From contig NZ_JAIOTY010000002.1 in NCBI RefSeq assembly GCF_019931275.1, positions 1,142,631 to 1,206,630 of the forward strand: a stretch of DNA of 64,000 bases, read 5' to 3'. The DNA is from Nitratidesulfovibrio sp. SRB-5 (lineage in GTDB: Bacteria > Desulfobacterota > Desulfovibrionia > Desulfovibrionales > Desulfovibrionaceae). Under the pieces are notes generated by a model. It was given only the letters and a program-made list of their open reading frames with translations. It was not told the DNA's origin and searched no databases. This document shows positions 1-64,000 of this stretch, in pieces. The position numbers and the translations under genes were made by a program. Numbering within the stretch: the first letter of the stretch is position 1; each line of letters opens with the position of its first letter.

Positions 1-1437
<1,437 letters not shown>

Positions 1438-1541
1438 TTCTTCTCTACACTTCCTTTCCACCCTGTTTGATTACAACTTTCGGTCCCGGCCGATGTGGCG
1501 GCGCAAAATAGCCAGCCTTGCCGGACGGTGACCAGAAATTT

Positions 1542-1660
1542 GTGCTGGTGTCCATGGAGGAGGGGGTACACCCGATCCCATTCCGAACTCGGAAGTTAAG
1601 CCCTCCATCGCCGATGATACTGCGTACTCTTGCGTGGGAAAGTAGGCCGATGCCAGCACT
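1542..1660 (+). rRNA. rrf: 5S ribosomal RNA
   Basis: A 5S rRNA lies about 100 bp after 23S in the usual bacterial operon order. The conserved internal segment cccattccgaactcggaag is present, and the two ends (gtgctggtg and tgccagcact) can pair as the terminal helix. No tRNA is seen between 23S and 5S or after 5S. Ends are placed by the terminal helix and are approximate by a few bases. Confidence 0.95.
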
Positions 1661-1705
1661 TATTTTCACAGGGATACGAGAAATCGCATCCCTACCCATC
1701 ACGCG

Positions 1706-1737
1706 AAAGGCCCCGGTGAGAAATCACCGGGGCCTTC
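1706..1737 (+). terminator. rRNA operon intrinsic terminator
   Basis: Arms aaggccccggtg and caccggggcctt enclose a short loop about 50 bp after 5S rRNA. The downstream U tract is weak (ttcgtg), but position and stem strength support termination of the rRNA operon here. Confidence 0.75.
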
Positions 1738-1839
1738 GTGCGTTTAACGGGCATGAGCCCGGACGCCGGGCGGGTGTCATTATCGAGGGCGGCGACACCG
1801 AGAGGACAGGGCCCGAACGTGGCGCACTTTCAGGCCTGG

Positions 1840-1875
1840 TGTGTGATTCGGAGTGGCACCGGGGCGAATCACACA
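1840..1875. repeat. 11-bp inverted repeat between rRNA and chemoreceptor
   Basis: Perfect arms tgtgtgattcg (1840-1850) and cgaatcacaca (1865-1875) with a 14-bp loop lie in the roughly 320-bp stretch between the rRNA terminator and the chemoreceptor gene. No open frame covers it. It could be an operator or a structured RNA element; nothing in the sequence decides this. The rest of 1738-2060 holds a GATATCAC motif (1931-1938) and a leader hairpin. Confidence 0.4.
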
Positions 1876-2005
1876 GGCTTGAGCAGCCTTGCAGCGGTGC
1901 GTATGCAAGTGTCTACTGATAAAAGGTAGGGATATCACTCATTGCCAGAGCGGGGCGCAACGCTTAGGTTGGTAACATAGTAACTGCCTGTGCGCACGAA
2001 CGCTT

Positions 2006-2034
2006 GGCCGCCTCATGGCGGCCCTTTATTTCAT
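2006..2034 (+). terminator. terminator-like hairpin in the chemoreceptor leader
   Basis: Arms ggccgcc (2006-2012) and ggcggcc (2017-2023) with a tcat loop are followed by ctttatttcat. The hairpin ends about 27 bp before the chemoreceptor ATG. It may terminate an upstream small transcript or attenuate the chemoreceptor gene. Confidence 0.5.
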
Positions 2035-2060
2035 CCTTCGTCGGTTGCCTTGGGGGGAAC

Positions 2061-3869
2061 ATGTTCCGCAAGTTTACCATCGCCAAACGCATCTATGCCC
2101 TGTTCGCCATCATGACCCTGTTTCTGGCAGGAATGGCCATGGGGTTGTATCAGGTGGCGGACCACATTGCCGGGGCGGGCATCGCCACGGCCAAAGAGAC
2201 CATGCTTTCGGCCGAGAAAAACCGCATTCAGGCGCTGACCCACTCGCTGGCTGTGTCCCTTGGTGATCTTGCAACAGGGCTTGGCGAGGAAGAGCAGCGG
2301 TCCGTCATTGCCAGGGGGATCGAGCGGGTGCGTTTTGACGCGGACCAGTCCGGTTACTTCTACGTCTACAAGGGTACGGTGAGCGCCGCGCACCCCGTGC
2401 AGAAACAACTGGTGGGCAAGGACCTGGGCGACACCAAGGACCGCGAGGGCAAGTACTACGTGCGCGAGCTGTCCCGCGTGGCATCTGCCGGGGGCGGCTT
2501 CGTGACCTTCGTGTTCCCCAAGCCGGGCATGGGCGACCAGCCCAAGCTGGGCTATGCCGAAAGCATTCCCGGCACTCCCTTCTGGGTGGGTACGGGCATC
2601 TACCTTGACAATATCCAGGCTGCCGAAGCGCAGGTGGCCGCTTCGATGGAGCAGGTGCGCACCCGCGAGGTGTTGTACACATACGCCGTCGTGTTGGGCC
2701 TGCTGCTCCTGGTGGGTCTGCCGGTGGCCTATCTGCTGGCCCGCTCCATCGTGCTGCCGCTGCGCGAGGCCACCCGCACCGCGCAGGACATCGCGGCGGG
2801 TGATCTTGACCGTCACATCGCCGTGGAGGGCGAGGACGAGGTCTCCGCCTTGCAGTCGGCCCTGGATGTGATGGTCACCACCCTGCGCGGCAATATCGAG
2901 CGCATGAGCGCCCAGCAGAACGAGGCCCGTCGCCTGGCCGAAAGCGCCAGCGAGGCCGCCCGCAATGCCGATGAGCAGGCCCGCGCCGCCATGGCCTCCA
3001 AGGAGGGCATGCTGGAGGCGGCTGCACGCCTGCAGCGCATGACCGAGGACCTTGGCGTGTCCGCGCGCGAACTGGCCAGCCGCTCGGCCACGCTGTCCGA
3101 GGGCTCGCGCTCGCAGACCACCCGCGTGGCTGAAACCGCCACCGCCATGGAGCAGATGAACGCCTCGGTCATGGACGTGGCCCGCAGCGCCGCCGATGCC
3201 GCCCGCGAGACGGAAGCCTCGCGCGAGCGGGCCCGCCAGGGGGCCGAGGCCGTTACCGCCACCATGGACGCCATGGGCGAACTGCGCCAGCTTGCCGAAA
3301 GTCTGCACGAGAACATGCGCAGGCTGGGCGGCCAGTCCGAGGCCATCGGCACGGTCATGAGCGTCATCAACGACATTGCGGACCAGACCAACCTGCTGGC
3401 CCTCAATGCCGCCATCGAGGCGGCCCGCGCCGGTGATGCCGGGCGCGGATTCGCCGTGGTGGCCGACGAGGTGCGCAAGCTGGCCGAAAAGACCATGAAC
3501 GCCACCCGCGAGGTGGGAGAGACCATCAAGGGCATCCAGTCGCTGACCGAGGCCAACGCCCGCAGCATGGACGATTCGCTGCGGGCCATGGAACTGGCGG
3601 AGCGCCGTTCCGCCGATTCCGGCGAAGTGCTGCGCGGCATTCTGGATATGGCCGTGCGCGTCACCGGGCAGGTGCAGGCCATTGCCGCGGCGGCAGAGCA
3701 GCAGTCCGCCGCGTCGGAGCAGATTACCCGCAGCCTTGCGCAGGTGGACGGGATTGCCCGTGACAATGGGCGACTGGTTACCGAAGAGGACAAGGAAATC
3801 CGTGACCTGGGGCGCATGGCCGAACAACTGCGCGGGCTGGTGACGGAGTTGCAGCGCAAGGCCGGATAG
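2061..3869 (+). CDS. methyl-accepting chemotaxis protein with a Cache-type sensor
   Basis: A 602-residue inner-membrane chemoreceptor that would sense a small periplasmic ligand and control the CheA kinase. It has a first membrane segment (about residues 8-30) and a periplasmic single-Cache-like domain (about 35-200) with the Cache-like stretch [10 protein letters not shown] second membrane segment lies near 206-230. A HAMP linker and a long coiled-coil signalling domain follow, with the hallmark hairpin tip [20 protein letters not shown]. No C-terminal CheR-tethering pentapeptide is seen. The ATG at 2061 is chosen over one 57 bp upstream because a ggggggaa ribosome-binding site precedes it and the protein then starts with a typical basic-hydrophobic terminus. 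It is monocistronic, with a hairpin in its leader and a terminator after it. The ligand cannot be told from sequence. Confidence 0.93.
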
Positions 3870-3982
3870 CCGATGCGTTGCCGGGCGATGCGTTGACGGC
3901 CGAGGGTCCGGTTGCGCCGGGCCAGGCCCCGTACACGGGAGCCGTATCCGGATCCGTTCATGGGTTCGACATTGTTTCATGA

Positions 3983-4014
3983 CGAAAGCGCCCCGCATGA
4001 CGGGGCGTTTTTCG
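3983..4014 (+). terminator. terminator of the chemoreceptor gene
   Basis: Stem gcgcccc...ggggcg (near 3988-4006) is followed by tttttcgtttt: a strong stem and U tract about 115 bp after the stop codon. Confidence 0.8.
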
Positions 4015-4105
4015 TTTTATGGCGTTAGCCGGTTGAGGGCGCGCAGCGACTGAAACAGAGCCCCCCCCCGCGATTCGGGTGATTTTGATTGGCATACCGG
4101 CGCGG

Positions 4106-4393
4106 CTACAGTCCTTGCAGCGCTGCAAGCGCTGGGGCGGTCATGGACGCGGTGAATTCGGTCACCGCGCAGGTTGCCACCCCGGCCACGCGAAACGGGT
4201 CGCGCTCCAGCCAGGCGTCCAGGCTGGCCCTGTCGCCGGATGCCAGGATGATTCCGCCGGTTCGGGGCGTCTTGCGTCCGGATGCCAGAAAGACACCGGC
4301 CGCGTAACCCTCACGCAGCCAGGCCACATGGGCGTCCAGCAGGGCATCCACCTGGTCCAGCGGCTTCACGTAGACAAGCGAGACGATGAACAT
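4106..4393 (-). CDS. YciI-like small protein
   Basis: A 95-residue cytoplasmic protein with the YciI/muconolactone-isomerase-like ferredoxin fold pattern: an N-terminal strand MFIVSLVYVK, a helix with AHVAWLREGYAAGVFLASG, and a conserved segment TPRTGGIILA. Family members are small dimeric proteins, some suspected of hydrolase or dehydrochlorinase-like chemistry, but most have no known substrate. The start is supported by aaggag seven bases upstream of ATG. It lies about 90 bp downstream of smsB on the same strand and could be co-transcribed with it, but no functional link is evident. Confidence 0.8.
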   Translation of the reverse strand: MFIVSLVYVKPLDQVDALLDAHVAWLREGYAAGVFLASGRKTPRTGGIILASGDRASLDAWLERDPFRVAGVATCAVTEFTASMTAPALAALQGL

Positions 4394-4482
4394 GGCTGCT
4401 CCTTGCGTTGGCCTGCAAAGAACCGGGCCCGGAGCATGCTGCGTCCGGGCCCGAGGTGCGTGCGTGGTGTGGCGCCTGTCGC

Positions 4483-5649
4483 CTACATGGCGTCGCTGGC
4501 GTCCAACTGGTTGATCTGGTCTTCCACGGCCTGTTCCAGTTCGCGGGGCAGGCCCATGATGTCCACGTTCAGGAAGCCGCGCACGATGGTCGAGGTGGCT
4601 TCGTCCTCGTCCAGGCCGCGCGCCATGAGGTATTCGATCTCTTCCTGCGCGATCTTGCCGACGGCGGCCTCGTGGGACAGTTCCACGCCGTCCACGGTGC
4701 CTTCCAGTTCCGGAATGGCATGGATGACGCCGTTGCCCAGGATCAGCCCCTTGCACTCCAGGTGGCCGCGCGCGGGCACCTGGTAGGCGCCGATGTGCCC
4801 CCGGTTGATGATGGTGCCGCCGGTGGTCAGGGTGCGGGCGATGATTTCGCCGCGGGTGTCGGGCGCGTTGAGCAGGATGCGGTTGCCCGTATCCACGTAC
4901 GAGCCTTCCGGCGCCACGATGACCGAGTTGAACCGCGCCACCGACCCGCGCCCGGCAAGGGTGAGGGTGGGGTACATCTGCAAGTCCTTCACGGGCTTGA
5001 GCAGCACGTAGTTGTTCACCAGCACCGCGTCTTCCTCGAGCATGCCGGCGGAACGCGGACGCACCGCCGTGTCTTCGCCCCAGTTGTGGATCATGGTGAA
5101 GGTGAGCTTGCCGCCCTTGTGCACGAAGAATTCGGAAATGCCCAGGTGCGCCGCCTCTCGCGTGCCGTGGGCAGTGGCGCAGCCGGTGATGATGTGCATC
5201 TCCGCGCCTTCTTCCACGATGACCACGTTGTGCACGTTCTGGCCCACGCCATTGCCCTTGATGAACAGGCACGACTGCACGGGCGCTTCGATCCTGGCCC
5301 CCTTGCGGGCGCGGATGAAGTAGCCGCCGTGCAGGTGTTCCGCCGCCGCGCGGGTGTATTCGTCGCGGTTGGGGTCCACCATCTTCCAGAAGTACTGCGG
5401 CAGGCCGTCATAGGTCTTGAGGGCCTGCTTGATGTCCATCAGTTCCAGGCCTTCCTGGGTGGACTGGCAGTGCACGCCGCTGTGGTTCATGTGCATGAAC
5501 GAGCCGCTGCGTTCCTTGGCATTCACGTCGATGCCCGCGTACAGCAGCCGCTTGCGGTCGAATTCGTCCAGCGTGGAAAGGTCGGGGATGGTGTCTGCCT
5601 GCGCCCCTTCGAAGCTGTAGCGCGTAAGGTCTACGTTCTTGAAAGCCAT
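4483..5649 (-). CDS. smsB: SufB/SufD-type Fe-S scaffold subunit (SmsB-like)
   Basis: A 388-residue SufB/SufD-family protein that with its ATPase partner forms an iron-sulfur cluster scaffold in the cytoplasm. The body shows the right-handed beta-helix pattern of the family (for example IVAPEGSYVDTGNRILLNAP and GHLECKGLILGNGVIHAIPELEG) and a C-terminal helical region ending in DQINQLDASDAM. It is shorter than E. coli SufB (about 495 residues), and no sufA, sufS, sufE or second sufD copy is adjacent. That fits the minimal two-gene SmsCB arrangement of many anaerobes. The ATG at 5649 is chosen because aaggagg lies inside the end of the upstream ATPase gene, only 2 bp separates the genes, and a frame extending further upstream overlaps that gene. 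Translation is probably coupled. Confidence 0.88.
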   Translation of the reverse strand: MAFKNVDLTRYSFEGAQADTIPDLSTLDEFDRKRLLYAGIDVNAKERSGSFMHMNHSGVHCQSTQEGLELMDIKQALKTYDGLPQYFWKMVDPNRDEYTRAAAEHLHGGYFIRARKGARIEAPVQSCLFIKGNGVGQNVHNVVIVEEGAEMHIITGCATAHGTREAAHLGISEFFVHKGGKLTFTMIHNWGEDTAVRPRSAGMLEEDAVLVNNYVLLKPVKDLQMYPTLTLAGRGSVARFNSVIVAPEGSYVDTGNRILLNAPDTRGEIIARTLTTGGTIINRGHIGAYQVPARGHLECKGLILGNGVIHAIPELEGTVDGVELSHEAAVGKIAQEEIEYLMARGLDEDEATSTIVRGFLNVDIMGLPRELEQAVEDQINQLDASDAM

Positions 5650-5651
5650 GG

Positions 5652-6440
5652 CTACAGCGCCTCCTTGATCTGGCCGAGCGAAGTGTCGCTGTCGAGACAG
5701 CGCAGGCATTCCTGGTAGCCGTACTTGCTGACGTGGTCGAGGATGTCGCGGGGCCGCGCCTCGCAGCACAGGTGCCCGTCGTACATCACCTGGCCGCGGT
5801 CGGCGTTGACGTATTCGAGAATGTAGCCGGTGTGGGTGATTATCAGGCCGGAGGTCTTGCAGCGGGCCTTCTGCTGCTTCATCGAGCAGGACGCCGGGGG
5901 CATGCCGTCCAGCAACTGGCGGGCAGTCTGGCCGATGAGGGCCATGTTCTCGAGGTCAACGCCAGATTCCGGCTCGTCGAACAGCACCAGGTCGGGCCGC
6001 TGGGCCATGAGCTGGAGCATTTCGGACCGCTTGATCTCGCCGCCGGAGAACCCGGCGTTGACGTCGCGCTCCAGGAACCTGTCGAAATTCACCTTGCGCG
6101 CCAGGTCTTCCACGTCGATCTCGCGGCCACGCGCGCACATGTTCACCAGCAGTCCGGTCTTCAGGCCGTGGATGGTGGGCGGGCGCTGGAACGACATGCC
6201 GATGCCGAGGCGGGCGCGCTCGTACATGGGGGCATGGGTGATGTCCTGCCCCTTGAAGAGTATCTGGCCCTGGGTGACGGTATAGTTGGCGAAGCCCATG
6301 AGGGTCATGAGCAGGGTGGTCTTGCCGGAGCCGTTGGGACCGAACAGGATGAAGGTCTCGCCGGCTTCTATCTTGAGATCGATGCCTTTCAGAACCTCTA
6401 CGTCGCCGATGCAGACGTGCAGGTCGCGTATTTCGAGCAT
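5652..6440 (-). CDS. smsC: SufC-type ABC ATPase (SmsC-like)
   Basis: A 262-residue soluble ABC ATPase that powers Fe-S assembly on the adjacent SufB/D-type scaffold. Visible motifs are Walker A GPNGSGKTT, the SufC-type signature FSGGEIKRSEM, Walker B DLVLFDEPESGVD, and the H-loop histidine in IITHTGYI. A short extra segment with two cysteines (near SCSMKQQKARC) sits between Walker B and the H-loop. It is not typical of E. coli SufC, and a role in metal or redox sensing is only a guess. It is first gene of a smsC-smsB operon; a candidate promoter lies about 140 bp upstream. Confidence 0.92.
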   Translation of the reverse strand: MLEIRDLHVCIGDVEVLKGIDLKIEAGETFILFGPNGSGKTTLLMTLMGFANYTVTQGQILFKGQDITHAPMYERARLGIGMSFQRPPTIHGLKTGLLVNMCARGREIDVEDLARKVNFDRFLERDVNAGFSGGEIKRSEMLQLMAQRPDLVLFDEPESGVDLENMALIGQTARQLLDGMPPASCSMKQQKARCKTSGLIITHTGYILEYVNADRGQVMYDGHLCCEARPRDILDHVSKYGYQECLRCLDSDTSLGQIKEAL

Positions 6441-6579
6441 GATGGACCCCTTGCGATGTTTTGCGCGATGCGCGGCCCGGTGCGGGCGCCCGTCCTTGTT
6501 GCCCCTTGCCCCGTTTGCAGTGGCGACGGGAAGGCGGGGCGGGCGAAAACGGCGCGAGCCGCCGCGCGGCAGCCCGAAA

Positions 6580-6608
6580 CTTATGCGGCATACCCCCCGG
6601 TAAGTCAA
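6580..6608 (-). promoter_or_regulatory. candidate sigma-70 promoter for smsCB
   Basis: On the minus strand a -35 TTGACT (6608-6603) and a -10 CATAAG (6585-6580) are separated by 17 bp, the ideal spacing. This would give a leader of about 135 nt before smsC. No clear Rrf2/IscR-type palindrome was recognised beside it. Confidence 0.5.
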
Positions 6609-6652
6609 TGCGAGGAACCCTGCGGAAAACGTGAGGAAGCACTCGCAACAGT

Positions 6653-6688
6653 GCGGAAAGGTCGGCGGAAAGGCGGGCGGAAAGGCGG
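6653..6688. repeat. 12-bp tandem repeat, three units
   Basis: Units gcggaaaggtcg, gcggaaaggcgg and gcggaaaggcgg lie head to tail in the 386-bp gap (6441-6826) between smsC and the rhomboid gene. Apart from this repeat and the smsCB promoter candidate, nothing else was recognised in the gap. Confidence 0.7.
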
Positions 6689-6826
6689 GAGCGGCGACGG
6701 TGCCAGGAGGGGGCGAGGGGGCTAGGGGGCGAGGGCGGGCAGGGTGGACGTCCGATCGGCGGCGCGGCAACCGCCACTACCGGCAGGGCGTCAGGATGTG
6801 CGGAACGGGAGGGGGCAGCCGTGCCG

Positions 6827-7570
6827 CTATGCCTCGGGATCGTGCGGCGCCCGGATGACGCCCCGGCCCCGGCCCTCCGGAAAATGGCAGTAGTAGCAGC
6901 GCCCCTTCTGGCGGAACAGCGGCAGCAGCACGAACCCGGCCACGAAGCCGCCCAGGTGCGCCCACCAGGCGATGCCCGCGCCGTCGCTGCCCAGGGATGA
7001 CAGACCCGACAGCAGCTGCGTGACGAACCAGATGCCCAGGTAGACCACGGCGGGCAGGTCGAAGATCAGCGGGATGAACAGCAGCGGCACCAGCGTGGTG
7101 ACCCGCGCGTGCGGATACAGCAGGAAGTACCCGCCCAGCACCCCGGCGATGGCCCCGGACGCCCCAACCACCGGCACCGTGGACGAGGCGGAAAAGACCA
7201 TGTGCGTCAGCAGCGCCGCCAGCCCGCAGGTCAGGTAGAATATCGTGAAGCGCACCGGCCCCATGACGTCTTCGATGTTGTCGCCGAAGATCCACAGCGT
7301 CCACATGTTCACCAGAAAGTGGCCCCAGCCGCCGTGCAGGAACATGTGCGCGACAAAGGCGATGAAACCCCCCGGCGGGTAGCCGGAGGTCAGCGCCCAG
7401 TCCGGGTGGGCGAAGCGGGCGGGCACCACCCCCATGAAGTGGAACAGGCGCAGGGTTTCGCCGGGCGTCAGCGTCTGTTGCCACAGGAATATGGCCAGGT
7501 TGGCGGCAAGAATGCACCACACCGCCCAGGGGGTGTGCACGCGGGGAATGGTGTCGCGCAGGGGGAACAT
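6827..7570 (-). CDS. rhomboid-family intramembrane serine protease
   Basis: A 247-residue polytopic membrane protease expected to cleave transmembrane segments of other membrane proteins. The rhomboid signature is complete: H84xxxN88 (HFLVN), the serine motif G136-A-S138-G with the nucleophile Ser138, and the partner His205 in WWAHLGGF. Six membrane segments can be drawn. The C-terminal cytoplasmic tail has a CYYC motif (Cys225, Cys228), possibly metal-binding. Its ATG lies 11 bp after the stop of the pseudouridine synthase-CoaE gene on the same strand, so the two are probably co-transcribed. No dedicated substrate is apparent nearby. Confidence 0.92.
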   Translation of the reverse strand: MFPLRDTIPRVHTPWAVWCILAANLAIFLWQQTLTPGETLRLFHFMGVVPARFAHPDWALTSGYPPGGFIAFVAHMFLHGGWGHFLVNMWTLWIFGDNIEDVMGPVRFTIFYLTCGLAALLTHMVFSASSTVPVVGASGAIAGVLGGYFLLYPHARVTTLVPLLFIPLIFDLPAVVYLGIWFVTQLLSGLSSLGSDGAGIAWWAHLGGFVAGFVLLPLFRQKGRCYYCHFPEGRGRGVIRAPHDPEA

Positions 7571-7581
7571 GCGCTAGCGTC

Positions 7582-9258
7582 TCATGCCTGCCACAGCGAG
7601 GCAAGGTGGTCGGCGGCGCGGGCATCGCGCGCTGCGCGCAGGCGGGCCAGTTCGGCCAACAGGCCGCGTGCCCGGCGGGTCAGGTCTTCCGGCGTGCCGG
7701 AATTGTCCACCACAAGGTGGCAGGCGCGCATCTTGTCCGCCTCCGGCCATTGCCAGGCCTCCATGGCGGCGATCATGTCCGGCGGCCAGCCGCGATGCGT
7801 TTCCAGCCTGCGGGCACGCTCGGCGAAGGGGCAGTGCACGCCGACAAGGAGGATATTCGGCAGGATGTTCGGCTGCGTGCCCGCCTTCCAGCCCGCCTCC
7901 AGGAACAGCGGCACCTCGGCCACGGCCACGGGCGCACCCGAGGCTTCGGCCTGCGCGAAGAATGCGTCCATGTCGTGCCGGGCCAGGGGGTGGATCATGT
8001 CTTCCACCTCGCGGCGCAGGGCGGCGTCCGCCTGCATGGCCGCGAACAGGGCGCGCTTGTCCACCGGTCCGGCGGGGTCGGGCACGAAGCGGTCGCCGTA
8101 GCGTCCCCGCAGCAGATGATGCCCGCCGCAGCCCGGCTCGTACAGTCGGGCCACGGCCGCGTCGGCGCTCCACACCGGCAGGCCCGCCTCGCCCAACTGG
8201 CGCACAAGGGCCGACTTGCCGCAACCCGGCGAGCCGGTCACCACCACCCGCTGCATGCGCCGCGACAGGCGCAGGGCCAGCGCGGCGAAGTCCGGCGGGG
8301 GCGGGCAGGTGAAGTGCATGTCCCTGTCCGTTTCCGGATGCCGGAACGACAGGCGCCAGGCGTGCAGCATCTGGCGCGAGGGAAAGTCCGGCAGTTCGCC
8401 CGCTGCGGGCGGCACGGCTTCCGACGGGCCGTACACCGCGTCCTGCCACAGGGGGTGGCCCAGGTGGGCCATGTGCACCCGTATCTGATGCGTACGTCCG
8501 GTGAAGATGCGCACCGCCACCAGGGCAAAGCGTCCGTCCGGGTCCGCCAGCAGCACCCGCCATGCCGATCGGGCGGGCTTGCCGCCGCGGTTTTCCGGCA
8601 CCACGGCCATCTTCACCTTGTGCAGCGGGTGGCGGCCAATGGGGGCCTCCAGTTCGCCCTGTGCCTTGGGCACGCCGTGCACCAGAGCCAGATATTCCTT
8701 GTGCACCTGCCGCTCTGCAAAGGCGCGTGACAGTTCCAGCCGCACGGCCTCTGTCAGGGCCACCAGAAGAAGGCCGCTGGTGTCCTTGTCGATGCGGTGC
8801 ACGATGCCGGGGCGAAAGCCCTCCTGCGCGGCCAGTTCGGGAAAGTGGCGCACCAGCCGGTGCACCAGCGTGCCTTCCGGGCAGCTGGGGCAGGGGTGCA
8901 CGGTGAGCCCTGCGGGCTTGTCCAGCACGGCGATGGCCGCATCGCGGTACAGCACGGCCAGATCGCCGTCTTCGGGGGTTACCTTGGCGGCGGGCACGGC
9001 CAGCGTGAGGGTTACCGTCTGGCCCGGCTCCACGCGGGTGTTGGGCACGGTGCACGCGCGGCCCTGCACTGTGGCCGCGCCGTCGCGGATGGCCCGCTTG
9101 ACCTTCTCGCGCGAGACGGCATCGCCGTGGCCGTCCCTTTCGCGCTGTTCGGCCATGGCGTCGCCCAGAAAGCGGTCCAGCCGCTGCCCGGCGTGTTCGG
9201 GGGCGACGGTGAAGGAGTGGGTGCGCGTTTCAGCCTGAGGGTGGGGTAAATTCGACAT
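7582..9258 (-). CDS. fused RluD-type pseudouridine synthase and dephospho-CoA kinase
   Basis: A 558-residue two-enzyme fusion. Residues about 15-90 form an S4-like RNA-binding region and 100-325 an RluA/RluD-family pseudouridine synthase, with catalytic Asp157 in HRIDKDTSGLLL and the RTHQIRVH motif. Residues about 335-545 are a CoaE-type dephospho-CoA kinase, with P-loop GSPGCGKS (342-349), the CoaE-like SADAAVARLY, the segment EVPLFLEAGW, and a C-terminal VVDNSGTPEDL typical of CoaE. The first half modifies uridine in 23S rRNA; the second performs the last step of coenzyme A synthesis. The two reactions have no obvious link. There is no stop or frameshift between halves, so this is a true fusion in the sequence. 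ATG 9258 is preferred to an in-frame TTG at 9267; neither has a strong ribosome-binding site. Confidence 0.9.
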   Translation of the reverse strand: MSNLPHPQAETRTHSFTVAPEHAGQRLDRFLGDAMAEQRERDGHGDAVSREKVKRAIRDGAATVQGRACTVPNTRVEPGQTVTLTLAVPAAKVTPEDGDLAVLYRDAAIAVLDKPAGLTVHPCPSCPEGTLVHRLVRHFPELAAQEGFRPGIVHRIDKDTSGLLLVALTEAVRLELSRAFAERQVHKEYLALVHGVPKAQGELEAPIGRHPLHKVKMAVVPENRGGKPARSAWRVLLADPDGRFALVAVRIFTGRTHQIRVHMAHLGHPLWQDAVYGPSEAVPPAAGELPDFPSRQMLHAWRLSFRHPETDRDMHFTCPPPPDFAALALRLSRRMQRVVVTGSPGCGKSALVRQLGEAGLPVWSADAAVARLYEPGCGGHHLLRGRYGDRFVPDPAGPVDKRALFAAMQADAALRREVEDMIHPLARHDMDAFFAQAEASGAPVAVAEVPLFLEAGWKAGTQPNILPNILLVGVHCPFAERARRLETHRGWPPDMIAAMEAWQWPEADKMRACHLVVDNSGTPEDLTRRARGLLAELARLRAARDARAADHLASLWQA

Positions 9259-9367
9259 GTTTGGCAACGGTTATGCTTTCGCTTGACCGACGGGGGCGTG
9301 TTTTTTACAACCTGTGCGTTTGGGGGGCAAGCGCCCCCGCACACCGAGACAGACAAGGAGACCTATC

Positions 9368-9994
9368 GTGGCCGTTACCGTGGTGAATCATCCGTTGGTC
9401 AAGCACAAGCTGGGCATCCTGCGCCAGCACGACGTGCCGGTAAGCGAGTTCCGGGCCATTTCCAACGAAATATGCCGCCTGCTTACCTACGAGGCCACCA
9501 AGGACCTCGAAACGGAGAAGGTTACCATACAGGGGTGGGCCGGGCCTGTCGAGGTGGACCAGATCCGCGGCAAGAAGATCACCGTGGTGCCCATCCTGCG
9601 CGCGGGCCTTGGCATGCTGGACGGCCTGCTGGACATGATTCCCGGCGCCAAGGTGAGCGTTGTGGGCATGTTCCGCAACGAGGAAACCCTTGAGCCGGTC
9701 AAGTACTACGTGAAGCTGGCCAAGAACATCGAAGAGCGCATGGCCATCATCATCGACCCCATGCTGGCCACCGGCGGCACCCTGAACGCCACCATCGACC
9801 TGTTGAAGGAAGCGGGCTGCCCGCAGATCAAGGGCCTGTTCCTGGTGGCCGCGCCGGAAGGCATCAAGAAGGTCGTGGACCGTCACCCCGACGTGGACAT
9901 CTACGTGGCGGCCGTGGACGAACGGCTCAACGAGCACGGTTACATCCTGCCCGGCCTTGGTGATGCGGGCGACAAGATATTCGGCACCAAATAG
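9368..9994 (+). CDS. upp: uracil phosphoribosyltransferase
   Basis: A 208-residue cytoplasmic enzyme that converts uracil and PRPP to UMP in pyrimidine salvage. It shows the UPRTase segment [18 protein letters not shown], the PRPP-binding loop DPMLATGGT, and the C-terminal uracil-binding region [13 protein letters not shown]; length matches the family (about 208). The start is GTG at 9368, fixed by aaggag at 9355-9360. It is divergent from the RluD-CoaE fusion gene and followed by a terminator, then by the uracil permease on the same strand. The pairing supports a shared uracil salvage role. Confidence 0.97.
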
Positions 9995-10004
9995 GGCGCA
10001 CCAC

Positions 10005-10036
10005 GGGGCGGGACAGCAAATGTCCCGCCCCTTTTT
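10005..10036 (+). terminator. terminator after upp
   Basis: Arms ggggcggga and tcccgcccc are followed by ttttt, starting 10 bp after the upp stop codon. Read-through or partial termination would control how much uraA is co-transcribed. Confidence 0.85.
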
Positions 10037-10218
10037 ACGGGGGGCCTCGCCGCTCCCCGTCGTCCCCTGCGGCACGACCCCGGCAACGGGGGCGCGCCGC
10101 ACGGACCCAGGTTTTCCGCAAGGCGGCAGGGCGGTTGCCCGAACCGCGCCGCGCAACGGCCCCGCGCCCGCGCGCCGCGCGCATGCACACACCACATCAG
10201 CACTTTTCGGAGAGGGCA

Positions 10219-11505
10219 ATGGCCAGAAAGACCATCCAGGTGGAGGAAAAGGTTCCGTTTCTTCAGGGTATTCCCCTGAGCTTCCAGCACCTTTTCGCAA
10301 TGTTCGGGGCGTCCGTTCTGGTGCCCACCCTGTTCAAGATCGACCCGGCCATCGTGCTGCTGATGAACGGCATCGGCACCCTGATCTACCTGGTGCTCTG
10401 CAAGGGCAAGGCCCCGGCCTTCCTCGGCTCCAGCTTCGCCTTCCTGTCGCCGGTGTTCGTGGTGCTGGGCGCGGACCAGGCCATGTGGGGCGCCAACTAC
10501 TCCTACGCGCTGGGCGGGTTCATCGCCTCCGGCTGCATCTTCATCACCGTGGCCCTGATCATCTGGAAGTTCGGCCCGGAATGGATCGGCGTGGTGCTGC
10601 CCCCCGCCACGATGGGGCCCATCGTGGCCCTGATCGGCCTTGAGCTGGCCGGGGTGGCCACCGGCATGGCGGGCGTCATGCCTGACGCCAACGGCGTGTA
10701 CAATTCCACCGCCATCATCATCTCCATGGCCACCCTGCTCACCGTGGCCTTCGGTTCGGTGCTGTTCCGGGGCTTCATGGCCATCATCCCCGTGCTGACC
10801 GGCATTGCCGTGGGCTACGCGGTGTCCATGGCCCTTGGCGCCGTGAACTTCGCGGGCGTGGCCGCCGCCCCCGTGCTGGCAACCCCCACCGTGTACGTGC
10901 CCAAGTTCGACATCAACACCATCCTGATCATCATCCCCGCCGCGCTGGTGGTCATTTCCGAGCACATCGGCCATCTGGTGGTCACCGGCAACATCGTGCA
11001 GCGCGACCTGACCCGCGACCCCGGCCTGCACCGCTCGCTCATGGGCGACGGCGTGTCCACCGTGCTGTCCGGCTTCTTCGGTTCCGTGCCCACCACCACC
11101 TACGGCGAAAACATCGGCGTCATGGCCATCACCCGCGTGTACTCGGTGTGGGTCATCGGCGGCGCCGCCGTCATCTCCATCCTGCTGGCCTTCGTGGGCA
11201 AGCTGTCCGCGCTCATCCAGTCCATCCCCACCCCGGTCATGGGCGGCATCTGCATCCTGCTGTTCGGCGTCATCGCCGCCTCGGGCATCCGCATGCTGGT
11301 GGAGTCGCGCGTGGACTACTCCAAGCCCGCCAACCTCACCCTGACCGCCATCGTGTTCATCACCGGCATCAGCGGCGTGCCCGTGCAGGTGGGCTCGGTG
11401 CAGCTCAAGGGCATGGCCCTCGCCACCGTGGTGGGCATGATCCTGTCGCTGATCTTCCATGTGCTTGATCGCAGCGGTGTGGCGAGTTCGCAAACGGATT
11501 TGTAA
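10219..11505 (+). CDS. uraA: uracil permease (NCS2/UraA family)
   Basis: A 428-residue inner-membrane nucleobase:cation symporter that imports uracil for upp. It has about 12-14 hydrophobic segments and the NCS2 features GNIVQRDLTRDPGLHRSLMGDG and TTYGENIGVMAITRVYS, which carries the conserved acidic residue of the transport site. The start is ATG 10219 with cggagagg upstream; upstream in-frame codons lack a ribosome-binding site. It lies 224 bp behind upp, with a terminator in the gap. The xanthine/uracil branches of NCS2 look alike; the uracil call rests on the neighbour upp and the UraA-like length. Confidence 0.93.
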   Translation: MARKTIQVEEKVPFLQGIPLSFQHLFAMFGASVLVPTLFKIDPAIVLLMNGIGTLIYLVLCKGKAPAFLGSSFAFLSPVFVVLGADQAMWGANYSYALGGFIASGCIFITVALIIWKFGPEWIGVVLPPATMGPIVALIGLELAGVATGMAGVMPDANGVYNSTAIIISMATLLTVAFGSVLFRGFMAIIPVLTGIAVGYAVSMALGAVNFAGVAAAPVLATPTVYVPKFDINTILIIIPAALVVISEHIGHLVVTGNIVQRDLTRDPGLHRSLMGDGVSTVLSGFFGSVPTTTYGENIGVMAITRVYSVWVIGGAAVISILLAFVGKLSALIQSIPTPVMGGICILLFGVIAASGIRMLVESRVDYSKPANLTLTAIVFITGISGVPVQVGSVQLKGMALATVVGMILSLIFHVLDRSGVASSQTDL

Positions 11506-11521
11506 GAGTATTGAGGATAAT

Positions 11522-11598
11522 CGGGGGAAGGGAGGGGGCTTTGAAAAGCCCCCTCCCTTCCCCCGAGCCCCCAACCCTCCCGCAAACTTTTCATTTGG
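11522..11598 (+). repeat. purine/pyrimidine hairpin element, copy A (terminator-like)
   Basis: A long hairpin with arms gggggaagggagggggcttt and aagccccctcccttccccc is followed by a C-rich spacer and the tail caaacttttcatttgg (11583-11598). A second copy with the same order of parts lies at 46090-46175 in the other orientation. Both lie downstream of a gene in its direction of transcription (here uraA), so the hairpin probably serves as a terminator. The U tract is weak. Confidence 0.7.
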
Positions 11599-11713
11599 TT
11601 CGTTGCATCCCTGTCGCGGTAACGCGGCGGGGATGTTTTTTTGTGGAGGTAGAGAGGTGTATTCACGGCATCATGGTTTGTATGTTTATCCACGGTTACG
11701 CCGAAACCTGAGT

Positions 11714-11783
11714 GCAACGCACGGCAGCCGTTATGCGAGTCTTCGAGCATTACGGATGGCGATCGCAACGCGCGGCAGCCGTT
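11714..11783. repeat. pair of 19-bp direct repeats
   Basis: gcaacgcacggcagccgtt (11714-11732) and gcaacgcgcggcagccgtt (11765-11783) differ at one position. They lie in the 380-bp gap between the convergent uraA and cmk genes. The gap otherwise holds the hairpin element and the cmk terminator. Confidence 0.55.
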
Positions 11784-11824
11784 TGTCCGCCGGAGGCAGT
11801 GTGAAAACTGTCCTTGAAATGAAA

Positions 11825-11854
11825 CGGCCCGCGCTTCTCGGGAAGCGCGGGCCG
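11825..11854 (-). terminator. terminator of hisC-cmk (possibly bidirectional)
   Basis: Arms cggcccgcgcttc and gaagcgcgggccg with a 4-base loop; on the minus strand tttcattt follows. It lies 31 bp beyond the cmk stop codon. Confidence 0.8.
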
Positions 11855-11885
11855 CGTCATTTGAGCAAGGGAGCGAGCGGGTGGT

Positions 11886-12629
11886 CTACAGCCCGCCGCG
11901 CGCGGTGATGTGCCGGGTCAGTTCCGCGAACACGCCGTCGATGTCCAGGGTGGTGGTGTCCACCGTCTCGGCGTCGTCGGCGGCACGCAGCGGGGCCACG
12001 GCGCGGTTGCGGTCCATGTCGTCGCGCTCGCGGATCTGGGCGGCGATGGTGGCAAGGTCGGCGGGCTGGCCCTGCGCTTCCAGTTGCTGGCAGCGGCGGC
12101 GGGCGCGTTCCTCTGGCGTGGCGTCCAGAAAGAACTTGTGGCGCGCCGTGGGAAACACCACGGTGCCCATGTCGCGGCCTTCCACCACCAGGGCGCACGA
12201 GGCCCCCAGCGCCTGCTGCGCGGCCTTCAGCCGTTCCCGCACCACCGGCAGGGTGGCGATGCGCGAGGCCAGCGCGGCCACTTCCTCGGTGCGGATTTCC
12301 TCGCCCACGGGCACGCCGTTGCAGGACAGCACGGAGGCCCCGCCCGCGCCGGACAGCGCAAAGCAGAAGCCTTCCAGCCGGGCGCGCAGGTCGCCTTCCG
12401 GCAGTTCGTGCGCGCCGGGACCCAGCTTCCAGGCCAGGGTGCGGAACATGGCCCCGGTATCCAGATAGGCCACGCCCAGCGCGTCGGCCAGCCGTTTGGC
12501 CAGGGTGGTCTTGCCCACGCCCGCCGGGCCGTCCAGCGTGACCACCGGTACGGAGGGGGAAGCGGTGGGCGAAGCGTTGGCGGGAATGCCTTTGCCCGCG
12601 CAGGAACAGGCGCGACACGTATCAGACAT
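11886..12629 (-). CDS. cmk: cytidylate kinase
   Basis: A 247-residue cytoplasmic NMP kinase that phosphorylates CMP/dCMP for nucleic acid precursor supply. It has P-loop DGPAGVGKTTLAKRLA (about 33-48), the CMP-binding segment LDTGAMFRTLAWK, VVEGRDMGTVVFP, and the LID-region arginines in RERDDMDRNRAVAPL. The N-terminus carries a roughly 28-residue extension with CRACSC that family members usually lack. The ATG at 12629 overlaps the last 8 bases of hisC, which suggests translational coupling. A start closer to the P-loop remains possible. Confidence 0.95.
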   Translation of the reverse strand: MSDTCRACSCAGKGIPANASPTASPSVPVVTLDGPAGVGKTTLAKRLADALGVAYLDTGAMFRTLAWKLGPGAHELPEGDLRARLEGFCFALSGAGGASVLSCNGVPVGEEIRTEEVAALASRIATLPVVRERLKAAQQALGASCALVVEGRDMGTVVFPTARHKFFLDATPEERARRRCQQLEAQGQPADLATIAAQIRERDDMDRNRAVAPLRAADDAETVDTTTLDIDGVFAELTRHITARGGL

Positions 12630-13785
12630 GGGCCATGATCTCCCCGGCAGCCTTCAGGAACGCCGCGTTCTCGTCCGGGCTGCCCACGCTGACGCGCAAC
12701 AGGTCGGGCAGGCCATAGCTTTTCAGCGGGCGGATGATGATGCCGCGCCGCAGCAGTTCCTCGAACAGGTGCGCCGCGCTCTTGCAGGTCGGAGCCGGGC
12801 GGAACATCACGAAGTTGGCCTTGCTGGGGTACACGTGACAGCCCAGCGCGGTCAGCCCAGCCGTCAGCGCCGCGCGCCCCTCGCTGGTCACCCGCAGGGT
12901 TTCGGCGCGGAACACGTCGTCCGCCAGCGCGGCCAGCCCGGCCTCTTCGGCCAGGATGTTCACGCTGAACGGCAGCCGCACCCGGCGCAGGTAGTCGGCC
13001 AGTTGCACGGGCAGGATGCCGTAGCCCAGGCGCAACCCGGCCAGGCCGAAGCTTTTGGAAAAGGTGCGCAGCACGGCCAGATTGGGGAATTCGTCAATGC
13101 GGGCCAGTAGCGAGTGGGCCGACTCGTCGCCGCAGAAGTCCATGTACGCCTCGTCCACCACCAGCAGGCAGCCGGAGGGCAGGGCGCGGGCCAGCCGCTC
13201 CAGGTCGGCCACGGGTGGGCAGAAGCCGGAGGGGTTGTCCGGCGTGGTCACGAAGACCACGGCGGTGGCATCGTCCACCAGCGCCATCAGGCCGTCCCAG
13301 TCGAAGGAAAAGTCCGCCGCCAGCGGCGCCTGCCGGAACTCCACCCCCGCAAGCCGGGTTTGCAGTTCATAGATGCTGAAGCACGGGTTGAACGCCACCA
13401 CGTTGTGCACGCCGGGCACGGCCCGCACCCGCACGATGAGGTCGATGATCTCGTCCGAGCCGTTGCCCGCCACCACGCGTTCCGCAGGCACGCCGTGATG
13501 CGCGGCGATGGCCGCCGTCAGGCGCGGGTTGCCCGACTGGGCATAGCGGAAGGCCAGGTCCGCCTTGTGGCGCAGGGCATGCTGCACCACGGGCGAGGTG
13601 CCCAGCGGATTTTCGTTGCTGGCCAGCTTGATGACGTGGGCAAGGCCGTACCTGTCGCGGATTTCGTCGATGGACAGGCCGGGGGTGTACGGCTTGAACC
13701 CGCACACCTCGGGACGCACGGCGCTGGGCGAGGCCAGCGGAAGCCCCGTGGGGGCCCCTGCGCTGGCTGTTTTGTCGGCACACAT
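12622..13785 (-). CDS. hisC: histidinol-phosphate aminotransferase
   Basis: A 387-residue PLP enzyme of fold type I that transaminates imidazole-acetol phosphate in histidine synthesis. It shows the family N-terminus KLASNENPLGTSP, the segment NPSGF, DEAYMDF, the PLP lysine in RTFSKSFGLAGLRLGYG, and the C-terminal RVSVGSPDENAAFLKA. The start at 13785 follows aaggag by 11 bases; a frame extending further upstream is arginine/proline-rich and unlike the family. It is the first gene of a hisC-cmk pair with overlapping ends. No other his genes are nearby. Confidence 0.93.
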   Translation of the reverse strand: MCADKTASAGAPTGLPLASPSAVRPEVCGFKPYTPGLSIDEIRDRYGLAHVIKLASNENPLGTSPVVQHALRHKADLAFRYAQSGNPRLTAAIAAHHGVPAERVVAGNGSDEIIDLIVRVRAVPGVHNVVAFNPCFSIYELQTRLAGVEFRQAPLAADFSFDWDGLMALVDDATAVVFVTTPDNPSGFCPPVADLERLARALPSGCLLVVDEAYMDFCGDESAHSLLARIDEFPNLAVLRTFSKSFGLAGLRLGYGILPVQLADYLRRVRLPFSVNILAEEAGLAALADDVFRAETLRVTSEGRAALTAGLTALGCHVYPSKANFVMFRPAPTCKSAAHLFEELLRRGIIIRPLKSYGLPDLLRVSVGSPDENAAFLKAAGEIMAHV

Positions 13786-14334
13786 GGGGCAACATGCTCC
13801 TTCGTTGGGGCGTGGCGGGGCGGGGTGCGCCCGCCGTCGCGGAAGACCCCTCAGATAGTCCAAGGCGCCCGCACTGCGCAAGGGGCGGTGGGGCGCACGG
13901 GCGCACTGTTAAAGGGGGCAGTAGGCGGTGGGGCGCTGTGTGGTGCGATATATTGGTGTGGTGCAGGTCTTGCCCACTTTGCGGGCGGGCCGTCTTGCAC
14001 CACCCGGCGCCGGGCGTGACCTTGCTACTGCGGGCTACTGCGGGCTACTGCGGGCTATTGCGGGCCGCCTCGGGCCGCCTCGGGCCACTTCGTGCCCCCC
14101 CCCTGCCAGTCCTTGCGAGCCCTTGCGCACTCCATGTCCGCCCATTGCCCCTTGCCGCCGCCTGTCGGGTGCGTATATCGTGAAGGATGGCCGCGTGCCC
14201 GTGCGCGGCCGGTTCAGTGTTCGCGGGTGCGCAGGCACAGGAACTGCGGAACTGCGGGGCCGTGGGCTCACGGTCTGCGAAACTGCGCGGACACGCCTGC
14301 AACCGCACGCGGGACAGCACATACGGAGGCGGAC
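13786..14334. other. intergenic region between hisC and ndh
   Basis: A 549-bp divergent intergenic region. It holds 8-bp inverted arms gtggtgca (13958-13965) and tgcaccac (13996-14003) around a small AT-rich island (gatatattgg nearby), then a 10-bp tandem repeat (listed separately). Promoters for both genes should lie here, but no convincing -35/-10 pair was found. Confidence 0.4.
14023..14089. repeat. 10-bp tandem repeat, degenerate
   Basis: Four units of gctactgcgg (the last gctattgcgg) run into two units of gccgcctcgg and a partial one, all in the same 10-bp register. There are no spacers, so this is a simple tandem array rather than a CRISPR. Confidence 0.8.
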
Positions 14335-15693
14335 ATGATCGGCGGCAACGATACGGACAGGTTTGCGCGCGGCGCCGGCAGGCCCCGCGTGGTCATCGTG
14401 GGGGGCGGCTTCGGCGGGCTGTGGGCGGCGCGGCGTCTGGCGCGTTCGGGCCGGGTGGACGTGGTGCTGGTGGACCGCAACAACTACCATACCTTCCTGC
14501 CGTTGCTGTATCAGGTGGCGGCGGCGGAGATAGAGCCGGAGCAGATCGCCTATCCCCTGCGCGGGGTGTTCCGGGGGCAGCAGAGGGTCAGCGTGGCGCT
14601 GGCGGACGTGCGCGGGGTGGATACGGCCCGGCGGGTGCTGCACACCGACGGGCCGGATATTCCCTACGACCATCTCATCCTGGCGCCGGGCAGCCTTACC
14701 TCGTTCTTCGGGGTGCCGGGCGCGGCGGAAAATGCCTATACCCTGAAATCGCTGGAAGATGCGGTGCGCCTGCGCAACCACATCCTGGCCTGCTTCGAGC
14801 GGGCCAGCCTGACCGAAGATCCGGCCCGGCGCGCCGCGCTGCTGACCTTCACCGTGGTGGGCGGCGGCCCCACCGGGGTGGAATTTGCCGGGGCGCTGGC
14901 GGAACTGGTGCGCACCCCGCTGGCGCGCGACTTTCCGGAACTGGCGGGTAAGACGCCCCCGCGCATCGTGCTGCTGGAAGCGGCGGACGGCCTGCTGACC
15001 GGCTTTCCCGAGCAGTTGCGCACCTATGCCCGCGACAGGCTGGCCCTGATGGGCGTGGAGGTGCGCACCCGGGCCGGGGTGGCCGAGGTGGGCCCCACCG
15101 ACGTGCGCCTGGGCGACGGCCTGCGCATCGCCACCTGCACCGTGGCCTGGACCGCCGGGGTGCGCGGGCACGACGTGGCCGCCGCCATGGGCCTGCCCGT
15201 GGGGCGGGGTGGGCGTGTACCCGTGCTGCCCACCCTGCAGGTGGACGGTCACCCGGAAATCCAGGTGGTGGGCGACCTTGCGCTGCCGGATGGGCAGAAC
15301 CCGCCCATGATCGCCCCCAACGCCACCCAGCAGGGCCGCCACGCGGCGGCCAACGTGCTGCGCCTGCTCAAGGGCGGCACGGCCAAACCCTTCCGCTACC
15401 GCGACAAGGGGGCCATGGCCACCATCGGGCGGCAGGCGGCGGTGGTGCGGCTGGGGCGGTTTGCCTTTTCCGGGCTGTGGGCGTGGGTGCTGTGGCTGTT
15501 CGTGCACCTTGCCTATCTGATCGGCTTCCGCAACAGGCTGTTCGTGCTGGTGAACTGGGCGTGGGACTATCTGTTTTTCGAGCGTTCGGTGCGGCTCATC
15601 CTGCCGCGCGTGGCCATGGACGACGCGGTGTGCGAGGCGCCGCCCGAGGCGGAGCCCGATGCCGCGAAAACCGGAGATTCCGCCGGGGCGTAG
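14335..15693 (+). CDS. ndh: type II NADH dehydrogenase-like FAD oxidoreductase
   Basis: A 452-residue peripheral membrane flavoprotein that would oxidise NAD(P)H without pumping protons and pass electrons to quinone. The FAD Rossmann motif GGGFGG lies at 23-28 and the NADH motif GGGPTG at 176-181. The family stretches NYHTFLPLLYQVAAAEIEPEQIAYPLR and APNATQQGRHAAANVL are visible in part. A hydrophobic C-terminal stretch (near FSGLWAWVLWLFVHLAYLIG) can anchor the protein to the membrane. ATG 14335 is preceded by cggagg. It stands alone, divergent from hisC. In an anaerobic sulfate reducer its role may be redox balancing or menaquinone reduction under oxygen exposure, which is inference. Confidence 0.9.
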   Translation: MIGGNDTDRFARGAGRPRVVIVGGGFGGLWAARRLARSGRVDVVLVDRNNYHTFLPLLYQVAAAEIEPEQIAYPLRGVFRGQQRVSVALADVRGVDTARRVLHTDGPDIPYDHLILAPGSLTSFFGVPGAAENAYTLKSLEDAVRLRNHILACFERASLTEDPARRAALLTFTVVGGGPTGVEFAGALAELVRTPLARDFPELAGKTPPRIVLLEAADGLLTGFPEQLRTYARDRLALMGVEVRTRAGVAEVGPTDVRLGDGLRIATCTVAWTAGVRGHDVAAAMGLPVGRGGRVPVLPTLQVDGHPEIQVVGDLALPDGQNPPMIAPNATQQGRHAAANVLRLLKGGTAKPFRYRDKGAMATIGRQAAVVRLGRFAFSGLWAWVLWLFVHLAYLIGFRNRLFVLVNWAWDYLFFERSVRLILPRVAMDDAVCEAPPEAEPDAAKTGDSAGA

Positions 15694-15910
15694 CGTCTGG
15701 AGGACGCGGTGGGGGGACGCAATGGACAGGCGCAATGGACAGGCGCGATGGTCGAACGCGGTGGGGCGGATACCCGGCATGAGTCCCGTCCGGCATGATC
15801 GTGGTCACCATGGTGGCGGACCGGCGTGACCGCTGTCCGGCGTGTCCGGGGTACGATGCGGCCAGTTGAGAAAGCGGCCAGTTGGGAAGCAGTAAATCGA
15901 GAACCGGAAA

Positions 15911-15939
15911 GGGCCGCCGCGAACTGTTCGCGACGGCCC
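15911..15939 (-). terminator. terminator of the universal stress protein gene
   Basis: Arms gggccgccgcgaa and ttcgcgacggccc pair with one mismatch. On the minus strand tttcc follows. The hairpin lies in the 355-bp gap between convergent ndh and usp genes. That gap also has a 13-bp direct duplication, caatggacaggcg, near 15720-15745. Confidence 0.65.
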
Positions 15940-16048
15940 CCGTTCGTCCATATATCGTTGCTGAAATGGGTGCCGTGGCACCCGGCCCCCCGGCATGCGC
16001 CGGTTTTCCTGCGGCTCTGCACTGCCCGAAACCGGGCGGCACCCGAAG

Positions 16049-16492
16049 CTACGCCGAAGGACGGATGGTCAGCACCGGCTGGCGGGCGCTCTTGACCACC
16101 TTTTCCGCCACGGAGCCGAACAGGATGCGGTCCAGGCCCTTGCGGCCATGGGTGCCCATGATGATCACGTCCGCGCCTTCCTTGTCCGCGATGCCCAGGA
16201 TTTCTTCCGCCGCATAGCCGGTGACGATGCGGCCCTCGGCCTTGATGCCCGGGAAGTTTTCGGCCACGAACGATTCCATGGCCTTTTCAGCGCCGGAAAC
16301 GATTTCGCCCACGAAGTTCTCGATGGAGTTCGGCGGCACGTGGAAGCCCACGTACTGGCTGAGCGAGGGGGCGGCGTACAGCACCACCACCGACCCGCCG
16401 GTCAGCTTGGCGAGAGAGGCTGCATAGTCGGCGACATCCTTGCTGTGCTCGGAAAAGTCCACCGCGCAGAGAATCTTCTTGAAGTCCTTCAT
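16049..16492 (-). CDS. universal stress protein (UspA family)
   Basis: A 147-residue cytoplasmic single-domain Usp. It begins KKILCAVDFSEHS, and the ATP-binding signature G-x2-G-x9-G-S is seen as GTHGRKGLDRILFGSVAEKVV near the C-terminus, so it is probably of the ATP-binding subclass. Family members respond to stress and energy limitation; the exact output is unknown. The start at 16492 has gggaga about seven bases upstream. It is divergent from a sigma-54-type gene; a candidate minus-strand promoter lies about 75 bp upstream. Confidence 0.93.
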   Translation of the reverse strand: MKDFKKILCAVDFSEHSKDVADYAASLAKLTGGSVVVLYAAPSLSQYVGFHVPPNSIENFVGEIVSGAEKAMESFVAENFPGIKAEGRIVTGYAAEEILGIADKEGADVIIMGTHGRKGLDRILFGSVAEKVVKSARQPVLTIRPSA

Positions 16493-16565
16493 GGTGTTTC
16501 TCCCAGGTTACGGGTTCCGTGCCCCTCGCGGGGCATGGTGGCAGTCTGAACCTCTTCGTATACTT

Positions 16566-16594
16566 ACAGTATGCTTTGAGGGCGAAATAGACAA
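16566..16594 (-). promoter_or_regulatory. candidate promoter/operator for the usp gene
   Basis: On the minus strand TTGTCT (16594-16589) and TACTGT (16571-16566) are 17 bp apart. The -10 overlaps a small palindrome, atact-gta-agtat, which could bind a regulator. The -10 match is only moderate. Confidence 0.35.
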
Positions 16595-16698
16595 GGGTCG
16601 ATTTGATGCGTAGTGTCCGCACATGGGCAAGCCGTGCCGCCCGGCAGCTTTTTCCCGCCTTGCGCGCCGTTGCGGCTCCCGTTGATGCGGGTGTGCCC

Positions 16699-16710
16699 TT
16701 GAAATTTCAA
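16699..16710. promoter_or_regulatory. 12-bp perfect palindrome upstream of a sigma-54 promoter
   Basis: ttgaaatttcaa is a perfect palindrome 23 bp upstream of the -24 element at 16733. It could be bound by an activator or other regulator, though enhancer sites usually lie further away. Confidence 0.4.
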
Positions 16711-16732
16711 CGTGTTGTGTGCGCTGGCCCCA

Positions 16733-16748
16733 TGGCAGGGTTCTTGCT
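16733..16748 (+). promoter_or_regulatory. sigma-54-type promoter
   Basis: TGGCAGG-gttc-TTGCT matches the -24/-12 consensus TGGCACG-N4-TTGCW, with GG (16734-16735) and GC (16746-16747) exactly 10 bp apart. Transcription would start near 16759, leaving a leader of about 50 nt before the ATG at 16808. Confidence 0.7.
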
Positions 16749-16807
16749 TGGCCACGGGCGTACCCTGCATGCACGACATGCGCTACATCCCTGACATGGG
16801 GGACGTC

Positions 16808-17314
16808 ATGAAGATCGGCACGGAACAACTGGAGGCCCTGCAACGGCAGGAGTCGACGCAACGAAAGAACACCGGCGGCGCCAATGCCGTCGGCGACTTC
16901 GGCGCGTTGCTCTCGCAGGAGCTGGGCGGAACCGAATCGGCGCAGTCCGCTGCGTCGGTGGTGCCGCCGGGGGCCGCGGGCATCGACCCGCTGCTCATGG
17001 TTTCGGCCCCGGACGGCGTTGACGGCGTTGACGCCGTCTCGGATTCGACCGGCCTCGACCAGGCCATGGAGCAACTGGACGGTCTGCTGAACAACTGGGA
17101 TGCCTACGCCCGCGAACTGGGGCAGGGCGCGTCCACAGGCGGGCTGCGCGGCGCCTATTCGATGCTGCAAGGCATCGACAACTCGCTGCGCGACCTGAAG
17201 CAGAACATGCCCAACCTTTCCGACCACGAAGGGCTCGCGGCCGTGGTCAACGAACTCGAAGTGATGGCCGCCACGGAGAAGTTCAAGTTCAACAGGGGCG
17301 ATTACGCCTCGTAG
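16808..17314 (+). CDS. protein of unknown function behind a sigma-54 promoter
   Basis: A 168-residue acidic, cysteine-free soluble protein that I do not recognise. The first third is polar and low in structure but contains a short hydrophobic motif, DFGALLSQEL. The middle is Gly/Asp/Val-rich (DGVDGVDAV). The last 90 residues look helical (LDQAMEQLDGLLNNW, YSMLQGIDNSLRDLKQ, VVNELEVMAATEKFKF). There is no signal peptide or membrane segment. ATG 16808 follows gggggac; an in-frame ATG at 16796 is possible. Sigma-54 control and the N-terminal motif are reminiscent of flagellar or export-related small proteins, but no flagellar genes are nearby and this is a weak inference. It is monocistronic with its own terminator. 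Confidence 0.7.
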   Translation: MKIGTEQLEALQRQESTQRKNTGGANAVGDFGALLSQELGGTESAQSAASVVPPGAAGIDPLLMVSAPDGVDGVDAVSDSTGLDQAMEQLDGLLNNWDAYARELGQGASTGGLRGAYSMLQGIDNSLRDLKQNMPNLSDHEGLAAVVNELEVMAATEKFKFNRGDYAS

Positions 17315-17421
17315 GGCGCATCATCTTTTTTCGCGGGTTTCCCCAGCGGAAAAACCTGATTCGCCTTGACGACATGCCCGATTCCGCTCCGGCGGAGCAG
17401 GGCATGGCACAGCGGCATGAA

Positions 17422-17450
17422 CGCCGCACCTTCGGGTGCGGCGTTTTTCA
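17422..17450 (+). terminator. terminator of the sigma-54-type gene
   Basis: Arms cgccgcacc and ggtgcggcg with a ttcg tetraloop are followed by tttttcattt, about 107 bp after the stop codon. Confidence 0.88.
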
Positions 17451-17605
17451 TTTCTTGCGGGGATGGAAGGGAAGAAGCAGCCGGAAAGAAAGGAATTCAA
17501 ACAAGCGACACCGAAAGGGGAGTGAGCCGCGCTGCACCCTGTTCCGGAGGAGTACCGGGGGAAAGGGCACTCGCATCCGCTCTTTCATCTGAAGGCACAG
17601 GGGAA

Positions 17606-18421
17606 TCAGCCCCGCGCGGGCAGCACCGCCAGTGGGGTGTACACCGGGCGGCCACCGCCAGGATCGCTGCGCCACAGCACCATTTCGCGCACGGTGCAGA
17701 CGGGCCACGGCGATGCGGCGCGGCTGATGCGGGTGTTGATGGCCGCCAGCAGGGCATCGCGCGCGTCCGTTGCCGCATGGGAAGAAGGCCGGGCAGGCGG
17801 GGAGGCCGATTCGCCGCCGGGCGGGGCGGCATGGCGCTGCCCGCCTTCGCGCCGGGCCTCGCGCAGCCGGGCCAGCGTAAGGTGCGGGGCAAAGGGGCGG
17901 TCCTCCGGCGCAAACCCCAACGGCACCAGCGCCGCGTTGACCGCCGTGGCCAGGGCCGCGCATTCCGGCGCGCCTTGCGCCAACCCCAGCCACAGTACGC
18001 GCGGGTCACCCCTGGCCGGGAACACCTCGGCCTTGCCCACGGCCAGTTGCAGGGGCGCAAAACTGATGGTCCGCAGCGCGCCCGCCACCTCGTCGCAGCG
18101 GGGGGCGGGCACGCCGCCCAGAAAGCGCAGGGTCAGGTGCCAGTTGCCGGGGGGCGTCCAGTGCAGGCGGGGCAGCAGGGCGGCCAGTGCCGTCAGCCGC
18201 ATCGGGGCCGGGTCGCGCGTGACGGGGCCGGTTGTATCGGCGGTGGCGCAGGCCGCATGCAGATCGTCGCGCAGCGCGGCCAGCCGGTCCTGCCATTGCG
18301 GGGGCAGCGGCAACCCCACGAAACAGCGGACCGTGCCCTGCGTTTGCGCGCCGGGCGTGTCCGAAACGAGGGAGGCTCTGTGGTGGGCCTTTCCCGGCCC
18401 GGTTCGCCTGTTACCACTCAT
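17606..18421 (-). CDS. thpR: RNA 2',3'-cyclic phosphodiesterase (2H family)
   Basis: A 271-residue member of the 2H phosphoesterase superfamily (the 2'-5' RNA ligase/ThpR group), which opens 2',3'-cyclic phosphates on RNA ends. Both catalytic HxTx motifs are present: HLTL at 95-98 and HLTL at 180-183. The N-terminal VRCFVGLPLP strand is typical. It is longer than usual (about 180-200 residues). The excess is an N-terminal 30 residues and a Gly/Pro/Ser-rich insertion after the second motif. ATG 18421 follows aagga. It lies behind pncC on the same strand, as in many bacteria where CinA/PncC, ThpR and recA sit near each other; here recA is 30 kb away. Confidence 0.9.
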   Translation of the reverse strand: MSGNRRTGPGKAHHRASLVSDTPGAQTQGTVRCFVGLPLPPQWQDRLAALRDDLHAACATADTTGPVTRDPAPMRLTALAALLPRLHWTPPGNWHLTLRFLGGVPAPRCDEVAGALRTISFAPLQLAVGKAEVFPARGDPRVLWLGLAQGAPECAALATAVNAALVPLGFAPEDRPFAPHLTLARLREARREGGQRHAAPPGGESASPPARPSSHAATDARDALLAAINTRISRAASPWPVCTVREMVLWRSDPGGGRPVYTPLAVLPARG

Positions 18422-18458
18422 GGCGCGTCCTTGTTCATGGCCTGTTGCCGACACTGGC

Positions 18459-18518
18459 GTCCGGCTGGCTGTCCGGCTGGCTGTCCGGCTGGCTGCCCGG
18501 CTGGCTGCCCGGCTGGCT
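18459..18518. repeat. 12-bp tandem repeat, five units
   Basis: Units gtccggctggct (three) and gcccggctggct (two) lie head to tail in the 140-bp gap between pncC and thpR. In minus-strand transcripts they fall in the thpR leader. Confidence 0.9.
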
Positions 18519-18561
18519 GACTGACGGGGCGGTGTCCGGGTGCTGTCTGGCAGGTGCCCGG

Positions 18562-19233
18562 CTAAGCGTCCTGTGGCATGGTTGGCGTCATGACTGGGAG
18601 CATGGCCAGCAGCATGTCCAGGGCCGCATCCACCGTGGCGCTGCGCACGGCGGCCCTGTCGCCCGAAAACAGAAAGCGTTCGGCCTGCACGTTTTCGCCG
18701 TCGGCCACGGCCACCCACACCGTGCCCACGGGCTTTTCCGGTGTGCCGCCATCGGGTCCGGCCACGCCGGATACGGCCACGGCAAAGCGGGTACCGGTCA
18801 GGCGGCGCACCCCGGTGGCCATGGCCCGCACCACCGGCCCGCTCACCGCGCCGTGGGCGGCCAGCAGGTCCGGGGCCACGCCCAGCACGTCGCGTTTCAC
18901 CTCGTTGGCATAGGCCACCACGCCGCCGGTGAACCACGCGGAACTGCCGGGCACTTCGGTGCAGCGGGCCGCAATGAGCCCGCCGGTACACGATTCCGCC
19001 GTGGACAGGGTGGCCCCCAATGCCGTCAGGCGCTGGCCCAGCAGCCGGACGCGGGCGTGCGCGTCGTCGGAAGGCGGGGGAACTGGCGTGCCCGACATGC
19101 CCGATATGCCCGATAATCCGGATGCGCCCGATGAGCCGGACGTGCCCGATGGGGTGGACGGCTTGGGCCGGGCGGCATCGGCAGGATGCAGCGGGCAGGG
19201 GGCGTTGTGGGGGGCGTGCGGCGTGGCAGGCAT
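18562..19233 (-). CDS. pncC: CinA-like nicotinamide-nucleotide amidohydrolase
   Basis: A 223-residue cytoplasmic enzyme of the CinA C-terminal family (PncC), which deamidates nicotinamide mononucleotide in NAD recycling. The domain spans about residues 60-220, with the catalytic serine in TAESCTGG (Ser81) and the partner lysine in YANEVK (Lys113); GVAGPDGG follows. The N-terminal molybdopterin-binding domain of full CinA is absent. In its place is a roughly 55-residue low-complexity leader with an SG(x)SG repeat. ATG 19233 follows cggaga. It is upstream of thpR on the same strand. Confidence 0.9.
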
Positions 19234-19388
19234 CTGGTCTCCGGTGCGTGGGCATGCTGCGGGCGGCACGACATGCGCCGCCCCTGCCGCCCGGCTATCA
19301 CCGAGGAAACGGTTCCGGCAAGTGGCGTGCTTGCTACGGGCTGCCCGCGCTGCTACTCTGTGGGTCGACCAGCAGTCATGGAGACGCA

Positions 19389-20168
19389 ATGACCGACCAG
19401 CGAGAGGAAATGGTTTCGGCCTTGCAGGACGAAGTGCTCAGTGAAATGGCTGAGACCTTCTTTTCCGCCCGCAAGGCCGTGGATGACGAGATGGAACTGT
19501 TCCGCTCGCGCGAGGAGGAACTGCGCCGGGCCGCCCAGCGTGCCTTGTGTCACGCCGGGTGGCTGGCGGACCTGCTCACCGGGCCGGACATGGCCGAACA
19601 GCTGTGGCACGCTCTGGGGGTGCCCGTGGATTTCATGCGCCTGGTGGACGGCACCGCCGTCTGCCCGCATCGCGACATGCCCTTTGCATGGACCCGTTCC
19701 GGCCAGTATGAAAAGCTGCTGCTGGAAGTATACGAGGACACCTGGCGCGCTTTCGACGACTATGTCAACGGCGCTGCCGCCACCATACCGGGAAGGCCGG
19801 GCAAGGTACGCAAGCTGGGCCATCGGCGGTACCGGCTGTGGGCGGCGGAGATCAATCGCATGGTGGCCAAGGCCAACAGCGACCATTCGCCCTCGTGCGT
19901 GCTGGGCATGGCCCGTGCATTGGACGTGGAAGGGCAGGAAAGGATGAAAGTGGCGGGCAGCGGCATGGAAGGATATTCGTGCGCTCTGGACGCCACGCTG
20001 GCCCTGCCCCGCCTGGACGAGAGCGTGCCCCAGTTGCCGGACCTGCCGGAACTGCCGCCACCCGCTGCCGCCGCGCGCAGCCTGCGTGCCCTGGCGCGGC
20101 GCATCTGGAGTGAACGGCGGGACCGGGCAGCCGCAGCACTGGCGCGCGTGGAGCAGGCACAGGAATGA
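19389..20168 (+). CDS. hypothetical protein
   Basis: A 259-residue soluble protein that I do not recognise. It starts with a strongly charged helical region (about 1-55, with [20 protein letters not shown]). A globular core follows with motifs [10 protein letters not shown] and [19 protein letters not shown]. It ends in a Pro-rich linker ([11 protein letters not shown]) and a basic helix with [15 protein letters not shown]. There is no signal peptide. The start is supported by ggaga nine bases upstream. It is divergent from pncC and about 270 bp before a PilZ gene; no operon partner is obvious. Confidence 0.75.
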
Positions 20169-20320
20169 CGTTTTTCGCGGGCATCCCCTGGCCTGACGCA
20201 GGTATGCCCGACGCCCGACGCCCGATGAGATGTCCGGATGGCTCCGGCTGACATCGGGCCAGCCTGACATGCGGTTGGCCCGATCTTCCGGCGGGCTGTC
20301 CGGCGATGGGGCGGGTTGTT

Positions 20321-20330
20321 GTGATATCAC
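20321..20330. promoter_or_regulatory. 10-bp palindrome gtgatatcac upstream of the PilZ gene
   Basis: A perfect palindrome about 110 bp before the PilZ ATG. The half motif gatatcac also occurs upstream of the chemoreceptor (1931), the HPt gene (28215) and, inverted, the 60791 gene. It could be a shared operator; this is untested. Confidence 0.35.
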
Positions 20331-20439
20331 GGACTGGGACGCATGGCCCGAAATGGGGCAGGCCGTGCGTCCGACGCACATCAGAAGGCACGCCGGGTGC
20401 AGGGCCGTACCTTGCGATGCCATGCAGGAGGGGAAACCG

Positions 20440-20790
20440 ATGGAAGCGAAACAGCAGGATGCCGCAAGCGCCGCACCCGCCGCCAAGACCGGGGGCGAGC
20501 GCAGGCGCGCCGCCCGCGTGGCCGGACGGTACAAGGGGCGCATAGAGATTTCCGGGTACGGCTTTTCGGTTATGACCTGGGACGTCAGCCTTACCGGCGC
20601 GCGATGCGCCGTGCGCGGCAAGTTTCCCGAGGGCACCGTGTGCACGCTGTTCGTGCAGAACGCCCGGGGCGAGGAAATGGGCCTGCCCGCCCGCGTGGTG
20701 CGCGGTACCGGCAACGACGTGCGGCTGAGCTTTTCGGCGGTGTCGTCCGAGGCCAGCGTCTTTTTGCGGGCGCTCACCGGCCTGACGTAA
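20440..20790 (+). CDS. PilZ-domain protein
   Basis: A 116-residue single-domain cytoplasmic protein expected to bind cyclic di-GMP. The PilZ signature is visible: the arginine cluster ERRRAAR near residue 28 and DVSLTGAR near residue 55, matching RxxxR and (D/N)xSxxG. The first 25 residues are polar and probably flexible. ATG 20440 follows aggagg by eight bases; an ATG 39 bp upstream has no ribosome-binding site. Its partner is unknown; it stands alone between a protein of unknown function and glucokinase. Confidence 0.88.
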   Translation: MEAKQQDAASAAPAAKTGGERRRAARVAGRYKGRIEISGYGFSVMTWDVSLTGARCAVRGKFPEGTVCTLFVQNARGEEMGLPARVVRGTGNDVRLSFSAVSSEASVFLRALTGLT

Positions 20791-20914
20791 CGGCGGCGTG
20801 CGTCGGGGCGTCCGGGCCGCTCCGGGTCGCTCCGGGACGTCCTGCTTGCCTCCGCACCCGAAGGACCGGAACGAGCGACCCGCGCGGCCACCCCGCACGG
20901 AAGGAGAACGGCGC

Positions 20915-21970
20915 ATGCGCGTACTGGCGGCGGACATAGGCGGCACCAACAGCCGCTTTGCCCTGTACGAGACGGGCGGGCTGGCGCGCGGCCACGTGCC
21001 GCGCCCGCAGGACCGCCTGTGCGCGGTGCGCCTGCCCACGGCGGGTACGGCGTCCTTTGCCGATCTGCTGCGCCGTGCCGCCGCCGAAGAGCCGGGGCTG
21101 TTCACGTCCCCGGCGCTGCTGGTGCTGGCCGTGGCCGGACCGGTGCGCGGCGGGCGGCGCTGCACCCCGCCCAACATCCCCTGGGCGGTGGATCTGGACG
21201 ACCCGGCGTTGCATGCGCCGGGCATGCCGCCCTTGCCCCCGGTACTGCTCATCAACGATTTCGTGGCCCAGGCCTACGCCTGCCTGCGCTCGGCGGCGCC
21301 GGACGAGCCGGATGCGCCGGACGTGCTGAACATGCTGGACGTGCTGGACGGGCATCCCGTGCCGGACGCTCCCATTGCCGTGGTGGGCGCGGGCACGGGC
21401 CTTGGCAAGTGCCTGCTGCTGCCCGCGTCCGGTGACGGCATGCCGCCCCGCGTTCTGCCCTCCGAAGGGGGGCACGCCCTGTTCCCCTTCACGGACGAGC
21501 GGGAGATGGCCTTTGCCGCGTTCGTGCGTGCCCACACCGGGCGGCAGGTCATCGGCGACCTGGTGGTGTCCGGCCCCGGCCTGCGCCTGCTGCACGCCTT
21601 TCACACCGGGCAGTGGCTGGAACCCGCCGAGGTGGCGGCCCGCCTTGCGACCGGAGAACACGGGGCCGATGCCGACCATGCCCTGCCTCACGTCCTGTCC
21701 CGGATACTGTCATGGTTCGCCCGCTTCTATGGCCGTGTCTGCCGCGACTACGTGCTGGAAACCCTGGCCCTGGGGGGGCTGTTCATCTCCGGCGGGGTGG
21801 CGGCGGCCACGCCCGCGCTGGTGACGCACCCGGCCTTTGCCGAAGCCTTTCGCCAAAGCGATACCCATGCCGACCTGCTGCGCGCGGTACCCGTGCGTCT
21901 GGTGCGCAGTCCCGACGCCGGGCTGCTGGGCGCGGCCCTGTATGGTGCCCTGCATCGGCCCACCCACTGA
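20915..21970 (+). CDS. glk: glucokinase
   Basis: A 351-residue Glk-family sugar kinase that phosphorylates glucose to glucose 6-phosphate. It has the phosphate-binding segment AADIGGTNSRFALYE (residues 5-19), the catalytic-region LINDFVAQAYA, GAGTGLGKC, and the C-terminal LGGLFISGGVAA and GLLGAALYGA. It carries a short low-complexity insertion (about 127-145, PDEPDAPDVLNMLDVLDG) which most Glk proteins lack. ATG 20915 follows aaggag by eight bases. Placement next to the TVP38-MerA pair does not suggest a common pathway. Confidence 0.93.
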   Translation: MRVLAADIGGTNSRFALYETGGLARGHVPRPQDRLCAVRLPTAGTASFADLLRRAAAEEPGLFTSPALLVLAVAGPVRGGRRCTPPNIPWAVDLDDPALHAPGMPPLPPVLLINDFVAQAYACLRSAAPDEPDAPDVLNMLDVLDGHPVPDAPIAVVGAGTGLGKCLLLPASGDGMPPRVLPSEGGHALFPFTDEREMAFAAFVRAHTGRQVIGDLVVSGPGLRLLHAFHTGQWLEPAEVAARLATGEHGADADHALPHVLSRILSWFARFYGRVCRDYVLETLALGGLFISGGVAAATPALVTHPAFAEAFRQSDTHADLLRAVPVRLVRSPDAGLLGAALYGALHRPTH

Positions 21971-22044
21971 ACCGGCCAGCCCCCTGAACTGGGCGGCACG
22001 CTGAATCGGCCACCCCCCCGAACTGGGCGGCACCCTGACCGGCG
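21967..22044. repeat. 34-bp tandem repeat, two units plus a part
   Basis: Two 34-bp units starting ctgaaccggccagcc and ctgaatcggccaccc, both containing gaactgggcggcac, followed by ctgaccggcg. The array begins over the glk stop codon. Confidence 0.8.
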
Positions 22045-22120
22045 TGGTGTTCCGCCTGACACCGCCTGACACCACTTCGGGCGCCGACAACGGCGGCCCG
22101 GCAAACCGGAAAGGAATCTC

Positions 22121-22897
22121 ATGCGTCCGGGATGGACTGATGCGGCGCGGCGCGCCCTGCTTCTGGCGGCGGTGGCCGTCTGCTTCTCGGCTGCGTGGTG
22201 GTCTGGCCTTGGCGAATGGCTGTCGCTGGCCCGGCTCAAGGCCTCGCAGGCGCAACTGGTGGCCTGGCACGAGGCCAGCCCCGCGCTGTCCGTGGGTGCC
22301 TACATGGCGGTGTACGTGGCCTCCGCCGCGCTGTCGCTGCCCTGGGCCACGGCCCTGACCCTTGCGGGCGCGGCGGTGTTCGGCTTCTGGACCACCCTGT
22401 GGGCCACCTCGCTGTCCAGCACCGTGGGGGCCACCCTGGCCTTTCTGGGCGCGCGCTACGTGTTCCGCGACGCGGTGCGCCGCCGCTTCGGCCACCGCAT
22501 GGTCCGCCTGGACGAAGGGCTGGCCCGCGACGGGGCGTTCTATCTGTTCGGCCTGCGCCTGGTGCCCGCGTTCCCCTTCTTTCTGGTCAACCTGCTGATG
22601 GGCCTGACGGCCATGCCCGTGCGCACCTATTTCTGGGTATCGCTGGTGGGCATGCTGCCCGGCACGGCGGTGTACGTGAATGCCGGACGCGAACTGGGCG
22701 CCGTGACCACGCCGGGCGACGTGCTGTCGCCGGGGCTGCTGGCGGCCATGACCCTGCTGGGGGTGTTCCCGCTGGTGGCGCGCAAGGTGCTGGACCGGGT
22801 GCGTTCGCGGGGCGCGGCATCCGGCAGCGGACCGGTCGGGGAAATGCGGCGCAACGCCCGCAAGGAGGACGAGCATGGCCCGAACCCCACGGCATGA
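22121..22897 (+). CDS. TVP38/TMEM64 (VTT-domain) membrane protein
   Basis: A 258-residue inner-membrane protein of the DedA/VTT superfamily. It has about five hydrophobic segments and the conserved pattern LTLAGAAVFGFWTTLWATSLSSTVGATLAFLGARYVFRD in part, with GLRLVPAFPFFLVNLLMG following. Bacterial relatives are implicated in lipid or ion transport, with no settled substrate. The C-terminal tail overlaps the start of the flavoprotein gene by 23 bp, which ties the two together. The same pair is common in related bacteria. ATG 22121 follows aaagga. Confidence 0.9.
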   Translation: MRPGWTDAARRALLLAAVAVCFSAAWWSGLGEWLSLARLKASQAQLVAWHEASPALSVGAYMAVYVASAALSLPWATALTLAGAAVFGFWTTLWATSLSSTVGATLAFLGARYVFRDAVRRRFGHRMVRLDEGLARDGAFYLFGLRLVPAFPFFLVNLLMGLTAMPVRTYFWVSLVGMLPGTAVYVNAGRELGAVTTPGDVLSPGLLAAMTLLGVFPLVARKVLDRVRSRGAASGSGPVGEMRRNARKEDEHGPNPTA

Positions 22898-24446
22898 CGC
22901 GGACCTGCTGGTCATCGGCGGCGGCGCCGCCGGGCTGACGGCGGCTGCGGGCGCGGCGCGCTTCGGCGCGCGGGTGGTGCTGGCCGAGCGTGAACCCGCC
23001 CTTGGCGGCGACTGCCTGCACCACGGCTGCGTGCCCAGCAAGACCCTGCTGGCCACGGCCCGTGCGCGCCATGTCATGCGCCGCGCCGCGCTGTTCGGCC
23101 TGCCCGCGCCGGAACTGGAGCCGGTGGACTTCGCCGCCGTGGCCCGGCGCATCCGCGAGGTGCAGGCCGTCATCCAGCGCCACGATTCTCCGCAACGCTT
23201 CACCGGGCTGGGGGTGGACGTGCGCTTCGGCCCGGCGCGTTTTTGCGACGAACACACCGTGGACATCGGCGGGCGGCGGGTAAGCGCCGCACGCATTCTC
23301 ATCGCCACGGGTTCCTCGCCGCAGTTGCCGCCCCTGCCGGGGTTGGACACGGTACCCTTCCTGACCAACCGCGAACTCTTTTCGCTGGATGCGCTGCCCG
23401 CATCGCTGCTGGTGCTGGGCGGCGGTCCCATGGCCTGCGAGATGGCTCAGGCCTTCGCCCGGCTGGGTTCGCGGGTGACCATGGTGCTGCGCGGTCCCCG
23501 AATCCTGCCGCGCGATGACGCGGACATGGCCGGGGTGGTGCATGCCTCTCTGGCTGCGGACGGGGTGCGCGTACTGGCCGGAGCCACGGTGAAGATGCTG
23601 CGCGCGGTGTCTGCCGTATCTGCCGTATCTGGCAGTTCTGGCAGTTCTGGCGGACTTGGCGAATCTGGCGGGCTTGGCAAACCGGGCGAACCGGTTGGGC
23701 CTGACGGAAATGACGCAGCCGGAACGGGCGTGGAAGCAGAACTGGAAGTGCCCCAGGGCGAGGGGCGCGGGCCGCTCGTGGTCCGTGCGGATCGGCTGCT
23801 GGCTGCACTGGGCCGCACGCCGGAAACCGCCGGGCTGGACCTTGCGGCGGCGGGCGTGGCCACCGGCAGGCACGGCGGCATCACGGTGGATGGCCGCATG
23901 CGCACCAGCCAGCCGCATGTTTTCGCGGCGGGCGACGTGACCGGAGACTGGCAGTTCACCCACGCGGCAGGGCACGAGGCCGGGGTGGTGGTGGCCAATG
24001 CGGTGCTGCGCCTGCCGCGCCGGGCGGACCATGCGCGCATGCCGTGGTGCACCTTCACCGACCCGGAGCTGGCATCCGTGGGTTGCAACGAGCGCATGGC
24101 CGCCGAACGCGGCCTGCCCGTGGACGTGCATGTGGAGCCCTTTGCGTCCAACGACCGCGCCCTGGCCGAAGGCACGCCCGAAGGACGCCTGAAGCTGGTG
24201 CTGCGCAAGGGCGGCAACAGGGTGCTTGGCGTGCAGGCCGTGGGGCCGCATGCGGGCGAGGTGCTGAACGAATGGGTGGCGGTGCTGGGCGGCGGGGTGC
24301 GCCTTTCCGCGCTTGCCGGGGCCGTGCATCCCTATCCCACGCTGGGCGAGATTTCGGCCCGCGCTGCGGGCAACGTGGTGTCGCGGGTGCTGTTTTCCGC
24401 CGGTGCGCGCAGGCTGCTGCGCCTGCTGTTCGGTTACCGGGGGTGA
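22875..24446 (+). CDS. MerA/lipoamide-dehydrogenase-like flavoprotein disulfide oxidoreductase
   Basis: A 523-residue class I pyridine-nucleotide disulfide oxidoreductase. It has the FAD motif GGGAAG (15-20), the redox disulfide Cys47-Cys52 in GGDCLHHGCVPSKTLL, the NAD motif GGGPMA, a second FAD contact FAAGDVTGDW, and the C-terminal His485 in HPYPTLGE, which serves the active site of the other subunit. No N-terminal HMA domain or C-terminal cysteine pair is present, so it is not a true mercuric reductase. Its substrate disulfide is unknown. A Ser/Gly-rich insertion (about 235-280, AVSAVSGSSGSSGG) made of short repeats lies in the NAD domain. It is translationally linked to the TVP38 gene; aaggagg precedes ATG 22875. 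Confidence 0.92.
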   Translation: MARTPRHDADLLVIGGGAAGLTAAAGAARFGARVVLAEREPALGGDCLHHGCVPSKTLLATARARHVMRRAALFGLPAPELEPVDFAAVARRIREVQAVIQRHDSPQRFTGLGVDVRFGPARFCDEHTVDIGGRRVSAARILIATGSSPQLPPLPGLDTVPFLTNRELFSLDALPASLLVLGGGPMACEMAQAFARLGSRVTMVLRGPRILPRDDADMAGVVHASLAADGVRVLAGATVKMLRAVSAVSAVSGSSGSSGGLGESGGLGKPGEPVGPDGNDAAGTGVEAELEVPQGEGRGPLVVRADRLLAALGRTPETAGLDLAAAGVATGRHGGITVDGRMRTSQPHVFAAGDVTGDWQFTHAAGHEAGVVVANAVLRLPRRADHARMPWCTFTDPELASVGCNERMAAERGLPVDVHVEPFASNDRALAEGTPEGRLKLVLRKGGNRVLGVQAVGPHAGEVLNEWVAVLGGGVRLSALAGAVHPYPTLGEISARAAGNVVSRVLFSAGARRLLRLLFGYRG

Positions 24447-24447
24447 T

Positions 24448-24549
24448 GCCCAGACGCCTTGGCGTCGTCGTGCGCCCAGACGCCTTGGCGTCGTCGTGTG
24501 TCCAGACGCCCTGGCGTCGTCGTGTGTCCAGCCGCCAAGGCGTCGTCAT
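24448..24549. repeat. 26-bp tandem repeat, four units, each a small palindrome
   Basis: Four units of about 26 bp begin 2 bp after the flavoprotein stop codon. Units 1 and 2 contain gacgccttggcgtc, a hairpin with 6-bp arms; unit 3 has gacgccctggcgtc, and unit 4 keeps the stem as gccgccaaggcgtc with a flipped loop. The rest of the gap to 24965 is noncoding. It has gggggc clusters near 24575-24630 and no recognised promoter. Confidence 0.85.
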
Positions 24550-24965
24550 GCTGTCGATCGGCGGACGATAAAGTGCCCCCGAAGACGGTGGCAGAAGCGG
24601 GGGTACCGTCTCCGGGGGCTGTTCCGGGGGCATGTTCGGGAAGGATTCCGTGGTTCGCGGCTTCCTTCGATGATGCCTGTCTAACACTGTCATGCACTGT
24701 GCGATATTGGGTGTAGCGCTAAATCTTTCGGTAGGGAGCGTGGTAGGGGACCCCCATGCGTGGCGCATGAGCAGTGCCGCCATGCAGGGGGAGCATCCAT
24801 GCGTCACGGGGGCTTGCCATCCCGCGCCGGGATGGCGTGCATGCGCGTATCGGTACGTATGAGCGAAGCCGCACGGGATGGAGCGGGCCAGCGCGAAACG
24901 GCAATACGGCGGTGCGCCGTGCGCTACGCAGTTGCGGACAACATTCAATGGTACGGGGATATCCA

Positions 24966-25889
24966 ATGCCGCAGTTCGGAGCGCACATGTCCGTGGCCGG
25001 GGGGCTCTGGCGCGCGGTGGAACACGCCGTGTCGGTGGGGGCGCAGGCCTTGCAGGTGTTCACCGCCAATCAGCGGCGGTGGGAGGTGCCCTGTCTTTCG
25101 GATGATGACGCAAGGCGCTTTCGTGCAGCCGTGGCCGACTGGGGCGGGGGCTTCGTGGCATCGCACGCCTCGTACCTGTTCAATCTCGCCTCGCCCGACG
25201 AGGACGCCGGAGCGCGCTCGGTGCGCGGGTTGGCGGAAGAGATCGGGAGGTGCGGCCTGCTGGGCATTCCGTGGGTGGTACTGCATCCCGGTGCGCATCT
25301 GGAAGGAGGTGATAGGCAGACCGTGGAGCACGCCGCCCATCGGGTGGCCGCGCGGCTGGCCGCGGCCTTCGACGCGGCGGGGCGCCTGCATCCCCATGCC
25401 GACGGCGTGGGCGTGCTGCTGGAAAATACCGCCGGGCAGGGCACCTGCCTTGGGGGCGATGTGGCGGACCTTGGACGCATCGTGGATGCCTGTCCGGCCC
25501 GCGAACGGCTGGGGGTGTGCATCGACACGGCCCATGCCTGCGCCGCCGGGTACGACCTGGCGACGGAGGACGGCTACGCGCGGCTGATGGCGGCGGTGGA
25601 GGGCGCGGTGGGGCTTGGGCGGGTGCGCCTGTTCCACGTCAACGACAGCGCCACGCCATGCGGCGCGCGCAGCGACCGGCACGCGCACATCGGGTTGGGG
25701 CACGTGGGGGCCGCCGGGTTTGCCCGGCTGGTGCGCGACCCGCGTTTTGCCGCCCACCCCATGGTGCTGGAAACGCATAAGGGCAAGGATCTGGCAGAGG
25801 ACCGCCGCAACCTGCGGGTGCTGCGCCGCCTTGCCGCGGGTGATGACCCGGGCAAGGCCGCGTGCGACGTGGAAGGGCTGAAGGAATAG
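24966..25889 (+). CDS. nfo: endonuclease IV (AP endonuclease)
   Basis: A 307-residue TIM-barrel zinc enzyme of the Nfo family, which cleaves DNA at abasic sites in base excision repair. It starts MPQFGAHMSVAGGLWRAVE, followed by SHASYLFNLAS, LHPGAH, LLENTAGQG, CIDTAHACAAGYDL, FHVNDSATPCGARSDRHAHIGLGHVG (in part) and VLETHKG. These supply the His, Glu and Asp ligands of the three-zinc site. Length is slightly above the usual 280. ATG 24966 is chosen because the family N-terminus begins there; the upstream ggggat is a weak ribosome-binding site. It stands alone. Confidence 0.95.
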   Translation: MPQFGAHMSVAGGLWRAVEHAVSVGAQALQVFTANQRRWEVPCLSDDDARRFRAAVADWGGGFVASHASYLFNLASPDEDAGARSVRGLAEEIGRCGLLGIPWVVLHPGAHLEGGDRQTVEHAAHRVAARLAAAFDAAGRLHPHADGVGVLLENTAGQGTCLGGDVADLGRIVDACPARERLGVCIDTAHACAAGYDLATEDGYARLMAAVEGAVGLGRVRLFHVNDSATPCGARSDRHAHIGLGHVGAAGFARLVRDPRFAAHPMVLETHKGKDLAEDRRNLRVLRRLAAGDDPGKAACDVEGLKE

Positions 25890-26055
25890 GGCGCGTTCCG
25901 GTCAGGCAGGGCGGATACGCCGGAAGCACCGGTTCCCCGTGGCGGAAACCGGTTTGGTGGAGGCACGCCGCAATATGGGGCCGATGGCTGCCCGCGCCGC
26001 ATTCCGGCCCCGGCAGGGTCTCCCCGAGTGGGCGGGGCCAGTCCTTTGGGCGGTG

Positions 26056-26748
26056 TTAGTCCTTTGGGCAGGGCTCGTCGTGGGCGTCGTCGGCATTGTC
26101 CGCCGGAGAAGCGACCGAAGCGGCTTCCGTGGTGGTCAGGGGGGTACCCTGCCCCGGCAGCAACGAACCCGGCTGCATCAGGGAAGGGCAGGCCCCGCCA
26201 GCCGTGGCGGACGGGCATCCGCCCGCCACGTCCGTTCCTGAAGACGGACAGCCTGAACAGCCCGTATCGCCGTCATGCGTGGCAGAAGGCGCGCCGGGCG
26301 TGGTCACCGCGTATTCCGGGCGCAGGTGGGGCATCAGTTCCTTGGTGGCGGTACGCTGCGCCGCCTCCACGAACACCTTGCCGTCCCGCGCCGTGACGTC
26401 GAAGCGGGTCACCACCCGGCGGTCGTCCGGGAACATCAGCCGTTTCTGGCGGATCATTTCCTCCACGATGCCTTCCAGGGCCTCTTGCGCGTCGTCCGTC
26501 AGGTCGAAGCGCACCAGCGACAGGCGCAGGTTGGCCTGCCAGCGTTCGTCGGGCAGGAAGGCCGCGTTCCACGCGAACACTCCCAGGCTCACGGCGTTCT
26601 CCGGACCGCTCAGTTCTTCGGCAACGGCCAGCAGCGGGCGGCAAAAGTCGTGGATGAGTTGGGAAAAGGGGTCCATCTTCCGCTCGGCCTTGCGGCGGCG
26701 GATTTCGGCGATGCGTTTTTTGAGCTTCTTGGCGTCGGAAGCGGCCAT
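26056..26748 (-). CDS. hypothetical protein with Cys-rich tail
   Basis: A 230-residue soluble protein that I do not recognise. It opens with a very basic helix (KKLKKRIAEIRRRKAERK), then a mixed globular region (about 25-150, with FSQLIHDFCRPLLAVAEEL and MFPDDRRVVTRFDV). The last 75 residues are low-complexity and carry a cluster of cysteines (GCSGCPSSG, GGCPS, GACPS) that could bind metal or form disulfides. There is no signal peptide. ATG 26748 has cgagg upstream; a frame extending further is Arg/Pro-rich and unlikely. It is co-oriented with the NikL-like gene behind a 405-bp gap. Confidence 0.7.
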   Translation of the reverse strand: MAASDAKKLKKRIAEIRRRKAERKMDPFSQLIHDFCRPLLAVAEELSGPENAVSLGVFAWNAAFLPDERWQANLRLSLVRFDLTDDAQEALEGIVEEMIRQKRLMFPDDRRVVTRFDVTARDGKVFVEAAQRTATKELMPHLRPEYAVTTPGAPSATHDGDTGCSGCPSSGTDVAGGCPSATAGGACPSLMQPGSLLPGQGTPLTTTEAASVASPADNADDAHDEPCPKD

Positions 26749-27027
26749 GGTGCCTCGCTGCGGTGGGTTGCGTGGCGCGCGGCTGGGCGCGAACGGCAGG
26801 TGCATAGGCGGTTTCGCGGGCAAGCGCAACCCGGCGCCGGGGCGGCGGGGGCCTTTGACCGACGCGACCGGACGCGCCCGGACGCGATCGAACGCGCCGT
26901 GCACGTCAGACAGGCCAGACAGGCCAAGCAGGCCAGACACGCCGGAAGGGCGGATGGGCAAACGGCCACGCAGGCGAAACGGTGGACAAGCGGGCGCATG
27001 CCGCCCCACGCAGGCCCACCGGATGGT

Positions 27028-27072
27028 GCGAGCCTGCGTGATGCGAGCCTGCGTGATGCGAACCTGCGCGAA
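27028..27072. repeat. 15-bp tandem repeat, three units
   Basis: Units gcgagcctgcgtgat (two, identical) and gcgaacctgcgcgaa lie in the 405-bp gap 26749-27153. The same gap also has 9-10 bp repeats of caggccaga near 26908-26935. No gene or promoter is recognised there. Confidence 0.8.
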
Positions 27073-27153
27073 ACGAGCCGCGTGATATGGAAATGTGCGT
27101 GGCATGCGCGCGGCGGCGGGACGGGCAGCGTCCGCCCGTTCCCTTTCCGGCTG

Positions 27154-28053
27154 TCAGCGGCTGCGCGAGCGGGCCCACAGGGCAATGCCCGCCAGCCCCA
27201 CGATGTACCCGATGCCGCCCGCCACGTCGGACATGCGCGGCCCGCCGGACTGCATGGCCGCCAACGAATGACGCAACGGCGCCACCTGTTCGGCCACGGC
27301 CTCGGCCACGATGCGCCGCAGGGCGGCCTCGTCAATTGCCGCGCCTGTGGAAGGCCCGGCGGCGGAGGGTGCCGGTGTGGCGGCCTTTGGCGCGCTCTGC
27401 GCCGGGGCGGTGCCCAATGCGGCCTGCGGGGTCGCGGCCTGCGGGGTCGCGGGCGACGCGGCAGGAGGGGCGGGGGCTGCGGACGTTGCCGCCGCGCTCT
27501 CCACGACAGGCGCGGCCAGGTATTCCTCGGCGGGCATGGTCCAGGTGTTGCGGTGGCCTTCGCCAGCCTGCACCTCGATGACCAGGTCGGCCTTGGCGGC
27601 GCGCAGTTCCGGGGTGATGGGCAGGGCGCAGCGCCCCTTGGCGTCGGTGACGGCGGTGCCCATTACCGTGTTGCTGCCCGCAAGCCTGACGGTAACCTTG
27701 GCCTCGCGGGTGGGGTTGCCGCTGCTGAACGAACTTTCGCAACGGATGGCGCCGCCTTCCACCCAGGCAAAGATGTTCACCCTGTGGGCCAGGGCCGGGC
27801 TTGCCTGCCCCAGCAGCAGGAACGCGCCCACGAGCAGGAGCGTGAACAGCGTCGCCGCGTGGTGCCCCGTGCGCGGCATGACCCGGCGCGTCAGGGCTCG
27901 ACGCGTTATGGCCCGGCTGGGCATGCCGAGCGCGTCGGGTGCGGCGGATGTACTGGATGCGCCCGCCGTGGTGGTGGGCCGCGTGGTGGTGTAGGCAGAA
28001 ACAACGTCGCACAACGGCGTGCGGGCGAAAATCCGGGTCTGTTTGCTGGGCAT
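27154..28053 (-). CDS. NikL/CbiL-like periplasmic protein
   Basis: A 299-residue exported protein resembling NikL/CbiL, accessory subunits of ECF nickel or cobalt transporters. A hydrophobic signal-like segment (TLFTLLLVGAFLLLGQASPALA, shown here only in part: TLFTLLLVGAFLLL) is followed by the family start AHRVNIFAWVEGG, an Ig-like domain to about residue 175, and an Ala/Pro linker. A C-terminal membrane anchor (GGIGYIVGLAGIALWA) ends in basic residues. The ATG at 28053 has aggagg five bases upstream but gives a roughly 60-residue leader before the signal segment, so an internal start at MPRTGHH is possible. No nikMNQO/cbiMQO genes are in the window, making it an orphan here. Confidence 0.62.
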   Translation of the reverse strand: MPSKQTRIFARTPLCDVVSAYTTTRPTTTAGASSTSAAPDALGMPSRAITRRALTRRVMPRTGHHAATLFTLLLVGAFLLLGQASPALAHRVNIFAWVEGGAIRCESSFSSGNPTREAKVTVRLAGSNTVMGTAVTDAKGRCALPITPELRAAKADLVIEVQAGEGHRNTWTMPAEEYLAAPVVESAAATSAAPAPPAASPATPQAATPQAALGTAPAQSAPKAATPAPSAAGPSTGAAIDEAALRRIVAEAVAEQVAPLRHSLAAMQSGGPRMSDVAGGIGYIVGLAGIALWARSRSR

Positions 28054-28137
28054 GGGGCCTCCTGCGTGTTGCCCCCTTGGCATGCATCTTTTTTTCGTAA
28101 AGTTCAAACGCCAAGTGCGCATTATGAAGAATCGTGT

Positions 28138-28150
28138 CACGAATTTCGTG
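28138..28150. promoter_or_regulatory. 13-bp palindrome between the NikL-like and HPt genes
   Basis: cacgaatttcgtg has perfect 6-bp arms around one base. On the minus strand a -10-like cataat (28126-28121) lies 11 bp further on, so the palindrome would cover the -35 region of the NikL-like gene's promoter. It does not match the NikR consensus halves known from Desulfovibrio. Confidence 0.4.
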
Positions 28151-28244
28151 TGCGCCAAGCCGCCATGGTCGCCTTTTGCTTGCCTGCGCACGCCGTTGGG
28201 GCTATCTGCTTGATGATATCACCTTCAGGAAGAAGGGCAGGCGG

Positions 28245-28967
28245 ATGAAGGACGAAAATCCGAACAGCATGGACAGTTGCAGCAGAGTTCCCTCCGGGCG
28301 GACGGGCGTTGGCCGCGTGGCTGGCGACAGTCCCGTGGCGGAAGCGGGTGCGCCAGGCCAGCTTTCTCCCGGTCAGGTTTCCCCGGGCCAAGTTTCGCCG
28401 GGCCAGACGTCCCATGGCACGGGTCTGCCGGACCCACGCTTGCCGGATCATCCCGTCCTTGACCGGTCCGGCGCCATGCGCCGCCTGGAACTGGATGCCG
28501 AAAGCTACGGCCAGCTTCTGGCGCTGATGACCCTGGAGGTTGGCGGCATGCTGGACGCCTTGGCCGAGGCCTGGCGCAATGGCGATGTGGCGGCCATGCG
28601 CCAGTATGCCCACCGGCTGAAAAGCGAGGCTGCCAACGTGGGGGCTGAAGAGGTGCGCTTTGCCGCAAGCAGGCTGGAGCAGTTGCTGCGGCAGCGGGAA
28701 GGGGCGGACAGCGGGTCCCCGCCTGCTTCCACCACGCGCTTTTCCCCCTTGGAGCATGCCGGGCTGTCAGGACAGCACGTGTCAGGGCAGCACGTGTCAG
28801 GGCAGCCTGTGTCCGGGCCGCATATGTCCGGGGCGCATATGTCCGGGGCGCATATGTCCGGGCCACATATGTCCGGGGCGCATGTTCTCCCGCCGGGCGA
28901 AGCCTCGGCGGCGGTCAGTCATCTGCGCACGGCGCTGGCCCGACTTGCCGCCGTGCTCGGCCAGTAG
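28245..28967 (+). CDS. HPt-domain phosphotransfer protein with pentapeptide repeats
   Basis: A 240-residue soluble histidine phosphotransfer protein, an intermediate in multistep phosphorelays. The HPt motif YAHRLKSEAANVGA sits near residue 123, with the phospho-accepting His in AHRLKSEA. Helices surrounding it match the family (LLALMTLEVGGMLDALAEAW, VRFAASRLEQLLRQ). Two arrays of 5-residue repeats flank it. One is an SPGQV-type array of four (about 37-56). The other is an SG(Q/P/A)H(V/M)-type array of eight (about 175-214), which separates the fourth helix from a last helix SAAVSHLRTALARLAAVLG. ATG 28245 follows gggcagg. No histidine kinase or response regulator is adjacent. Confidence 0.85.
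   Translation: MKDENPNSMDSCSRVPSGRTGVGRVAGDSPVAEAGAPGQLSPGQVSPGQVSPGQTSHGTGLPDPRLPDHPVLDRSGAMRRLELDAESYGQLLALMTLEVGGMLDALAEAWRNGDVAAMRQYAHRLKSEAANVGAEEVRFAASRLEQLLRQREGADSGSPPASTTRFSPLEHAGLSGQHVSGQHVSGQPVSGPHMSGAHMSGAHMSGPHMSGAHVLPPGEASAAVSHLRTALARLAAVLGQ
28353..28412 (+). repeat. 15-bp in-frame repeat in the HPt gene, four units
   Basis: Four degenerate 15-bp units encode PGQLS, PGQVS, PGQVS and PGQTS upstream of the HPt domain. Confidence 0.85.
28767..28886 (+). repeat. 15-bp in-frame repeat in the HPt gene, eight units
   Basis: Eight consecutive 15-bp units encode SGQHV, SGQHV, SGQPV, SGPHM, SGAHM, SGAHM, SGPHM and SGAHV. The near identity of neighbouring units (atgtccggggcgcat) points to recent expansion by slippage or unequal exchange. 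Changes in copy number would keep the frame. Confidence 0.92.
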
Positions 28968-29188
28968 CGCTCCGCCGCGTGCCTGGCGCCAGTCGCCGCA
29001 GCGCGCGGTCGTTTCCTTCCTTGCCTGCGGCGGGCTTTCGCCGCCTGGGGTTTCCCGGCCCGGCATGGGGCGGCCCCGCATCCGCCACCCGGACATGCCG
29101 GGCGGTCTAAAGCAAAACGTCATCCAGCCGATGAGGTTTCCGACGGGGTGCGCCCACCCCGCCGCGACCCTTTGCGGAAGGTAGTCAC

Positions 29189-29821
29189 ATGCTTTGCCGT
29201 TTTCGTGCATTCCGTGGTCTTGCCCGCGCGCTGCTGCTGGCGGCGGCCCTGGCCGCGTCCGTTCCCGCAGCCTTGGGCCTGTGCGGCCCGGCGGCCACGC
29301 CGCCACCGCGCAACGTGCCCGACAAGCCCTTTGCCGACACCCGGTCCGGCCGTACCATCAGCGAGCCCGACGACTGGAGCCGCATGGCCACGGCCACGGC
29401 CCTGCGCGTGTACAAGGCCCTGGACGACCGCAGGGACCTGGTGGCCCTGCCCATCCGCATCACCCCGCCCAATGCCCGGCCCTTTGCGCTGGCCTACCAG
29501 AACCTGCTGGCTACCGAACTTGTGTCGCGGGGCATGCAGGTGACGCTGGCGCCGGAGAATGATTCGGTGGAACTGGACTTTGCGGTGCATGCCGTGCCCG
29601 TGGGGCCGCAGCGCCCGGTGCCGGAGGCCGCCGCCAACCCCGACGCCAAATGGCAAGTGGTGCTGACCACCACCATGTGGCACGGCAACCGCTATGTCAT
29701 TCATGCGGCGGACGGCTTCGTGGTGCGCGGGGACGAGCTTGGCAAGTACGTGGACCCGGACGCGCCCGGACACACCGTGCGGCCCTTCCGGTCGCGCAGC
29801 GTGCCCATGGTCAACAGGTAG
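29189..29821 (+). CDS. exported protein of unknown function, upstream of the FlgO-like gene
   Basis: A 210-residue protein with an N-terminal export signal (RGLARALLLAAALAASVPAA) and a cysteine soon after (LGLC). This is a poor lipobox because Leu sits before Cys, so lipidation is uncertain. The mature part includes ALAYQNLLATELVSRGMQVTLAPE, a pattern like that of TolB-N/FlgO/LpoB-type domains in which a short-lived nucleotide-like fold follows a helix-strand unit. The specific family is not recognised. ATG 29189 follows ggaagg. The next gene, 79 bp downstream on the same strand, is FlgO-like, so both may act in the outer envelope. Confidence 0.7.
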   Translation: MLCRFRAFRGLARALLLAAALAASVPAALGLCGPAATPPPRNVPDKPFADTRSGRTISEPDDWSRMATATALRVYKALDDRRDLVALPIRITPPNARPFALAYQNLLATELVSRGMQVTLAPENDSVELDFAVHAVPVGPQRPVPEAAANPDAKWQVVLTTTMWHGNRYVIHAADGFVVRGDELGKYVDPDAPGHTVRPFRSRSVPMVNR

Positions 29822-29900
29822 ATCGACAGGGTGGCCGCAAGCGCGGGCCGGGGGATTCCGGCCATGCGCGTGTGCAATCTCACAGACCGGGAGGCGATGC

Positions 29901-31025
29901 ATGTTCGCATCCAGACAATATTTCGATGGGCTGCAAGGTGCACTGCGCTCCCTTGCGGCAGGCCGTTTGTCAGGCCCGAAGTCCGCACTGCGTACCATGG
30001 CGCTTGCGGCGGGGGTGCTGGCTCTCGCCCTGCACGCCGTACCGGCGCAGGCCGATGCCGGTCCCGTTGGCGCCGCCGCGCGCCAGCCCGCCACCCCCGA
30101 AGGGGTGCTGGTCAACCCGCCGGAAGGGTCGGAACTGCTCAACGCCAATACCTACGCCGCCGATGCGCTGCACGCGGTGATGGCCTCGCGTGTGAGCACG
30201 GGCAGCCCCATCCTGGTGGCAACACTGGCCGACGTGGACAACCTGGAACGCAGCACCCCCTTCGGACGGGTGACCATGCAGCAGGTGGCCTCGCGCCTGG
30301 GGCAGCACGGTTACCGCGTGCTGGAGGCGCGCATGGGTCGGGCCCTCACCTTCACCCCGCAGGGCGAATTCCTGCTCTCTCGCGACGCCACCCGGCTGAT
30401 GCAGTCGGAATACGACGCCCAGGCGGCGCTGGTGGGCACCTATTCCCTGGCGGGCGGCACGGCCTATGTGTCGTTGCGGGTGGTGCGGCTGGATGATGCG
30501 GCGGTGATGGCCGCCTACGAGTACCATCTGCCGGTGCGCGGTGACACGCGCAGGATGATGGCAGGGCAGGGCGACCCGTGGAGCCAGTATGCCGGACGGC
30601 GGCAGGCGTTTTCCGGCGCGGCGGTGGCCGCCGCGACCTCGGTGCCCGCCGTGACCGCCGCCACCGGTGGCGCGACCGGTGGCACGACCGGCTCGATCGG
30701 CACATCGGGGCAATCGGGCGGTCGTCCGGTCTACCCTGCACCGGTGGCCGTGCCTTCCCCGGCCACGGGGGCGCCCATGGACCCGGCGGCCATGCCGTTG
30801 CTCAAGGATTTTCCGCCCATCGGGGCCAAGTCTTCCGCCACCACGGGCAAGCCCGTGGCCAAGAAGGCCGCTCCCGCCCAAAAGCAGGCGGTCAAGAAGC
30901 CCGGCGCCCAGAAGCAGCCTGCCAAGGCCCCGGCGAAGAAGGCCGATGGCAAGCCCGCCGCGAAACCGGCCCCCAAGGCAACCCCCAAACCTTCGGCCAC
31001 GGCAGCCCCAAGGTCGGCCGTCTAG
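29901..31025 (+). CDS. FlgO-like envelope protein with H1-like basic tail
   Basis: A 374-residue exported protein. A signal segment (about 22-47, TMALAAGVLALALHAVPAQA) is followed by a FlgO-type domain (about 70-220). It shows LNANTYAADALHAVM, PILVATLADVDNLE, FGRVTMQQVASRLGQHGY, EFLLSRDATRL and ALVGTYSLAGGTAYVSLRVVRLDD, which match the FlgO consensus in order. The remainder is low-complexity: an Ala/Thr/Gly linker, then a Lys/Ala/Pro tail (KKAAPAQKQAVKKPGAQKQ and similar) resembling histone H1 or a cell-wall-binding tail. Vibrio FlgO is an outer-membrane protein linked to flagellar stability. No flagellar genes lie nearby, so the role here is open. ATG 29901 has ggagg upstream. Confidence 0.8.
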   Translation: MFASRQYFDGLQGALRSLAAGRLSGPKSALRTMALAAGVLALALHAVPAQADAGPVGAAARQPATPEGVLVNPPEGSELLNANTYAADALHAVMASRVSTGSPILVATLADVDNLERSTPFGRVTMQQVASRLGQHGYRVLEARMGRALTFTPQGEFLLSRDATRLMQSEYDAQAALVGTYSLAGGTAYVSLRVVRLDDAAVMAAYEYHLPVRGDTRRMMAGQGDPWSQYAGRRQAFSGAAVAAATSVPAVTAATGGATGGTTGSIGTSGQSGGRPVYPAPVAVPSPATGAPMDPAAMPLLKDFPPIGAKSSATTGKPVAKKAAPAQKQAVKKPGAQKQPAKAPAKKADGKPAAKPAPKATPKPSATAAPRSAV

Positions 31026-31643
31026 GCGGTTCCGCCATCGGCCACCGTCCCCAGAGGTGTCCCGCACGGGCCGCATCCTTCAGGCGCGGGAGTTGCCTGG
31101 ACGGGGATTTTCGATGGAGTGTGCTGAATGTTCGCCAAGGCCCGGCGATGCGCCATGTCAGGTGCTCCGCCGGGCCTCTTGCCTGCGGTGTCGCCCGATC
31201 CCGCCCGATCCAGCCAGTAGCGCCCGGTGCTGTCCCGCCCCGTGCAGCCCCGTGCCGTCCTGTGCCGCCCGATCCGGCCCGGTCTGGCTGGTCTGGCCCT
31301 GTTCCCGGGGGGCAAGGCGGGCGCGAACGTGCGGATCAAGGGCGCGGCAACGCGTGCCAGTGTGATCCGCCGTTTCGATTTCACTTGAATTCCAAGCCCG
31401 AAGGGCCTATGTCTGCGGTGCCGGAGGCGGGCCTTGCCCGGTCCGGCCTTGCGGTTCCGTCTGGCCCAGCCCTGTTTCGCCGGTTCCGCCAGTTTCATCG
31501 GTCACGCCGTGTCCGGTTGGCCGTGTCCGATCCGGCATCCCCAGGCCGCATGCGGCCCCGTGCCCGCAATGGCAGCCCGCGCTTGACGCGGGCCTGCATA
31601 CCGGGTAAGCAGGTCCGTTCATATTTTTTGAAGGAGAAATTCC
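31026..31643. other. 618-bp intergenic region before rpmH
   Basis: No convincing gene is seen. A hairpin with arms aggcccggcg (31138-31147) and cgccgggcct (31168-31177) may terminate the FlgO-like gene, although its U tract is weak (ctt). Near 31572-31594 a second stem (gcccgcg-cttga-cgcgggc) overlaps ttgacg, which with taagca 17 bp later (31606) is a weak promoter candidate for the rpmH operon. The core motif of SRP RNA was looked for and not found. The region is C-rich with many cccgatcc/gtgccg near-repeats. Confidence 0.45.
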
Positions 31644-31781
31644 ATGTCGAAGAGAACCTACCAGCCCAGCAAGATCCGCCGCAAGCGTACCTGCGGCTTC
31701 CGCGTCCGCATGAGCACCGCCAACGGCCGCGCCGTCATTCGTCGTCGTCGCGCCAAGGGGCGCAAGAGATTAGCTCTCTAG
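31644..31781 (+). CDS. rpmH: ribosomal protein bL34
   Basis: A 45-residue, very basic ribosomal protein of the 50S subunit, too short for a usual length cut-off. The protein begins [19 protein letters not shown] and ends GRKRLAL, which is a clear L34. ATG 31644 follows aaggagaaattcc. It is first gene of the rpmH-rnpA-yidD-yidC-jag-mnmE cluster conserved in bacteria. Its last 13 bases overlap the likely start of rnpA. Confidence 0.97.
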
Positions 31782-32311
31782 TCTTCCCCCGGCACAACCG
31801 GCTTGTCCGCAGGCCCGACTACCTGGCCTGCTACGACAAGGGACGCCGTCTCTTTACCAAGCATTTCGTCCTGTTTGTCCTATTCGACCTGGACCGCACG
31901 GCCAGCCCGGAAGGGTGGCGCCTGGGGCTGGCCGTTACCAGGAAGACGGGGTCGGCCGTGCAGCGCAACCGCGTCAAGCGGGTGCTGCGCGAGTTTTTCC
32001 GGCTCCACCGCGCCTTGATGCCCGGTGACGTGGACGTCATCGTGGTGCCCAAGCGCCACCTCAAGCCCGAGCGGGTCACACTCGCCCTCGTCACCCAGGA
32101 ACTCCTGCCCCTGCTGCCGGAACTTCGCGCCCACCACGGCGCGGACGACCGCACCGGCGCCCCCAGGCCGGAGGCAGCCGTGGCGGATGGTTCCGGACCG
32201 GTGCCCTCCGGACCCGAAGCGGCCACGCCGCCCACGGCCCCCCCAGGCACCGCCCCCACCGACGAGGTCCGGCCAGACACGGCCCGCGAGGCGGAAACCG
32301 GAGCGCAATGA
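31769..32311 (+). CDS. rnpA: ribonuclease P protein component
   Basis: A protein of about 180 residues that binds the RNase P RNA and helps process tRNA 5' ends. Conserved features are [28 protein letters not shown] (in part), [27 protein letters not shown] with the RNR motif, and [10 protein letters not shown]. The C-terminus adds about 65 Pro/Ala-rich residues not needed for the fold. No ATG, GTG or TTG exists in frame between the rpmH region and the conserved domain. The best candidate is ATT at 31769, with aagggg upstream, inside the end of rpmH. CTG at 31691 would add 26 residues. The stop overlaps the yidD start (ATGA). Confidence 0.9.
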
Positions 32312-32625
32312 GCACCTTACCGCGCGAACTGGTCGTGTGGCCCATCCGCTGCTACCAGCGCTTCATCTCGCCTTGTCTTCCGCCCGCCTGCCGGTATGTG
32401 CCGACCTGTTCCGCCTACGCCGCCGAGGCCGTGCTGACGCACGGCGTCGTGCGCGGCCTGCTGCTGGCCTGCCGGCGGTTGCTGCGCTGCCACCCGTGGT
32501 GCGCAGGCGGGTATGATCCCGTGCCCCCGCCCCGGCATTCCGGATGCGCCGTCCCCGGCGCTTCCGCCACTGCAACAGCCAGACACGCAACAGCACAGGA
32601 GCTGTCGATCTCCCATGGAAAGTAA
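32308..32625 (+). CDS. yidD: membrane protein insertion efficiency factor YidD
   Basis: A 105-residue small membrane-associated protein that assists YidC-dependent insertion. The family block is intact: [31 protein letters not shown] in part, then [19 protein letters not shown]. The last 30 residues (after DPVPPP) are a variable tail that overlaps the start of yidC by 11 bp. The ATG overlaps the rnpA stop by four bases, giving translational coupling. Placement between rnpA and yidC is the standard one. Confidence 0.96.
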
Positions 32626-34234
32626 GCGCGCCATCATCGCCATCGCCTTGAGCTTCGTGGTCCTCGTGGGCTGGAGCTACCTTGCCGATCACATGGGCTG
32701 GAACGATCAGCCCGCTCCCCAGGTCCAGCAGGAAGGAACCGCACCGTCGGCCTCGCAGGCGGCTCCCCAGTCGGCCTCGCAGGCCGCCGCGCCTGCTCCC
32801 CGCGCCGAAACCCCCGTCTTCCTGCCGTCCGCCGGGCGCGAGGTGACGGTTGTCACGCCGCTGTACAAGGCCGTGCTGCATTCCGGCGGCGGCGTGCTGA
32901 AGCACTTCAGCCTGACGCGCTACCGGACGGCCATCACCGCCGGTGCCCCCGCCGTGGACATGGTGGACACCGCCTCCACGGTCATGTCGCCCCTGGGCCT
33001 GTTGATCAACGGCCAGCCCTCGTGGAACACCGGCCAGTGGTCCTTCGACGGCGGCGACTTGTCGCTGGGCGCCGGACAGTCCGGCGTGCTGACCTTCACC
33101 GGCGAAGTGGACGGCGTGCGCGTGGTGCGCGAACTGACCTTCAGCGCCGACACCTACCTCATTTCCGAAAAGGTGCGCCTGGCCCCGCTGGCCGATGCGC
33201 GCACCGTGCGCCTGGGCTTTACCGTGGGCACGGGCAACCTGTCGCCCAACGGCGGCCAGTACGACCACACCCGCGTGGCCTGGCTGCACGACGGTTCGTT
33301 CAGCGAAAAGACCAGCGCCTCCGATCTTGAAAAGGGCGTGCTGGAAACCGGTGCCCTGAGCTGGGGCGCGGTGATGAGCAACTACTTCCTGGTGGCGGCG
33401 GCCCCGGTGGACACCACCGGCGTGACCCTGAAGGGCAAGCTGCAGGAAAGCGTGTACCGCGTGGCCATGGAGCGCGGCGACGTGTCCATCCCCGCGGGCG
33501 GCGAAACCACCGTGGCCTGCAACTACTGGTTCGGTCCCAAGGACCGTGGCCTGCTGAAGGAAGCCCCCAACCAGCTTGCCGAGGCCATCAACCTCGGCTG
33601 GTTCAGCATCATCGCCCGTCCGCTGGTGGACATGCTGGAGTTCTTCCACAAGTACGTGGGCAACTACGGCGTGGCCATCATCCTGCTTACCGTGGTCATC
33701 AAGCTGGTGTTCTGGCCGCTTTCGCACAAGAGCTACAAGTCCATGGAGCAGATGAAGAAGCTTCAGCCCATGCTCCAGAAGCTGCGCGAAAAGCACGGCG
33801 ACGACCGCGAGAAGATGAACGAAGAGATGATGCGCCTGTACAAGACCTACAAGGTCAACCCGGCGGGCGGCTGCCTGCCCATGCTGGTGCAGATTCCCGT
33901 CTTCTTCGGCCTGTACCAGGCGTTGCTGAACGCCATCGAACTGCGCCACGCCTCGTTCATCACGCATCTGCCGTTCACCGACATGGTCTGGCTGGCCGAC
34001 CTTTCGGCCAAGGACCCCTACTACATCACCCCCATCGTCATGGGCGCCACCATGCTGTTGCAGCAGAAGCTGACGCCCGCCCCCGGCGACCCGACCCAGG
34101 CCAAGATCATGATGTTCATGCCCGTGGTGTTCACCTTCATGTTCCTGAGCTTCCCGTCGGGCCTCGTGGTGTACTGGCTGTGCAACAACGTGCTGTCCAT
34201 CGCGCAGCAGTGGTGGATGCTCCGCAAGGCATAG
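32615..34234 (+). CDS. yidC: membrane protein insertase YidC
   Basis: A 539-residue inner-membrane insertase for membrane proteins, acting alone or with SecYEG. It has an N-terminal membrane segment ([20 protein letters not shown]), an Ala/Gln/Ser-rich linker, and a large periplasmic beta domain (about 65-315). Core segments follow: [20 protein letters not shown], which holds the conserved hydrophilic-groove Arg/Lys region nearby, the cytoplasmic hairpin [41 protein letters not shown], and a C-terminal pair of membrane segments. Length is near that of E. coli YidC (548). The start at 32615 is 13 bases after aggag; an in-frame ATG 102 bp upstream lies within yidD and is less likely. Confidence 0.96.
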
Positions 34235-34393
34235 GAAGCCCCTTTCGCCCCTCTCCGCCTGCCCAACGCGGGCGGAGAGGGGGCCATGCGCCGGTCGCGT
34301 GTCCGCATGGCGGGCGCATGACCGCGCGGCGGGCCGACCGTCCGCAAGGCACCTTCCGCTACGCCCCCCTCCCTCCCACTTCGAGGTGACAGC

Positions 34394-35908
34394 ATGGATG
34401 GATACAAGGAGTTTCAGGGGAAAAGCCTCGACGATGCCATTCGCGAGGCGTGCTCCTACTTCGACGCCCCTCGCGAGAAGCTCGAGATAGACATCGTCCA
34501 GGATGCCAAATCCGGCATTTTCGGCATAGTGGGCGCGCGCAAGGCCAAGATCCGCGCGCGCCGCGCCCAGATAGGGCAGATAGGCCGCCTGGCACAATCC
34601 GCACAATCCGTTCAGTCGGGGCAGTCCGCTGCTCCCGCCCCAGTTGCCGCTGCCTCCAGCGACGCCGCTTCCACCACGCAGCCCCATGAAGAACGGGGCG
34701 CTGCCACCGCAGAAGCGGCGGAAGCGGACGCCGGCGAATCTCGTGCATCCCGTGCCCCCCGCCCGCGTGAAGATCGTCCCCGCGAAGAGCGTTCCAGAGA
34801 CGAGCAGACCCGCCGTGAACGTGGTGAAGCCGCTCCGGCCATGGCCGGGCACGACGCCGGGGCCGATGGCCGTGACGACGCCGAATCCGGCGACGATGAC
34901 GACGAGCACAGGCCGGAGGGCGAACGCAGCGGTCGCCGTCGCCGCCGTGGTGGCCGTGGCCGCCGTGAGCGTGACGGCGAGGCCCGTGGCGAGAATGCTG
35001 ACCGGAGTGATCGGGGCGATCGGGGCGACAGGCCTGGCCAGTCCCGCGAAACCGATGGCGAGGCCGCCGAAGGGTCCGCATCCGGCGATTCCCGCATCGA
35101 CGGCAGATCCGCCCGCGCGCCCCGTGCGCCGCAGGCCCAGCGCGGGCCGCGTCCCGCACGCCAGCCGCAGGATGGAGAATCCGGCGCGCAGGCGGGGCAG
35201 CAGGACCGCCGTGGCGGTCCTCGCCGCAACGGCGAGCGTTCGGAACGACCGGACAGGTCGGAGAGACCGGCCAGCCCGGCCCGGCCAGCCCGGCCAGCGC
35301 GACCAGAGAGCCAGGAACGGCACCCCCGGTCGGACAGGCCCGGCGGTGACGCAGGGCTGGGCATGCCGGATATGTTGGACATGCTGGACGGGGCCGACGA
35401 GCACGGCGGCGACGGCCTGCCGGAAATTCCGCTGGAACAGCTGGACCGGGAGCAGGTGACCCAGGTGGCCGTGGAGGTCATGGAACGCCTGGTTACCCCG
35501 GTCATCGGCGAAGCGGGCTTTTCCGTGGAACTGGCCGAAGGCCGCGTCAACGTTTCCGTGGATTGCGGCGAGAATTCCGGGCTGCTCATAGGCCGCGAGG
35601 GGCAGACCCTGTCGGCGTTGCAGTACCTGGCCTCGCGCATCGTTTCGCGCAAGCTCGGCGCCTCGGTGCGGGTGCAGCTGGATTCCGGCGACTACCGCGA
35701 ACGCCAGGACGACAAGCTGCGCGACATCGCCCTGCACCTGGCCGAAAAGGTGCGCGCCACCGGCAAGCCGCAGTCCACCCGTCCGCTCAGCTCGTACCAC
35801 CGCCGGGTGGTGCACGTGACGTTGCAGGACGATGAAGAGGTGGTTACCCGCAGCAAGGGTGACGGCCCGCTGAAGCGGGTGATCATCATGCGCAAGAAGA
35901 AAGGCTAG
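34394..35908 (+). CDS. jag: Jag/KhpB RNA-binding protein with a long charged linker
   Basis: A 504-residue cytoplasmic RNA-binding protein. The Jag-N domain occupies about 1-55 (KEFQGKSLDDAIREAC, then DAKSGIFGIVGARKAKI). A linker of about 290 residues, very rich in Arg, Glu, Asp, Gly and Pro, follows. Then come a type II KH domain (about 365-430, with LLIGREGQTLSALQYL) and an R3H domain (about 430-500, with RPLSSYHRRVVHVTL). Typical Jag proteins are 200-350 residues; the linker accounts for the excess. KhpB binds many RNAs and influences cell division and envelope in Gram-positives. Here it sits in the usual place after yidC. ATG 34394 follows gaggtga. Confidence 0.93.
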   Translation: MDGYKEFQGKSLDDAIREACSYFDAPREKLEIDIVQDAKSGIFGIVGARKAKIRARRAQIGQIGRLAQSAQSVQSGQSAAPAPVAAASSDAASTTQPHEERGAATAEAAEADAGESRASRAPRPREDRPREERSRDEQTRRERGEAAPAMAGHDAGADGRDDAESGDDDDEHRPEGERSGRRRRRGGRGRRERDGEARGENADRSDRGDRGDRPGQSRETDGEAAEGSASGDSRIDGRSARAPRAPQAQRGPRPARQPQDGESGAQAGQQDRRGGPRRNGERSERPDRSERPASPARPARPARPESQERHPRSDRPGGDAGLGMPDMLDMLDGADEHGGDGLPEIPLEQLDREQVTQVAVEVMERLVTPVIGEAGFSVELAEGRVNVSVDCGENSGLLIGREGQTLSALQYLASRIVSRKLGASVRVQLDSGDYRERQDDKLRDIALHLAEKVRATGKPQSTRPLSSYHRRVVHVTLQDDEEVVTRSKGDGPLKRVIIMRKKKG

Positions 35909-36094
35909 GCCGACCGGCCTCGGCGGCATTGCCTCCGGGGCGCGCGGGCGGAAGTTTCCGTTCGTGGCGGCGGCACACATATCGTCGAATCGCGTCGCGG
36001 GGGAGGCCCACAGGGTTTCCCCCGTTCGCGTCCGCAAGGGCGCGCGCCCGCAGGGCCATGGGGCCTGACAGGGTGCAGCGCCGGGGAGCATGCC

Positions 36095-37531
36095 ATGCGG
36101 CAGGAAGACACCATCGCCGCCATCGCCACCCCGCCCGGCCACGGGGGGGTGGGCATCATCCGCATCAGCGGGCCGGACAGCCATGCCATTCTGGGGCGGC
36201 TGTTCCTGCCCGCTTCGCCGCGTTTTGCCGGGTTCCGGCCCTGGACGCTGCACCGGGGCCGCGCGTGCGACGCCACGGGCGCACCGCTGGACGACGTGCT
36301 GGCCGTGGCCATGCCCGGCCCGCGCACCTTTACCGGCGAGGATGTGGCCGAAATCCACTGCCACGGCGGCCCTGCCGTGCTGGCGGCGGTGCTGGAGGCG
36401 GCCTGCGCCTGCGGGGCACGACTTGCCGGACGGGGCGAATTCACCCGGCGGGCCTTTCTGAACGGACGCATGGACCTGACCCAGGCCGAAGCCGTGGCCG
36501 AAATGATCGCCGCGCCCGCACAGGGCGGGCTGCGCTTGGCACAGGCCCGGTTGCAGGGGCTGCTGGGCACGCGAGTGGCGGAACTGCGGGCGCGCCTGCT
36601 GGACCTGCGCGCGCAACTGTGCGTGGCCGTGGACTTTCCGGAGGACGAGGTGGACTGCCTTGCCCCCGAGGCCTTCGTGGCCGAATGCGATGCCGTTGCC
36701 GCCGGGGTGCGCGGGCTGTTGTCCGCGCACGAGCGGGGCCGCTGCTGGCAGGAGGGCGCGCTGGTGGTGCTGGCCGGGCACGTCAATGCGGGCAAGTCCA
36801 GCCTGATGAACGCCCTGCTGGGGCGCCGCCGGGCCATCGTCACCGACATGCCCGGCACCACGCGCGATTTCATCGAGGAACCGGTGCAACTGGCCGGGCT
36901 GCCGGTGCGCCTGGTGGACACGGCAGGCCTTCGCGACACCGGCGACATCGTGGAACAGGAGGGCGTGCGCATCAGCCGCGACCTGGTGGCCCAGGCCGAC
37001 CTGGTCCTGCTGGTGGTGGACGCCGCCGCCGGGCTGGGCCATGCCGAGCGCGAACTGCTGCGCCACGTGCGCGACCAGCATGCCCAAGGGGGTAGGCCGG
37101 ACAGGCCGGGCGGGCGGGTGCTGGTGGTGCTGAACAAGACCGATCTTGCCGCCGAGGCCGGTGCCGCCTTCCGGTGCCCGACCGAGGTTGAGGGCTGCCC
37201 CTGCGTGGCCGTTTCCGCCCTGCGCGGGCTGGGCGTGGACGAACTGGCCGCCGCCGCGCGGGCCATGGTACTGGCCGGGCTTGGCGGTGACGATGCCGGC
37301 GGCGAGCCGGAATCCGGCGACCTTGCCCCCAACCTGCGCCAGGCCCAGGTGCTGCGCCGCGCGCTGGACGAACTGGACGCCCTGGTGGCGGATGTTCGCG
37401 CCGGGGTGCCCTACGACCTGTGTTCGGTGCGGCTGGACGGCGCTTGCGCCGTGCTCTCCGAAATCACCGGAGAGACCACCCCAGCAGAGGTGCTGGAACA
37501 TATTTTTTCTTCGTTCTGCATCGGGAAATAG
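36095..37531 (+). CDS. mnmE: tRNA uridine-34 modification GTPase MnmE
   Basis: A 478-residue GTPase which with MnmG modifies uridine 34 of certain tRNAs. The N-terminal tetrahydrofolate-binding domain starts with [22 protein letters not shown]. The G domain is inserted in a helical domain and has the P-loop GHVNAGKSS (the usual GRPNVGKSS is altered but keeps GxxxxGKS), the switch motif [13 protein letters not shown] and NKTD. The C-terminal FCIGK carries the catalytic cysteine. Length is typical. ATG 36095 follows ggggag. It ends the rpmH-rnpA-yidD-yidC-jag-mnmE cluster. Confidence 0.97.
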
Positions 37532-37543
37532 ATGTAATTCGTC

Positions 37544-37571
37544 TTGTAACGGGACCTTTGCGAAGTATACT
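37544..37571 (+). promoter_or_regulatory. candidate sigma-70 promoter for the Fe-S gene pair
   Basis: TTGTAA (37544-37549) and TATACT (37566-37571) are 16 bp apart, 12 bp after the mnmE stop codon. Transcription would start near 37578. Confidence 0.6.
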
Positions 37572-37584
37572 GCCCATCCGTCCC

Positions 37585-37602
37585 TTGTGACCTGCGTCAC
37601 TG
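37585..37602. promoter_or_regulatory. CRP/FNR-family operator (HcpR-like)
   Basis: TTGTGA-cctgcg-TCACTG matches the CRP/FNR-type palindrome TTGTGA-N6-TCACAA at 10 of 12 positions. This is the consensus described for HcpR in Desulfovibrio. It lies about 7-24 bp after the predicted transcription start, a position that suggests repression. Confidence 0.6.
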
Positions 37603-37659
37603 ACCGGAACCCGCCACCGTGCCACGCTGCACGCATGGCGGACACGCCACAGGAGTATC

Positions 37660-38463
37660 ATGTCCGATCGCGCTCCCTCTCCCTTCATCGTCAACGGTTG
37701 TCGCGGTACGACCGTTGCCTCCTCTCGCGGGGGCACCTGCCGCTTTTCCCTGCCCGTGCCGGAAGGCTTTCTGGCCCGGCTGGAGCGGGTGGTGGCCGAA
37801 AGCGGCTGGCCGGACTTCCTGCGCGACGTGGTGCGCGGTCCCATCCTGCACCACCATGCCTTCCGGGTGGCGGTGTCCGCGTGTCCCAACGGTTGTTCGC
37901 GCCCGCACATCGCGGACGTGGGCATCATCCGGGCCTGGACGCCGGGCCGCGCCTCCGATGCCTGCACCCGCTGCGGGTTGTGCGAGCGGCTGTGCCCCGA
38001 CCACGCCATGACGGTGGAAGAGGACGGGCCGCGCCTGCACCCCGAAAACTGTCTTTCCTGCGGGCTGTGCATCAAGCGCTGCCCGGAAAAGGCCCTGCCC
38101 GTGGCCCGCGAGGGCTGGCGGGTGGTGGTGGGCGGGCGCCTTGGGCGCCGCCCCCGGCTGGCCACCGAACTGGACGGGCTGGACGAAGTGCCCGGCGCTT
38201 CCGGCTTTCCCGGCCAGTCGCACCTGCTGGACGACGGCGGCGTGGTGCGCGCCCTGCGCAACGCGCTGGCGTGGTACATGCGCGAATACCGGCTGCACCT
38301 GCGCTTCGGCGACCTGGTGGCCTCCGACCCCGCCACGGCGGCGCGTCTGGCGGGCACCCTGCCGGGGCCGGTGCGCACCCCTGAAAAGATGCCCCCCATG
38401 CGCTTCGACACCCCCGACCCGGCAACCGGCGAAGGGGAGGGCGGGGCGGGTCAAACCCCGTAA
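37660..38463 (+). CDS. ferredoxin-like protein with a truncated siroheme-reductase motif
   Basis: A 267-residue soluble iron-sulfur protein. An N-terminal region ends in ACPNGCSRPHIADVGII, which resembles the second half of the siroheme-[4Fe-4S] site of nitrite/sulfite reductases. The first half of that cysteine set (C-x5-C) is not seen, so siroheme binding is doubtful. Two [4Fe-4S] ferredoxin motifs follow: CTRCGLCERLCP and CLSCGLCIKRCP. The C-terminal 100 residues show no known motif. The start is ATG 37660 with acaggag about 8 bases upstream. Together with the promoter and CRP/FNR operator, the site suggests control by redox or nitrosative stress. The NapH-like gene begins 17 bp downstream, so they probably work together in electron transfer. 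Confidence 0.85.
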   Translation: MSDRAPSPFIVNGCRGTTVASSRGGTCRFSLPVPEGFLARLERVVAESGWPDFLRDVVRGPILHHHAFRVAVSACPNGCSRPHIADVGIIRAWTPGRASDACTRCGLCERLCPDHAMTVEEDGPRLHPENCLSCGLCIKRCPEKALPVAREGWRVVVGGRLGRRPRLATELDGLDEVPGASGFPGQSHLLDDGGVVRALRNALAWYMREYRLHLRFGDLVASDPATAARLAGTLPGPVRTPEKMPPMRFDTPDPATGEGEGGAGQTP

Positions 38464-38480
38464 CTTCCCTTTTCGCGCGC

Positions 38481-40085
38481 ATGGCCAGCCATCCTCCCGA
38501 TTCCCGCCGCCCGCAGGCGGCAGCGGCACCGTCACACGACGGGGTAGATGCCTCGGCGAACTGTCCGGGGACCGGGGCAGACAACGGGATGGGCAGGGGG
38601 ACGGGCAGGGGCGTGGACACCGGGACTCCCACCGGGAACCAGCCGCCCATGCAGCCGCAATTCGACGATTCATTCCGGCCCGCGCCGTCGTGTCCGCCCC
38701 CCGCTGATGGGGCGGGCGGCGGTGCGGGCCGTGCCGCGTTCTGGTCCGTGGTCGTGCCCTGCCTGCTGGCCTTTGCCCTGCTGGCCGCCCACGCCGTGCG
38801 CTCCGGCGACTGGGGCACGGCGGCGGGGTGGGGTGTGCTGGCGGGGCTGGCCTGCACCCGGCTGGCCTGGGCGCGCCTGGTGGTGTGCGCCGCGCTGTTC
38901 GCCGGGGGGCTGTTCTGGGTGTCCGTGGGCGTTGACCTGGTGCGCTTCCGCATGGCCTTCGGCATGGACTGGGTGCGCCTTGCGGCCATCATGGCGACGG
39001 TCACCGGCCTGACCATGGCCGCATGGTGGCGGCTGACCGGCCAGGCCGGGGAACGACGCCATCACCTCGGCGCGGATGCCGCGTGGCCGAGGGCAATGGC
39101 CTTCCTGCTGGCCGCCGGGCTGCTGTGGCTGGCCCGCTGGCGCGCATCAGGCATCGTGTTGTTGCTGTCCGACCGCTTCCTGCCCGGCTCCGGGCCGCTC
39201 CAGATCGCCCTGGCCGGGGTGTATGCCGCGTGGGTGGCCGGGCTGCTGCTGGACCCCGCGCGGGCGCGCAAGGCCCGTCCGCGCCTGTGGGGGCTGTTTT
39301 CCGCCGTGTTCTTCGGCCAGCTGGCCCTGGGCCTGCTGGGCGCGCACCGCCTGCTGATGACCGGGGCGCTGCACCTGCCCGTGCCCGCGCTGATCCTGGC
39401 CGGGCCGCTGTACCGGGGCGAGGGCGTGTTCATGCTGGTGCTGTTCGGCGTCTCCGTGCTGCTGCTGGGCCCGGCGTGGTGCAGCCACCTGTGCTACATC
39501 GGCGCGTGGGACGATGCCTGCTCGCGCCTGCGCGGGGCAGGCGCGAAAGCGCAAGGCAAGGGCAGGAGGGGCAAGGGGCCCGCGCCCCTGCCGCGCTGGG
39601 CCGTGGTGCTGCGCTGGTGCCTGGCCGCCGGGGTGTTTGCCGCCGCCTTTCTCATGGGGCGGGCCGGGGTGCCGGTGGGCGTTGCCGCCACCGCCGCCGG
39701 GCTGTTCGGGCTGGCGGGGGTGGCGGTGATGGCGGGGCTGAGCACGCGCCGGGGCATGATGGTACACTGCACCGCCTTCTGCCCCATGGGCGCCGTGGGC
39801 AACCTGCTGGGGCGCATCGCGCCGTGGCGGCTGCGCGTGGGGCCGGGCTGCACCCGCTGCGGGGCCTGCCTTGCCGTCTGCCGGTACAACGCGCTGGATG
39901 CGCGGCGGCTGGAGGCCGGGCGGCCCGCCCTGTCCTGCACCCTGTGCCGCGACTGCATCGGCGTGTGCCGTCATGGCGCCATGCAGCTGACCCTGCCGGG
40001 CTTGTCTCCGGCAAGGGCATGGCGCGTCTTTGCCGTGCTGGCCGCCGTGCTGCACGCGGTATTCCTTAACGTGGCGCGCATGTAG
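38481..40085 (+). CDS. NapH/CcoG-like membrane polyferredoxin
   Basis: A 534-residue inner-membrane iron-sulfur protein. An unusual N-terminal 85 residues of polar low-complexity sequence precede about nine hydrophobic segments. The conserved membrane-face motifs WCSHLCYIGAWDDAC and HCTAFCPMGAVGNLLGR belong to the NapH/NosR family of quinol-oxidising electron carriers. Two C-terminal ferredoxin motifs (CTRCGACLAVC and CTLCRDCIGVC) would hold [4Fe-4S] clusters, and a last membrane segment ends the protein. No ribosome-binding site is seen at ATG 38481, so a later start (for instance at 38649) is possible. Sitting directly behind the ferredoxin gene, it may pass electrons from menaquinol to it. 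Confidence 0.88.
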   Translation: MASHPPDSRRPQAAAAPSHDGVDASANCPGTGADNGMGRGTGRGVDTGTPTGNQPPMQPQFDDSFRPAPSCPPPADGAGGGAGRAAFWSVVVPCLLAFALLAAHAVRSGDWGTAAGWGVLAGLACTRLAWARLVVCAALFAGGLFWVSVGVDLVRFRMAFGMDWVRLAAIMATVTGLTMAAWWRLTGQAGERRHHLGADAAWPRAMAFLLAAGLLWLARWRASGIVLLLSDRFLPGSGPLQIALAGVYAAWVAGLLLDPARARKARPRLWGLFSAVFFGQLALGLLGAHRLLMTGALHLPVPALILAGPLYRGEGVFMLVLFGVSVLLLGPAWCSHLCYIGAWDDACSRLRGAGAKAQGKGRRGKGPAPLPRWAVVLRWCLAAGVFAAAFLMGRAGVPVGVAATAAGLFGLAGVAVMAGLSTRRGMMVHCTAFCPMGAVGNLLGRIAPWRLRVGPGCTRCGACLAVCRYNALDARRLEAGRPALSCTLCRDCIGVCRHGAMQLTLPGLSPARAWRVFAVLAAVLHAVFLNVARM

Positions 40086-40312
40086 CGGAGCGCCGTGGCG
40101 CCGGGCTGTATGGCGCACGGGAGAACGTATCCGGCGGGTGTTCTCCGCCGCGCCAGTGTGCCGCCTCTCTTCCGGGGGTTTACGTAATCCGGCCCATCAT
40201 GTATGAATGCCGCCGCCGGAGCCACCGCGCGCTTCGTGCCTTTTCAGCCCCCCGCGCCGCCGGTCCCTCGCATCTCCGGCTCCGTGGACCGCGCCTTCAC
40301 GAGTGCCACCTG

Positions 40313-40918
40313 ATGAAGAAGATTCCCGAACGGTATCGGCGTAAGATCAGCAAGGACGAGATCAACGAGCTGCCCCTTGAGCGGTATGCGGGTGAAATCC
40401 GCATCGTCCGCAGCGAGGAGGAACTCGCTGATGCCGTCGACCGTCTGCGTGACGAGGACGTGCTGGGCTTCGACACCGAAACCCGCCCCACCTTCCGCAA
40501 GGGCAAGGTCAACCTGCCGTCGCTGGTGCAGCTTGCATGCAGCGACGTGGTCTACCTGTTCCAGCTCAACTGGCTGCCCTTTGGCGATGCGCTGGCCGCC
40601 GTGCTGTCCGACGCGGACATCGTCAAGACCGGCGTGGCCGTGCGCGACGACATCCGCGACTTGCAAAAGCTGTTCGCCTTCAACGACGCGGGCGTGGTGG
40701 ACCTGGGCGAGGTGGCGCGCGACTTGGGCCTTGAGACGCACGGTCTGCGCAACCTTGCCGCCAACTTTCTGGAAGTGCGCATTTCCAAGGGCGCCCAGTG
40801 TTCCAACTGGAGCAACCGCGAACTGGCCCCCCAGCAGGTGCTGTACGCCGCCACCGATGCCTGGGTCAGCCGCGAGATTCACCTGCGCATGCGCAGGCTG
40901 GGGCTCATCGACCGCTAG
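40313..40918 (+). CDS. 3'-5' exonuclease of the DEDDy (RNase D-like) family
   Basis: A 201-residue cytoplasmic exonuclease. The catalytic acids are visible: Asp54 and Glu56 in LGFDTETRPTF, an Asp in VAVRDDIRDL, and the Tyr/Asp pair in LYAATDAWVS, which marks the DEDDy subclass. There is no HRDC domain, so it is a stand-alone domain rather than full RNase D. Whether it acts on RNA or DNA cannot be told. ATG 40313 is chosen because the domain and the basic leader start there, though the ribosome-binding site is weak. The gene stands alone before the phosphate locus. Confidence 0.9.
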   Translation: MKKIPERYRRKISKDEINELPLERYAGEIRIVRSEEELADAVDRLRDEDVLGFDTETRPTFRKGKVNLPSLVQLACSDVVYLFQLNWLPFGDALAAVLSDADIVKTGVAVRDDIRDLQKLFAFNDAGVVDLGEVARDLGLETHGLRNLAANFLEVRISKGAQCSNWSNRELAPQQVLYAATDAWVSREIHLRMRRLGLIDR

Positions 40919-41030
40919 CCCGCCATCAGGCTGTCAGGCCGCTTTCCTCCGCCGCATCCTGCGCGCGTCCCCATGCATGGCATGGCGGCGCGCGTTTTGT
41001 TTTTTTCGCCTCTTCTTCGTTCCGCCGCCA

Positions 41031-41048
41031 TTGTCACGCCGTTGTCAC
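41031..41048 (+). promoter_or_regulatory. Pho box 1 (PhoB direct repeats)
   Basis: Two identical TTGTCAC heptamers (41031-41037 and 41042-41048) are spaced at an 11-bp period, the arrangement bound by PhoB. It lies about 165-180 bp before phoB. Confidence 0.75.
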
Positions 41049-41124
41049 CAAGGTGCGGCATGGGTGGTTGCGCCATGGCGGCATGCCCCGGAAATTCCTG
41101 TCGCCTTGGCAGTGCCGGGGAAAA

Positions 41125-41142
41125 ATGTCACATCCTTGTAAC
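41125..41142 (+). promoter_or_regulatory. Pho box 2 (PhoB direct repeats)
   Basis: ATGTCAC (41125-41131) and TTGTAAC (41136-41142) at an 11-bp period lie about 70-85 bp before phoB. A pair of Pho boxes here suggests that PhoB controls its own gene. Confidence 0.7.
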
Positions 41143-41210
41143 GGTGCAACCACGCATCCGTCACCGGCAACGCACATCTTCTCGGGCAGGAAAGCGCCAA
41201 GGAGTACCAC

Positions 41211-41903
41211 ATGACGAAAGAGCGCATTCTGGTGGTGGAAGACGACGAGGACATCCTGCAGTTGCTGACCTTCACCTTCGAATCCGCCGGGTTCGAGGTG
41301 CGCACGGCCACCACGGGGCGAGAAGGTCTGGAGATCGCGCTGCGGCAAAAGCCCGCGCTGGTTCTGCTGGACCTGATGCTGCCCGGCATGAGCGGCCTTG
41401 ACGTGTGCCGCGAACTGAAGCGCATGCCGGAAACGGAAGACGTGCCGGTAATCATGCTCACCGCGCGCGGCGAGGAAGTGGACCGCATCGTGGGGCTGGA
41501 ACTGGGCGCCGACGACTACGTGGTCAAGCCCTTCAGCCCGCGCGAACTGGTGCTGCGCATCCGTGCCGTGCTCAAGCGCGCGCAGGGCGTGGCCGAAAAC
41601 CCCCAGCGCTCGCAGTGGCAGGTCGACGGTCTGGCCCTGGACCTCGACGCGCACCGGGTGGAGGTGGACGGCGAGGAAGCCGCCCTGACCGCCACCGAAT
41701 TTCGCCTGCTGGCGGAACTGGTGCGCAACCGGGGCCGCGTGCGCACCCGCGACCAGTTGCTGAACACGGTGTGGGGCTACGAGTTCGAGGGGTACGCCCG
41801 CACGGTGGATACCCACGTGCGCAGGCTGCGCCAGAAGATCGGCGGCTACGCGGCCATGATCGAAACCATCCGGGGCGTGGGATACCGCTTCAAGGAACAG
41901 TAG
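41211..41903 (+). CDS. phoB: PhoB-like response regulator
   Basis: A 230-residue two-component regulator. The receiver domain has the acidic pocket EDDED (10-14), phospho-acceptor Asp54 in LLDLMLPG, and the switch Lys in DDYVVKPF. The C-terminal OmpR/PhoB winged helix ends with the recognition helix region ARTVDTHVRRLRQKI and the wing GVGYRFKE. Identification as PhoB rests on overall likeness, two upstream Pho boxes, and the downstream pstB and phoU. No phoR kinase gene follows, which is unusual. ATG 41211 follows aaggag. Confidence 0.92.
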   Translation: MTKERILVVEDDEDILQLLTFTFESAGFEVRTATTGREGLEIALRQKPALVLLDLMLPGMSGLDVCRELKRMPETEDVPVIMLTARGEEVDRIVGLELGADDYVVKPFSPRELVLRIRAVLKRAQGVAENPQRSQWQVDGLALDLDAHRVEVDGEEAALTATEFRLLAELVRNRGRVRTRDQLLNTVWGYEFEGYARTVDTHVRRLRQKIGGYAAMIETIRGVGYRFKEQ

Positions 41904-42147
41904 CCCCGGATTCCGGGCCACGGCCATGAACCGCAGGGCGGCCTGCATGGCGCGACCGTGACGCACCGCCGCAGTATGGCCCGCCGCATCACGCTGCGGG
42001 CACAGCGGCCCGGTACGGGCAGACCGCCCCAACACGTGCAAGCGGCCCGGCACGGGCACATCGGCCCCTGCGGCGGCATGCCCCCCTTTAGCCAAACGCC
42101 CCAATGCCCCCAACGCGCGGCGCGCCACGCGCCGCCGGGAACGAGAC

Positions 42148-42915
42148 ATGCCAGACAGCAAGAACGTGAAGATGCACGCGGCGTCGCTGAATTTCTACTA
42201 CGGCGACTTTCAGGCGCTGCACGACATAAACCTGGAATTCGAACGCAACCAGGTTACCGCGCTCATCGGGCCTTCGGGCTGCGGCAAGAGCACCTTTTTG
42301 CGGTGCCTGAACCGCATGAACGACCTCATCCCCATATCGCGCGTGGATGGCGAGATATGCCTCGACGGCATGAACATCCACGACGCCCGGCTGGACGTGG
42401 TGGAACTGCGCCGCCGCGTGGGCATGGTGTTCCAGAAGCCCAACCCCTTCCCCAAGTCCATCTTCGAGAACGTGGCCTACGGGCTGCGCGTCAACGGCGT
42501 GCGCGACAAGGAATACATCGCCGAAAAGGTGGAGCAGAGCCTGCGCCATGCCGCCCTGTGGGACGAGGTGAAGGACCGCCTGCACGAATCCGGGCTGGGT
42601 CTTTCTGGCGGCCAGCAGCAGCGCCTGTGCATCGCGCGGGCCCTGGCCGTGGAGCCCGAGGTGCTGCTGATGGACGAGCCCGCCTCCGCGCTGGACCCCA
42701 TCGCCACCCAGAAGATCGAGGAACTCATCCACATCCTGAAGAAGGACTACACCATCATCATCGTGACCCACAGCATGCAGCAGGCGGCCCGCGTCTCCGA
42801 CCTGACGGCCTTCTTCTACATGGGGAAACTGGTGGAGTGGGGCGCGACGGAAATGATGTTCACCCGGCCGCGCAACAAGCAGACCGAAGACTATATCACC
42901 GGCCGGTTCGGGTAG
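42148..42915 (+). CDS. pstB: phosphate ABC transporter ATP-binding protein
   Basis: A 255-residue ABC ATPase that drives the Pst high-affinity phosphate importer. It has Walker [10 protein letters not shown], the PstB hallmark [10 protein letters not shown], the Q-loop [11 protein letters not shown], the signature LSGGQQQR and Walker [13 protein letters not shown]; length matches PstB. ATG 42148 has gggaacgag upstream. The partner genes pstS, pstC and pstA are not in this window, so the importer is split across the genome, or those genes lie elsewhere. The gap to phoB (244 bp) carries gcggcccgg(t/c)acgggca duplicates near 42005-42060 and no clear promoter. Confidence 0.96.
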
Positions 42916-42975
42916 GGGGAGTTCTCGAATTGTCCTTTCGTCCGGGGGCTGACCGACCCGAAGGGCGCGAAGCGT

Positions 42976-43168
42976 GTCCGTTGGCGAGCTTGCGAGCCTT
43001 ACGGACATCGTGCGCAGAGCGGTCGAACTTCGTCTGCCATAGCTTTGCTGTCCTTATCCGTAAGACTCGCGCTACGCGCTCACCTAACGGCTAAGGCTCG
43101 GTCGAATACAACAAGAACGCGTTGCGGTCCTCATCCATAAGGCTCGAAGACTCGCCAACGGCTGAGGC
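42976..43168. repeat. imperfect repeat cluster between pstB and phoU
   Basis: The 330-bp gap 42916-43245 is lower in GC than its surroundings and holds related segments. One is an imperfect hairpin (42976-43006, gtccgt...acggac, with ggcgagcttgcgagcc inside). Two further direct copies (about 43050-43097 and 43127-43168) share gtcct(t/c)atcc(g/a)taag and aacggct(a/g)aggc. The hairpin's minus strand reads aggctcgcaagctcgccaacgg, close to the second copy's aggctcgaagactcgccaacgg. This could be a decayed mobile or regulatory RNA element. Confidence 0.55.
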
Positions 43169-43245
43169 ATACTCCCTCCTGTCAGGCTTGTTCTTCTTGC
43201 CGCGGAACGAAAATCCTGCTTTGACAACTCCCCCAGGAGAGTTCT

Positions 43246-43926
43246 GTGGAAACGCATTTTCACCAGCAATTGCAGAAACTTCGCCTGAAGGTGCTGGAAA
43301 TGGCCGCGCATTCGCAGACGGCCATCGAAACCGCCGTGCGCGCCTTGCAGCACCGCGATGCCGACGCCGCGCGTTCGGTCATCGCGGGTGACAAGCTCAT
43401 CAACACCATAGAGTGCGAGATCGACGAACTCAGCTTCCGGCTGCTGGCGCTGGACCAGCCCATGGCCGTGGACCTGCGCATCATCGTGGCCATCATGCGG
43501 GCCAGCATGCATCTGGAGCGGGTGGGCGACGAGGCCGTGAACATCGCCGAGGCGGCCATGTTCCTGGCATCCCGCCCGCCGTTGCCGGAAATGCCCAGCC
43601 TGAACGAACTGAGCACCCACGCCGTGGCCATGTTCCGCAAGGCGGTGGTGGCCTTCCGCGAAAGCGACGCCGGGCTGGCCCTTGAACTGCGCGTGCTGGA
43701 CAAGCGCTGCAACCAGTTGGACGTGCAGGTGCTGCGCGAATTGATGGACTACATGAGCCGCGAAAGTCCCGCCGTGGAGCGTTCGGTGCACACCATCCTT
43801 GTCTCGCGCAGTCTGGAGCGGGTGGGCGACCTGTCCACCAACGTGGGTGAAACGGTGATGTTCATCGTCGAAGGGCTGAACATCAAGCACAACTTCCAGA
43901 TCAATTCCGGCGGCGCGTGCGGCTAG
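43246..43926 (+). CDS. phoU: phosphate signalling protein PhoU
   Basis: A 226-residue soluble all-helical protein that links the Pst importer to PhoR/PhoB signalling. Two PhoU repeats are visible, each with the metal-binding ExxxD-type motif: HLERVGDEAVNIAE (about 90-103) and SLERVGDLSTNVGE (about 190-203). The start is GTG 43246, six bases after aggag. It lies 330 bp behind pstB and is followed by a strong terminator, closing the phoB-pstB-phoU group. Confidence 0.95.
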   Translation: METHFHQQLQKLRLKVLEMAAHSQTAIETAVRALQHRDADAARSVIAGDKLINTIECEIDELSFRLLALDQPMAVDLRIIVAIMRASMHLERVGDEAVNIAEAAMFLASRPPLPEMPSLNELSTHAVAMFRKAVVAFRESDAGLALELRVLDKRCNQLDVQVLRELMDYMSRESPAVERSVHTILVSRSLERVGDLSTNVGETVMFIVEGLNIKHNFQINSGGACG

Positions 43927-43953
43927 CGCGCTGCACTGCCTTGCATCGGCATG

Positions 43954-43984
43954 GCGGGGCTGCCCAAGGGCGGCCCCGCTTTGC
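43954..43984 (+). terminator. terminator of the phosphate locus
   Basis: Nested arms gcggggc/gccccgc and gccc/gggc form one long hairpin followed by tttgcatt, 27 bp after the phoU stop codon. Confidence 0.85.
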
Positions 43985-44100
43985 ATTCGCGGGCGGCTGC
44001 GGTATGCTATTGCCCCGTCGCCCGCCGGATTGCCGGAAGGGGGCGACACATCCCATACACCCTTGCGGCCCGCACCTGCGGCACCCGCCCCGGAGACCCG

Positions 44101-44382
44101 ATGACCCAATACGGCAAGCGTACCGTGCAGTTTTCCGTAACGCCGGAAGAAGCCCCCGGCCTTGTGCGCCGCATAGGCGAGCAGATGGCCGATGGCGTGA
44201 TTACCCTGGAAGGCCGTTCCATAGAGATCGACGGCTTCGAGAGCATCGGCATTTCGCTGAAGCGCACCGGCGACAAGCTGCGCGCCCGCGTCAAGGTGAA
44301 GTTTCCCAAGCGGCCCGGCGAGGTGGGTGACGCGGGCGAGGTGGGCAGCGATGCCGATGACAGTGACGGGGATGACGATTAG
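44101..44382 (+). CDS. amphi-Trp-domain small protein
   Basis: A 93-residue soluble protein. The segment QFSVTPEEAPGLVRRIGEQMADG, cut here as PEEAPGLVRRIGEQMADG, followed by ITLEGRSIEIDG and a beta strand ISLKRTGDKLRARVKVKF, matches my recollection of the amphi-Trp domain, a small domain that occurs with the GAK system. This copy lacks tryptophan, so it is a divergent member. The tail after residue 72 is acidic (DADDSDGDDD). ATG 44101 follows cggag. Its end overlaps the start of the CofD-like gene by about 32 bp, so the two are co-translated. Confidence 0.65.
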   Translation: MTQYGKRTVQFSVTPEEAPGLVRRIGEQMADGVITLEGRSIEIDGFESIGISLKRTGDKLRARVKVKFPKRPGEVGDAGEVGSDADDSDGDDD

Positions 44383-45865
44383 CCGTCCTGCGGCATCCGC
44401 GGGCCACGGCGACCTGGTCGCCGGTGCGTGTCAGGTCGACCTGGTCGCCGGTGCGTGTCAGGTCGACCAGGTCGCCGGCGTGTGCAAGGTCGACCCGGTC
44501 GTCGGCGTGTGCAAGGTCGACCCGGTCGCCGGTTCCGGCCCGGCGGCGCATGCGGCTGCCGGAAGGGGGGCAGCCGACGATGCCGCGCATGGTCCGCGCA
44601 TCGTCTTCTTTACCGGGGGCACGGCGCTGAAGTCGCTCAGCCATGCCCTGACGGGCCGGACGCACAATTCCGTGCATCTGGTCACCCCCTTCGATTCCGG
44701 CGGCAGCACGGCGGTGCTGCGGCGCTACATCCGCATGCCCGCCGTGGGCGACCTGCGCAACAGGCTGCTGGCCCTGGCCGACCCCGCCGTGGCCACGCCG
44801 CCGCTGGTGGCCCTGTGCGACCTGCGCCTGGCCGATGCCGGGGCGTACGACACCCTGATGCAGCGGCTGTATGCGCTGGCCTCGGAGCGCGACCCCGCCT
44901 GGCGCGGCATAGACCCGCTGGTGGCCGACGTGCTGCGCCTGCACCTGCGCTGGTTTCTGGAATTCGCGCCGCCCGGCTTCGACCCGCACGGCGCGTGCCT
45001 GGGCAACCTGCTGCTGGCGGGCGGCTACCTGCGCCATGGCGGCGGGCTGGGGCCGGTGCTGCATCTGTTCACGCGGCTGCTGCGGGTGCGGGGCACGGTG
45101 GCCCCCATCGTGGACGACGACCTGCATCTGGCGGCGGAACTGACTGACGGCACCGTGCTGCTGGGGCAGCACCGCATCACCGGCAAGGGCGCGCCCGGCA
45201 TCACCGCGCCGGTGCGCCGCCTGTTCCTGACCCGCACCCGTCCCGATGGTGACGGCCAAGGCGGAGACGGCGGGCCAAACGGACACAACGGACCGACCGG
45301 ACCGGTCTGGCAGGTCTGGCAGAACGGGGCCGGGGGTGAAGAACGCCACGGTGCCGAGGGCGGAAATTCCGCACCGCCCGCCGAGGCGCGTGTGCCCGTA
45401 TCCGGCGTGGCCGCCCGGCACATCGCGGAAGCGGACCTGATCTGCTTTCCCATGGGCAGTTTCTACACCAGCGTGCTGGCCAATCTTTTGCCCGAAGGGG
45501 TGGGGCGCGCCGTGGCCGGGGCTCCGTGCCCCAAGGTGTACGTGCCCAACAGTGGCACGGACCCGGAACAGCTGGGCCTGTCCGTGGCCGATTGCGCCGC
45601 CGCCCTGCTGGCCGCGCTGCGGCGTGACGCGGGCGCTGACGTGCCCGCTGACCGACTGCTGAATACGGTGGTGGTGGATAGCCGCAACGGGGTGTACCCC
45701 GGCGGCATCGACCACGAAGGGCTGCGCGCGCAGGGGGTGGATGTGCTGGATGCGCCGGTGGTGCGCGCACTGCCCGGCGGCGGGGCGCAACCCGTCACGG
45801 TGGCGGGGCGGCACGACGCCGACGCGGTGGCCGACCTGCTGATGGGGCTGGCGCGCCCGCAGTGA
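44351..45865 (+). CDS. CofD-like protein (probable GAK-system member)
   Basis: A protein of about 504 residues in the CofD/YvcK superfamily of 2-phospho-L-lactate transferase-like enzymes. The nucleotide-binding start RIVFFTGGTALKSLSHAL lies near residue 83, followed by HLVTPFDSGGSTAVLRR, LGNLLLAGGYL, DLICFPMGSFYTSVLANLLPEGVG in part, and KVYVPNSGTDPE. Compared with YvcK it has a 35-residue Gly/Pro-rich insertion near 300-335. The N-terminal 80 residues contain four 9-residue repeats of type DLVAGACQV, each with a cysteine. The start is uncertain: GTG 44327, ATG 44351 (with gaggtggg) or ATG 44372. Pairing with the amphi-Trp gene suggests the GAK system. The other GAK members (ATP-grasp, HprK-like kinase, XXXCH protein) are not in this window. 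Confidence 0.8.
   Translation: MPMTVTGMTISRPAASAGHGDLVAGACQVDLVAGACQVDQVAGVCKVDPVVGVCKVDPVAGSGPAAHAAAGRGAADDAAHGPRIVFFTGGTALKSLSHALTGRTHNSVHLVTPFDSGGSTAVLRRYIRMPAVGDLRNRLLALADPAVATPPLVALCDLRLADAGAYDTLMQRLYALASERDPAWRGIDPLVADVLRLHLRWFLEFAPPGFDPHGACLGNLLLAGGYLRHGGGLGPVLHLFTRLLRVRGTVAPIVDDDLHLAAELTDGTVLLGQHRITGKGAPGITAPVRRLFLTRTRPDGDGQGGDGGPNGHNGPTGPVWQVWQNGAGGEERHGAEGGNSAPPAEARVPVSGVAARHIAEADLICFPMGSFYTSVLANLLPEGVGRAVAGAPCPKVYVPNSGTDPEQLGLSVADCAAALLAALRRDAGADVPADRLLNTVVVDSRNGVYPGGIDHEGLRAQGVDVLDAPVVRALPGGGAQPVTVAGRHDADAVADLLMGLARPQ
44411..44533 (+). repeat. 27-bp in-frame tandem repeat in the CofD-like gene
   Basis: Four 27-bp units (44411, 44438, 44465, 44492) plus a 15-bp part encode DLVAGACQV, DLVAGACQV, DQVAGVCKV, DPVVGVCKV and DPVAG. 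The first two are identical at DNA level, a sign of recent duplication. Confidence 0.9.
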
Positions 45866-46089
45866 TACCGTTGGCGGGGGGCACGACGTCCGCCATCCAC
45901 GAAGGCCCTTCCCATGCGGGGGCCAGAGCCGGACGTAACCTTCCTCCGCTCTCATTGCGCCTCGTTCTTCCTTTGTTTCTCGTTTTTCCTTCTGCACCTT
46001 GCGCCCAATTCTTCTGATTAACGGTGGCATGGGCACGGTGGCGTTTGCGATGGCCGACGAACCGGGCCTTGCGAGCCGCCAGCATGTCG

Positions 46090-46175
46090 CCAAATGAAAA
46101 GTTTTGGGGAAGGAGGGAGGGGGTTCGGGGGAGGGAGGAAGGTACTTTTTCAAAAGTCCCTTCCTCCCTCCCCCG
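46090..46175 (-). repeat. purine/pyrimidine hairpin element, copy B
   Basis: Read on the minus strand, the hairpin (46175-46126, gggggagggaggaagg with its complement) is followed by a C-rich spacer and the tail aaaacttttcatttgg (46105-46090). The order matches copy A at 11522-11598. It lies in the 389-bp gap between the convergent CofD-like and alaS genes and may end transcription from either side. The rest of that gap (45866-46089) is noncoding with nothing else recognised. Confidence 0.7.
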
Positions 46176-46197
46176 CGAACCATATCGCGGAAACCAG

Positions 46198-46230
46198 AAA
46201 CGCCCCCGCGTGCAGTGCACGCGGGGGCGT
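46198..46230 (-). terminator. terminator of alaS
   Basis: Arms cgcccccgcgtgca and tgcacgcgggggcg form a 14-bp perfect stem; on the minus strand tttctggttt follows. It lies about 25 bp beyond the alaS stop codon. Confidence 0.85.
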
Positions 46231-46254
46231 CGTCTTTCGTCCTGTCGGGGGCAG

Positions 46255-48894
46255 TTATCCCGCGATGGTCTTGCGCAGGATATCGAACGCCTCGTCGATG
46301 CCCGCCGGGTTGGTGCCCCCGGCCTGGGCCATGTCGGGCCGCCCGCCGCCGGAGCCGCCCACGGCGGCGGCCACGGCCTTGATGAGGGCCGGGGCGGTGA
46401 AGCGGTCGTGCAGGTCCTTGGAAACGGCCACGATCAGGCTCACCTTGTCGCCGTCGGGGGCGGCCAGGCAGGCGATGCCCGAGGGCAGCTTGGAGCGCAC
46501 GTCGTCCATCAGGTCGCGCAGGGCCTTCACGTTGGGCACTTCCACCTTGGCGGCCAGCACCTTCACGCCGTTGATCTCGGCCAGTTCGTCCATGATGTTG
46601 CGGCCTTGGCCCGAGGTGGCCTGCGAGCTGGCCTTTTCCAGGTCCTTGCGCAGGCTCTTCACGTCCTTCTGCAGGGCCTCCACTCGGGGCACGATCTCGC
46701 CGGAGCGGGCCTTCAGCAGCCCGGCCACCTGGCCCAGTTCGGCGCGCTGGTCCATGACCATGCGCAGGGCGTTCCAGCCGGTGATGGCCTCGATGCGGCG
46801 CACCCCGGCGGCCACGCCGCCTTCGGACAGGATCAGGAACAGCCCGGCCTGGCCGGTGGAGCGCAGGTGCGTGCCGCCGCACAGTTCCACCGATTCGTCG
46901 GCAATGGCCACCACGCGCACTTCGTCGCCGTACTTTTCGCCGAACAGGGCCATGGCCCCCCGGGTCAGCGCGGCGTCGTAGGCCATGTGGTCGGTTTCCA
47001 GCGGCAGGTCGGCCAGGATCACCCGGTTCACCTCGCGCTCCACGGCGGCGATTTCTTCCGGCGTCATGGCGGCGATGTGGGTGAAGTCGAAGCGCAGGCG
47101 GTCGGGGGCCACCAGCGACCCGGCCTGCTTGACGTGGTCGCCCAGCACGCGGCGCAGGGCGGCGTGCAGCAGGTGGGTGCAGGTGTGGTTGCGGGCCGAG
47201 GCCACGCGCTCGTCCTCTTCAACCTGCAAGCGCACTTCCTGGTCGGGCAGGATTTCGCCGTCCACCGTTTCGATTTGGTGCACGGTGAGTTCGGGCGAGG
47301 GCTTCAGGGTGTCCAGCACACGGGCCTTGCCGGAAGGCGAGGTGATGGAGCCAAGGTCGCCCGTCTGGCCGCCCGAGGCGCCGTAGAACGGGGTGCGGGT
47401 GGCCACAAGGTAGCCCTTGGCGCCCTTGGGCAGTCCTTCGCTGGGCAGGCCGGTGGCATCCAGCAGGGCCACCACGCGGCTGTCGCCCGAAAGGTGGTCG
47501 TAGCCGATGAATTCCGAACGCAGGCCTTCTTCGAGCAGGGCGTGGAAGCGCGAGGCGATGTCCGATTCGCCCGATCCCTTCCAGGCGGCCTTGGCGCGTT
47601 CCTTCTGTTCGGCCATCAGGGTGCGGAAGCCTGCCTCGTCCACCGTGAAGCCGCGCTTTTCCGCGATGTCGTTCACGATGTCCAGCGGGAAGCCGTAGGT
47701 GTCGTACAGCTTGAAGGCCACGTCGCCCGCCACGCGGGTGCTGCCCGCGCCGCGCAGGCTTTCCAGCTCCTCTTCCAGCAGGGCCAGCCCCTTGTCCAGG
47801 GTGCGGTTGAAACGCTCTTCTTCCTCGCGCACCACGCGGGCCATGAAATCGGCGTTGCCGCGCAGTTCTGGGTAGTCGTCGCCCATCACCTCGACCACCT
47901 TCATGGCGGTCTTGTGCAGGAAGGTGCCGGTCTGCCCGATGAGCCGCCCGAAGCGGTAGGCGCGGCGGATCAGGCGGCGCAGCACGTAGCCGCGCCCCTC
48001 GTTGGAGGGCAGGATGCCGTCGGTGATCATGAAGGCCATGGAACGGCTGTGGTCGGCGATGACGCGCAGGGCGGTGTCCGTCTCGTCGTTGGCGCGGTAG
48101 GACACCCCGGCGATGCCGCAGGTGTACTGGATGATGGCCTGGAACAGGTCGGTGTCGAAGTTCGAGTACACGCCCTGACACACGGCGGCGATGCGTTCCA
48201 GCCCCATGCCCGTGTCGATGGAGGGCTTGGGCAGCGCGGTGCGGGTGCCGTCGGCGGCCTGGTCGTACTGCATGAACACCAGGTTCCAGATTTCCAGGTA
48301 GCGGTCGCAGTCGCACTTGCCGATGCCGCAGTTGGGCCCGCAGGTCATGTGCTCGCCCTGGTCGATGAGGATTTCCGAGCACGGGCCGCAGGGGCCGGTA
48401 TCGCCCATGGACCAGAAGTTGTCCTTTTCGCCCATGCGGTAGATGCGTTCCGCCGGGACGTCGGTGTGCGCCAGCCACAGGTCGCGCGCCTCGTCGTCGT
48501 CGCGGAACACGGTGGCGTACAGGCGTTCCTTGGGCAGTTTCAGGTCTTCGGTCAGGAACTTCCAGGCGAACTTGATGGCGTCTTCCTTGAAATAGTCGCC
48601 GAACGAGAAGTTGCCCAGCATTTCGAAAAAGGTGTGGTGGCGCGCGGTGCGGCCCACGTTTTCGAGGTCGTTGTGCTTGCCGCCCACGCGCAGGCACTTC
48701 TGCGAGGTGGTGGCCCGCACGTAGCCGCGCTTTTCCTGCCCCAGGAAAATTTTCTTGAACTGCACCATCCCCGCGTTGGTGAACAGCAGCGAGGGGTCGT
48801 CCTTGGGCACGAGGGAAGAAGAGCGCACGATCTCGTGGCCCTGCGACTGGAAGAATTCAAGGAACCGGCGCCGGATTTCGTTGGCGGTTATCAC
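46255..48894 (-). CDS. alaS: alanyl-tRNA synthetase
   Basis: An 879-residue cytoplasmic class II synthetase that charges tRNA-Ala. The N-terminus [18 protein letters not shown] and class II motifs ([30 protein letters not shown] in part) are present. A metal-containing insertion [15 protein letters not shown] follows. The editing domain has [12 protein letters not shown] and CGGTHL, and the C-terminal oligomerisation domain ends at KTIAG. Start is GTG 48894, about nine bases after aggag. It is 104 bp downstream of recA in the same direction, so the two may share transcripts; recX, often between them, is absent. Confidence 0.98.
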
Positions 48895-48998
48895 TGGGTG
48901 TCTCCTGTGCGGATCGTATGGCGTCGCGGGCGCGCGGCGCCGCGCACGTCACCGCGCCCGCAGGGCGGGGGCTGGCGGCGGCGCGGCGCACGGTGCGG

Positions 48999-50072
48999 CT
49001 AGAATTCGTCGTCGTCCATGGCCCCGGCGTTGTCGTCGGGGTCCACGACCTTGGTGGGCATCATGCCCAGGTGCTCGATGAGCTTGGCTTCCACGTTCAG
49101 GCGCAGGGCCTCGTTCTCCTCCAGCAGGGCGCGGACGTTTTCCTTGCCCTGGCCAAGGCGCTCGGACCCGAAGGCGAACCACGAGCCGCTCTTTTCGATG
49201 ATGCCAACGTCGGAACCAAGGTCGATGAGCTCGCCGGTGCGGGAGATGCCCGTGCCGTACAGGATGTCGAACAGCGCCTCGCGGAAGGGCGGGGCCACCT
49301 TGTTCTTCACCACCTTGACCCGGGTGCGCGACCCGTAGACTTCTTCCTTGTCCTTCAGGGTCTGGATCTTGCGGATGTCCATGCGGATCGAGCTGTAGAA
49401 CTTCAGCGCGTTGCCGCCGGTGGTGGTTTCCGGGTTGCCGTAGCCCATGGTGCCGATCTTCATGCGGATCTGGTTGATGAAGATGACGGCGGTGCGCGAC
49501 TTGTGGATGGTGCCGGTAAGCTTGCGCAGGGCGTGCGACATCAGGCGGGCCTGGCCGCCCACCTGCATTTCGCCCATGACGCCTTCCAGTTCCGCCTGCG
49601 GAATCAGCGCGGCCACCGAGTCGATGACCACGATGTCCACGGCGCTGGAACGCACCAGCATGTCGGCGATGTCCAGGGCCTGTTCGCCGAAGTCGGGCTG
49701 CGAGATCAGCAGTTCGTCGGTCTTCACGCCAAGGCGGCGGGCATAGTTGGTGTCCAGCGCGTGTTCGGCGTCGATGAAGGCGGCGGTGCCGCCCAGCTTC
49801 TGGCATTCGGCGATGATGTGCAGGGCCAGCGTGGTCTTGCCCGAAGATTCCGGGCCGTAGATTTCCGACACGCGGCCACGCGGAATGCCGCCCACCCCAA
49901 GGGCCAGGTCCAGCCCGATGGAGCCGGTGGGAATGACCGGAATGTTCACGTGGGCAGTGTCGGACAATTTCATGACCGAGCCCTGGCCGTACTTGCGCTC
50001 GATGGTGCTGAGGGCCGTCGAGAGGGCCTCGCGGCGCATCTCTTCCGGCGTCAGCGCGGGTTTCTTCGCCAT
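48999..50072 (-). CDS. recA: recombinase RecA
   Basis: A 357-residue DNA-dependent ATPase that pairs homologous strands and triggers the SOS response. The P-loop GPESSGKTT, loop L1 [10 protein letters not shown], loop L2 [19 protein letters not shown] (in part), and an acidic C-terminus [13 protein letters not shown] are all present. ATG 50072 follows ggaga. It is upstream of alaS on the same strand and divergent from a PP-loop gene. No SOS operator was recognised upstream, but the LexA consensus for this lineage is not one I can apply with confidence. Confidence 0.99.
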
Positions 50073-50399
50073 GTATGTCTCCGGGGTGGGATGATTGCGG
50101 GCTTGGGGCGCCCCGATGGGTCCGGGTGCCTGACGGCAGGTCCGGCCAAGTCTGGGCGCCTGAGGGCTTCACGGGGAATATCAGAAGGCGCGACGGCGGG
50201 CAACGCCGGGTGCGCGGGTCCGGATGGGCCGGGCCAGACAGGGGCAAGGCAGGGGCAGGCCGGTGCCAGGCTGGAACCGGACGAGGGCAGGGGGAAGGCG
50301 GCAGGAGGAAACCGGCGGGGGGGCGACAACCCCCGTCCGCAGCGGGTGGGCATTCCGCGCCCCTTGCCAACGATCCCCCCGCGCCGTATGTCACCCCCC
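50073..50399. other. 327-bp divergent region between recA and the PP-loop gene
   Basis: GC-rich noncoding DNA with short repeats of ggggcaggc/ggcaaggcag near 50230-50290. Promoters for both genes should lie here. No -35/-10 pair or palindromic operator was convincing. The PP-loop gene lacks a ribosome-binding site next to its ATG. Confidence 0.35.
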
Positions 50400-51506
50400 A
50401 TGGAACGCAAACGCTATGACGCCGTGGCCCTGTTGTCCGGCGGTCTCGATTCTATTCTGGCGGTGAAGGTCATTGAGGAGCAGGGGCTTGCGGTCAAGTG
50501 CCTGCACTTCGTCTCTCCGTTTTTCGGCAAGCCCGGCAAGGTGAAGCACTGGGAGGCCATCTACGGCCTGGACATCGCCGCCGTGGATTTGGGCGAGGAC
50601 TTTGCCGCGCTGCTGCGCGAACGCCCGGCCCATGGCTTCGGCAAGGTGCTGAACCCCTGCGTGGACTGCAAGATCATCATGATTTCCCGCGCGCGGGAGA
50701 TGATGGAGCGCTACGGCGCCTCGTTCATCATCACCGGCGAGGTGCTGGGGCAGCGCCCCATGTCGCAGCGGCGCGACACCCTGAACGTCATCCGGCGCGA
50801 CGCCGGGGTAAAGGAACTGCTGCTGCGCCCCCTGTGCGCCCAGAAGCTGGACCCCACCCCCGCCGAGGAATCGGGGCTGGTGGACCGCAGCCGCCTGCAC
50901 GCCATCTTCGGCCGCGGGCGCAAGGAACAGATGGCCCTGGCCGAAAAGTACGCCCTGACCGAAATTCCCACCCCCGCCGGGGGCTGCAAGCTGGCCGAGC
51001 GCGAAAACGCGCGCCGCTACTGGCCGGTGCTGGCCCATTCCCCGCATGCCACCGCCGCGGAATTCAAGCTGGCCAACATCGGGCGGCAGTACTGGGCCGG
51101 GCCGCACTGGCTGTCCATAGGCCGCCACCAGGCCGACAACGAGGCCCTGGTGCGCTTTGCCTTTCCGGCGGACCTGCACTTCAAGGTGGCGGGCTTTCCC
51201 GGTCCGCTGGCCATCGGTCGGCAGTTCGACGGCAAGGCCTGGGACGCGGACGTGGTGCGTGACGCTGCCGCCTTCGTGGCCTCGTTTTCGCCGAAGGCGG
51301 TGCGCGAAGGCACGCCCGTCACGGTGCGCGTGGCCGGGCCGGACGGCATGGCCGAGGTGACGGTAACCCCGGCACGCACCACCCCGCTGGGCTGGGGCGA
51401 GCTGAACTGGCAGGGCGTGCGCGAGGAAATCCGCGCCGATGCCCGCGCTCGCGCGCTGCCCGTGCCCGAAGGCAATGACGACGGCCCCGACGGACAGTCG
51501 GAGTAG
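50400..51506 (+). CDS. PP-loop tRNA thiouridylase-like protein with an NFACT-R-like domain
   Basis: A 368-residue soluble protein. The N-terminal half is a PP-loop ATP pyrophosphatase with SGGLDS at 13-18 and MnmA/ThiI-type cysteines: Cys87 and Cys90 in NPCVDCK and Cys196 in PAGGCKL. It should adenylate and thiolate a tRNA uridine. The C-terminal part (about 220-300) reads LSIGRHQADNEAL ... DLHFKVAGFPGPLAIG, which resembles the NFACT-R (DUF814) RNA-binding core. The exact tRNA position is unknown. ATG 50400 has no ribosome-binding site; an in-frame ATG 12 bp upstream is no better. It is divergent from recA-alaS. Confidence 0.75.
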   Translation: MERKRYDAVALLSGGLDSILAVKVIEEQGLAVKCLHFVSPFFGKPGKVKHWEAIYGLDIAAVDLGEDFAALLRERPAHGFGKVLNPCVDCKIIMISRAREMMERYGASFIITGEVLGQRPMSQRRDTLNVIRRDAGVKELLLRPLCAQKLDPTPAEESGLVDRSRLHAIFGRGRKEQMALAEKYALTEIPTPAGGCKLAERENARRYWPVLAHSPHATAAEFKLANIGRQYWAGPHWLSIGRHQADNEALVRFAFPADLHFKVAGFPGPLAIGRQFDGKAWDADVVRDAAAFVASFSPKAVREGTPVTVRVAGPDGMAEVTVTPARTTPLGWGELNWQGVREEIRADARARALPVPEGNDDGPDGQSE

Positions 51507-51628
51507 GCAGGCGGCATGGCCGGACGTTCTTCGTCCTGCCTGTCTGTCTGACCGGCTGGCTGGCCCGTAGCCCCACGCTGGTCAGTTGCGTGGTACCAGA
51601 AAGTACGACCAAGATCGCACCCTTCACA

Positions 51629-51664
51629 GGCGGCGCTTGCGTATGCGAGTGCCGCTTTCTTTTG
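51629..51664 (+). terminator. terminator of the PP-loop gene
   Basis: Stem gcggcgcttgc with gcgagtgccgc (one mismatch and G-U type pairs) around gtat, followed by tttctttt. It lies in the 315-bp gap 51507-51821, which otherwise shows nothing clear except a ribosome-binding site for the next gene. Confidence 0.7.
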
Positions 51665-51821
51665 GTATGGTCTGCCATTTCGCACTGTTGCGCACCACTG
51701 TCGGATTTCGGGGTGGTTGCGGAGGGCTGAGGCGACATAAATATCTTGATAAAGAAGGGGGATGAGTCTAATGAGGGATGCCCGGATTGCCCGGAGCCCA
51801 CATTTCAAGGAAACAGTGCAC

Positions 51822-53186
51822 ATGGCGAAACAGATCACCACCGCCCGCGACGGCTTCGCAACGCGCCTCGGCGTGCTTGCGGCCACCCTCGGCTCGGCCG
51901 TGGGCCTCGGCAACATCTGGAAGTTCCCGGCCCTCACCGGGCAGAACGGCGGCGCGTCGTTCCTGCTGGTGTACGTGCTTGCCACCCTGCTGGTCGGCCT
52001 GCCGGTGATGATATCCGAAATCATGCTCGGTCGCCGCGCCCGGGCCAACGCCGTGGGCACCTTCCGCCAGCTTGCCCCCAAGGGCCAGCCCTGGCACCTG
52101 GTGGGCTTTTCGGGCGTGGTGGCCGCGTTCCTGATCATGGGCTTCTACACCGACGTGGCCGGGTGGGTGTTCGCCTACATATTCAAGTCCCTGTCCGGCG
52201 AAATCGCCACCACGGACCCCGCCGTGGCCGCCAAGGCCTTCGAGGCGCTGGTGGGCGACCCGGTGCAGTCGTTGCTGTGGCAGTGGGGCGTGCTGGTGCT
52301 GATCAGCGTCATCATCATCGCCGGTGTGGCGCAGGGCATCGAGCGCACCACCAAGGTGCTGATGCCCGTGCTGCTTCTGCTGCTGGTGGCGGTGTGCGCG
52401 CGCAGCCTTACCCTGCCCAAGGCGGCGGAAGGGCTGGCCTTCCTGTTCACCCCCGATTTCAGCAAGATCACCCCCGGCGTCATCCTGATGGCCCTGGGCC
52501 TGGCCTTCTTCAAGCTGTCCATCGGCATGGGCACCATGACCACCTACGGCAGCTACTTCCGCAACGATCAGGACATTCCGCTGACGGCCACCCGCGTCAT
52601 GCTGTGCGACCTGACCATTTCCATCCTTGCGGGCATGGCGGTGTTCCCCGCCGTGTTCAACTTCGGCTTCGAGCCCAGCGCCGGGCCCAGCCTGCTGTTC
52701 ATGACCATCCCCGCCGTGTTCACCTCGCTGCCGGGCGGCCAGGTGTTCATGGTCATCTTCTTCTGCCTTACCGCCATCGCCGCCACCGGCGCCATGCTCT
52801 CGCTGCTGGAAGTGCCCGTGGCCTGGCTGGCCGAATCGTTCGGCATGCCGCGCAAGCGCGCCACCATCCTCACCTCGGTGACGCTGGCCATCATCGGCCT
52901 GCCGGCCACGCTGTCCATGTCCACCATGGCCAACGTGAAGATCTTCGGCATGACCGTGTTCGACCTGTACGACTTCCTCTCGTCCAACGTGCTGCTGCCC
53001 GTGGGCGGCATCTTCATCTGCCTGTTCGCGGGCTGGGTGTGGGGCGCGGCCAACGTGAAGACGGAACTGTCCAACCGGGGGCAGCTGCTCAACGGGCCCA
53101 TCATCGCCGCGTTCCTGACCGTGGTGCGCTGGGTGAGCCCGGTGCTGGTTTTGCTGGTTCTTCTCAAGGGGCTCAAGGTCTTCTAG
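51822..53186 (+). CDS. sodium-dependent transporter (SNF/NSS family)
   Basis: A 454-residue inner-membrane symporter of the neurotransmitter:sodium symporter family, which in bacteria usually imports amino acids such as tryptophan, leucine or tyrosine. The family start RLGVLAATLGSAVGLGNIWKFP holds the unwound helix 1 substrate site (GSAVGLGNIWKFP). About 11-12 membrane segments follow, including FFKLSIGMGTMTTYGSYF. The ATG at 51822 follows aaggaa by about ten bases; an in-frame ATG 60 bp upstream adds residues unlike the family. The substrate cannot be assigned. It is monocistronic. Confidence 0.92.
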   Translation: MAKQITTARDGFATRLGVLAATLGSAVGLGNIWKFPALTGQNGGASFLLVYVLATLLVGLPVMISEIMLGRRARANAVGTFRQLAPKGQPWHLVGFSGVVAAFLIMGFYTDVAGWVFAYIFKSLSGEIATTDPAVAAKAFEALVGDPVQSLLWQWGVLVLISVIIIAGVAQGIERTTKVLMPVLLLLLVAVCARSLTLPKAAEGLAFLFTPDFSKITPGVILMALGLAFFKLSIGMGTMTTYGSYFRNDQDIPLTATRVMLCDLTISILAGMAVFPAVFNFGFEPSAGPSLLFMTIPAVFTSLPGGQVFMVIFFCLTAIAATGAMLSLLEVPVAWLAESFGMPRKRATILTSVTLAIIGLPATLSMSTMANVKIFGMTVFDLYDFLSSNVLLPVGGIFICLFAGWVWGAANVKTELSNRGQLLNGPIIAAFLTVVRWVSPVLVLLVLLKGLKVF

Positions 53187-53227
53187 CGCGCGTCGAAAAC
53201 GCGCAGTGCGCGGGCAATGGCGGCGTC

Positions 53228-53290
53228 AAACCGTTTTTTTGCTCCGGTCGAGTACGGGACGAGTACACTCCCGTCGCAAAAAAACGGTTT
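53228..53290. repeat. 63-nt nested hairpin between convergent genes
   Basis: Outer perfect 15-bp arms aaaccgtttttttgc (53228-53242) and gcaaaaaaacggttt (53276-53290) enclose an inner stem acggga (53254-53259) / tcccgt (53269-53274). Runs of T on both strands make a bidirectional terminator possible; a small structured RNA is another option. It lies 42 bp after the symporter stop codon, in the 347-bp gap 53187-53533. Confidence 0.75.
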
Positions 53291-53418
53291 TCCTTGCCCT
53301 TGCCGCACGTCCTGCGCGTTTTCGGAAAGCCGCTGAACCCGCGTGAAAGCCGGAAATACTGCCGCGCGCGGATGCAGGTACGCCTCCCCTTTGCCTGCCT
53401 GCCGAAAGGTACACACAC

Positions 53419-53447
53419 AAGGGCCCCGCTTCGGCGGGGCCTTTTGC
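53419..53447. terminator. bidirectional terminator between symporter and nuclease genes
   Basis: Arms aaggccccgc-type (agggccccgc/gcggggcctt) with a ttcg loop, flanked by cttttg on the plus strand and cttgtg on the minus strand. The minus-strand nuclease gene ends about 85 bp away. Confidence 0.7.
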
Positions 53448-53533
53448 GTTGATGGAGCAGGGGGGCTGAGAAGCAGGGGAAGGGAAAGAGGGGGAGAAGG
53501 CGCACAAGGAAGATGCGGGCCGGTCCCGCAACC

Positions 53534-53998
53534 TCACCACTCCTTGCGGCCACCCTCGTAGGGCTTGGCCAGCCCGCGTTCGATGAGCGCGGAGGCGATG
53601 TCGCCGCCGTCGGCCTCCACATCGGCCAGCAGGCGGAAGTACTTGTCGCGGCGCAGGTTGCGCAGGGTCACGGTGCTGCCCGGCGCGGCCATGTGCAGGG
53701 TCAGTTCGCGGGCGCGGCGTGAAAGTTCGCGCAGTTCCGCGCGCGGGTCGCGCTTTTCCGGGGTGTCGCACCCGGCAATGCGCACGCTGATGGCCCGGCC
53801 CGCCACCGGCGGGTAGCCGGGAATGTCCACGACCAGCGTGTCGCCGTCCGGCACGCGAAGCACCACGGCCCGCGCATCGCCGAATGTTTCCCCGGCCCGG
53901 CAGGCAAAACCGCCCGTGTCCGCCAGCAGCGGCGGAAACAGCAGGGGCAGGGCCAGAAGCCCGGCGCGGAGCATGCGGGCAAGAAGTGTGCGGCGCAT
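53534..53998 (-). CDS. exported thermonuclease-family nuclease
   Basis: A 154-residue secreted or membrane-tethered nuclease of the staphylococcal nuclease (SNase) fold. An export signal (about 8-26, RMLRAGLLALPLLFPPLLA) precedes the domain. The active-site elements DGDT (51-54), VRIAGCDTPE with Arg73 and Glu81, and a later arginine (RDKYFRLL) are in order, followed by IERGLAKPY typical of SNases. ATG 53998 has no ribosome-binding site. The DNA just before it is AT-rich (atagatttttatatat), so transcription may start very near the ATG. It would degrade extracellular DNA or RNA. Confidence 0.88.
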   Translation of the reverse strand: MRRTLLARMLRAGLLALPLLFPPLLADTGGFACRAGETFGDARAVVLRVPDGDTLVVDIPGYPPVAGRAISVRIAGCDTPEKRDPRAELRELSRRARELTLHMAAPGSTVTLRNLRRDKYFRLLADVEADGGDIASALIERGLAKPYEGGRKEW

Positions 53999-54235
53999 GG
54001 ATATATAAAAATCTATACGCGGAAAAAGTGCAAGAGGGGCGCGCGCCACGGGATGGGGTATCGGGCTGGAGTGAGTAGTGCGCCCGTTCACGCACGTCAG
54101 GGCCGTGCGTGCCGGGCGGCGCCAGCCCGCACGTGGCAAAACTCCGGAAAATCCGGCATACCTTGCCGCCGCAATCGTGCCCCGGCCCGAATGGCGTGGA
54201 AAGGAATGGAATTTGCTGTGCCTTTGGCGCAAGGA

Positions 54236-54269
54236 GAAAAAAATGCCCCGGCGGCACGGCCACCGGGGC
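54236..54269 (-). terminator. terminator of the MoaE-like gene
   Basis: Arms gccccgg and ccggggc; on the minus strand the stem is followed by attttttt. It lies about 37 bp beyond the MoaE-like stop codon and just upstream of the nuclease gene. Confidence 0.85.
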
Positions 54270-54305
54270 GAAAGGGTCTGCGGCGGGGCCGTGCGTCCCG
54301 TGGCG

Positions 54306-54668
54306 TCAGCCGAAGATTTCTTCCTTGGTCACCGCCTCGGCCTTGATGCGGTCGAGCAGTTCGGCGAACACGGCCTTGACGTTTTCGCGGATGTCGCCCG
54401 CCACGACCAGGAACAGCACGTCGTCGCCGGGGGCCAGTTCGCCCTCCACGGCGTCGGCCAGGATGCGGAAGATGCCCGGACGCGCCGACAGTTCGCGGCA
54501 TATTTCATTGATGCGCTCGCGGTCGGGGGTTACCCTGATGGCGACCACGTTGTTCTTGTCCTTGCGCGACCAGCCGCGCACCACGCCGTTGTGCACCAGC
54601 ACCATGCCGACGTTGTCGGCGAAGCCCGGTTCCTTCTTCAGGTCCGCGAGGGCCTTGGTAACGTCCAT
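54306..54668 (-). CDS. MoaE-like protein (molybdopterin synthase large subunit)
   Basis: A 120-residue soluble protein. The segments VLVHNGVVRGWSR near residue 24, GELAPGDDVLFLVVAGDIRENVKAVFAELLDRIKAE in part, and AVTKEEIFG at the end follow the MoaE pattern, including lysines where the catalytic residues would be (KAEAVTKEE). It is shorter than E. coli MoaE (150). MoaE with MoaD converts precursor Z to molybdopterin. No moaD or other moa genes are adjacent, and the match is diverged, so a related non-enzymatic role is possible. ATG 54668 follows ggag; it is divergent from the TPR gene. Confidence 0.72.
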   Translation of the reverse strand: MDVTKALADLKKEPGFADNVGMVLVHNGVVRGWSRKDKNNVVAIRVTPDRERINEICRELSARPGIFRILADAVEGELAPGDDVLFLVVAGDIRENVKAVFAELLDRIKAEAVTKEEIFG

Positions 54669-54720
54669 TCGTCACTCCGTATCAGGGATGTTCCCTGGTT
54701 AGCCGTATCCAGAGGTCCGG

Positions 54721-57345
54721 ATGCCCCAGTTGCAATCGTTGCTGCGCCGCCTGCCGGAGTTCCGCGAATCGCGCATGAGCGCCGCGGGCCTTGCCCTGTG
54801 GCTGAACTGGCAGGGCGACATCAATCCCGCCGTGCCGCAGACCCTGCAGGACTATGGCGGCATGACCATTGCCGCCGAACGTGACCAGTCGCTGTGGTTC
54901 TTCTTTTCGGCGGACGTGTTCCTGGCGCTGGCGCGGCTGGAAATATGGGGCAAGTTCAACCCGTTGCCCGTGGCGGGTCAGGTGTTGCCCGCGCGCCTGC
55001 TGCTGGGCATGAAGCGCGAGATTTCCCTGTCGCTGGAAAACGTGCTGACCACGCAGGAACTCATTGCCCCGCAGGAATTCCAGGTGTGGGTGCACCCCCG
55101 CGCCCGCGAGATGGGCACCGGCGTGCCGGGGCTGTCCTTCGAGAAGGCGGCGGCCCTGCGCGGCATGGTGCCCGCAGAATGGACCATGCTGCGGGCCGAT
55201 TCGCGCCTGCCGTACCAGTCAACCACCGGATGGTACTCGGTGCTGCGCCCCCTGGGCAACCCCCTGGACAAGGGATTTCAGGCGGGCTGGCGATCCATGT
55301 TCGGCGAGATCGAGGAAATTCTCAAGCGCCACAAGTTCAAGTACATCCTGCACGAATCCTTCCTTATCTTTCCGCTGGAAAACCTGCGCCTGTACCGGCA
55401 GTGGTGCCGCGACCTTTTGCAACGCGTGCGCGAGGTGAAGGAACAGCGCCCCGACGGCTACTGGCCGTGCGTCAGCGCCATCGTGGATCGCAAGGGCCTG
55501 AACTTCAATAATGAATTGCCCCGCAAGGTCGCCCTGGACTGGGACCAGCTGGTGCCCGACTACCCGCACACCAGTTTTCGCAACGCCTACCTGCTGGGCG
55601 ATGGATTCACCATCCACGAGGTGCGTTTTTCGGTCGAGCACAGCAGCATGGACGACTGGTGCAACGTGGGCCTTGCCGACGACGGGCAGGAAGCGGGCGC
55701 GCTGCCGGTGGTGGTTTCCACCCGCGCGGTGGCGGGCAACAACCCGTGCTGCTTCTACTGCGGCATGCGCAACCACGAGGTCACGGCCTGCCCCAGCCGC
55801 AAGCTGGAGACCCTGACCCCCAGCGTGTGGCGCGACGTGGCCCTGCTGGATTTCGAGACCCTGAACCAGGGCTTCCAGATCATCGACGCGCAACTTGCAG
55901 GTGACATCGGCGAAGGCGTTGCCGTGCTGCTGGCCTCCGAAGGGGCCGAAGGCATCATGACCCGCGCCATGTTCGACATCGGCAGCGCCGGGCAGCACCG
56001 CATGGTACGCCGCATGTGGCTGGCGCGGGGCAAGGACTATCCGAAAGGCCTCGACGAGCTGGCCCCCAAGGACGACAACCCGGTGTGGGGCGTTCTGGAA
56101 TCCATCCGCCACGGCGAGCCGGTGGCGCTGGAGCGCGAGCTGGCCCAGATCCAGATCAAGAACCCGCGTGACTACCGCAACCGCACCATGCTGGGCTTCG
56201 TGGCCCTGGAGCGCGGCGACCACCTGCGCGCCGCCTCGCTGTGGAAGGAAGCGGAAACCCTGGCCCCCACGGCGTTGCAGCAGGGCTGGCACATCTTTCT
56301 CCAGGCCCGCCTGCACGAGGTGCAGGGCAAGTACCAGCCCGCCACCCAACTGTACCGGCAGGTGGTGCGGTTGTGTCCGCAGTGGGCCGATGCCGAATAC
56401 CGGCAGGCGGTGTGCCATGTGAAGATGGGCTTCGTGGAGCAGGCCACGGCACAGTTGCTGACCCTGATCGGCCAGGATCCCAACGTGTTCAACCGGGTGC
56501 TGCTGGACCCGGAACTGGAGCGCGGCCACCTGCACCTGCTTACGGCGCTGCACGTGCCGTGGAGCGAGGCGGAGAACCGCGTGGAGGAAGAAAAGCAGGG
56601 GCTGGCGCGCCTGCGGGCGGAACTGGGCACGTGGTTCAGCGAGGAACATCCCTTTGCGGTGCAGACCGACGTGCGCGTGACCAATCTGGTGCGCATGGCC
56701 GAGATACGCAACTTCGTGCCGTTCCAGACGGTGATCAACGGGCGCTCGCAACTGGAAAAGGACATGCAGTTGCGCATCGGGCGCGAGGCCAAGGACCTGA
56801 AGACGCGCTTCAACGGTTTCATGGCCCGGCTAATGTACATTCGCGACGAGGCGGCATGGTTCCCGTTCCCGCGCATCCTTGTGGAATTCAACAAGAACTA
56901 CAACATGTGCGCCGCCAGCCTGAACTGGGCGCTGAAGACGAACCTGCAGGTGGCGGAAACCTTCAAGCGCGCCCATGCCGTGGCCGAAGCCGAGGAAGAT
57001 CGGCTGAAGGACCTGGAATCGCGCCTGAAGTTCCTGCGGATGGTGCGCGATTCCACGCTGTTCATGCTGCTGTTCTGGCGCAGCTTCTTGTGGATGGAGA
57101 TCGTGGGGCTGCTGCTGATCCTGGTGGCGGCGCCGCTGGCCCTGTTCTATGGCGAACGCGCCGGGGCCACGTGGGCCTCGGGCCTCATCAGCACCCAGAA
57201 ATGGCAGTTGCAGAAGGGGCTGATTCTCATCCTGTCCGTGGTGGCCCTGGGGCTTGCCGCGCTGCGCACCACCATGGTCTTCGAAAAGAAGAAGGACAAG
57301 CTGTTCACCGAGGCCCGCGAAAAGCGCAAGAAGAAAAAGAAGTAG
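54721..57345 (+). CDS. large TPR protein with zinc knuckle and C-terminal membrane hairpin
   Basis: An 874-residue protein that I do not recognise as a named family. Residues 1-340 form a globular region without known motifs. A zinc-knuckle pattern C-x2-C-x4-H-x4-C is exact at Cys344, Cys347, His352 and Cys357 (CFYCGMRNHEVTAC). Helical repeats of TPR type follow (about 500-620, for example FVALERGDHLRAASLWKEAE and GKYQPATQLYRQVV). A coiled-coil stretch and two membrane segments (about 785-810 and 828-848) precede a basic end (KKKKK). The bulk should face the cytoplasm, tethered by the C-terminal hairpin. ATG 54721 follows gaggtccgg. It is monocistronic with a strong terminator. Confidence 0.8.
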   Translation: MPQLQSLLRRLPEFRESRMSAAGLALWLNWQGDINPAVPQTLQDYGGMTIAAERDQSLWFFFSADVFLALARLEIWGKFNPLPVAGQVLPARLLLGMKREISLSLENVLTTQELIAPQEFQVWVHPRAREMGTGVPGLSFEKAAALRGMVPAEWTMLRADSRLPYQSTTGWYSVLRPLGNPLDKGFQAGWRSMFGEIEEILKRHKFKYILHESFLIFPLENLRLYRQWCRDLLQRVREVKEQRPDGYWPCVSAIVDRKGLNFNNELPRKVALDWDQLVPDYPHTSFRNAYLLGDGFTIHEVRFSVEHSSMDDWCNVGLADDGQEAGALPVVVSTRAVAGNNPCCFYCGMRNHEVTACPSRKLETLTPSVWRDVALLDFETLNQGFQIIDAQLAGDIGEGVAVLLASEGAEGIMTRAMFDIGSAGQHRMVRRMWLARGKDYPKGLDELAPKDDNPVWGVLESIRHGEPVALERELAQIQIKNPRDYRNRTMLGFVALERGDHLRAASLWKEAETLAPTALQQGWHIFLQARLHEVQGKYQPATQLYRQVVRLCPQWADAEYRQAVCHVKMGFVEQATAQLLTLIGQDPNVFNRVLLDPELERGHLHLLTALHVPWSEAENRVEEEKQGLARLRAELGTWFSEEHPFAVQTDVRVTNLVRMAEIRNFVPFQTVINGRSQLEKDMQLRIGREAKDLKTRFNGFMARLMYIRDEAAWFPFPRILVEFNKNYNMCAASLNWALKTNLQVAETFKRAHAVAEAEEDRLKDLESRLKFLRMVRDSTLFMLLFWRSFLWMEIVGLLLILVAAPLALFYGERAGATWASGLISTQKWQLQKGLILILSVVALGLAALRTTMVFEKKKDKLFTEAREKRKKKKK

Positions 57346-57413
57346 GAGCGTCGTGGTGATCCGGTTGCCCTCGCCCGGGGCGGGGGCCGGCCATGACGCC
57401 CGGGTATACGGGA

Positions 57414-57456
57414 AAACGCCCGCGCGATGGCTGACGCGCGGGCGTTTCTGCTTTTG
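57414..57456. terminator. bidirectional terminator between the TPR and tex genes
   Basis: Arms aaacgcccgcgcg and cgcgcgggcgttt form a 13-bp perfect stem. ctgctttt follows on the plus strand, and tttt is built into the stem end on the minus strand. Confidence 0.88.
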
Positions 57457-57575
57457 GCCGGGTCTGTTTTCGGACGCCATCCGTACGGCCGGGGGACTCG
57501 CCTGCGGCTGCCGCAAAAGGGTCCCTCACCCGCAGGAATTCGGGGCTGCATATGCTCGATGCACGCCGGGCCGGG

Positions 57576-59846
57576 CTACTGCTGGTCCACGCCCTTCATG
57601 GCCAGGCTCACCCTGCCGCGCGCCCGGTCCACCTCCAGCACCCGCACCCGCACGGTACGCCCCGGGGCCACCACTTCCGCCGGGTCGCGCACGAAGTGGT
57701 CGGACAGCTGGCTGACATGCACCAGCCCGTCGCGGTGCACGCCTATGTCCACGAATGCCCCGAAGGCGGTGACGTTGGTGACGATGCCCGGCAATACCAT
57801 GCCCGGCTCCAGGTCGTCGGGAGAATGCACCCCTTCGGCGAAGCGGAAGGGGGTGAACGACGGGCGCGGGTCGCGCCCCGGTCGTGCCAGTTCGGCCAGT
57901 ATGTCGCCAAGCGTGGGCAGGCCCACGCCGTCGGCAACATACTGTTCGGGTCGGATGCGCCCGCGCAGGTCGTCGCGGCGCAGCAGGTCGGCCAGGGCGC
58001 AGCCGAGGTCCGCCGCCATGCGGGCCACAAGGGCGTAGCGTTCCGGGTGCACCGCGCTGGCGTCCAGCGGGTTGTCGCCGCGCACGCGCAGAAAGCCCGC
58101 CGCCTGCTCGAAGGCCTTGGGGCCGAGGCGCGGCACCTTCAGCAGATCCCTGCGGCTGCGGAAGGGGCCGTTTTCCGCCCGGTGGGCCACGATGTTGCGC
58201 GCCAGCACCGGGCCGATGCCGGAAACATGGGCCAGCAGTTCCGGGCTGGCGGTATTGGCGTCCACCCCGACTGCGTTGACGCACGAGGCCACCACCTCGT
58301 CCAGAGAGCGGCGCAGGGCGGCCTGGTCCACGTCGTGCTGGTACTGGCCAACGCCCAGCGAACGCGGGTCGATCTTCACCAGTTCCGCCAGCGGGTCCAT
58401 CAGCCGCCGCCCGATGGAAACGGCCCCGCGCACGGTCAGGTCGTGGTCCGGAAATTCGCGGCGGGCCACGTCGGATGCGGAATACACCGAGGCCCCGGTT
58501 TCGTTCACCAGCACCACGTCCACCCCGGCGGGCAGGCCCGCGTTGCGCACGAAGGCTTCCGTCTCGCGCCCGGCGGTGCCGTTGCCCACGGCCACCACCT
58601 CCATGGCGTACCTGGCGCAGCAGTCGCGCAGGGTGCGCGCGGCGCGTTCCGCACCGGCATCGCCCGTAAGCGGGTGGATGACCTCGTGGTGCAGCAGGGT
58701 GCCTTGCGCGTCCAGGCAGACCAGCTTGGATCCGGTGCGCCAGCCGGGGTCCAGCGCCAGCACGCGGCGCCCGCCCAGGGGCGGGGCCATGATAAGTTCG
58801 CGCAGGTTGGCGGCAAACACCCCGATGGCCTGCGCCTCTGCCCGCTCGCGCAGGGCGGTGCGCAGTTCGTTTTCCAGCGATGGGGCCAGCAGCCGCTTCC
58901 AGGCATCAGCAAGGGCCGCTTCCACCTGCCCGGCGGCGGTTTCGGGCCGTGGGGCGGTGCCGGGGGCGGCGATGCCCGCCCGGCGGTGGAGGGTGTCCAG
59001 GGCCTCGGCGTCGTCGGGGCGCACGGATACGGAAAGAAAGCCTTCGCGCTCGCCGCGCAGCATGGCCAGCAGGCGGTGCGAGGGCATGGCGGCGGCGCGT
59101 TCCTCGTGGCCGAACCAGTCGGCGTAGGTGGCGCCCTCCGTCTCCTTGCCGGGCACGGCCCTGGCGCGCAGCACGGCGCGCCGCACGAACAGGTCGCGCA
59201 GGGCGCCGCGCAGGGGGGCGGATTCCGCGCAGTTTTCGGCCAGGATGTCCCGGGCACCGGCCAGGGCGGCCTGCACATCGGGCACGGCCAGTTCCGGGTC
59301 GGCGCCTTCCGGGGTGGCATGGGACGTTACATGGGGCGCGGCAAGCGCAAGGGCGTCCGCCGTGGGCCGCGCGGTGCGCAGGGCTTCCGCCAGCGGTGCC
59401 AGCCCGCGCCGCCGGGCCTTTTCCGCGCGGGTGACGCGCTTTGGCCGGTAGGGCAGGTACACGTCCTCCAGCGCGGTGAGGGTGGATGCTCCGGCCACTG
59501 CCCCCGCCAGTTGCGGGGTGAGCAGGCCGCGTTCCTCCAGCGATGCCAGCACCGCCGCCCGCCGCTTGTCCAGTTCGCGCGCCTTTTCCAGGGCATCGCG
59601 CACGGCGGCCACCTGCACCTCGTCCAGGCTGCCCGTGGCTTCCTTGCGGTAACGGGCGATGAAGGGAATGGTGGCCCCTTCGTCCAGCAGGGCCATGACG
59701 GCGGAAACGCCGGATACCGGCAGGGACAGCGCGGCGGCCAGGGCAGCCGGAGCTGCGGAGATCGGTGCGGCTGGCGCAACCGCAAGAGCGGTCAGACCGG
59801 TCGGGGTTGCCGGGGCGGAAGCGGAGGCCTGAAGTTCTGGCGTCAC
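57576..59846 (-). CDS. tex: Tex-family transcription accessory protein
   Basis: A 756-residue (from GTG 59846) nucleic-acid-binding protein. The Tex order is complete: an N-terminal helical region with LLDEGATIPFIARYRKEATGSLDE in part, a YqgF-type domain (about 330-450, LALDPGWRTGSKLVCLD and NGTAGRETE), helix-hairpin-helix units (VSGIGPVLARNIV, VPRLGPKAFEQAAGFLRV in part), and a C-terminal S1 domain (PGIVTNVTAFGAFVDIGVHRDGLVH in part). Tex is widespread and binds RNA and RNA polymerase. The GTG at 59846 follows cagga; an ATG 42 bp upstream (59888) lacks a ribosome-binding site but cannot be excluded. Confidence 0.95.
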   Translation of the reverse strand: MTPELQASASAPATPTGLTALAVAPAAPISAAPAALAAALSLPVSGVSAVMALLDEGATIPFIARYRKEATGSLDEVQVAAVRDALEKARELDKRRAAVLASLEERGLLTPQLAGAVAGASTLTALEDVYLPYRPKRVTRAEKARRRGLAPLAEALRTARPTADALALAAPHVTSHATPEGADPELAVPDVQAALAGARDILAENCAESAPLRGALRDLFVRRAVLRARAVPGKETEGATYADWFGHEERAAAMPSHRLLAMLRGEREGFLSVSVRPDDAEALDTLHRRAGIAAPGTAPRPETAAGQVEAALADAWKRLLAPSLENELRTALRERAEAQAIGVFAANLRELIMAPPLGGRRVLALDPGWRTGSKLVCLDAQGTLLHHEVIHPLTGDAGAERAARTLRDCCARYAMEVVAVGNGTAGRETEAFVRNAGLPAGVDVVLVNETGASVYSASDVARREFPDHDLTVRGAVSIGRRLMDPLAELVKIDPRSLGVGQYQHDVDQAALRRSLDEVVASCVNAVGVDANTASPELLAHVSGIGPVLARNIVAHRAENGPFRSRRDLLKVPRLGPKAFEQAAGFLRVRGDNPLDASAVHPERYALVARMAADLGCALADLLRRDDLRGRIRPEQYVADGVGLPTLGDILAELARPGRDPRPSFTPFRFAEGVHSPDDLEPGMVLPGIVTNVTAFGAFVDIGVHRDGLVHVSQLSDHFVRDPAEVVAPGRTVRVRVLEVDRARGRVSLAMKGVDQQ

Positions 59847-59954
59847 GGGATATTCCTGTTGTTGTCCGGTGCCGGACGATGTAAGCATGTGATTACGTCA
59901 AAGGATTGGTTTTCTGCCACAGTCCTGCCATCCGCAACCGTGAGGAGGCCTGCC

Positions 59955-60191
59955 ATGAGCCATACCGAAGCCGACCTGCCCGCCGTCATCCACGAGGCGG
60001 AGTTCGTCATCCTGGCCGATGGAACCCAGGTGCGCTACGAGGAAAGCGGCGGCGCGCGCGACGTGTTCGTCAACGACGAATGGACCGCCCGCTCCACGCT
60101 GTTTCCCGGTTCGGACTACTGTCTCGAAACCGGGGGCTGCACCTATCTGCTCACCGCCACCGACGACGGGCTCAAGGTCGAGAAGCAGTAG
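59955..60191 (+). CDS. small hypothetical protein
   Basis: A 78-residue acidic soluble protein, not recognised. It reads like a small all-beta fold (EFVILADGTQVRYEESGG, DVFVNDEWTARSTLFPG, CTYLLTATDDGLKVEKQ) with two cysteines (near CLETGGC). A strong gaggagg lies six bases before ATG 59955 and a terminator follows 35 bp after the stop codon, so it is almost certainly a real gene. It is divergent from tex. Confidence 0.8.
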   Translation: MSHTEADLPAVIHEAEFVILADGTQVRYEESGGARDVFVNDEWTARSTLFPGSDYCLETGGCTYLLTATDDGLKVEKQ

Positions 60192-60225
60192 CAGCCGGTG
60201 CCCGGCATTCATGCCGAAAAATTGC

Positions 60226-60252
60226 GGGGCCGCGCATGTGCGCGGCCCTTGG
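60226..60252 (+). terminator. terminator of the 78-residue protein gene
   Basis: Arms gggccgcgca and tgcgcggccc with a two-base loop, followed by ttggcgttt. Confidence 0.75.
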
Positions 60253-60317
60253 CGTTTGCGGCGCCGGGCTGCGGCCCGTGCGCGCGGCTGCGCCCTGGGC
60301 GCCGATGCATGTCCCGC

Positions 60318-60791
60318 CTACTGGGTTGGCCCCTGCCCGCGCCCGGTAAGCCGGGCGCGCAGGTATGCGCCCAGCAGTGCGCCCGCGTCGCCGGGGTCAT
60401 TCTCGCCGCCCTGCGCGAGGCCAAGGGCGTGCAGATCTTCCGCCACCTGGCGTTCCATCTTTTCCGATTCCATGAACATCACGTAAACCAGGGCGATGGT
60501 GGCGTCGTTGTCGTCGCTGCCGTCGCACAGGGCCGTCAGGTGTTCGTGGGGCACGGTTTCCTGCAGGCGGTCCACGAACATGGAGGCCCACTTGCCATAC
60601 AACGATTCGGGCAATCGGGGCACCATGGCCGACAGCACCCGCGTGCCCCGTTCATCCATATCGGGCATGGTTACGGCCAGGAAATCCTCCAGGGCCTCGG
60701 TGCGGCGCCCGGCATCGCGCGACAGGTGGCGCAGCACGGTGGCGACAAGGTGGTCGCGGGCCTGGTCGGGGGTAAGCGGGGATGCGGACAT
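60318..60791 (-). CDS. hypothetical protein
   Basis: A 157-residue acidic soluble protein with no recognised domain. It is mostly helical (DHLVATVLRHLSRDAGRRTEALEDFLAV, in part; MVPRLPESLYGKWASMFVDRLQETVP in part; VYVMFMESEKMERQVAEDLHALGL in part). The core segment CDGSDDNDATIALVYVMFMESE gives a possible acidic cluster. Start ATG 60791 follows aggag by eight bases. A gtgatatc motif lies 22 bp upstream (60813-60820). It stands alone; no function is proposed. Confidence 0.75.
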   Translation of the reverse strand: MSASPLTPDQARDHLVATVLRHLSRDAGRRTEALEDFLAVTMPDMDERGTRVLSAMVPRLPESLYGKWASMFVDRLQETVPHEHLTALCDGSDDNDATIALVYVMFMESEKMERQVAEDLHALGLAQGGENDPGDAGALLGAYLRARLTGRGQGPTQ

Positions 60792-61070
60792 GCGGACTGC
60801 TCCTGCGGCGTGGTGATATCCGGCCTGTGCCTTGTTCGGCCCGCGCGCGGCGCGGCAATGATGCACGGCATGACGAGGTGCGCAGCCTAGCCCAGGCCGG
60901 GCCGCCGTGCAAGGCTGGCAGGTCGGCGGGGCCGGTCCGGTCTGCGCGGCGATGGGGACGGTGCGGATGCGCCCCGGCCCGGCCCGGTCCCGTGCGAAGC
61001 GGAACGAACCCGCACGCCCCCTGATGAACCCGAACGAGTTGGCGTCACAGGGAATGCCCCCTGCACGCGC

Positions 61071-61160
61071 CGGACAGTGTCGGACAATGTCGGACAGTGT
61101 CGGACAATGTGGACTAGTGCGGGGCAGGGCCGGACAGTCCGGGGCAGTTCGGGACAGTGC
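61071..61160. repeat. 10-bp tandem repeat, four clear units plus degenerate copies
   Basis: Four units of cggaca(g/a)tgt in perfect register (61071-61110) run on into degraded units such as cggacagtcc and gggacagtgc. They lie in the 560-bp gap 60792-61351 between two minus-strand genes, which also carries a terminator and no recognised gene. Confidence 0.85.
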
Positions 61161-61212
61161 GGAGCAGGGCTGGGGCAGGGGCAGGGGACAGGGCGTGGAA
61201 CATGCCAAAAGA

Positions 61213-61250
61213 ACAATGCGGTTTCGCGTGGGCGAAACCGCATTGTCATT
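61213..61250. terminator. terminator downstream of tpx (15-bp perfect stem)
   Basis: Arms acaatgcggtttcgc (61213-61227) and gcgaaaccgcattgt (61232-61246) pair perfectly. On the minus strand tcttttgg follows, and on the plus strand cattttcg. It lies about 105 bp beyond the tpx stop codon. Confidence 0.75.
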
Positions 61251-61351
61251 TTCGTAAAAAAGCCTGTTTTCGGGCGTCCTGCGCCACTCCAACCCGTCGG
61301 CGCGCATGCCCCGACGGGGGGGGATGGCGTGCGTCGGCCCGTCGCAGGTCG

Positions 61352-61864
61352 CTACAGGGCGGCGCGTACGGCGGCCAGGGCTGCCTCGTAGTTGGGCTCG
61401 TGGCTCACTTCGGGCACGATTTCGGTGTAGGTGACCGTTCCGGACCGGTCCACCACGAAAATGGCGCGGGTCAGCAGGCGCAGTTCCTTGATGACCACGC
61501 CGTAGGCGCTGCCGAAGGACAGGTCGCGGTGGTCGGACAGGGTTTCCAGCGCGTCCACGCCAGCGGCGCCGCACCAGCGGGCCTGGGCGAACGGCAGGTC
61601 GCAGCTGATGGTCAGGATGCGCACGTCCGCACCAAGGCGGGTGGCTTCCTGGTTGAAACGCCGGGTTTCCATGTCGCACACGCCGGTATCCAGCGAGGGC
61701 ACGGCAGAGATGAGCAGCACCTTGCCCGCGTAGTCGGCCAGGGAGCGCGGGGACAGGTCGTTGGCCAGTGCGGAGAAGCCGGGGGCCTTGTCGCCCTTGG
61801 CCACCGGGGTGCCGGTGAGGGTGAGGGGGGTGCCTCTGAAGGTGATGATGCCGGTACGATCCAT
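61352..61864 (-). CDS. tpx: thiol peroxidase (Tpx)
   Basis: A 170-residue atypical two-Cys peroxiredoxin that reduces hydrogen and lipid hydroperoxides with thioredoxin. The peroxidatic Cys63 is in PSLDTGVCDMETRRF and the resolving Cys98 in ARWCGAAG; the spacing is close to E. coli Tpx. A third Cys88 lies in TISCDLPFA. ATG 61864 follows aggagg by about ten bases. It is divergent from amtB, across a 429-bp region whose middle (about 62070-62160) is strikingly AT-rich. In an anaerobe it is part of oxidative defence. Confidence 0.96.
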   Translation of the reverse strand: MDRTGIITFRGTPLTLTGTPVAKGDKAPGFSALANDLSPRSLADYAGKVLLISAVPSLDTGVCDMETRRFNQEATRLGADVRILTISCDLPFAQARWCGAAGVDALETLSDHRDLSFGSAYGVVIKELRLLTRAIFVVDRSGTVTYTEIVPEVSHEPNYEAALAAVRAAL

Positions 61865-62197
61865 GGGTATCCGCCTCCTGCGGAAGGGGGTTCAAAAGGT
61901 CCGCCTCGCGAAAGCGAGGAGCCTTGGCGGTGATCCGCGCCTCCTGCGCGGCGCGGCGGCTTCGTGCCCTGGGCATATCCGTGGCGGATGTTGGGCACGG
62001 CGGTTCGAAAAGCCATACCACAATGGTTGCGGCATGCAAACCGGAGCGGGATGCTTTTTCAGTGGGTGCTGCAAAAATGTCTATTTTTACAAAAAAGAAA
62101 CTATAAGATCATCATCTGTTACCAAAATGGAAAAATATAAAAAACCCTGATTTGCGCAATATGCCGAATTCATTGGAAGCGACCTTTTTGTAGCAAA
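61865..62197. other. AT-rich divergent regulatory region between tpx and amtB
   Basis: Within a high-GC window, about 62070-62160 is AT-rich, with runs such as tttttacaaaaaag and aaaatataaaaaa. It contains the 8-bp palindrome ttgcgcaa (62153-62160) about 40 bp before the -24 element of amtB. Bent DNA or an IHF site between enhancer and sigma-54 promoter would fit, but no clear NtrC-type site was identified. Promoters for tpx must lie here as well. Confidence 0.45.
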
Positions 62198-62213
62198 TGG
62201 CACGCTCCTTGCC
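62198..62213 (+). promoter_or_regulatory. sigma-54 promoter of amtB-glnK
   Basis: TGGCACG-ctcc-TTGCC matches the -24/-12 consensus almost perfectly, with GG at 62199-62200 and GC at 62211-62212, 10 bp apart. Transcription would start near 62224, 70 bp before the amtB ATG. This is the classic nitrogen-regulated arrangement. Confidence 0.88.
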
Positions 62214-62293
62214 TTTACCATGGCATCGTTCGGGTTTGCCCCTGTCCTTTCGGTCCGGCAGGGGGTGTACGTCAACATTTCGAGGAGGTTCAC

Positions 62294-63502
62294 ATGAACG
62301 CGGCGGATACCGCCTTCATCCTGGTCTGCTCCGCTCTGGTCATGTTCATGACCCCGGGGCTCGCCCTGTTCTACGGGGGGCTCGTGCGTGCGCGCAACGT
62401 GCTGTCCACTACCATGCACAGCTTCATTCTTCTGGGCGTGGCCAGCATCGTCTGGGCGGTCATCGGCTACACGCTGGCGTTCGGCCCCGACATCGGCGGG
62501 GTCATCGGCGGGCTTGATTTCGCCTTCCTGAACGGCGTGGGCATGGAACCCAGCGAATCGGTCACCAACATCCCGCACCTTCTGTTCATGGTGTTCCAGT
62601 GCATGTTTGCTGTGATCACCCCGGCCCTCATTTCCGGCGCCTACGCCGAACGCATCCGCTTCCGTGCCATGCTGCTGTTCTCGGTGCTGTGGCTGGTGGT
62701 GGTGTACGCCCCCATGGCCCACTGGGTGTGGGGTGGCGGCTGGATGTTCGGCCTTGGCGCGCTTGACTTTGCCGGTGGCGCCGTGGTGCACATGAGCTCC
62801 GCCGCCGCCGCCCTGGCCGCCGCCCATGTGCTGGGCCGCCGCCATGGTTATGGCCGCGAGCCCTTCGTGCCCCACAACCTGCCCATGACCGTTCTTGGCG
62901 CGGGCATCCTGTGGTTCGGCTGGTTCGGCTTCAACGCTGGCAGCGCCCTTGCCGCCAACGGCCTTGCCGCCAACGCCTTCGTCACCACGCACCTGTGCGC
63001 TGCTGCCGCCGTCATCAGCTGGGTGGCCGCAGAATGGCTGCACACCGGCAAGCCCACCACCCTTGGTGCCGCTTCCGGCGCCGTGGCCGGCCTTGTGGTC
63101 ATCACGCCCGCCGCTGGCTTCGTGGCGCCCATGCCCGCCATCATCATGGGCCTCATCGGCGGCGCCCTGTGCTACGGCGGCGTGCTGATGAAGCATGTCT
63201 TCAAGTACGACGACGCCCTGGACGTGGTGGGCGTGCACGGCGTGGGCGGCACCTTCGGCGCCCTGGCCACCGGCATCTTCGCCACCAGCGCCGTGAACAC
63301 CGCCTCCGGCCTGCTCGAAGGCAACCCCTCGCAGCTCTGGATCCAGTTCATCTCCGTGGTCGCCACCTGGCTGTTCTGCTACGTGGCCAGCCGCATCCTC
63401 TTCCATGTGGTTGACGCCCTTGTCGGCCTGCGCGCGGATACGGAATCGGAGATCGCGGGCCTCGACGTCAGCGAGCACAACGAGACGGGTTACCAGCTCT
63501 AA
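62294..63502 (+). CDS. amtB: ammonium transporter
   Basis: A 402-residue trimeric inner-membrane ammonium channel of the Amt/Mep/Rh family. Eleven membrane segments can be drawn. The signature FVPHNLPMTVLGAGILWFGWFGFNAGSAL appears in part as GAGILWFGWFGFNAGS, and the twin pore histidines are in VVHMSS and DVVGVHGVGGTFGAL. The N-terminal part lacks a cleaved signal. ATG 62294 follows aggagg. It is expressed from the sigma-54 promoter and is followed 84 bp later by the PII gene that regulates it. Confidence 0.97.
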   Translation: MNAADTAFILVCSALVMFMTPGLALFYGGLVRARNVLSTTMHSFILLGVASIVWAVIGYTLAFGPDIGGVIGGLDFAFLNGVGMEPSESVTNIPHLLFMVFQCMFAVITPALISGAYAERIRFRAMLLFSVLWLVVVYAPMAHWVWGGGWMFGLGALDFAGGAVVHMSSAAAALAAAHVLGRRHGYGREPFVPHNLPMTVLGAGILWFGWFGFNAGSALAANGLAANAFVTTHLCAAAAVISWVAAEWLHTGKPTTLGAASGAVAGLVVITPAAGFVAPMPAIIMGLIGGALCYGGVLMKHVFKYDDALDVVGVHGVGGTFGALATGIFATSAVNTASGLLEGNPSQLWIQFISVVATWLFCYVASRILFHVVDALVGLRADTESEIAGLDVSEHNETGYQL

Positions 63503-63925
<423 letters not shown>

Positions 63926-63946
63926 CCGCAACATACAGCAATCCAT

Positions 63947-63980
63947 GGGCGGCGCCTCGGCAGCGAACGGGGCGCCGCCC
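63947..63980 (+). terminator. hairpin after glnK, probable terminator
   Basis: Arms gggcggcgcc and ggcgccgccc pair perfectly around a 14-nt loop, 21 bp after the stop codon. The U tract is missing in the part visible before the window ends. Confidence 0.55.
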
Positions 63981-64000
63981 GTCCATACCCACCCTCCAGC

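Follow-up and report, generated by a model that had tools for sequence, protein, structure and literature searches.

A GAK-independent CofD-like gene and a free XXXCH-N-type domain behind phoU in Nitratidesulfovibrio: a surviving second paralogue and possible YvcK/GlmR-like nucleotide-sugar binder

Our analysis of a 64,000-nt stretch of the genome of Nitratidesulfovibrio sp. SRB-5 (the window, G000:C2:1142631-1206630; genome of 4.12 Mb, 99.98% complete) showed that a pair of overlapping genes, which a preliminary description had read as a piece of the orphan GAK system, is the surviving second paralogue of a CofD-like family rather than a displaced part of that system. We tentatively propose, with a probability of roughly 0.4, that the CofD-like protein is a GAK-independent, YvcK/GlmR-like binder of nucleotide diphosphates or nucleotide-diphosphate sugars, which would act with the small protein encoded just upstream as its adaptor and is tied by position to PhoU.

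The pair forms the end of a plus-strand gene cluster. It runs from an RNase D-like 3'-5' exonuclease domain protein (40313-40918; PF01612, 87.8 bits) through a PhoB-like response regulator (41211-41903; Response_reg and Trans_reg_C domains, with TIGR02154 as the best family at 257.5 bits, below its cut-off of 296), the phosphate ABC transporter ATPase gene pstB (42148-42915; TIGR00972, 417 bits, above the cut-off) and phoU (43246-43926; TIGR02135, 202 bits) to the small gene (44101-44382, 93 aa) and the CofD-like gene (44372-45865), and is followed by a convergent alaS. No sigma-70-type promoter was found between phoU and the small gene. A strong G+C-rich palindrome between the CofD-like gene and alaS (46199-46231; stem of 14-15 bp, readable on both strands; two found versus 1.3 expected from shuffles) is a probable bidirectional terminator. 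Both reading frames described earlier were recovered, as was the overlap on which translational coupling had been claimed. The mechanical open reading frame of the CofD-like gene opens with a GTG at 44327 and ends at 45865; the start conserved in the genus is the ATG at 44372, which gives an 11-nt overlap with the stop codon of the small gene (44380-44382; ATGACGATTAG), and an overlap of about 11 nt is found in most genus relatives. Between this ATG and the conserved core (from 44591, GPRIVFF on) lies a poorly conserved, fast-changing N-terminal extension that varies among relatives and contains, in frame, 4.6 copies of a 27-bp tandem repeat (44410-44533).

The placement of the larger protein in the GAK-named family was borne out, with a score of 432.6 bits against TIGR04357 (CofD_rel_GAK, cut-off 340), and the GGT nucleotide-binding start was found as claimed (IVFFTGGTALK). 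The YvcK model TIGR01826 gave 103.6 bits against a cut-off of 196, by which the protein is rejected as a YvcK orthologue at the model level.

The identification of the small protein as amphi-Trp fared less well. No NCBIfam or Pfam model matched it even at E<=10, the amphi-Trp models TIGR04354 and PF20068 included, and neither the window protein nor any of its orthologues has the conserved Trp that is invariant, near the domain end, in the 18 amphi-Trp rows. In a search with the orthologue profile, the next matches after the orthologues were the N-termini of XXXCH proteins (E 1.2e-14 and E 4e-17), in parts that lie in the same frame directly upstream of the XXXCH domain. By hhalign the small protein matched this N-terminal domain (XXXCH-N) with 99.0% (P 3.7e-18, 73 columns), whereas amphi-Trp reached 70% and the XXXCH C-domain came out near zero; identity to XXXCH-N reaches 36%. 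The amphi-Trp assignment is thus rejected at the model level in favor of XXXCH-N as the best relative, and what stands of it is a distant kinship. XXXCH-N itself matched amphi-Trp with 77%, the pooled small/XXXCH-N profile matched amphi-Trp with 83%, and one XXXCH protein has a weak amphi-Trp model match at its N-terminus. The two are thus probably remote variants of a single domain, with the small protein on the XXXCH side. An AF2 model (30-row alignment) predicts a beta-alpha-beta4 fold with a disordered acidic tail (pLDDT 83.5; about 95 over residues 11-70). A fold search with the small protein matched no PDB entry at E<=0.001, VIA Z did not exceed 5.0 and so stayed in the uninformative range, and searches of PDB sequences with the small/XXXCH-N and amphi-Trp profiles gave no natural relative.

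The small gene is found behind phoU in every readable locus (8 genomes of the Nitratidesulfovibrio group and 4 of g22, L098 being unclear), and a CofD-like gene follows it in 9 of these 12. The complete order (exonuclease, phoB, pstB, phoU, small gene, CofD) is that of Nitratidesulfovibrio and of one g22 genome, while three genomes (G096, G132 and G158) keep the phoU-small arrangement with CofD missing there. At two loci (L099:2003-2704 and L100:2009-2710) the place of CofD behind phoU-small is taken by a gene for a 233-aa family 3 solute-binding-like protein (PF00497, tested on L099).

This distribution would fit a small protein that is mainly a partner of PhoU and joins PhoU/PstB phosphate signalling, the CofD-like gene being a passenger or a later recruit. 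The composition of GAK operons points the same way: their typical order, in Desulfovibrionaceae and in more distant bacteria, is XXXCH, an unnamed family, amphi-Trp, a PhoU-domain protein, ATP-grasp, HprK_rel_B, CofD and amphi-Trp, and the PhoU-domain protein of one relative (G066) has PhoU fused to an APH/EcKL-type kinase. We know of no GAK definition that includes the PhoU-domain protein. Its occurrence in these operons lends some weight to the location of the window pair behind phoU, which is nonetheless still a matter of linkage. Against a primary partnership with PhoU, the small gene overlaps the CofD-like gene, and in other genera an XXXCH protein with the same domain stands directly before CofD with no phoU; we consider such a partnership unlikely, albeit worth keeping in mind.

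Two GAK operon families deserve separate mention. The PhoU-domain protein lies between amphi-Trp and ATP-grasp at L055:10534-12306 (minus strand) and in the same place in many GAK loci of L154-L219. The unnamed family ('c30') comprises proteins of about 390-440 aa conserved across phyla (for example L055:12897-14213 and L054:12481-13713, both on the minus strand), and its copy in G066 matched no NCBIfam or Pfam model. Our literature search found no paper mentioning the GAK system or the amphi-Trp domain; a Desulfovibrio nitrate-resistance cluster (PMC4001038), encountered via its ATP-grasp domain, is a different gene cluster.

The preliminary description had the pair as a true, displaced GAK part, in which a phospho group would be transferred onto a GAK-made cofactor or peptide. 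The family score above the TIGR04357 cut-off is in line with this reading, as is the full GAK operon carried by same-genus relatives. On the other hand, profile searches of the host genome gave no match for the GAK ATP-grasp (TIGR04356, grasp_GAK), for HprK_rel_B (TIGR04355, which is present in the GAK operon of G066) or, even at E 10, for the XXXCH domain (TIGR04358), of which the genome has just an N-domain homologue, the small protein. Of the other GAK members sought, only amphi-Trp was found above the cut-off, as a single gene on another contig (C3:20825) and not beside the CofD-like gene. A lack of further GAK members, which the preliminary description had named as refuting its reading, thus holds for this genome apart from that one gene. 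This lone amphi-Trp protein (L035:8796-9392, plus strand) has 198 aa and a Lys/Asp-rich tail. All 7 same-genus relatives have grasp_GAK with a high-scoring CofD (485-525 bits) about 2.4 kb away, and in addition have another CofD that follows the small gene and scores 428.8 bits in G038. The GAK operon of G066 occupies 9.05 kb, versus 255 bp at the matching host site, between flanks that are 84-93% identical (the detailed comparison is with G066; G038 has matching neighboring genes). Since the two flanks are contiguous on contig C1, an assembly gap is rejected as the cause of the missing genes. The simplest reading is that the GAK operon was lost in the host lineage, and this loss at a syntenic site, together with the second CofD of the relatives, identifies the window pair as the surviving second paralogue.

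The phylogeny agrees with this identification. In a tree of 142 CofD rows, the window protein falls, together with other Desulfovibrionaceae CofDs, into a group of 36 rows (SH-aLRT 99). Of these, 26 are linked to the exonuclease and 7 to the small gene, 3 are unlabelled and none comes from a GAK operon; all GAK-operon CofDs (63 of 63) lie outside the group. With two YvcK sequences as the root, a slower tree grouped 13 of the 14 rows of this clade (clade B) with a support of 95/96 and gave 96/96 for the GAK-containing side; one sequence (L048) was unplaced at the base. Within this sample clade B CofDs never occur in GAK operons. For example, Desulfovibrio proper (D. piger among them) has mnmE, then the exonuclease, then CofD, with a homologue of the window exonuclease adjoining the clade B CofD and neither small gene nor GAK, and no grasp_GAK or XXXCH was found in those listed Desulfovibrio (g40) genomes that carry a clade B CofD. 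As the pair is kept in a genome that has no ATP-grasp, HprK_rel_B or XXXCH, and its clade has no GAK-operon member, the displaced-part reading is largely refuted for this genome and now appears improbable. In genus g8 (L036, L039, L040, L047 and L050) we also observed a second CofD beside an endonuclease IV-like gene (Nfo-type, by eye). This CofD, which some genomes have at a distance of 8-11 kb from the GAK operon, belongs neither to clade B nor to the GAK-operon copies.

Loss of the operon raises the question of whether the pair is a relic in decay. Apart from the absent operon, such a reading would rest on the 27-bp repeat that fills the N-terminal extension and on a central stretch of the CofD-like protein that is of low complexity and varies in length. 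However, both frames are open, and low-complexity insertions are also present in GAK-keeping relatives. In pairwise comparisons of the host genome with genus relatives, the small gene has dN/dS values of 0.08-0.32 and the CofD core has 0.25-0.32 (compared with 0.13-0.16 for phoU), and pairs that include the host genome are no higher than, and similar to, those among GAK-keeping relatives. Such pairwise values may mostly reflect the time before GAK loss, and for that reason they show that the gene is functional but fall short of proving constraint since then. We regard decay as quite improbable. Purifying selection also makes chance open reading frames very unlikely, and that candidate was ruled out on the dN/dS values.

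An F420-type CofD, which would load a flavin cofactor with a phospho-carboxylate taken from a guanosine-diphosphate donor, would suit the match to PF01933 above its gathering score (131 bits) but is very improbable, as all solved-structure relatives at E<=0.01 are YvcK/UPF0052 (2hzb, 2o2z and 2ppv, E ~1e-31) with no F420 CofD among them, GGTG is replaced by GGTA, and the site carries the YvcK-type GDxRN and RH motifs.

B. subtilis YvcK almost loses its ability to bind UDP-GlcNAc when Y265 or R301 is changed, with further contributions from T14 and N218 (PMC5482804). The window protein retains all four of the corresponding YvcK contact residues (T13, N217, Y264 and R300) in a 147-row alignment, the Tyr column being aligner-dependent, with hmmsearch putting the Tyr elsewhere. 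The Arg and the His that follows it separate clade B from the GAK-operon CofDs: R300 is retained in 26 of 38 clade B rows and H301 in 36 of 38, versus 7 of 63 GAK-operon rows for R300 and none of their common residue pairs for H301. The pair RH occurs in 20 of 29 exonuclease-linked and in 6 of 7 readable small-linked rows, whereas the GAK-operon rows mostly have YL or YI (Tyr/Leu-Leu/Ile) at this position. For Listeria GlmR, activity as an accessory uridyltransferase has been reported (PMC10128056). None of the 217 Desulfovibrionaceae genomes reaches the YvcK cut-off. From the retained ligand residues, the Arg-His split between clades, the family-wide lack of a YvcK and the report on GlmR, we infer a YvcK/GlmR-like role. 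Counted against it are the Ser that stands in for the second Asp of DDGGS in YvcK (the first is kept), with D40, D41 and N198 being the residues altered to cripple Listeria GlmR (PMC10128056), the aligner dependence of the Tyr and an Ala at the Arg position in L048.

If this YvcK/GlmR-like reading is right, the CofD-like protein would hold a nucleotide diphosphate or nucleotide sugar in a pocket formed by its conserved Thr, Asn, Tyr and Arg. It would either sense this ligand or catalyze a nucleotidyl or phospho transfer, thereby filling the role of the YvcK that Desulfovibrionaceae lack. The small domain, which would share a message with the CofD-like protein and whose gene overlaps the start of CofD, may serve as an adaptor, in keeping with the place of XXXCH-N next to CofD in the free XXXCH-CofD and XXXCH-CofD-amphi-Trp modules of other genera (L120-L133). 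These modules lie away from ATP-grasp, in some cases in genomes without an above-cut-off grasp_GAK; together with the partial loci they show that GAK parts separate often and that XXXCH-N beside CofD is one recurring unit. The adaptor role is weakened by the three genomes with phoU-small only and by the exonuclease-CofD arrangement of Desulfovibrio. A direct contact between the two proteins, as suggested previously, is possible; it is not obligatory, because of those same three relatives. The pair would have to work without the GAK ATP-grasp and HprK enzymes, since the host genome has none. The position behind phoU, which is linkage only, suggests that production or readout of the pair may be coupled to phosphate status.

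A wider formulation takes clade B as a whole to be a nucleotide-sugar sensor or transferase that replaces YvcK in Desulfovibrionaceae independently of GAK and that, in the Nitratidesulfovibrio group, is wired to phosphate control via a free XXXCH-N adaptor behind phoU; in our opinion this is doubtful. If true, the PhoU-domain protein of GAK operons would hint that GAK overall handles phosphate or phosphorylated metabolites. The host genome presents a natural loss of the GAK core with one CofD paralogue kept, which sets the CofD-like activity apart from the steps of the ATP-grasp and the kinase and offers a two-gene unit for nucleotide-sugar binding tests in organisms without YvcK. It also follows that the TIGR04357 name alone is no marker of a GAK system.

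Overall, the pair resembles four known systems in part. With the GAK XXXCH protein (TIGR04358) the small protein shares a homologous N-terminal domain over about 73 columns; unlike it, the small protein lacks the C-terminal XXXCH domain and is encoded by a free gene behind phoU. The amphi-Trp domain (TIGR04354, PF20068) appears to be its distant kin and of the same domain type, except that the small protein lacks the conserved Trp. The CofD-like protein has the GGTA, FDSGGS and AVGDxRN motifs and the family score of the GAK CofD-like family (TIGR04357), and it differs from the GAK-operon CofDs in standing outside such an operon, in a separate group, with the Arg-His pair kept and in a genome without the GAK core. 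Compared with YvcK/GlmR of Bacillus and Listeria (TIGR01826; 2hzb, 2o2z), it scores below the YvcK cut-off, has GGTA for GGTG and DS for DD, and its core of about 400 residues contains insertions, whereas the fold, as judged by sequence, is the same and the UDP-sugar contact residues are kept.
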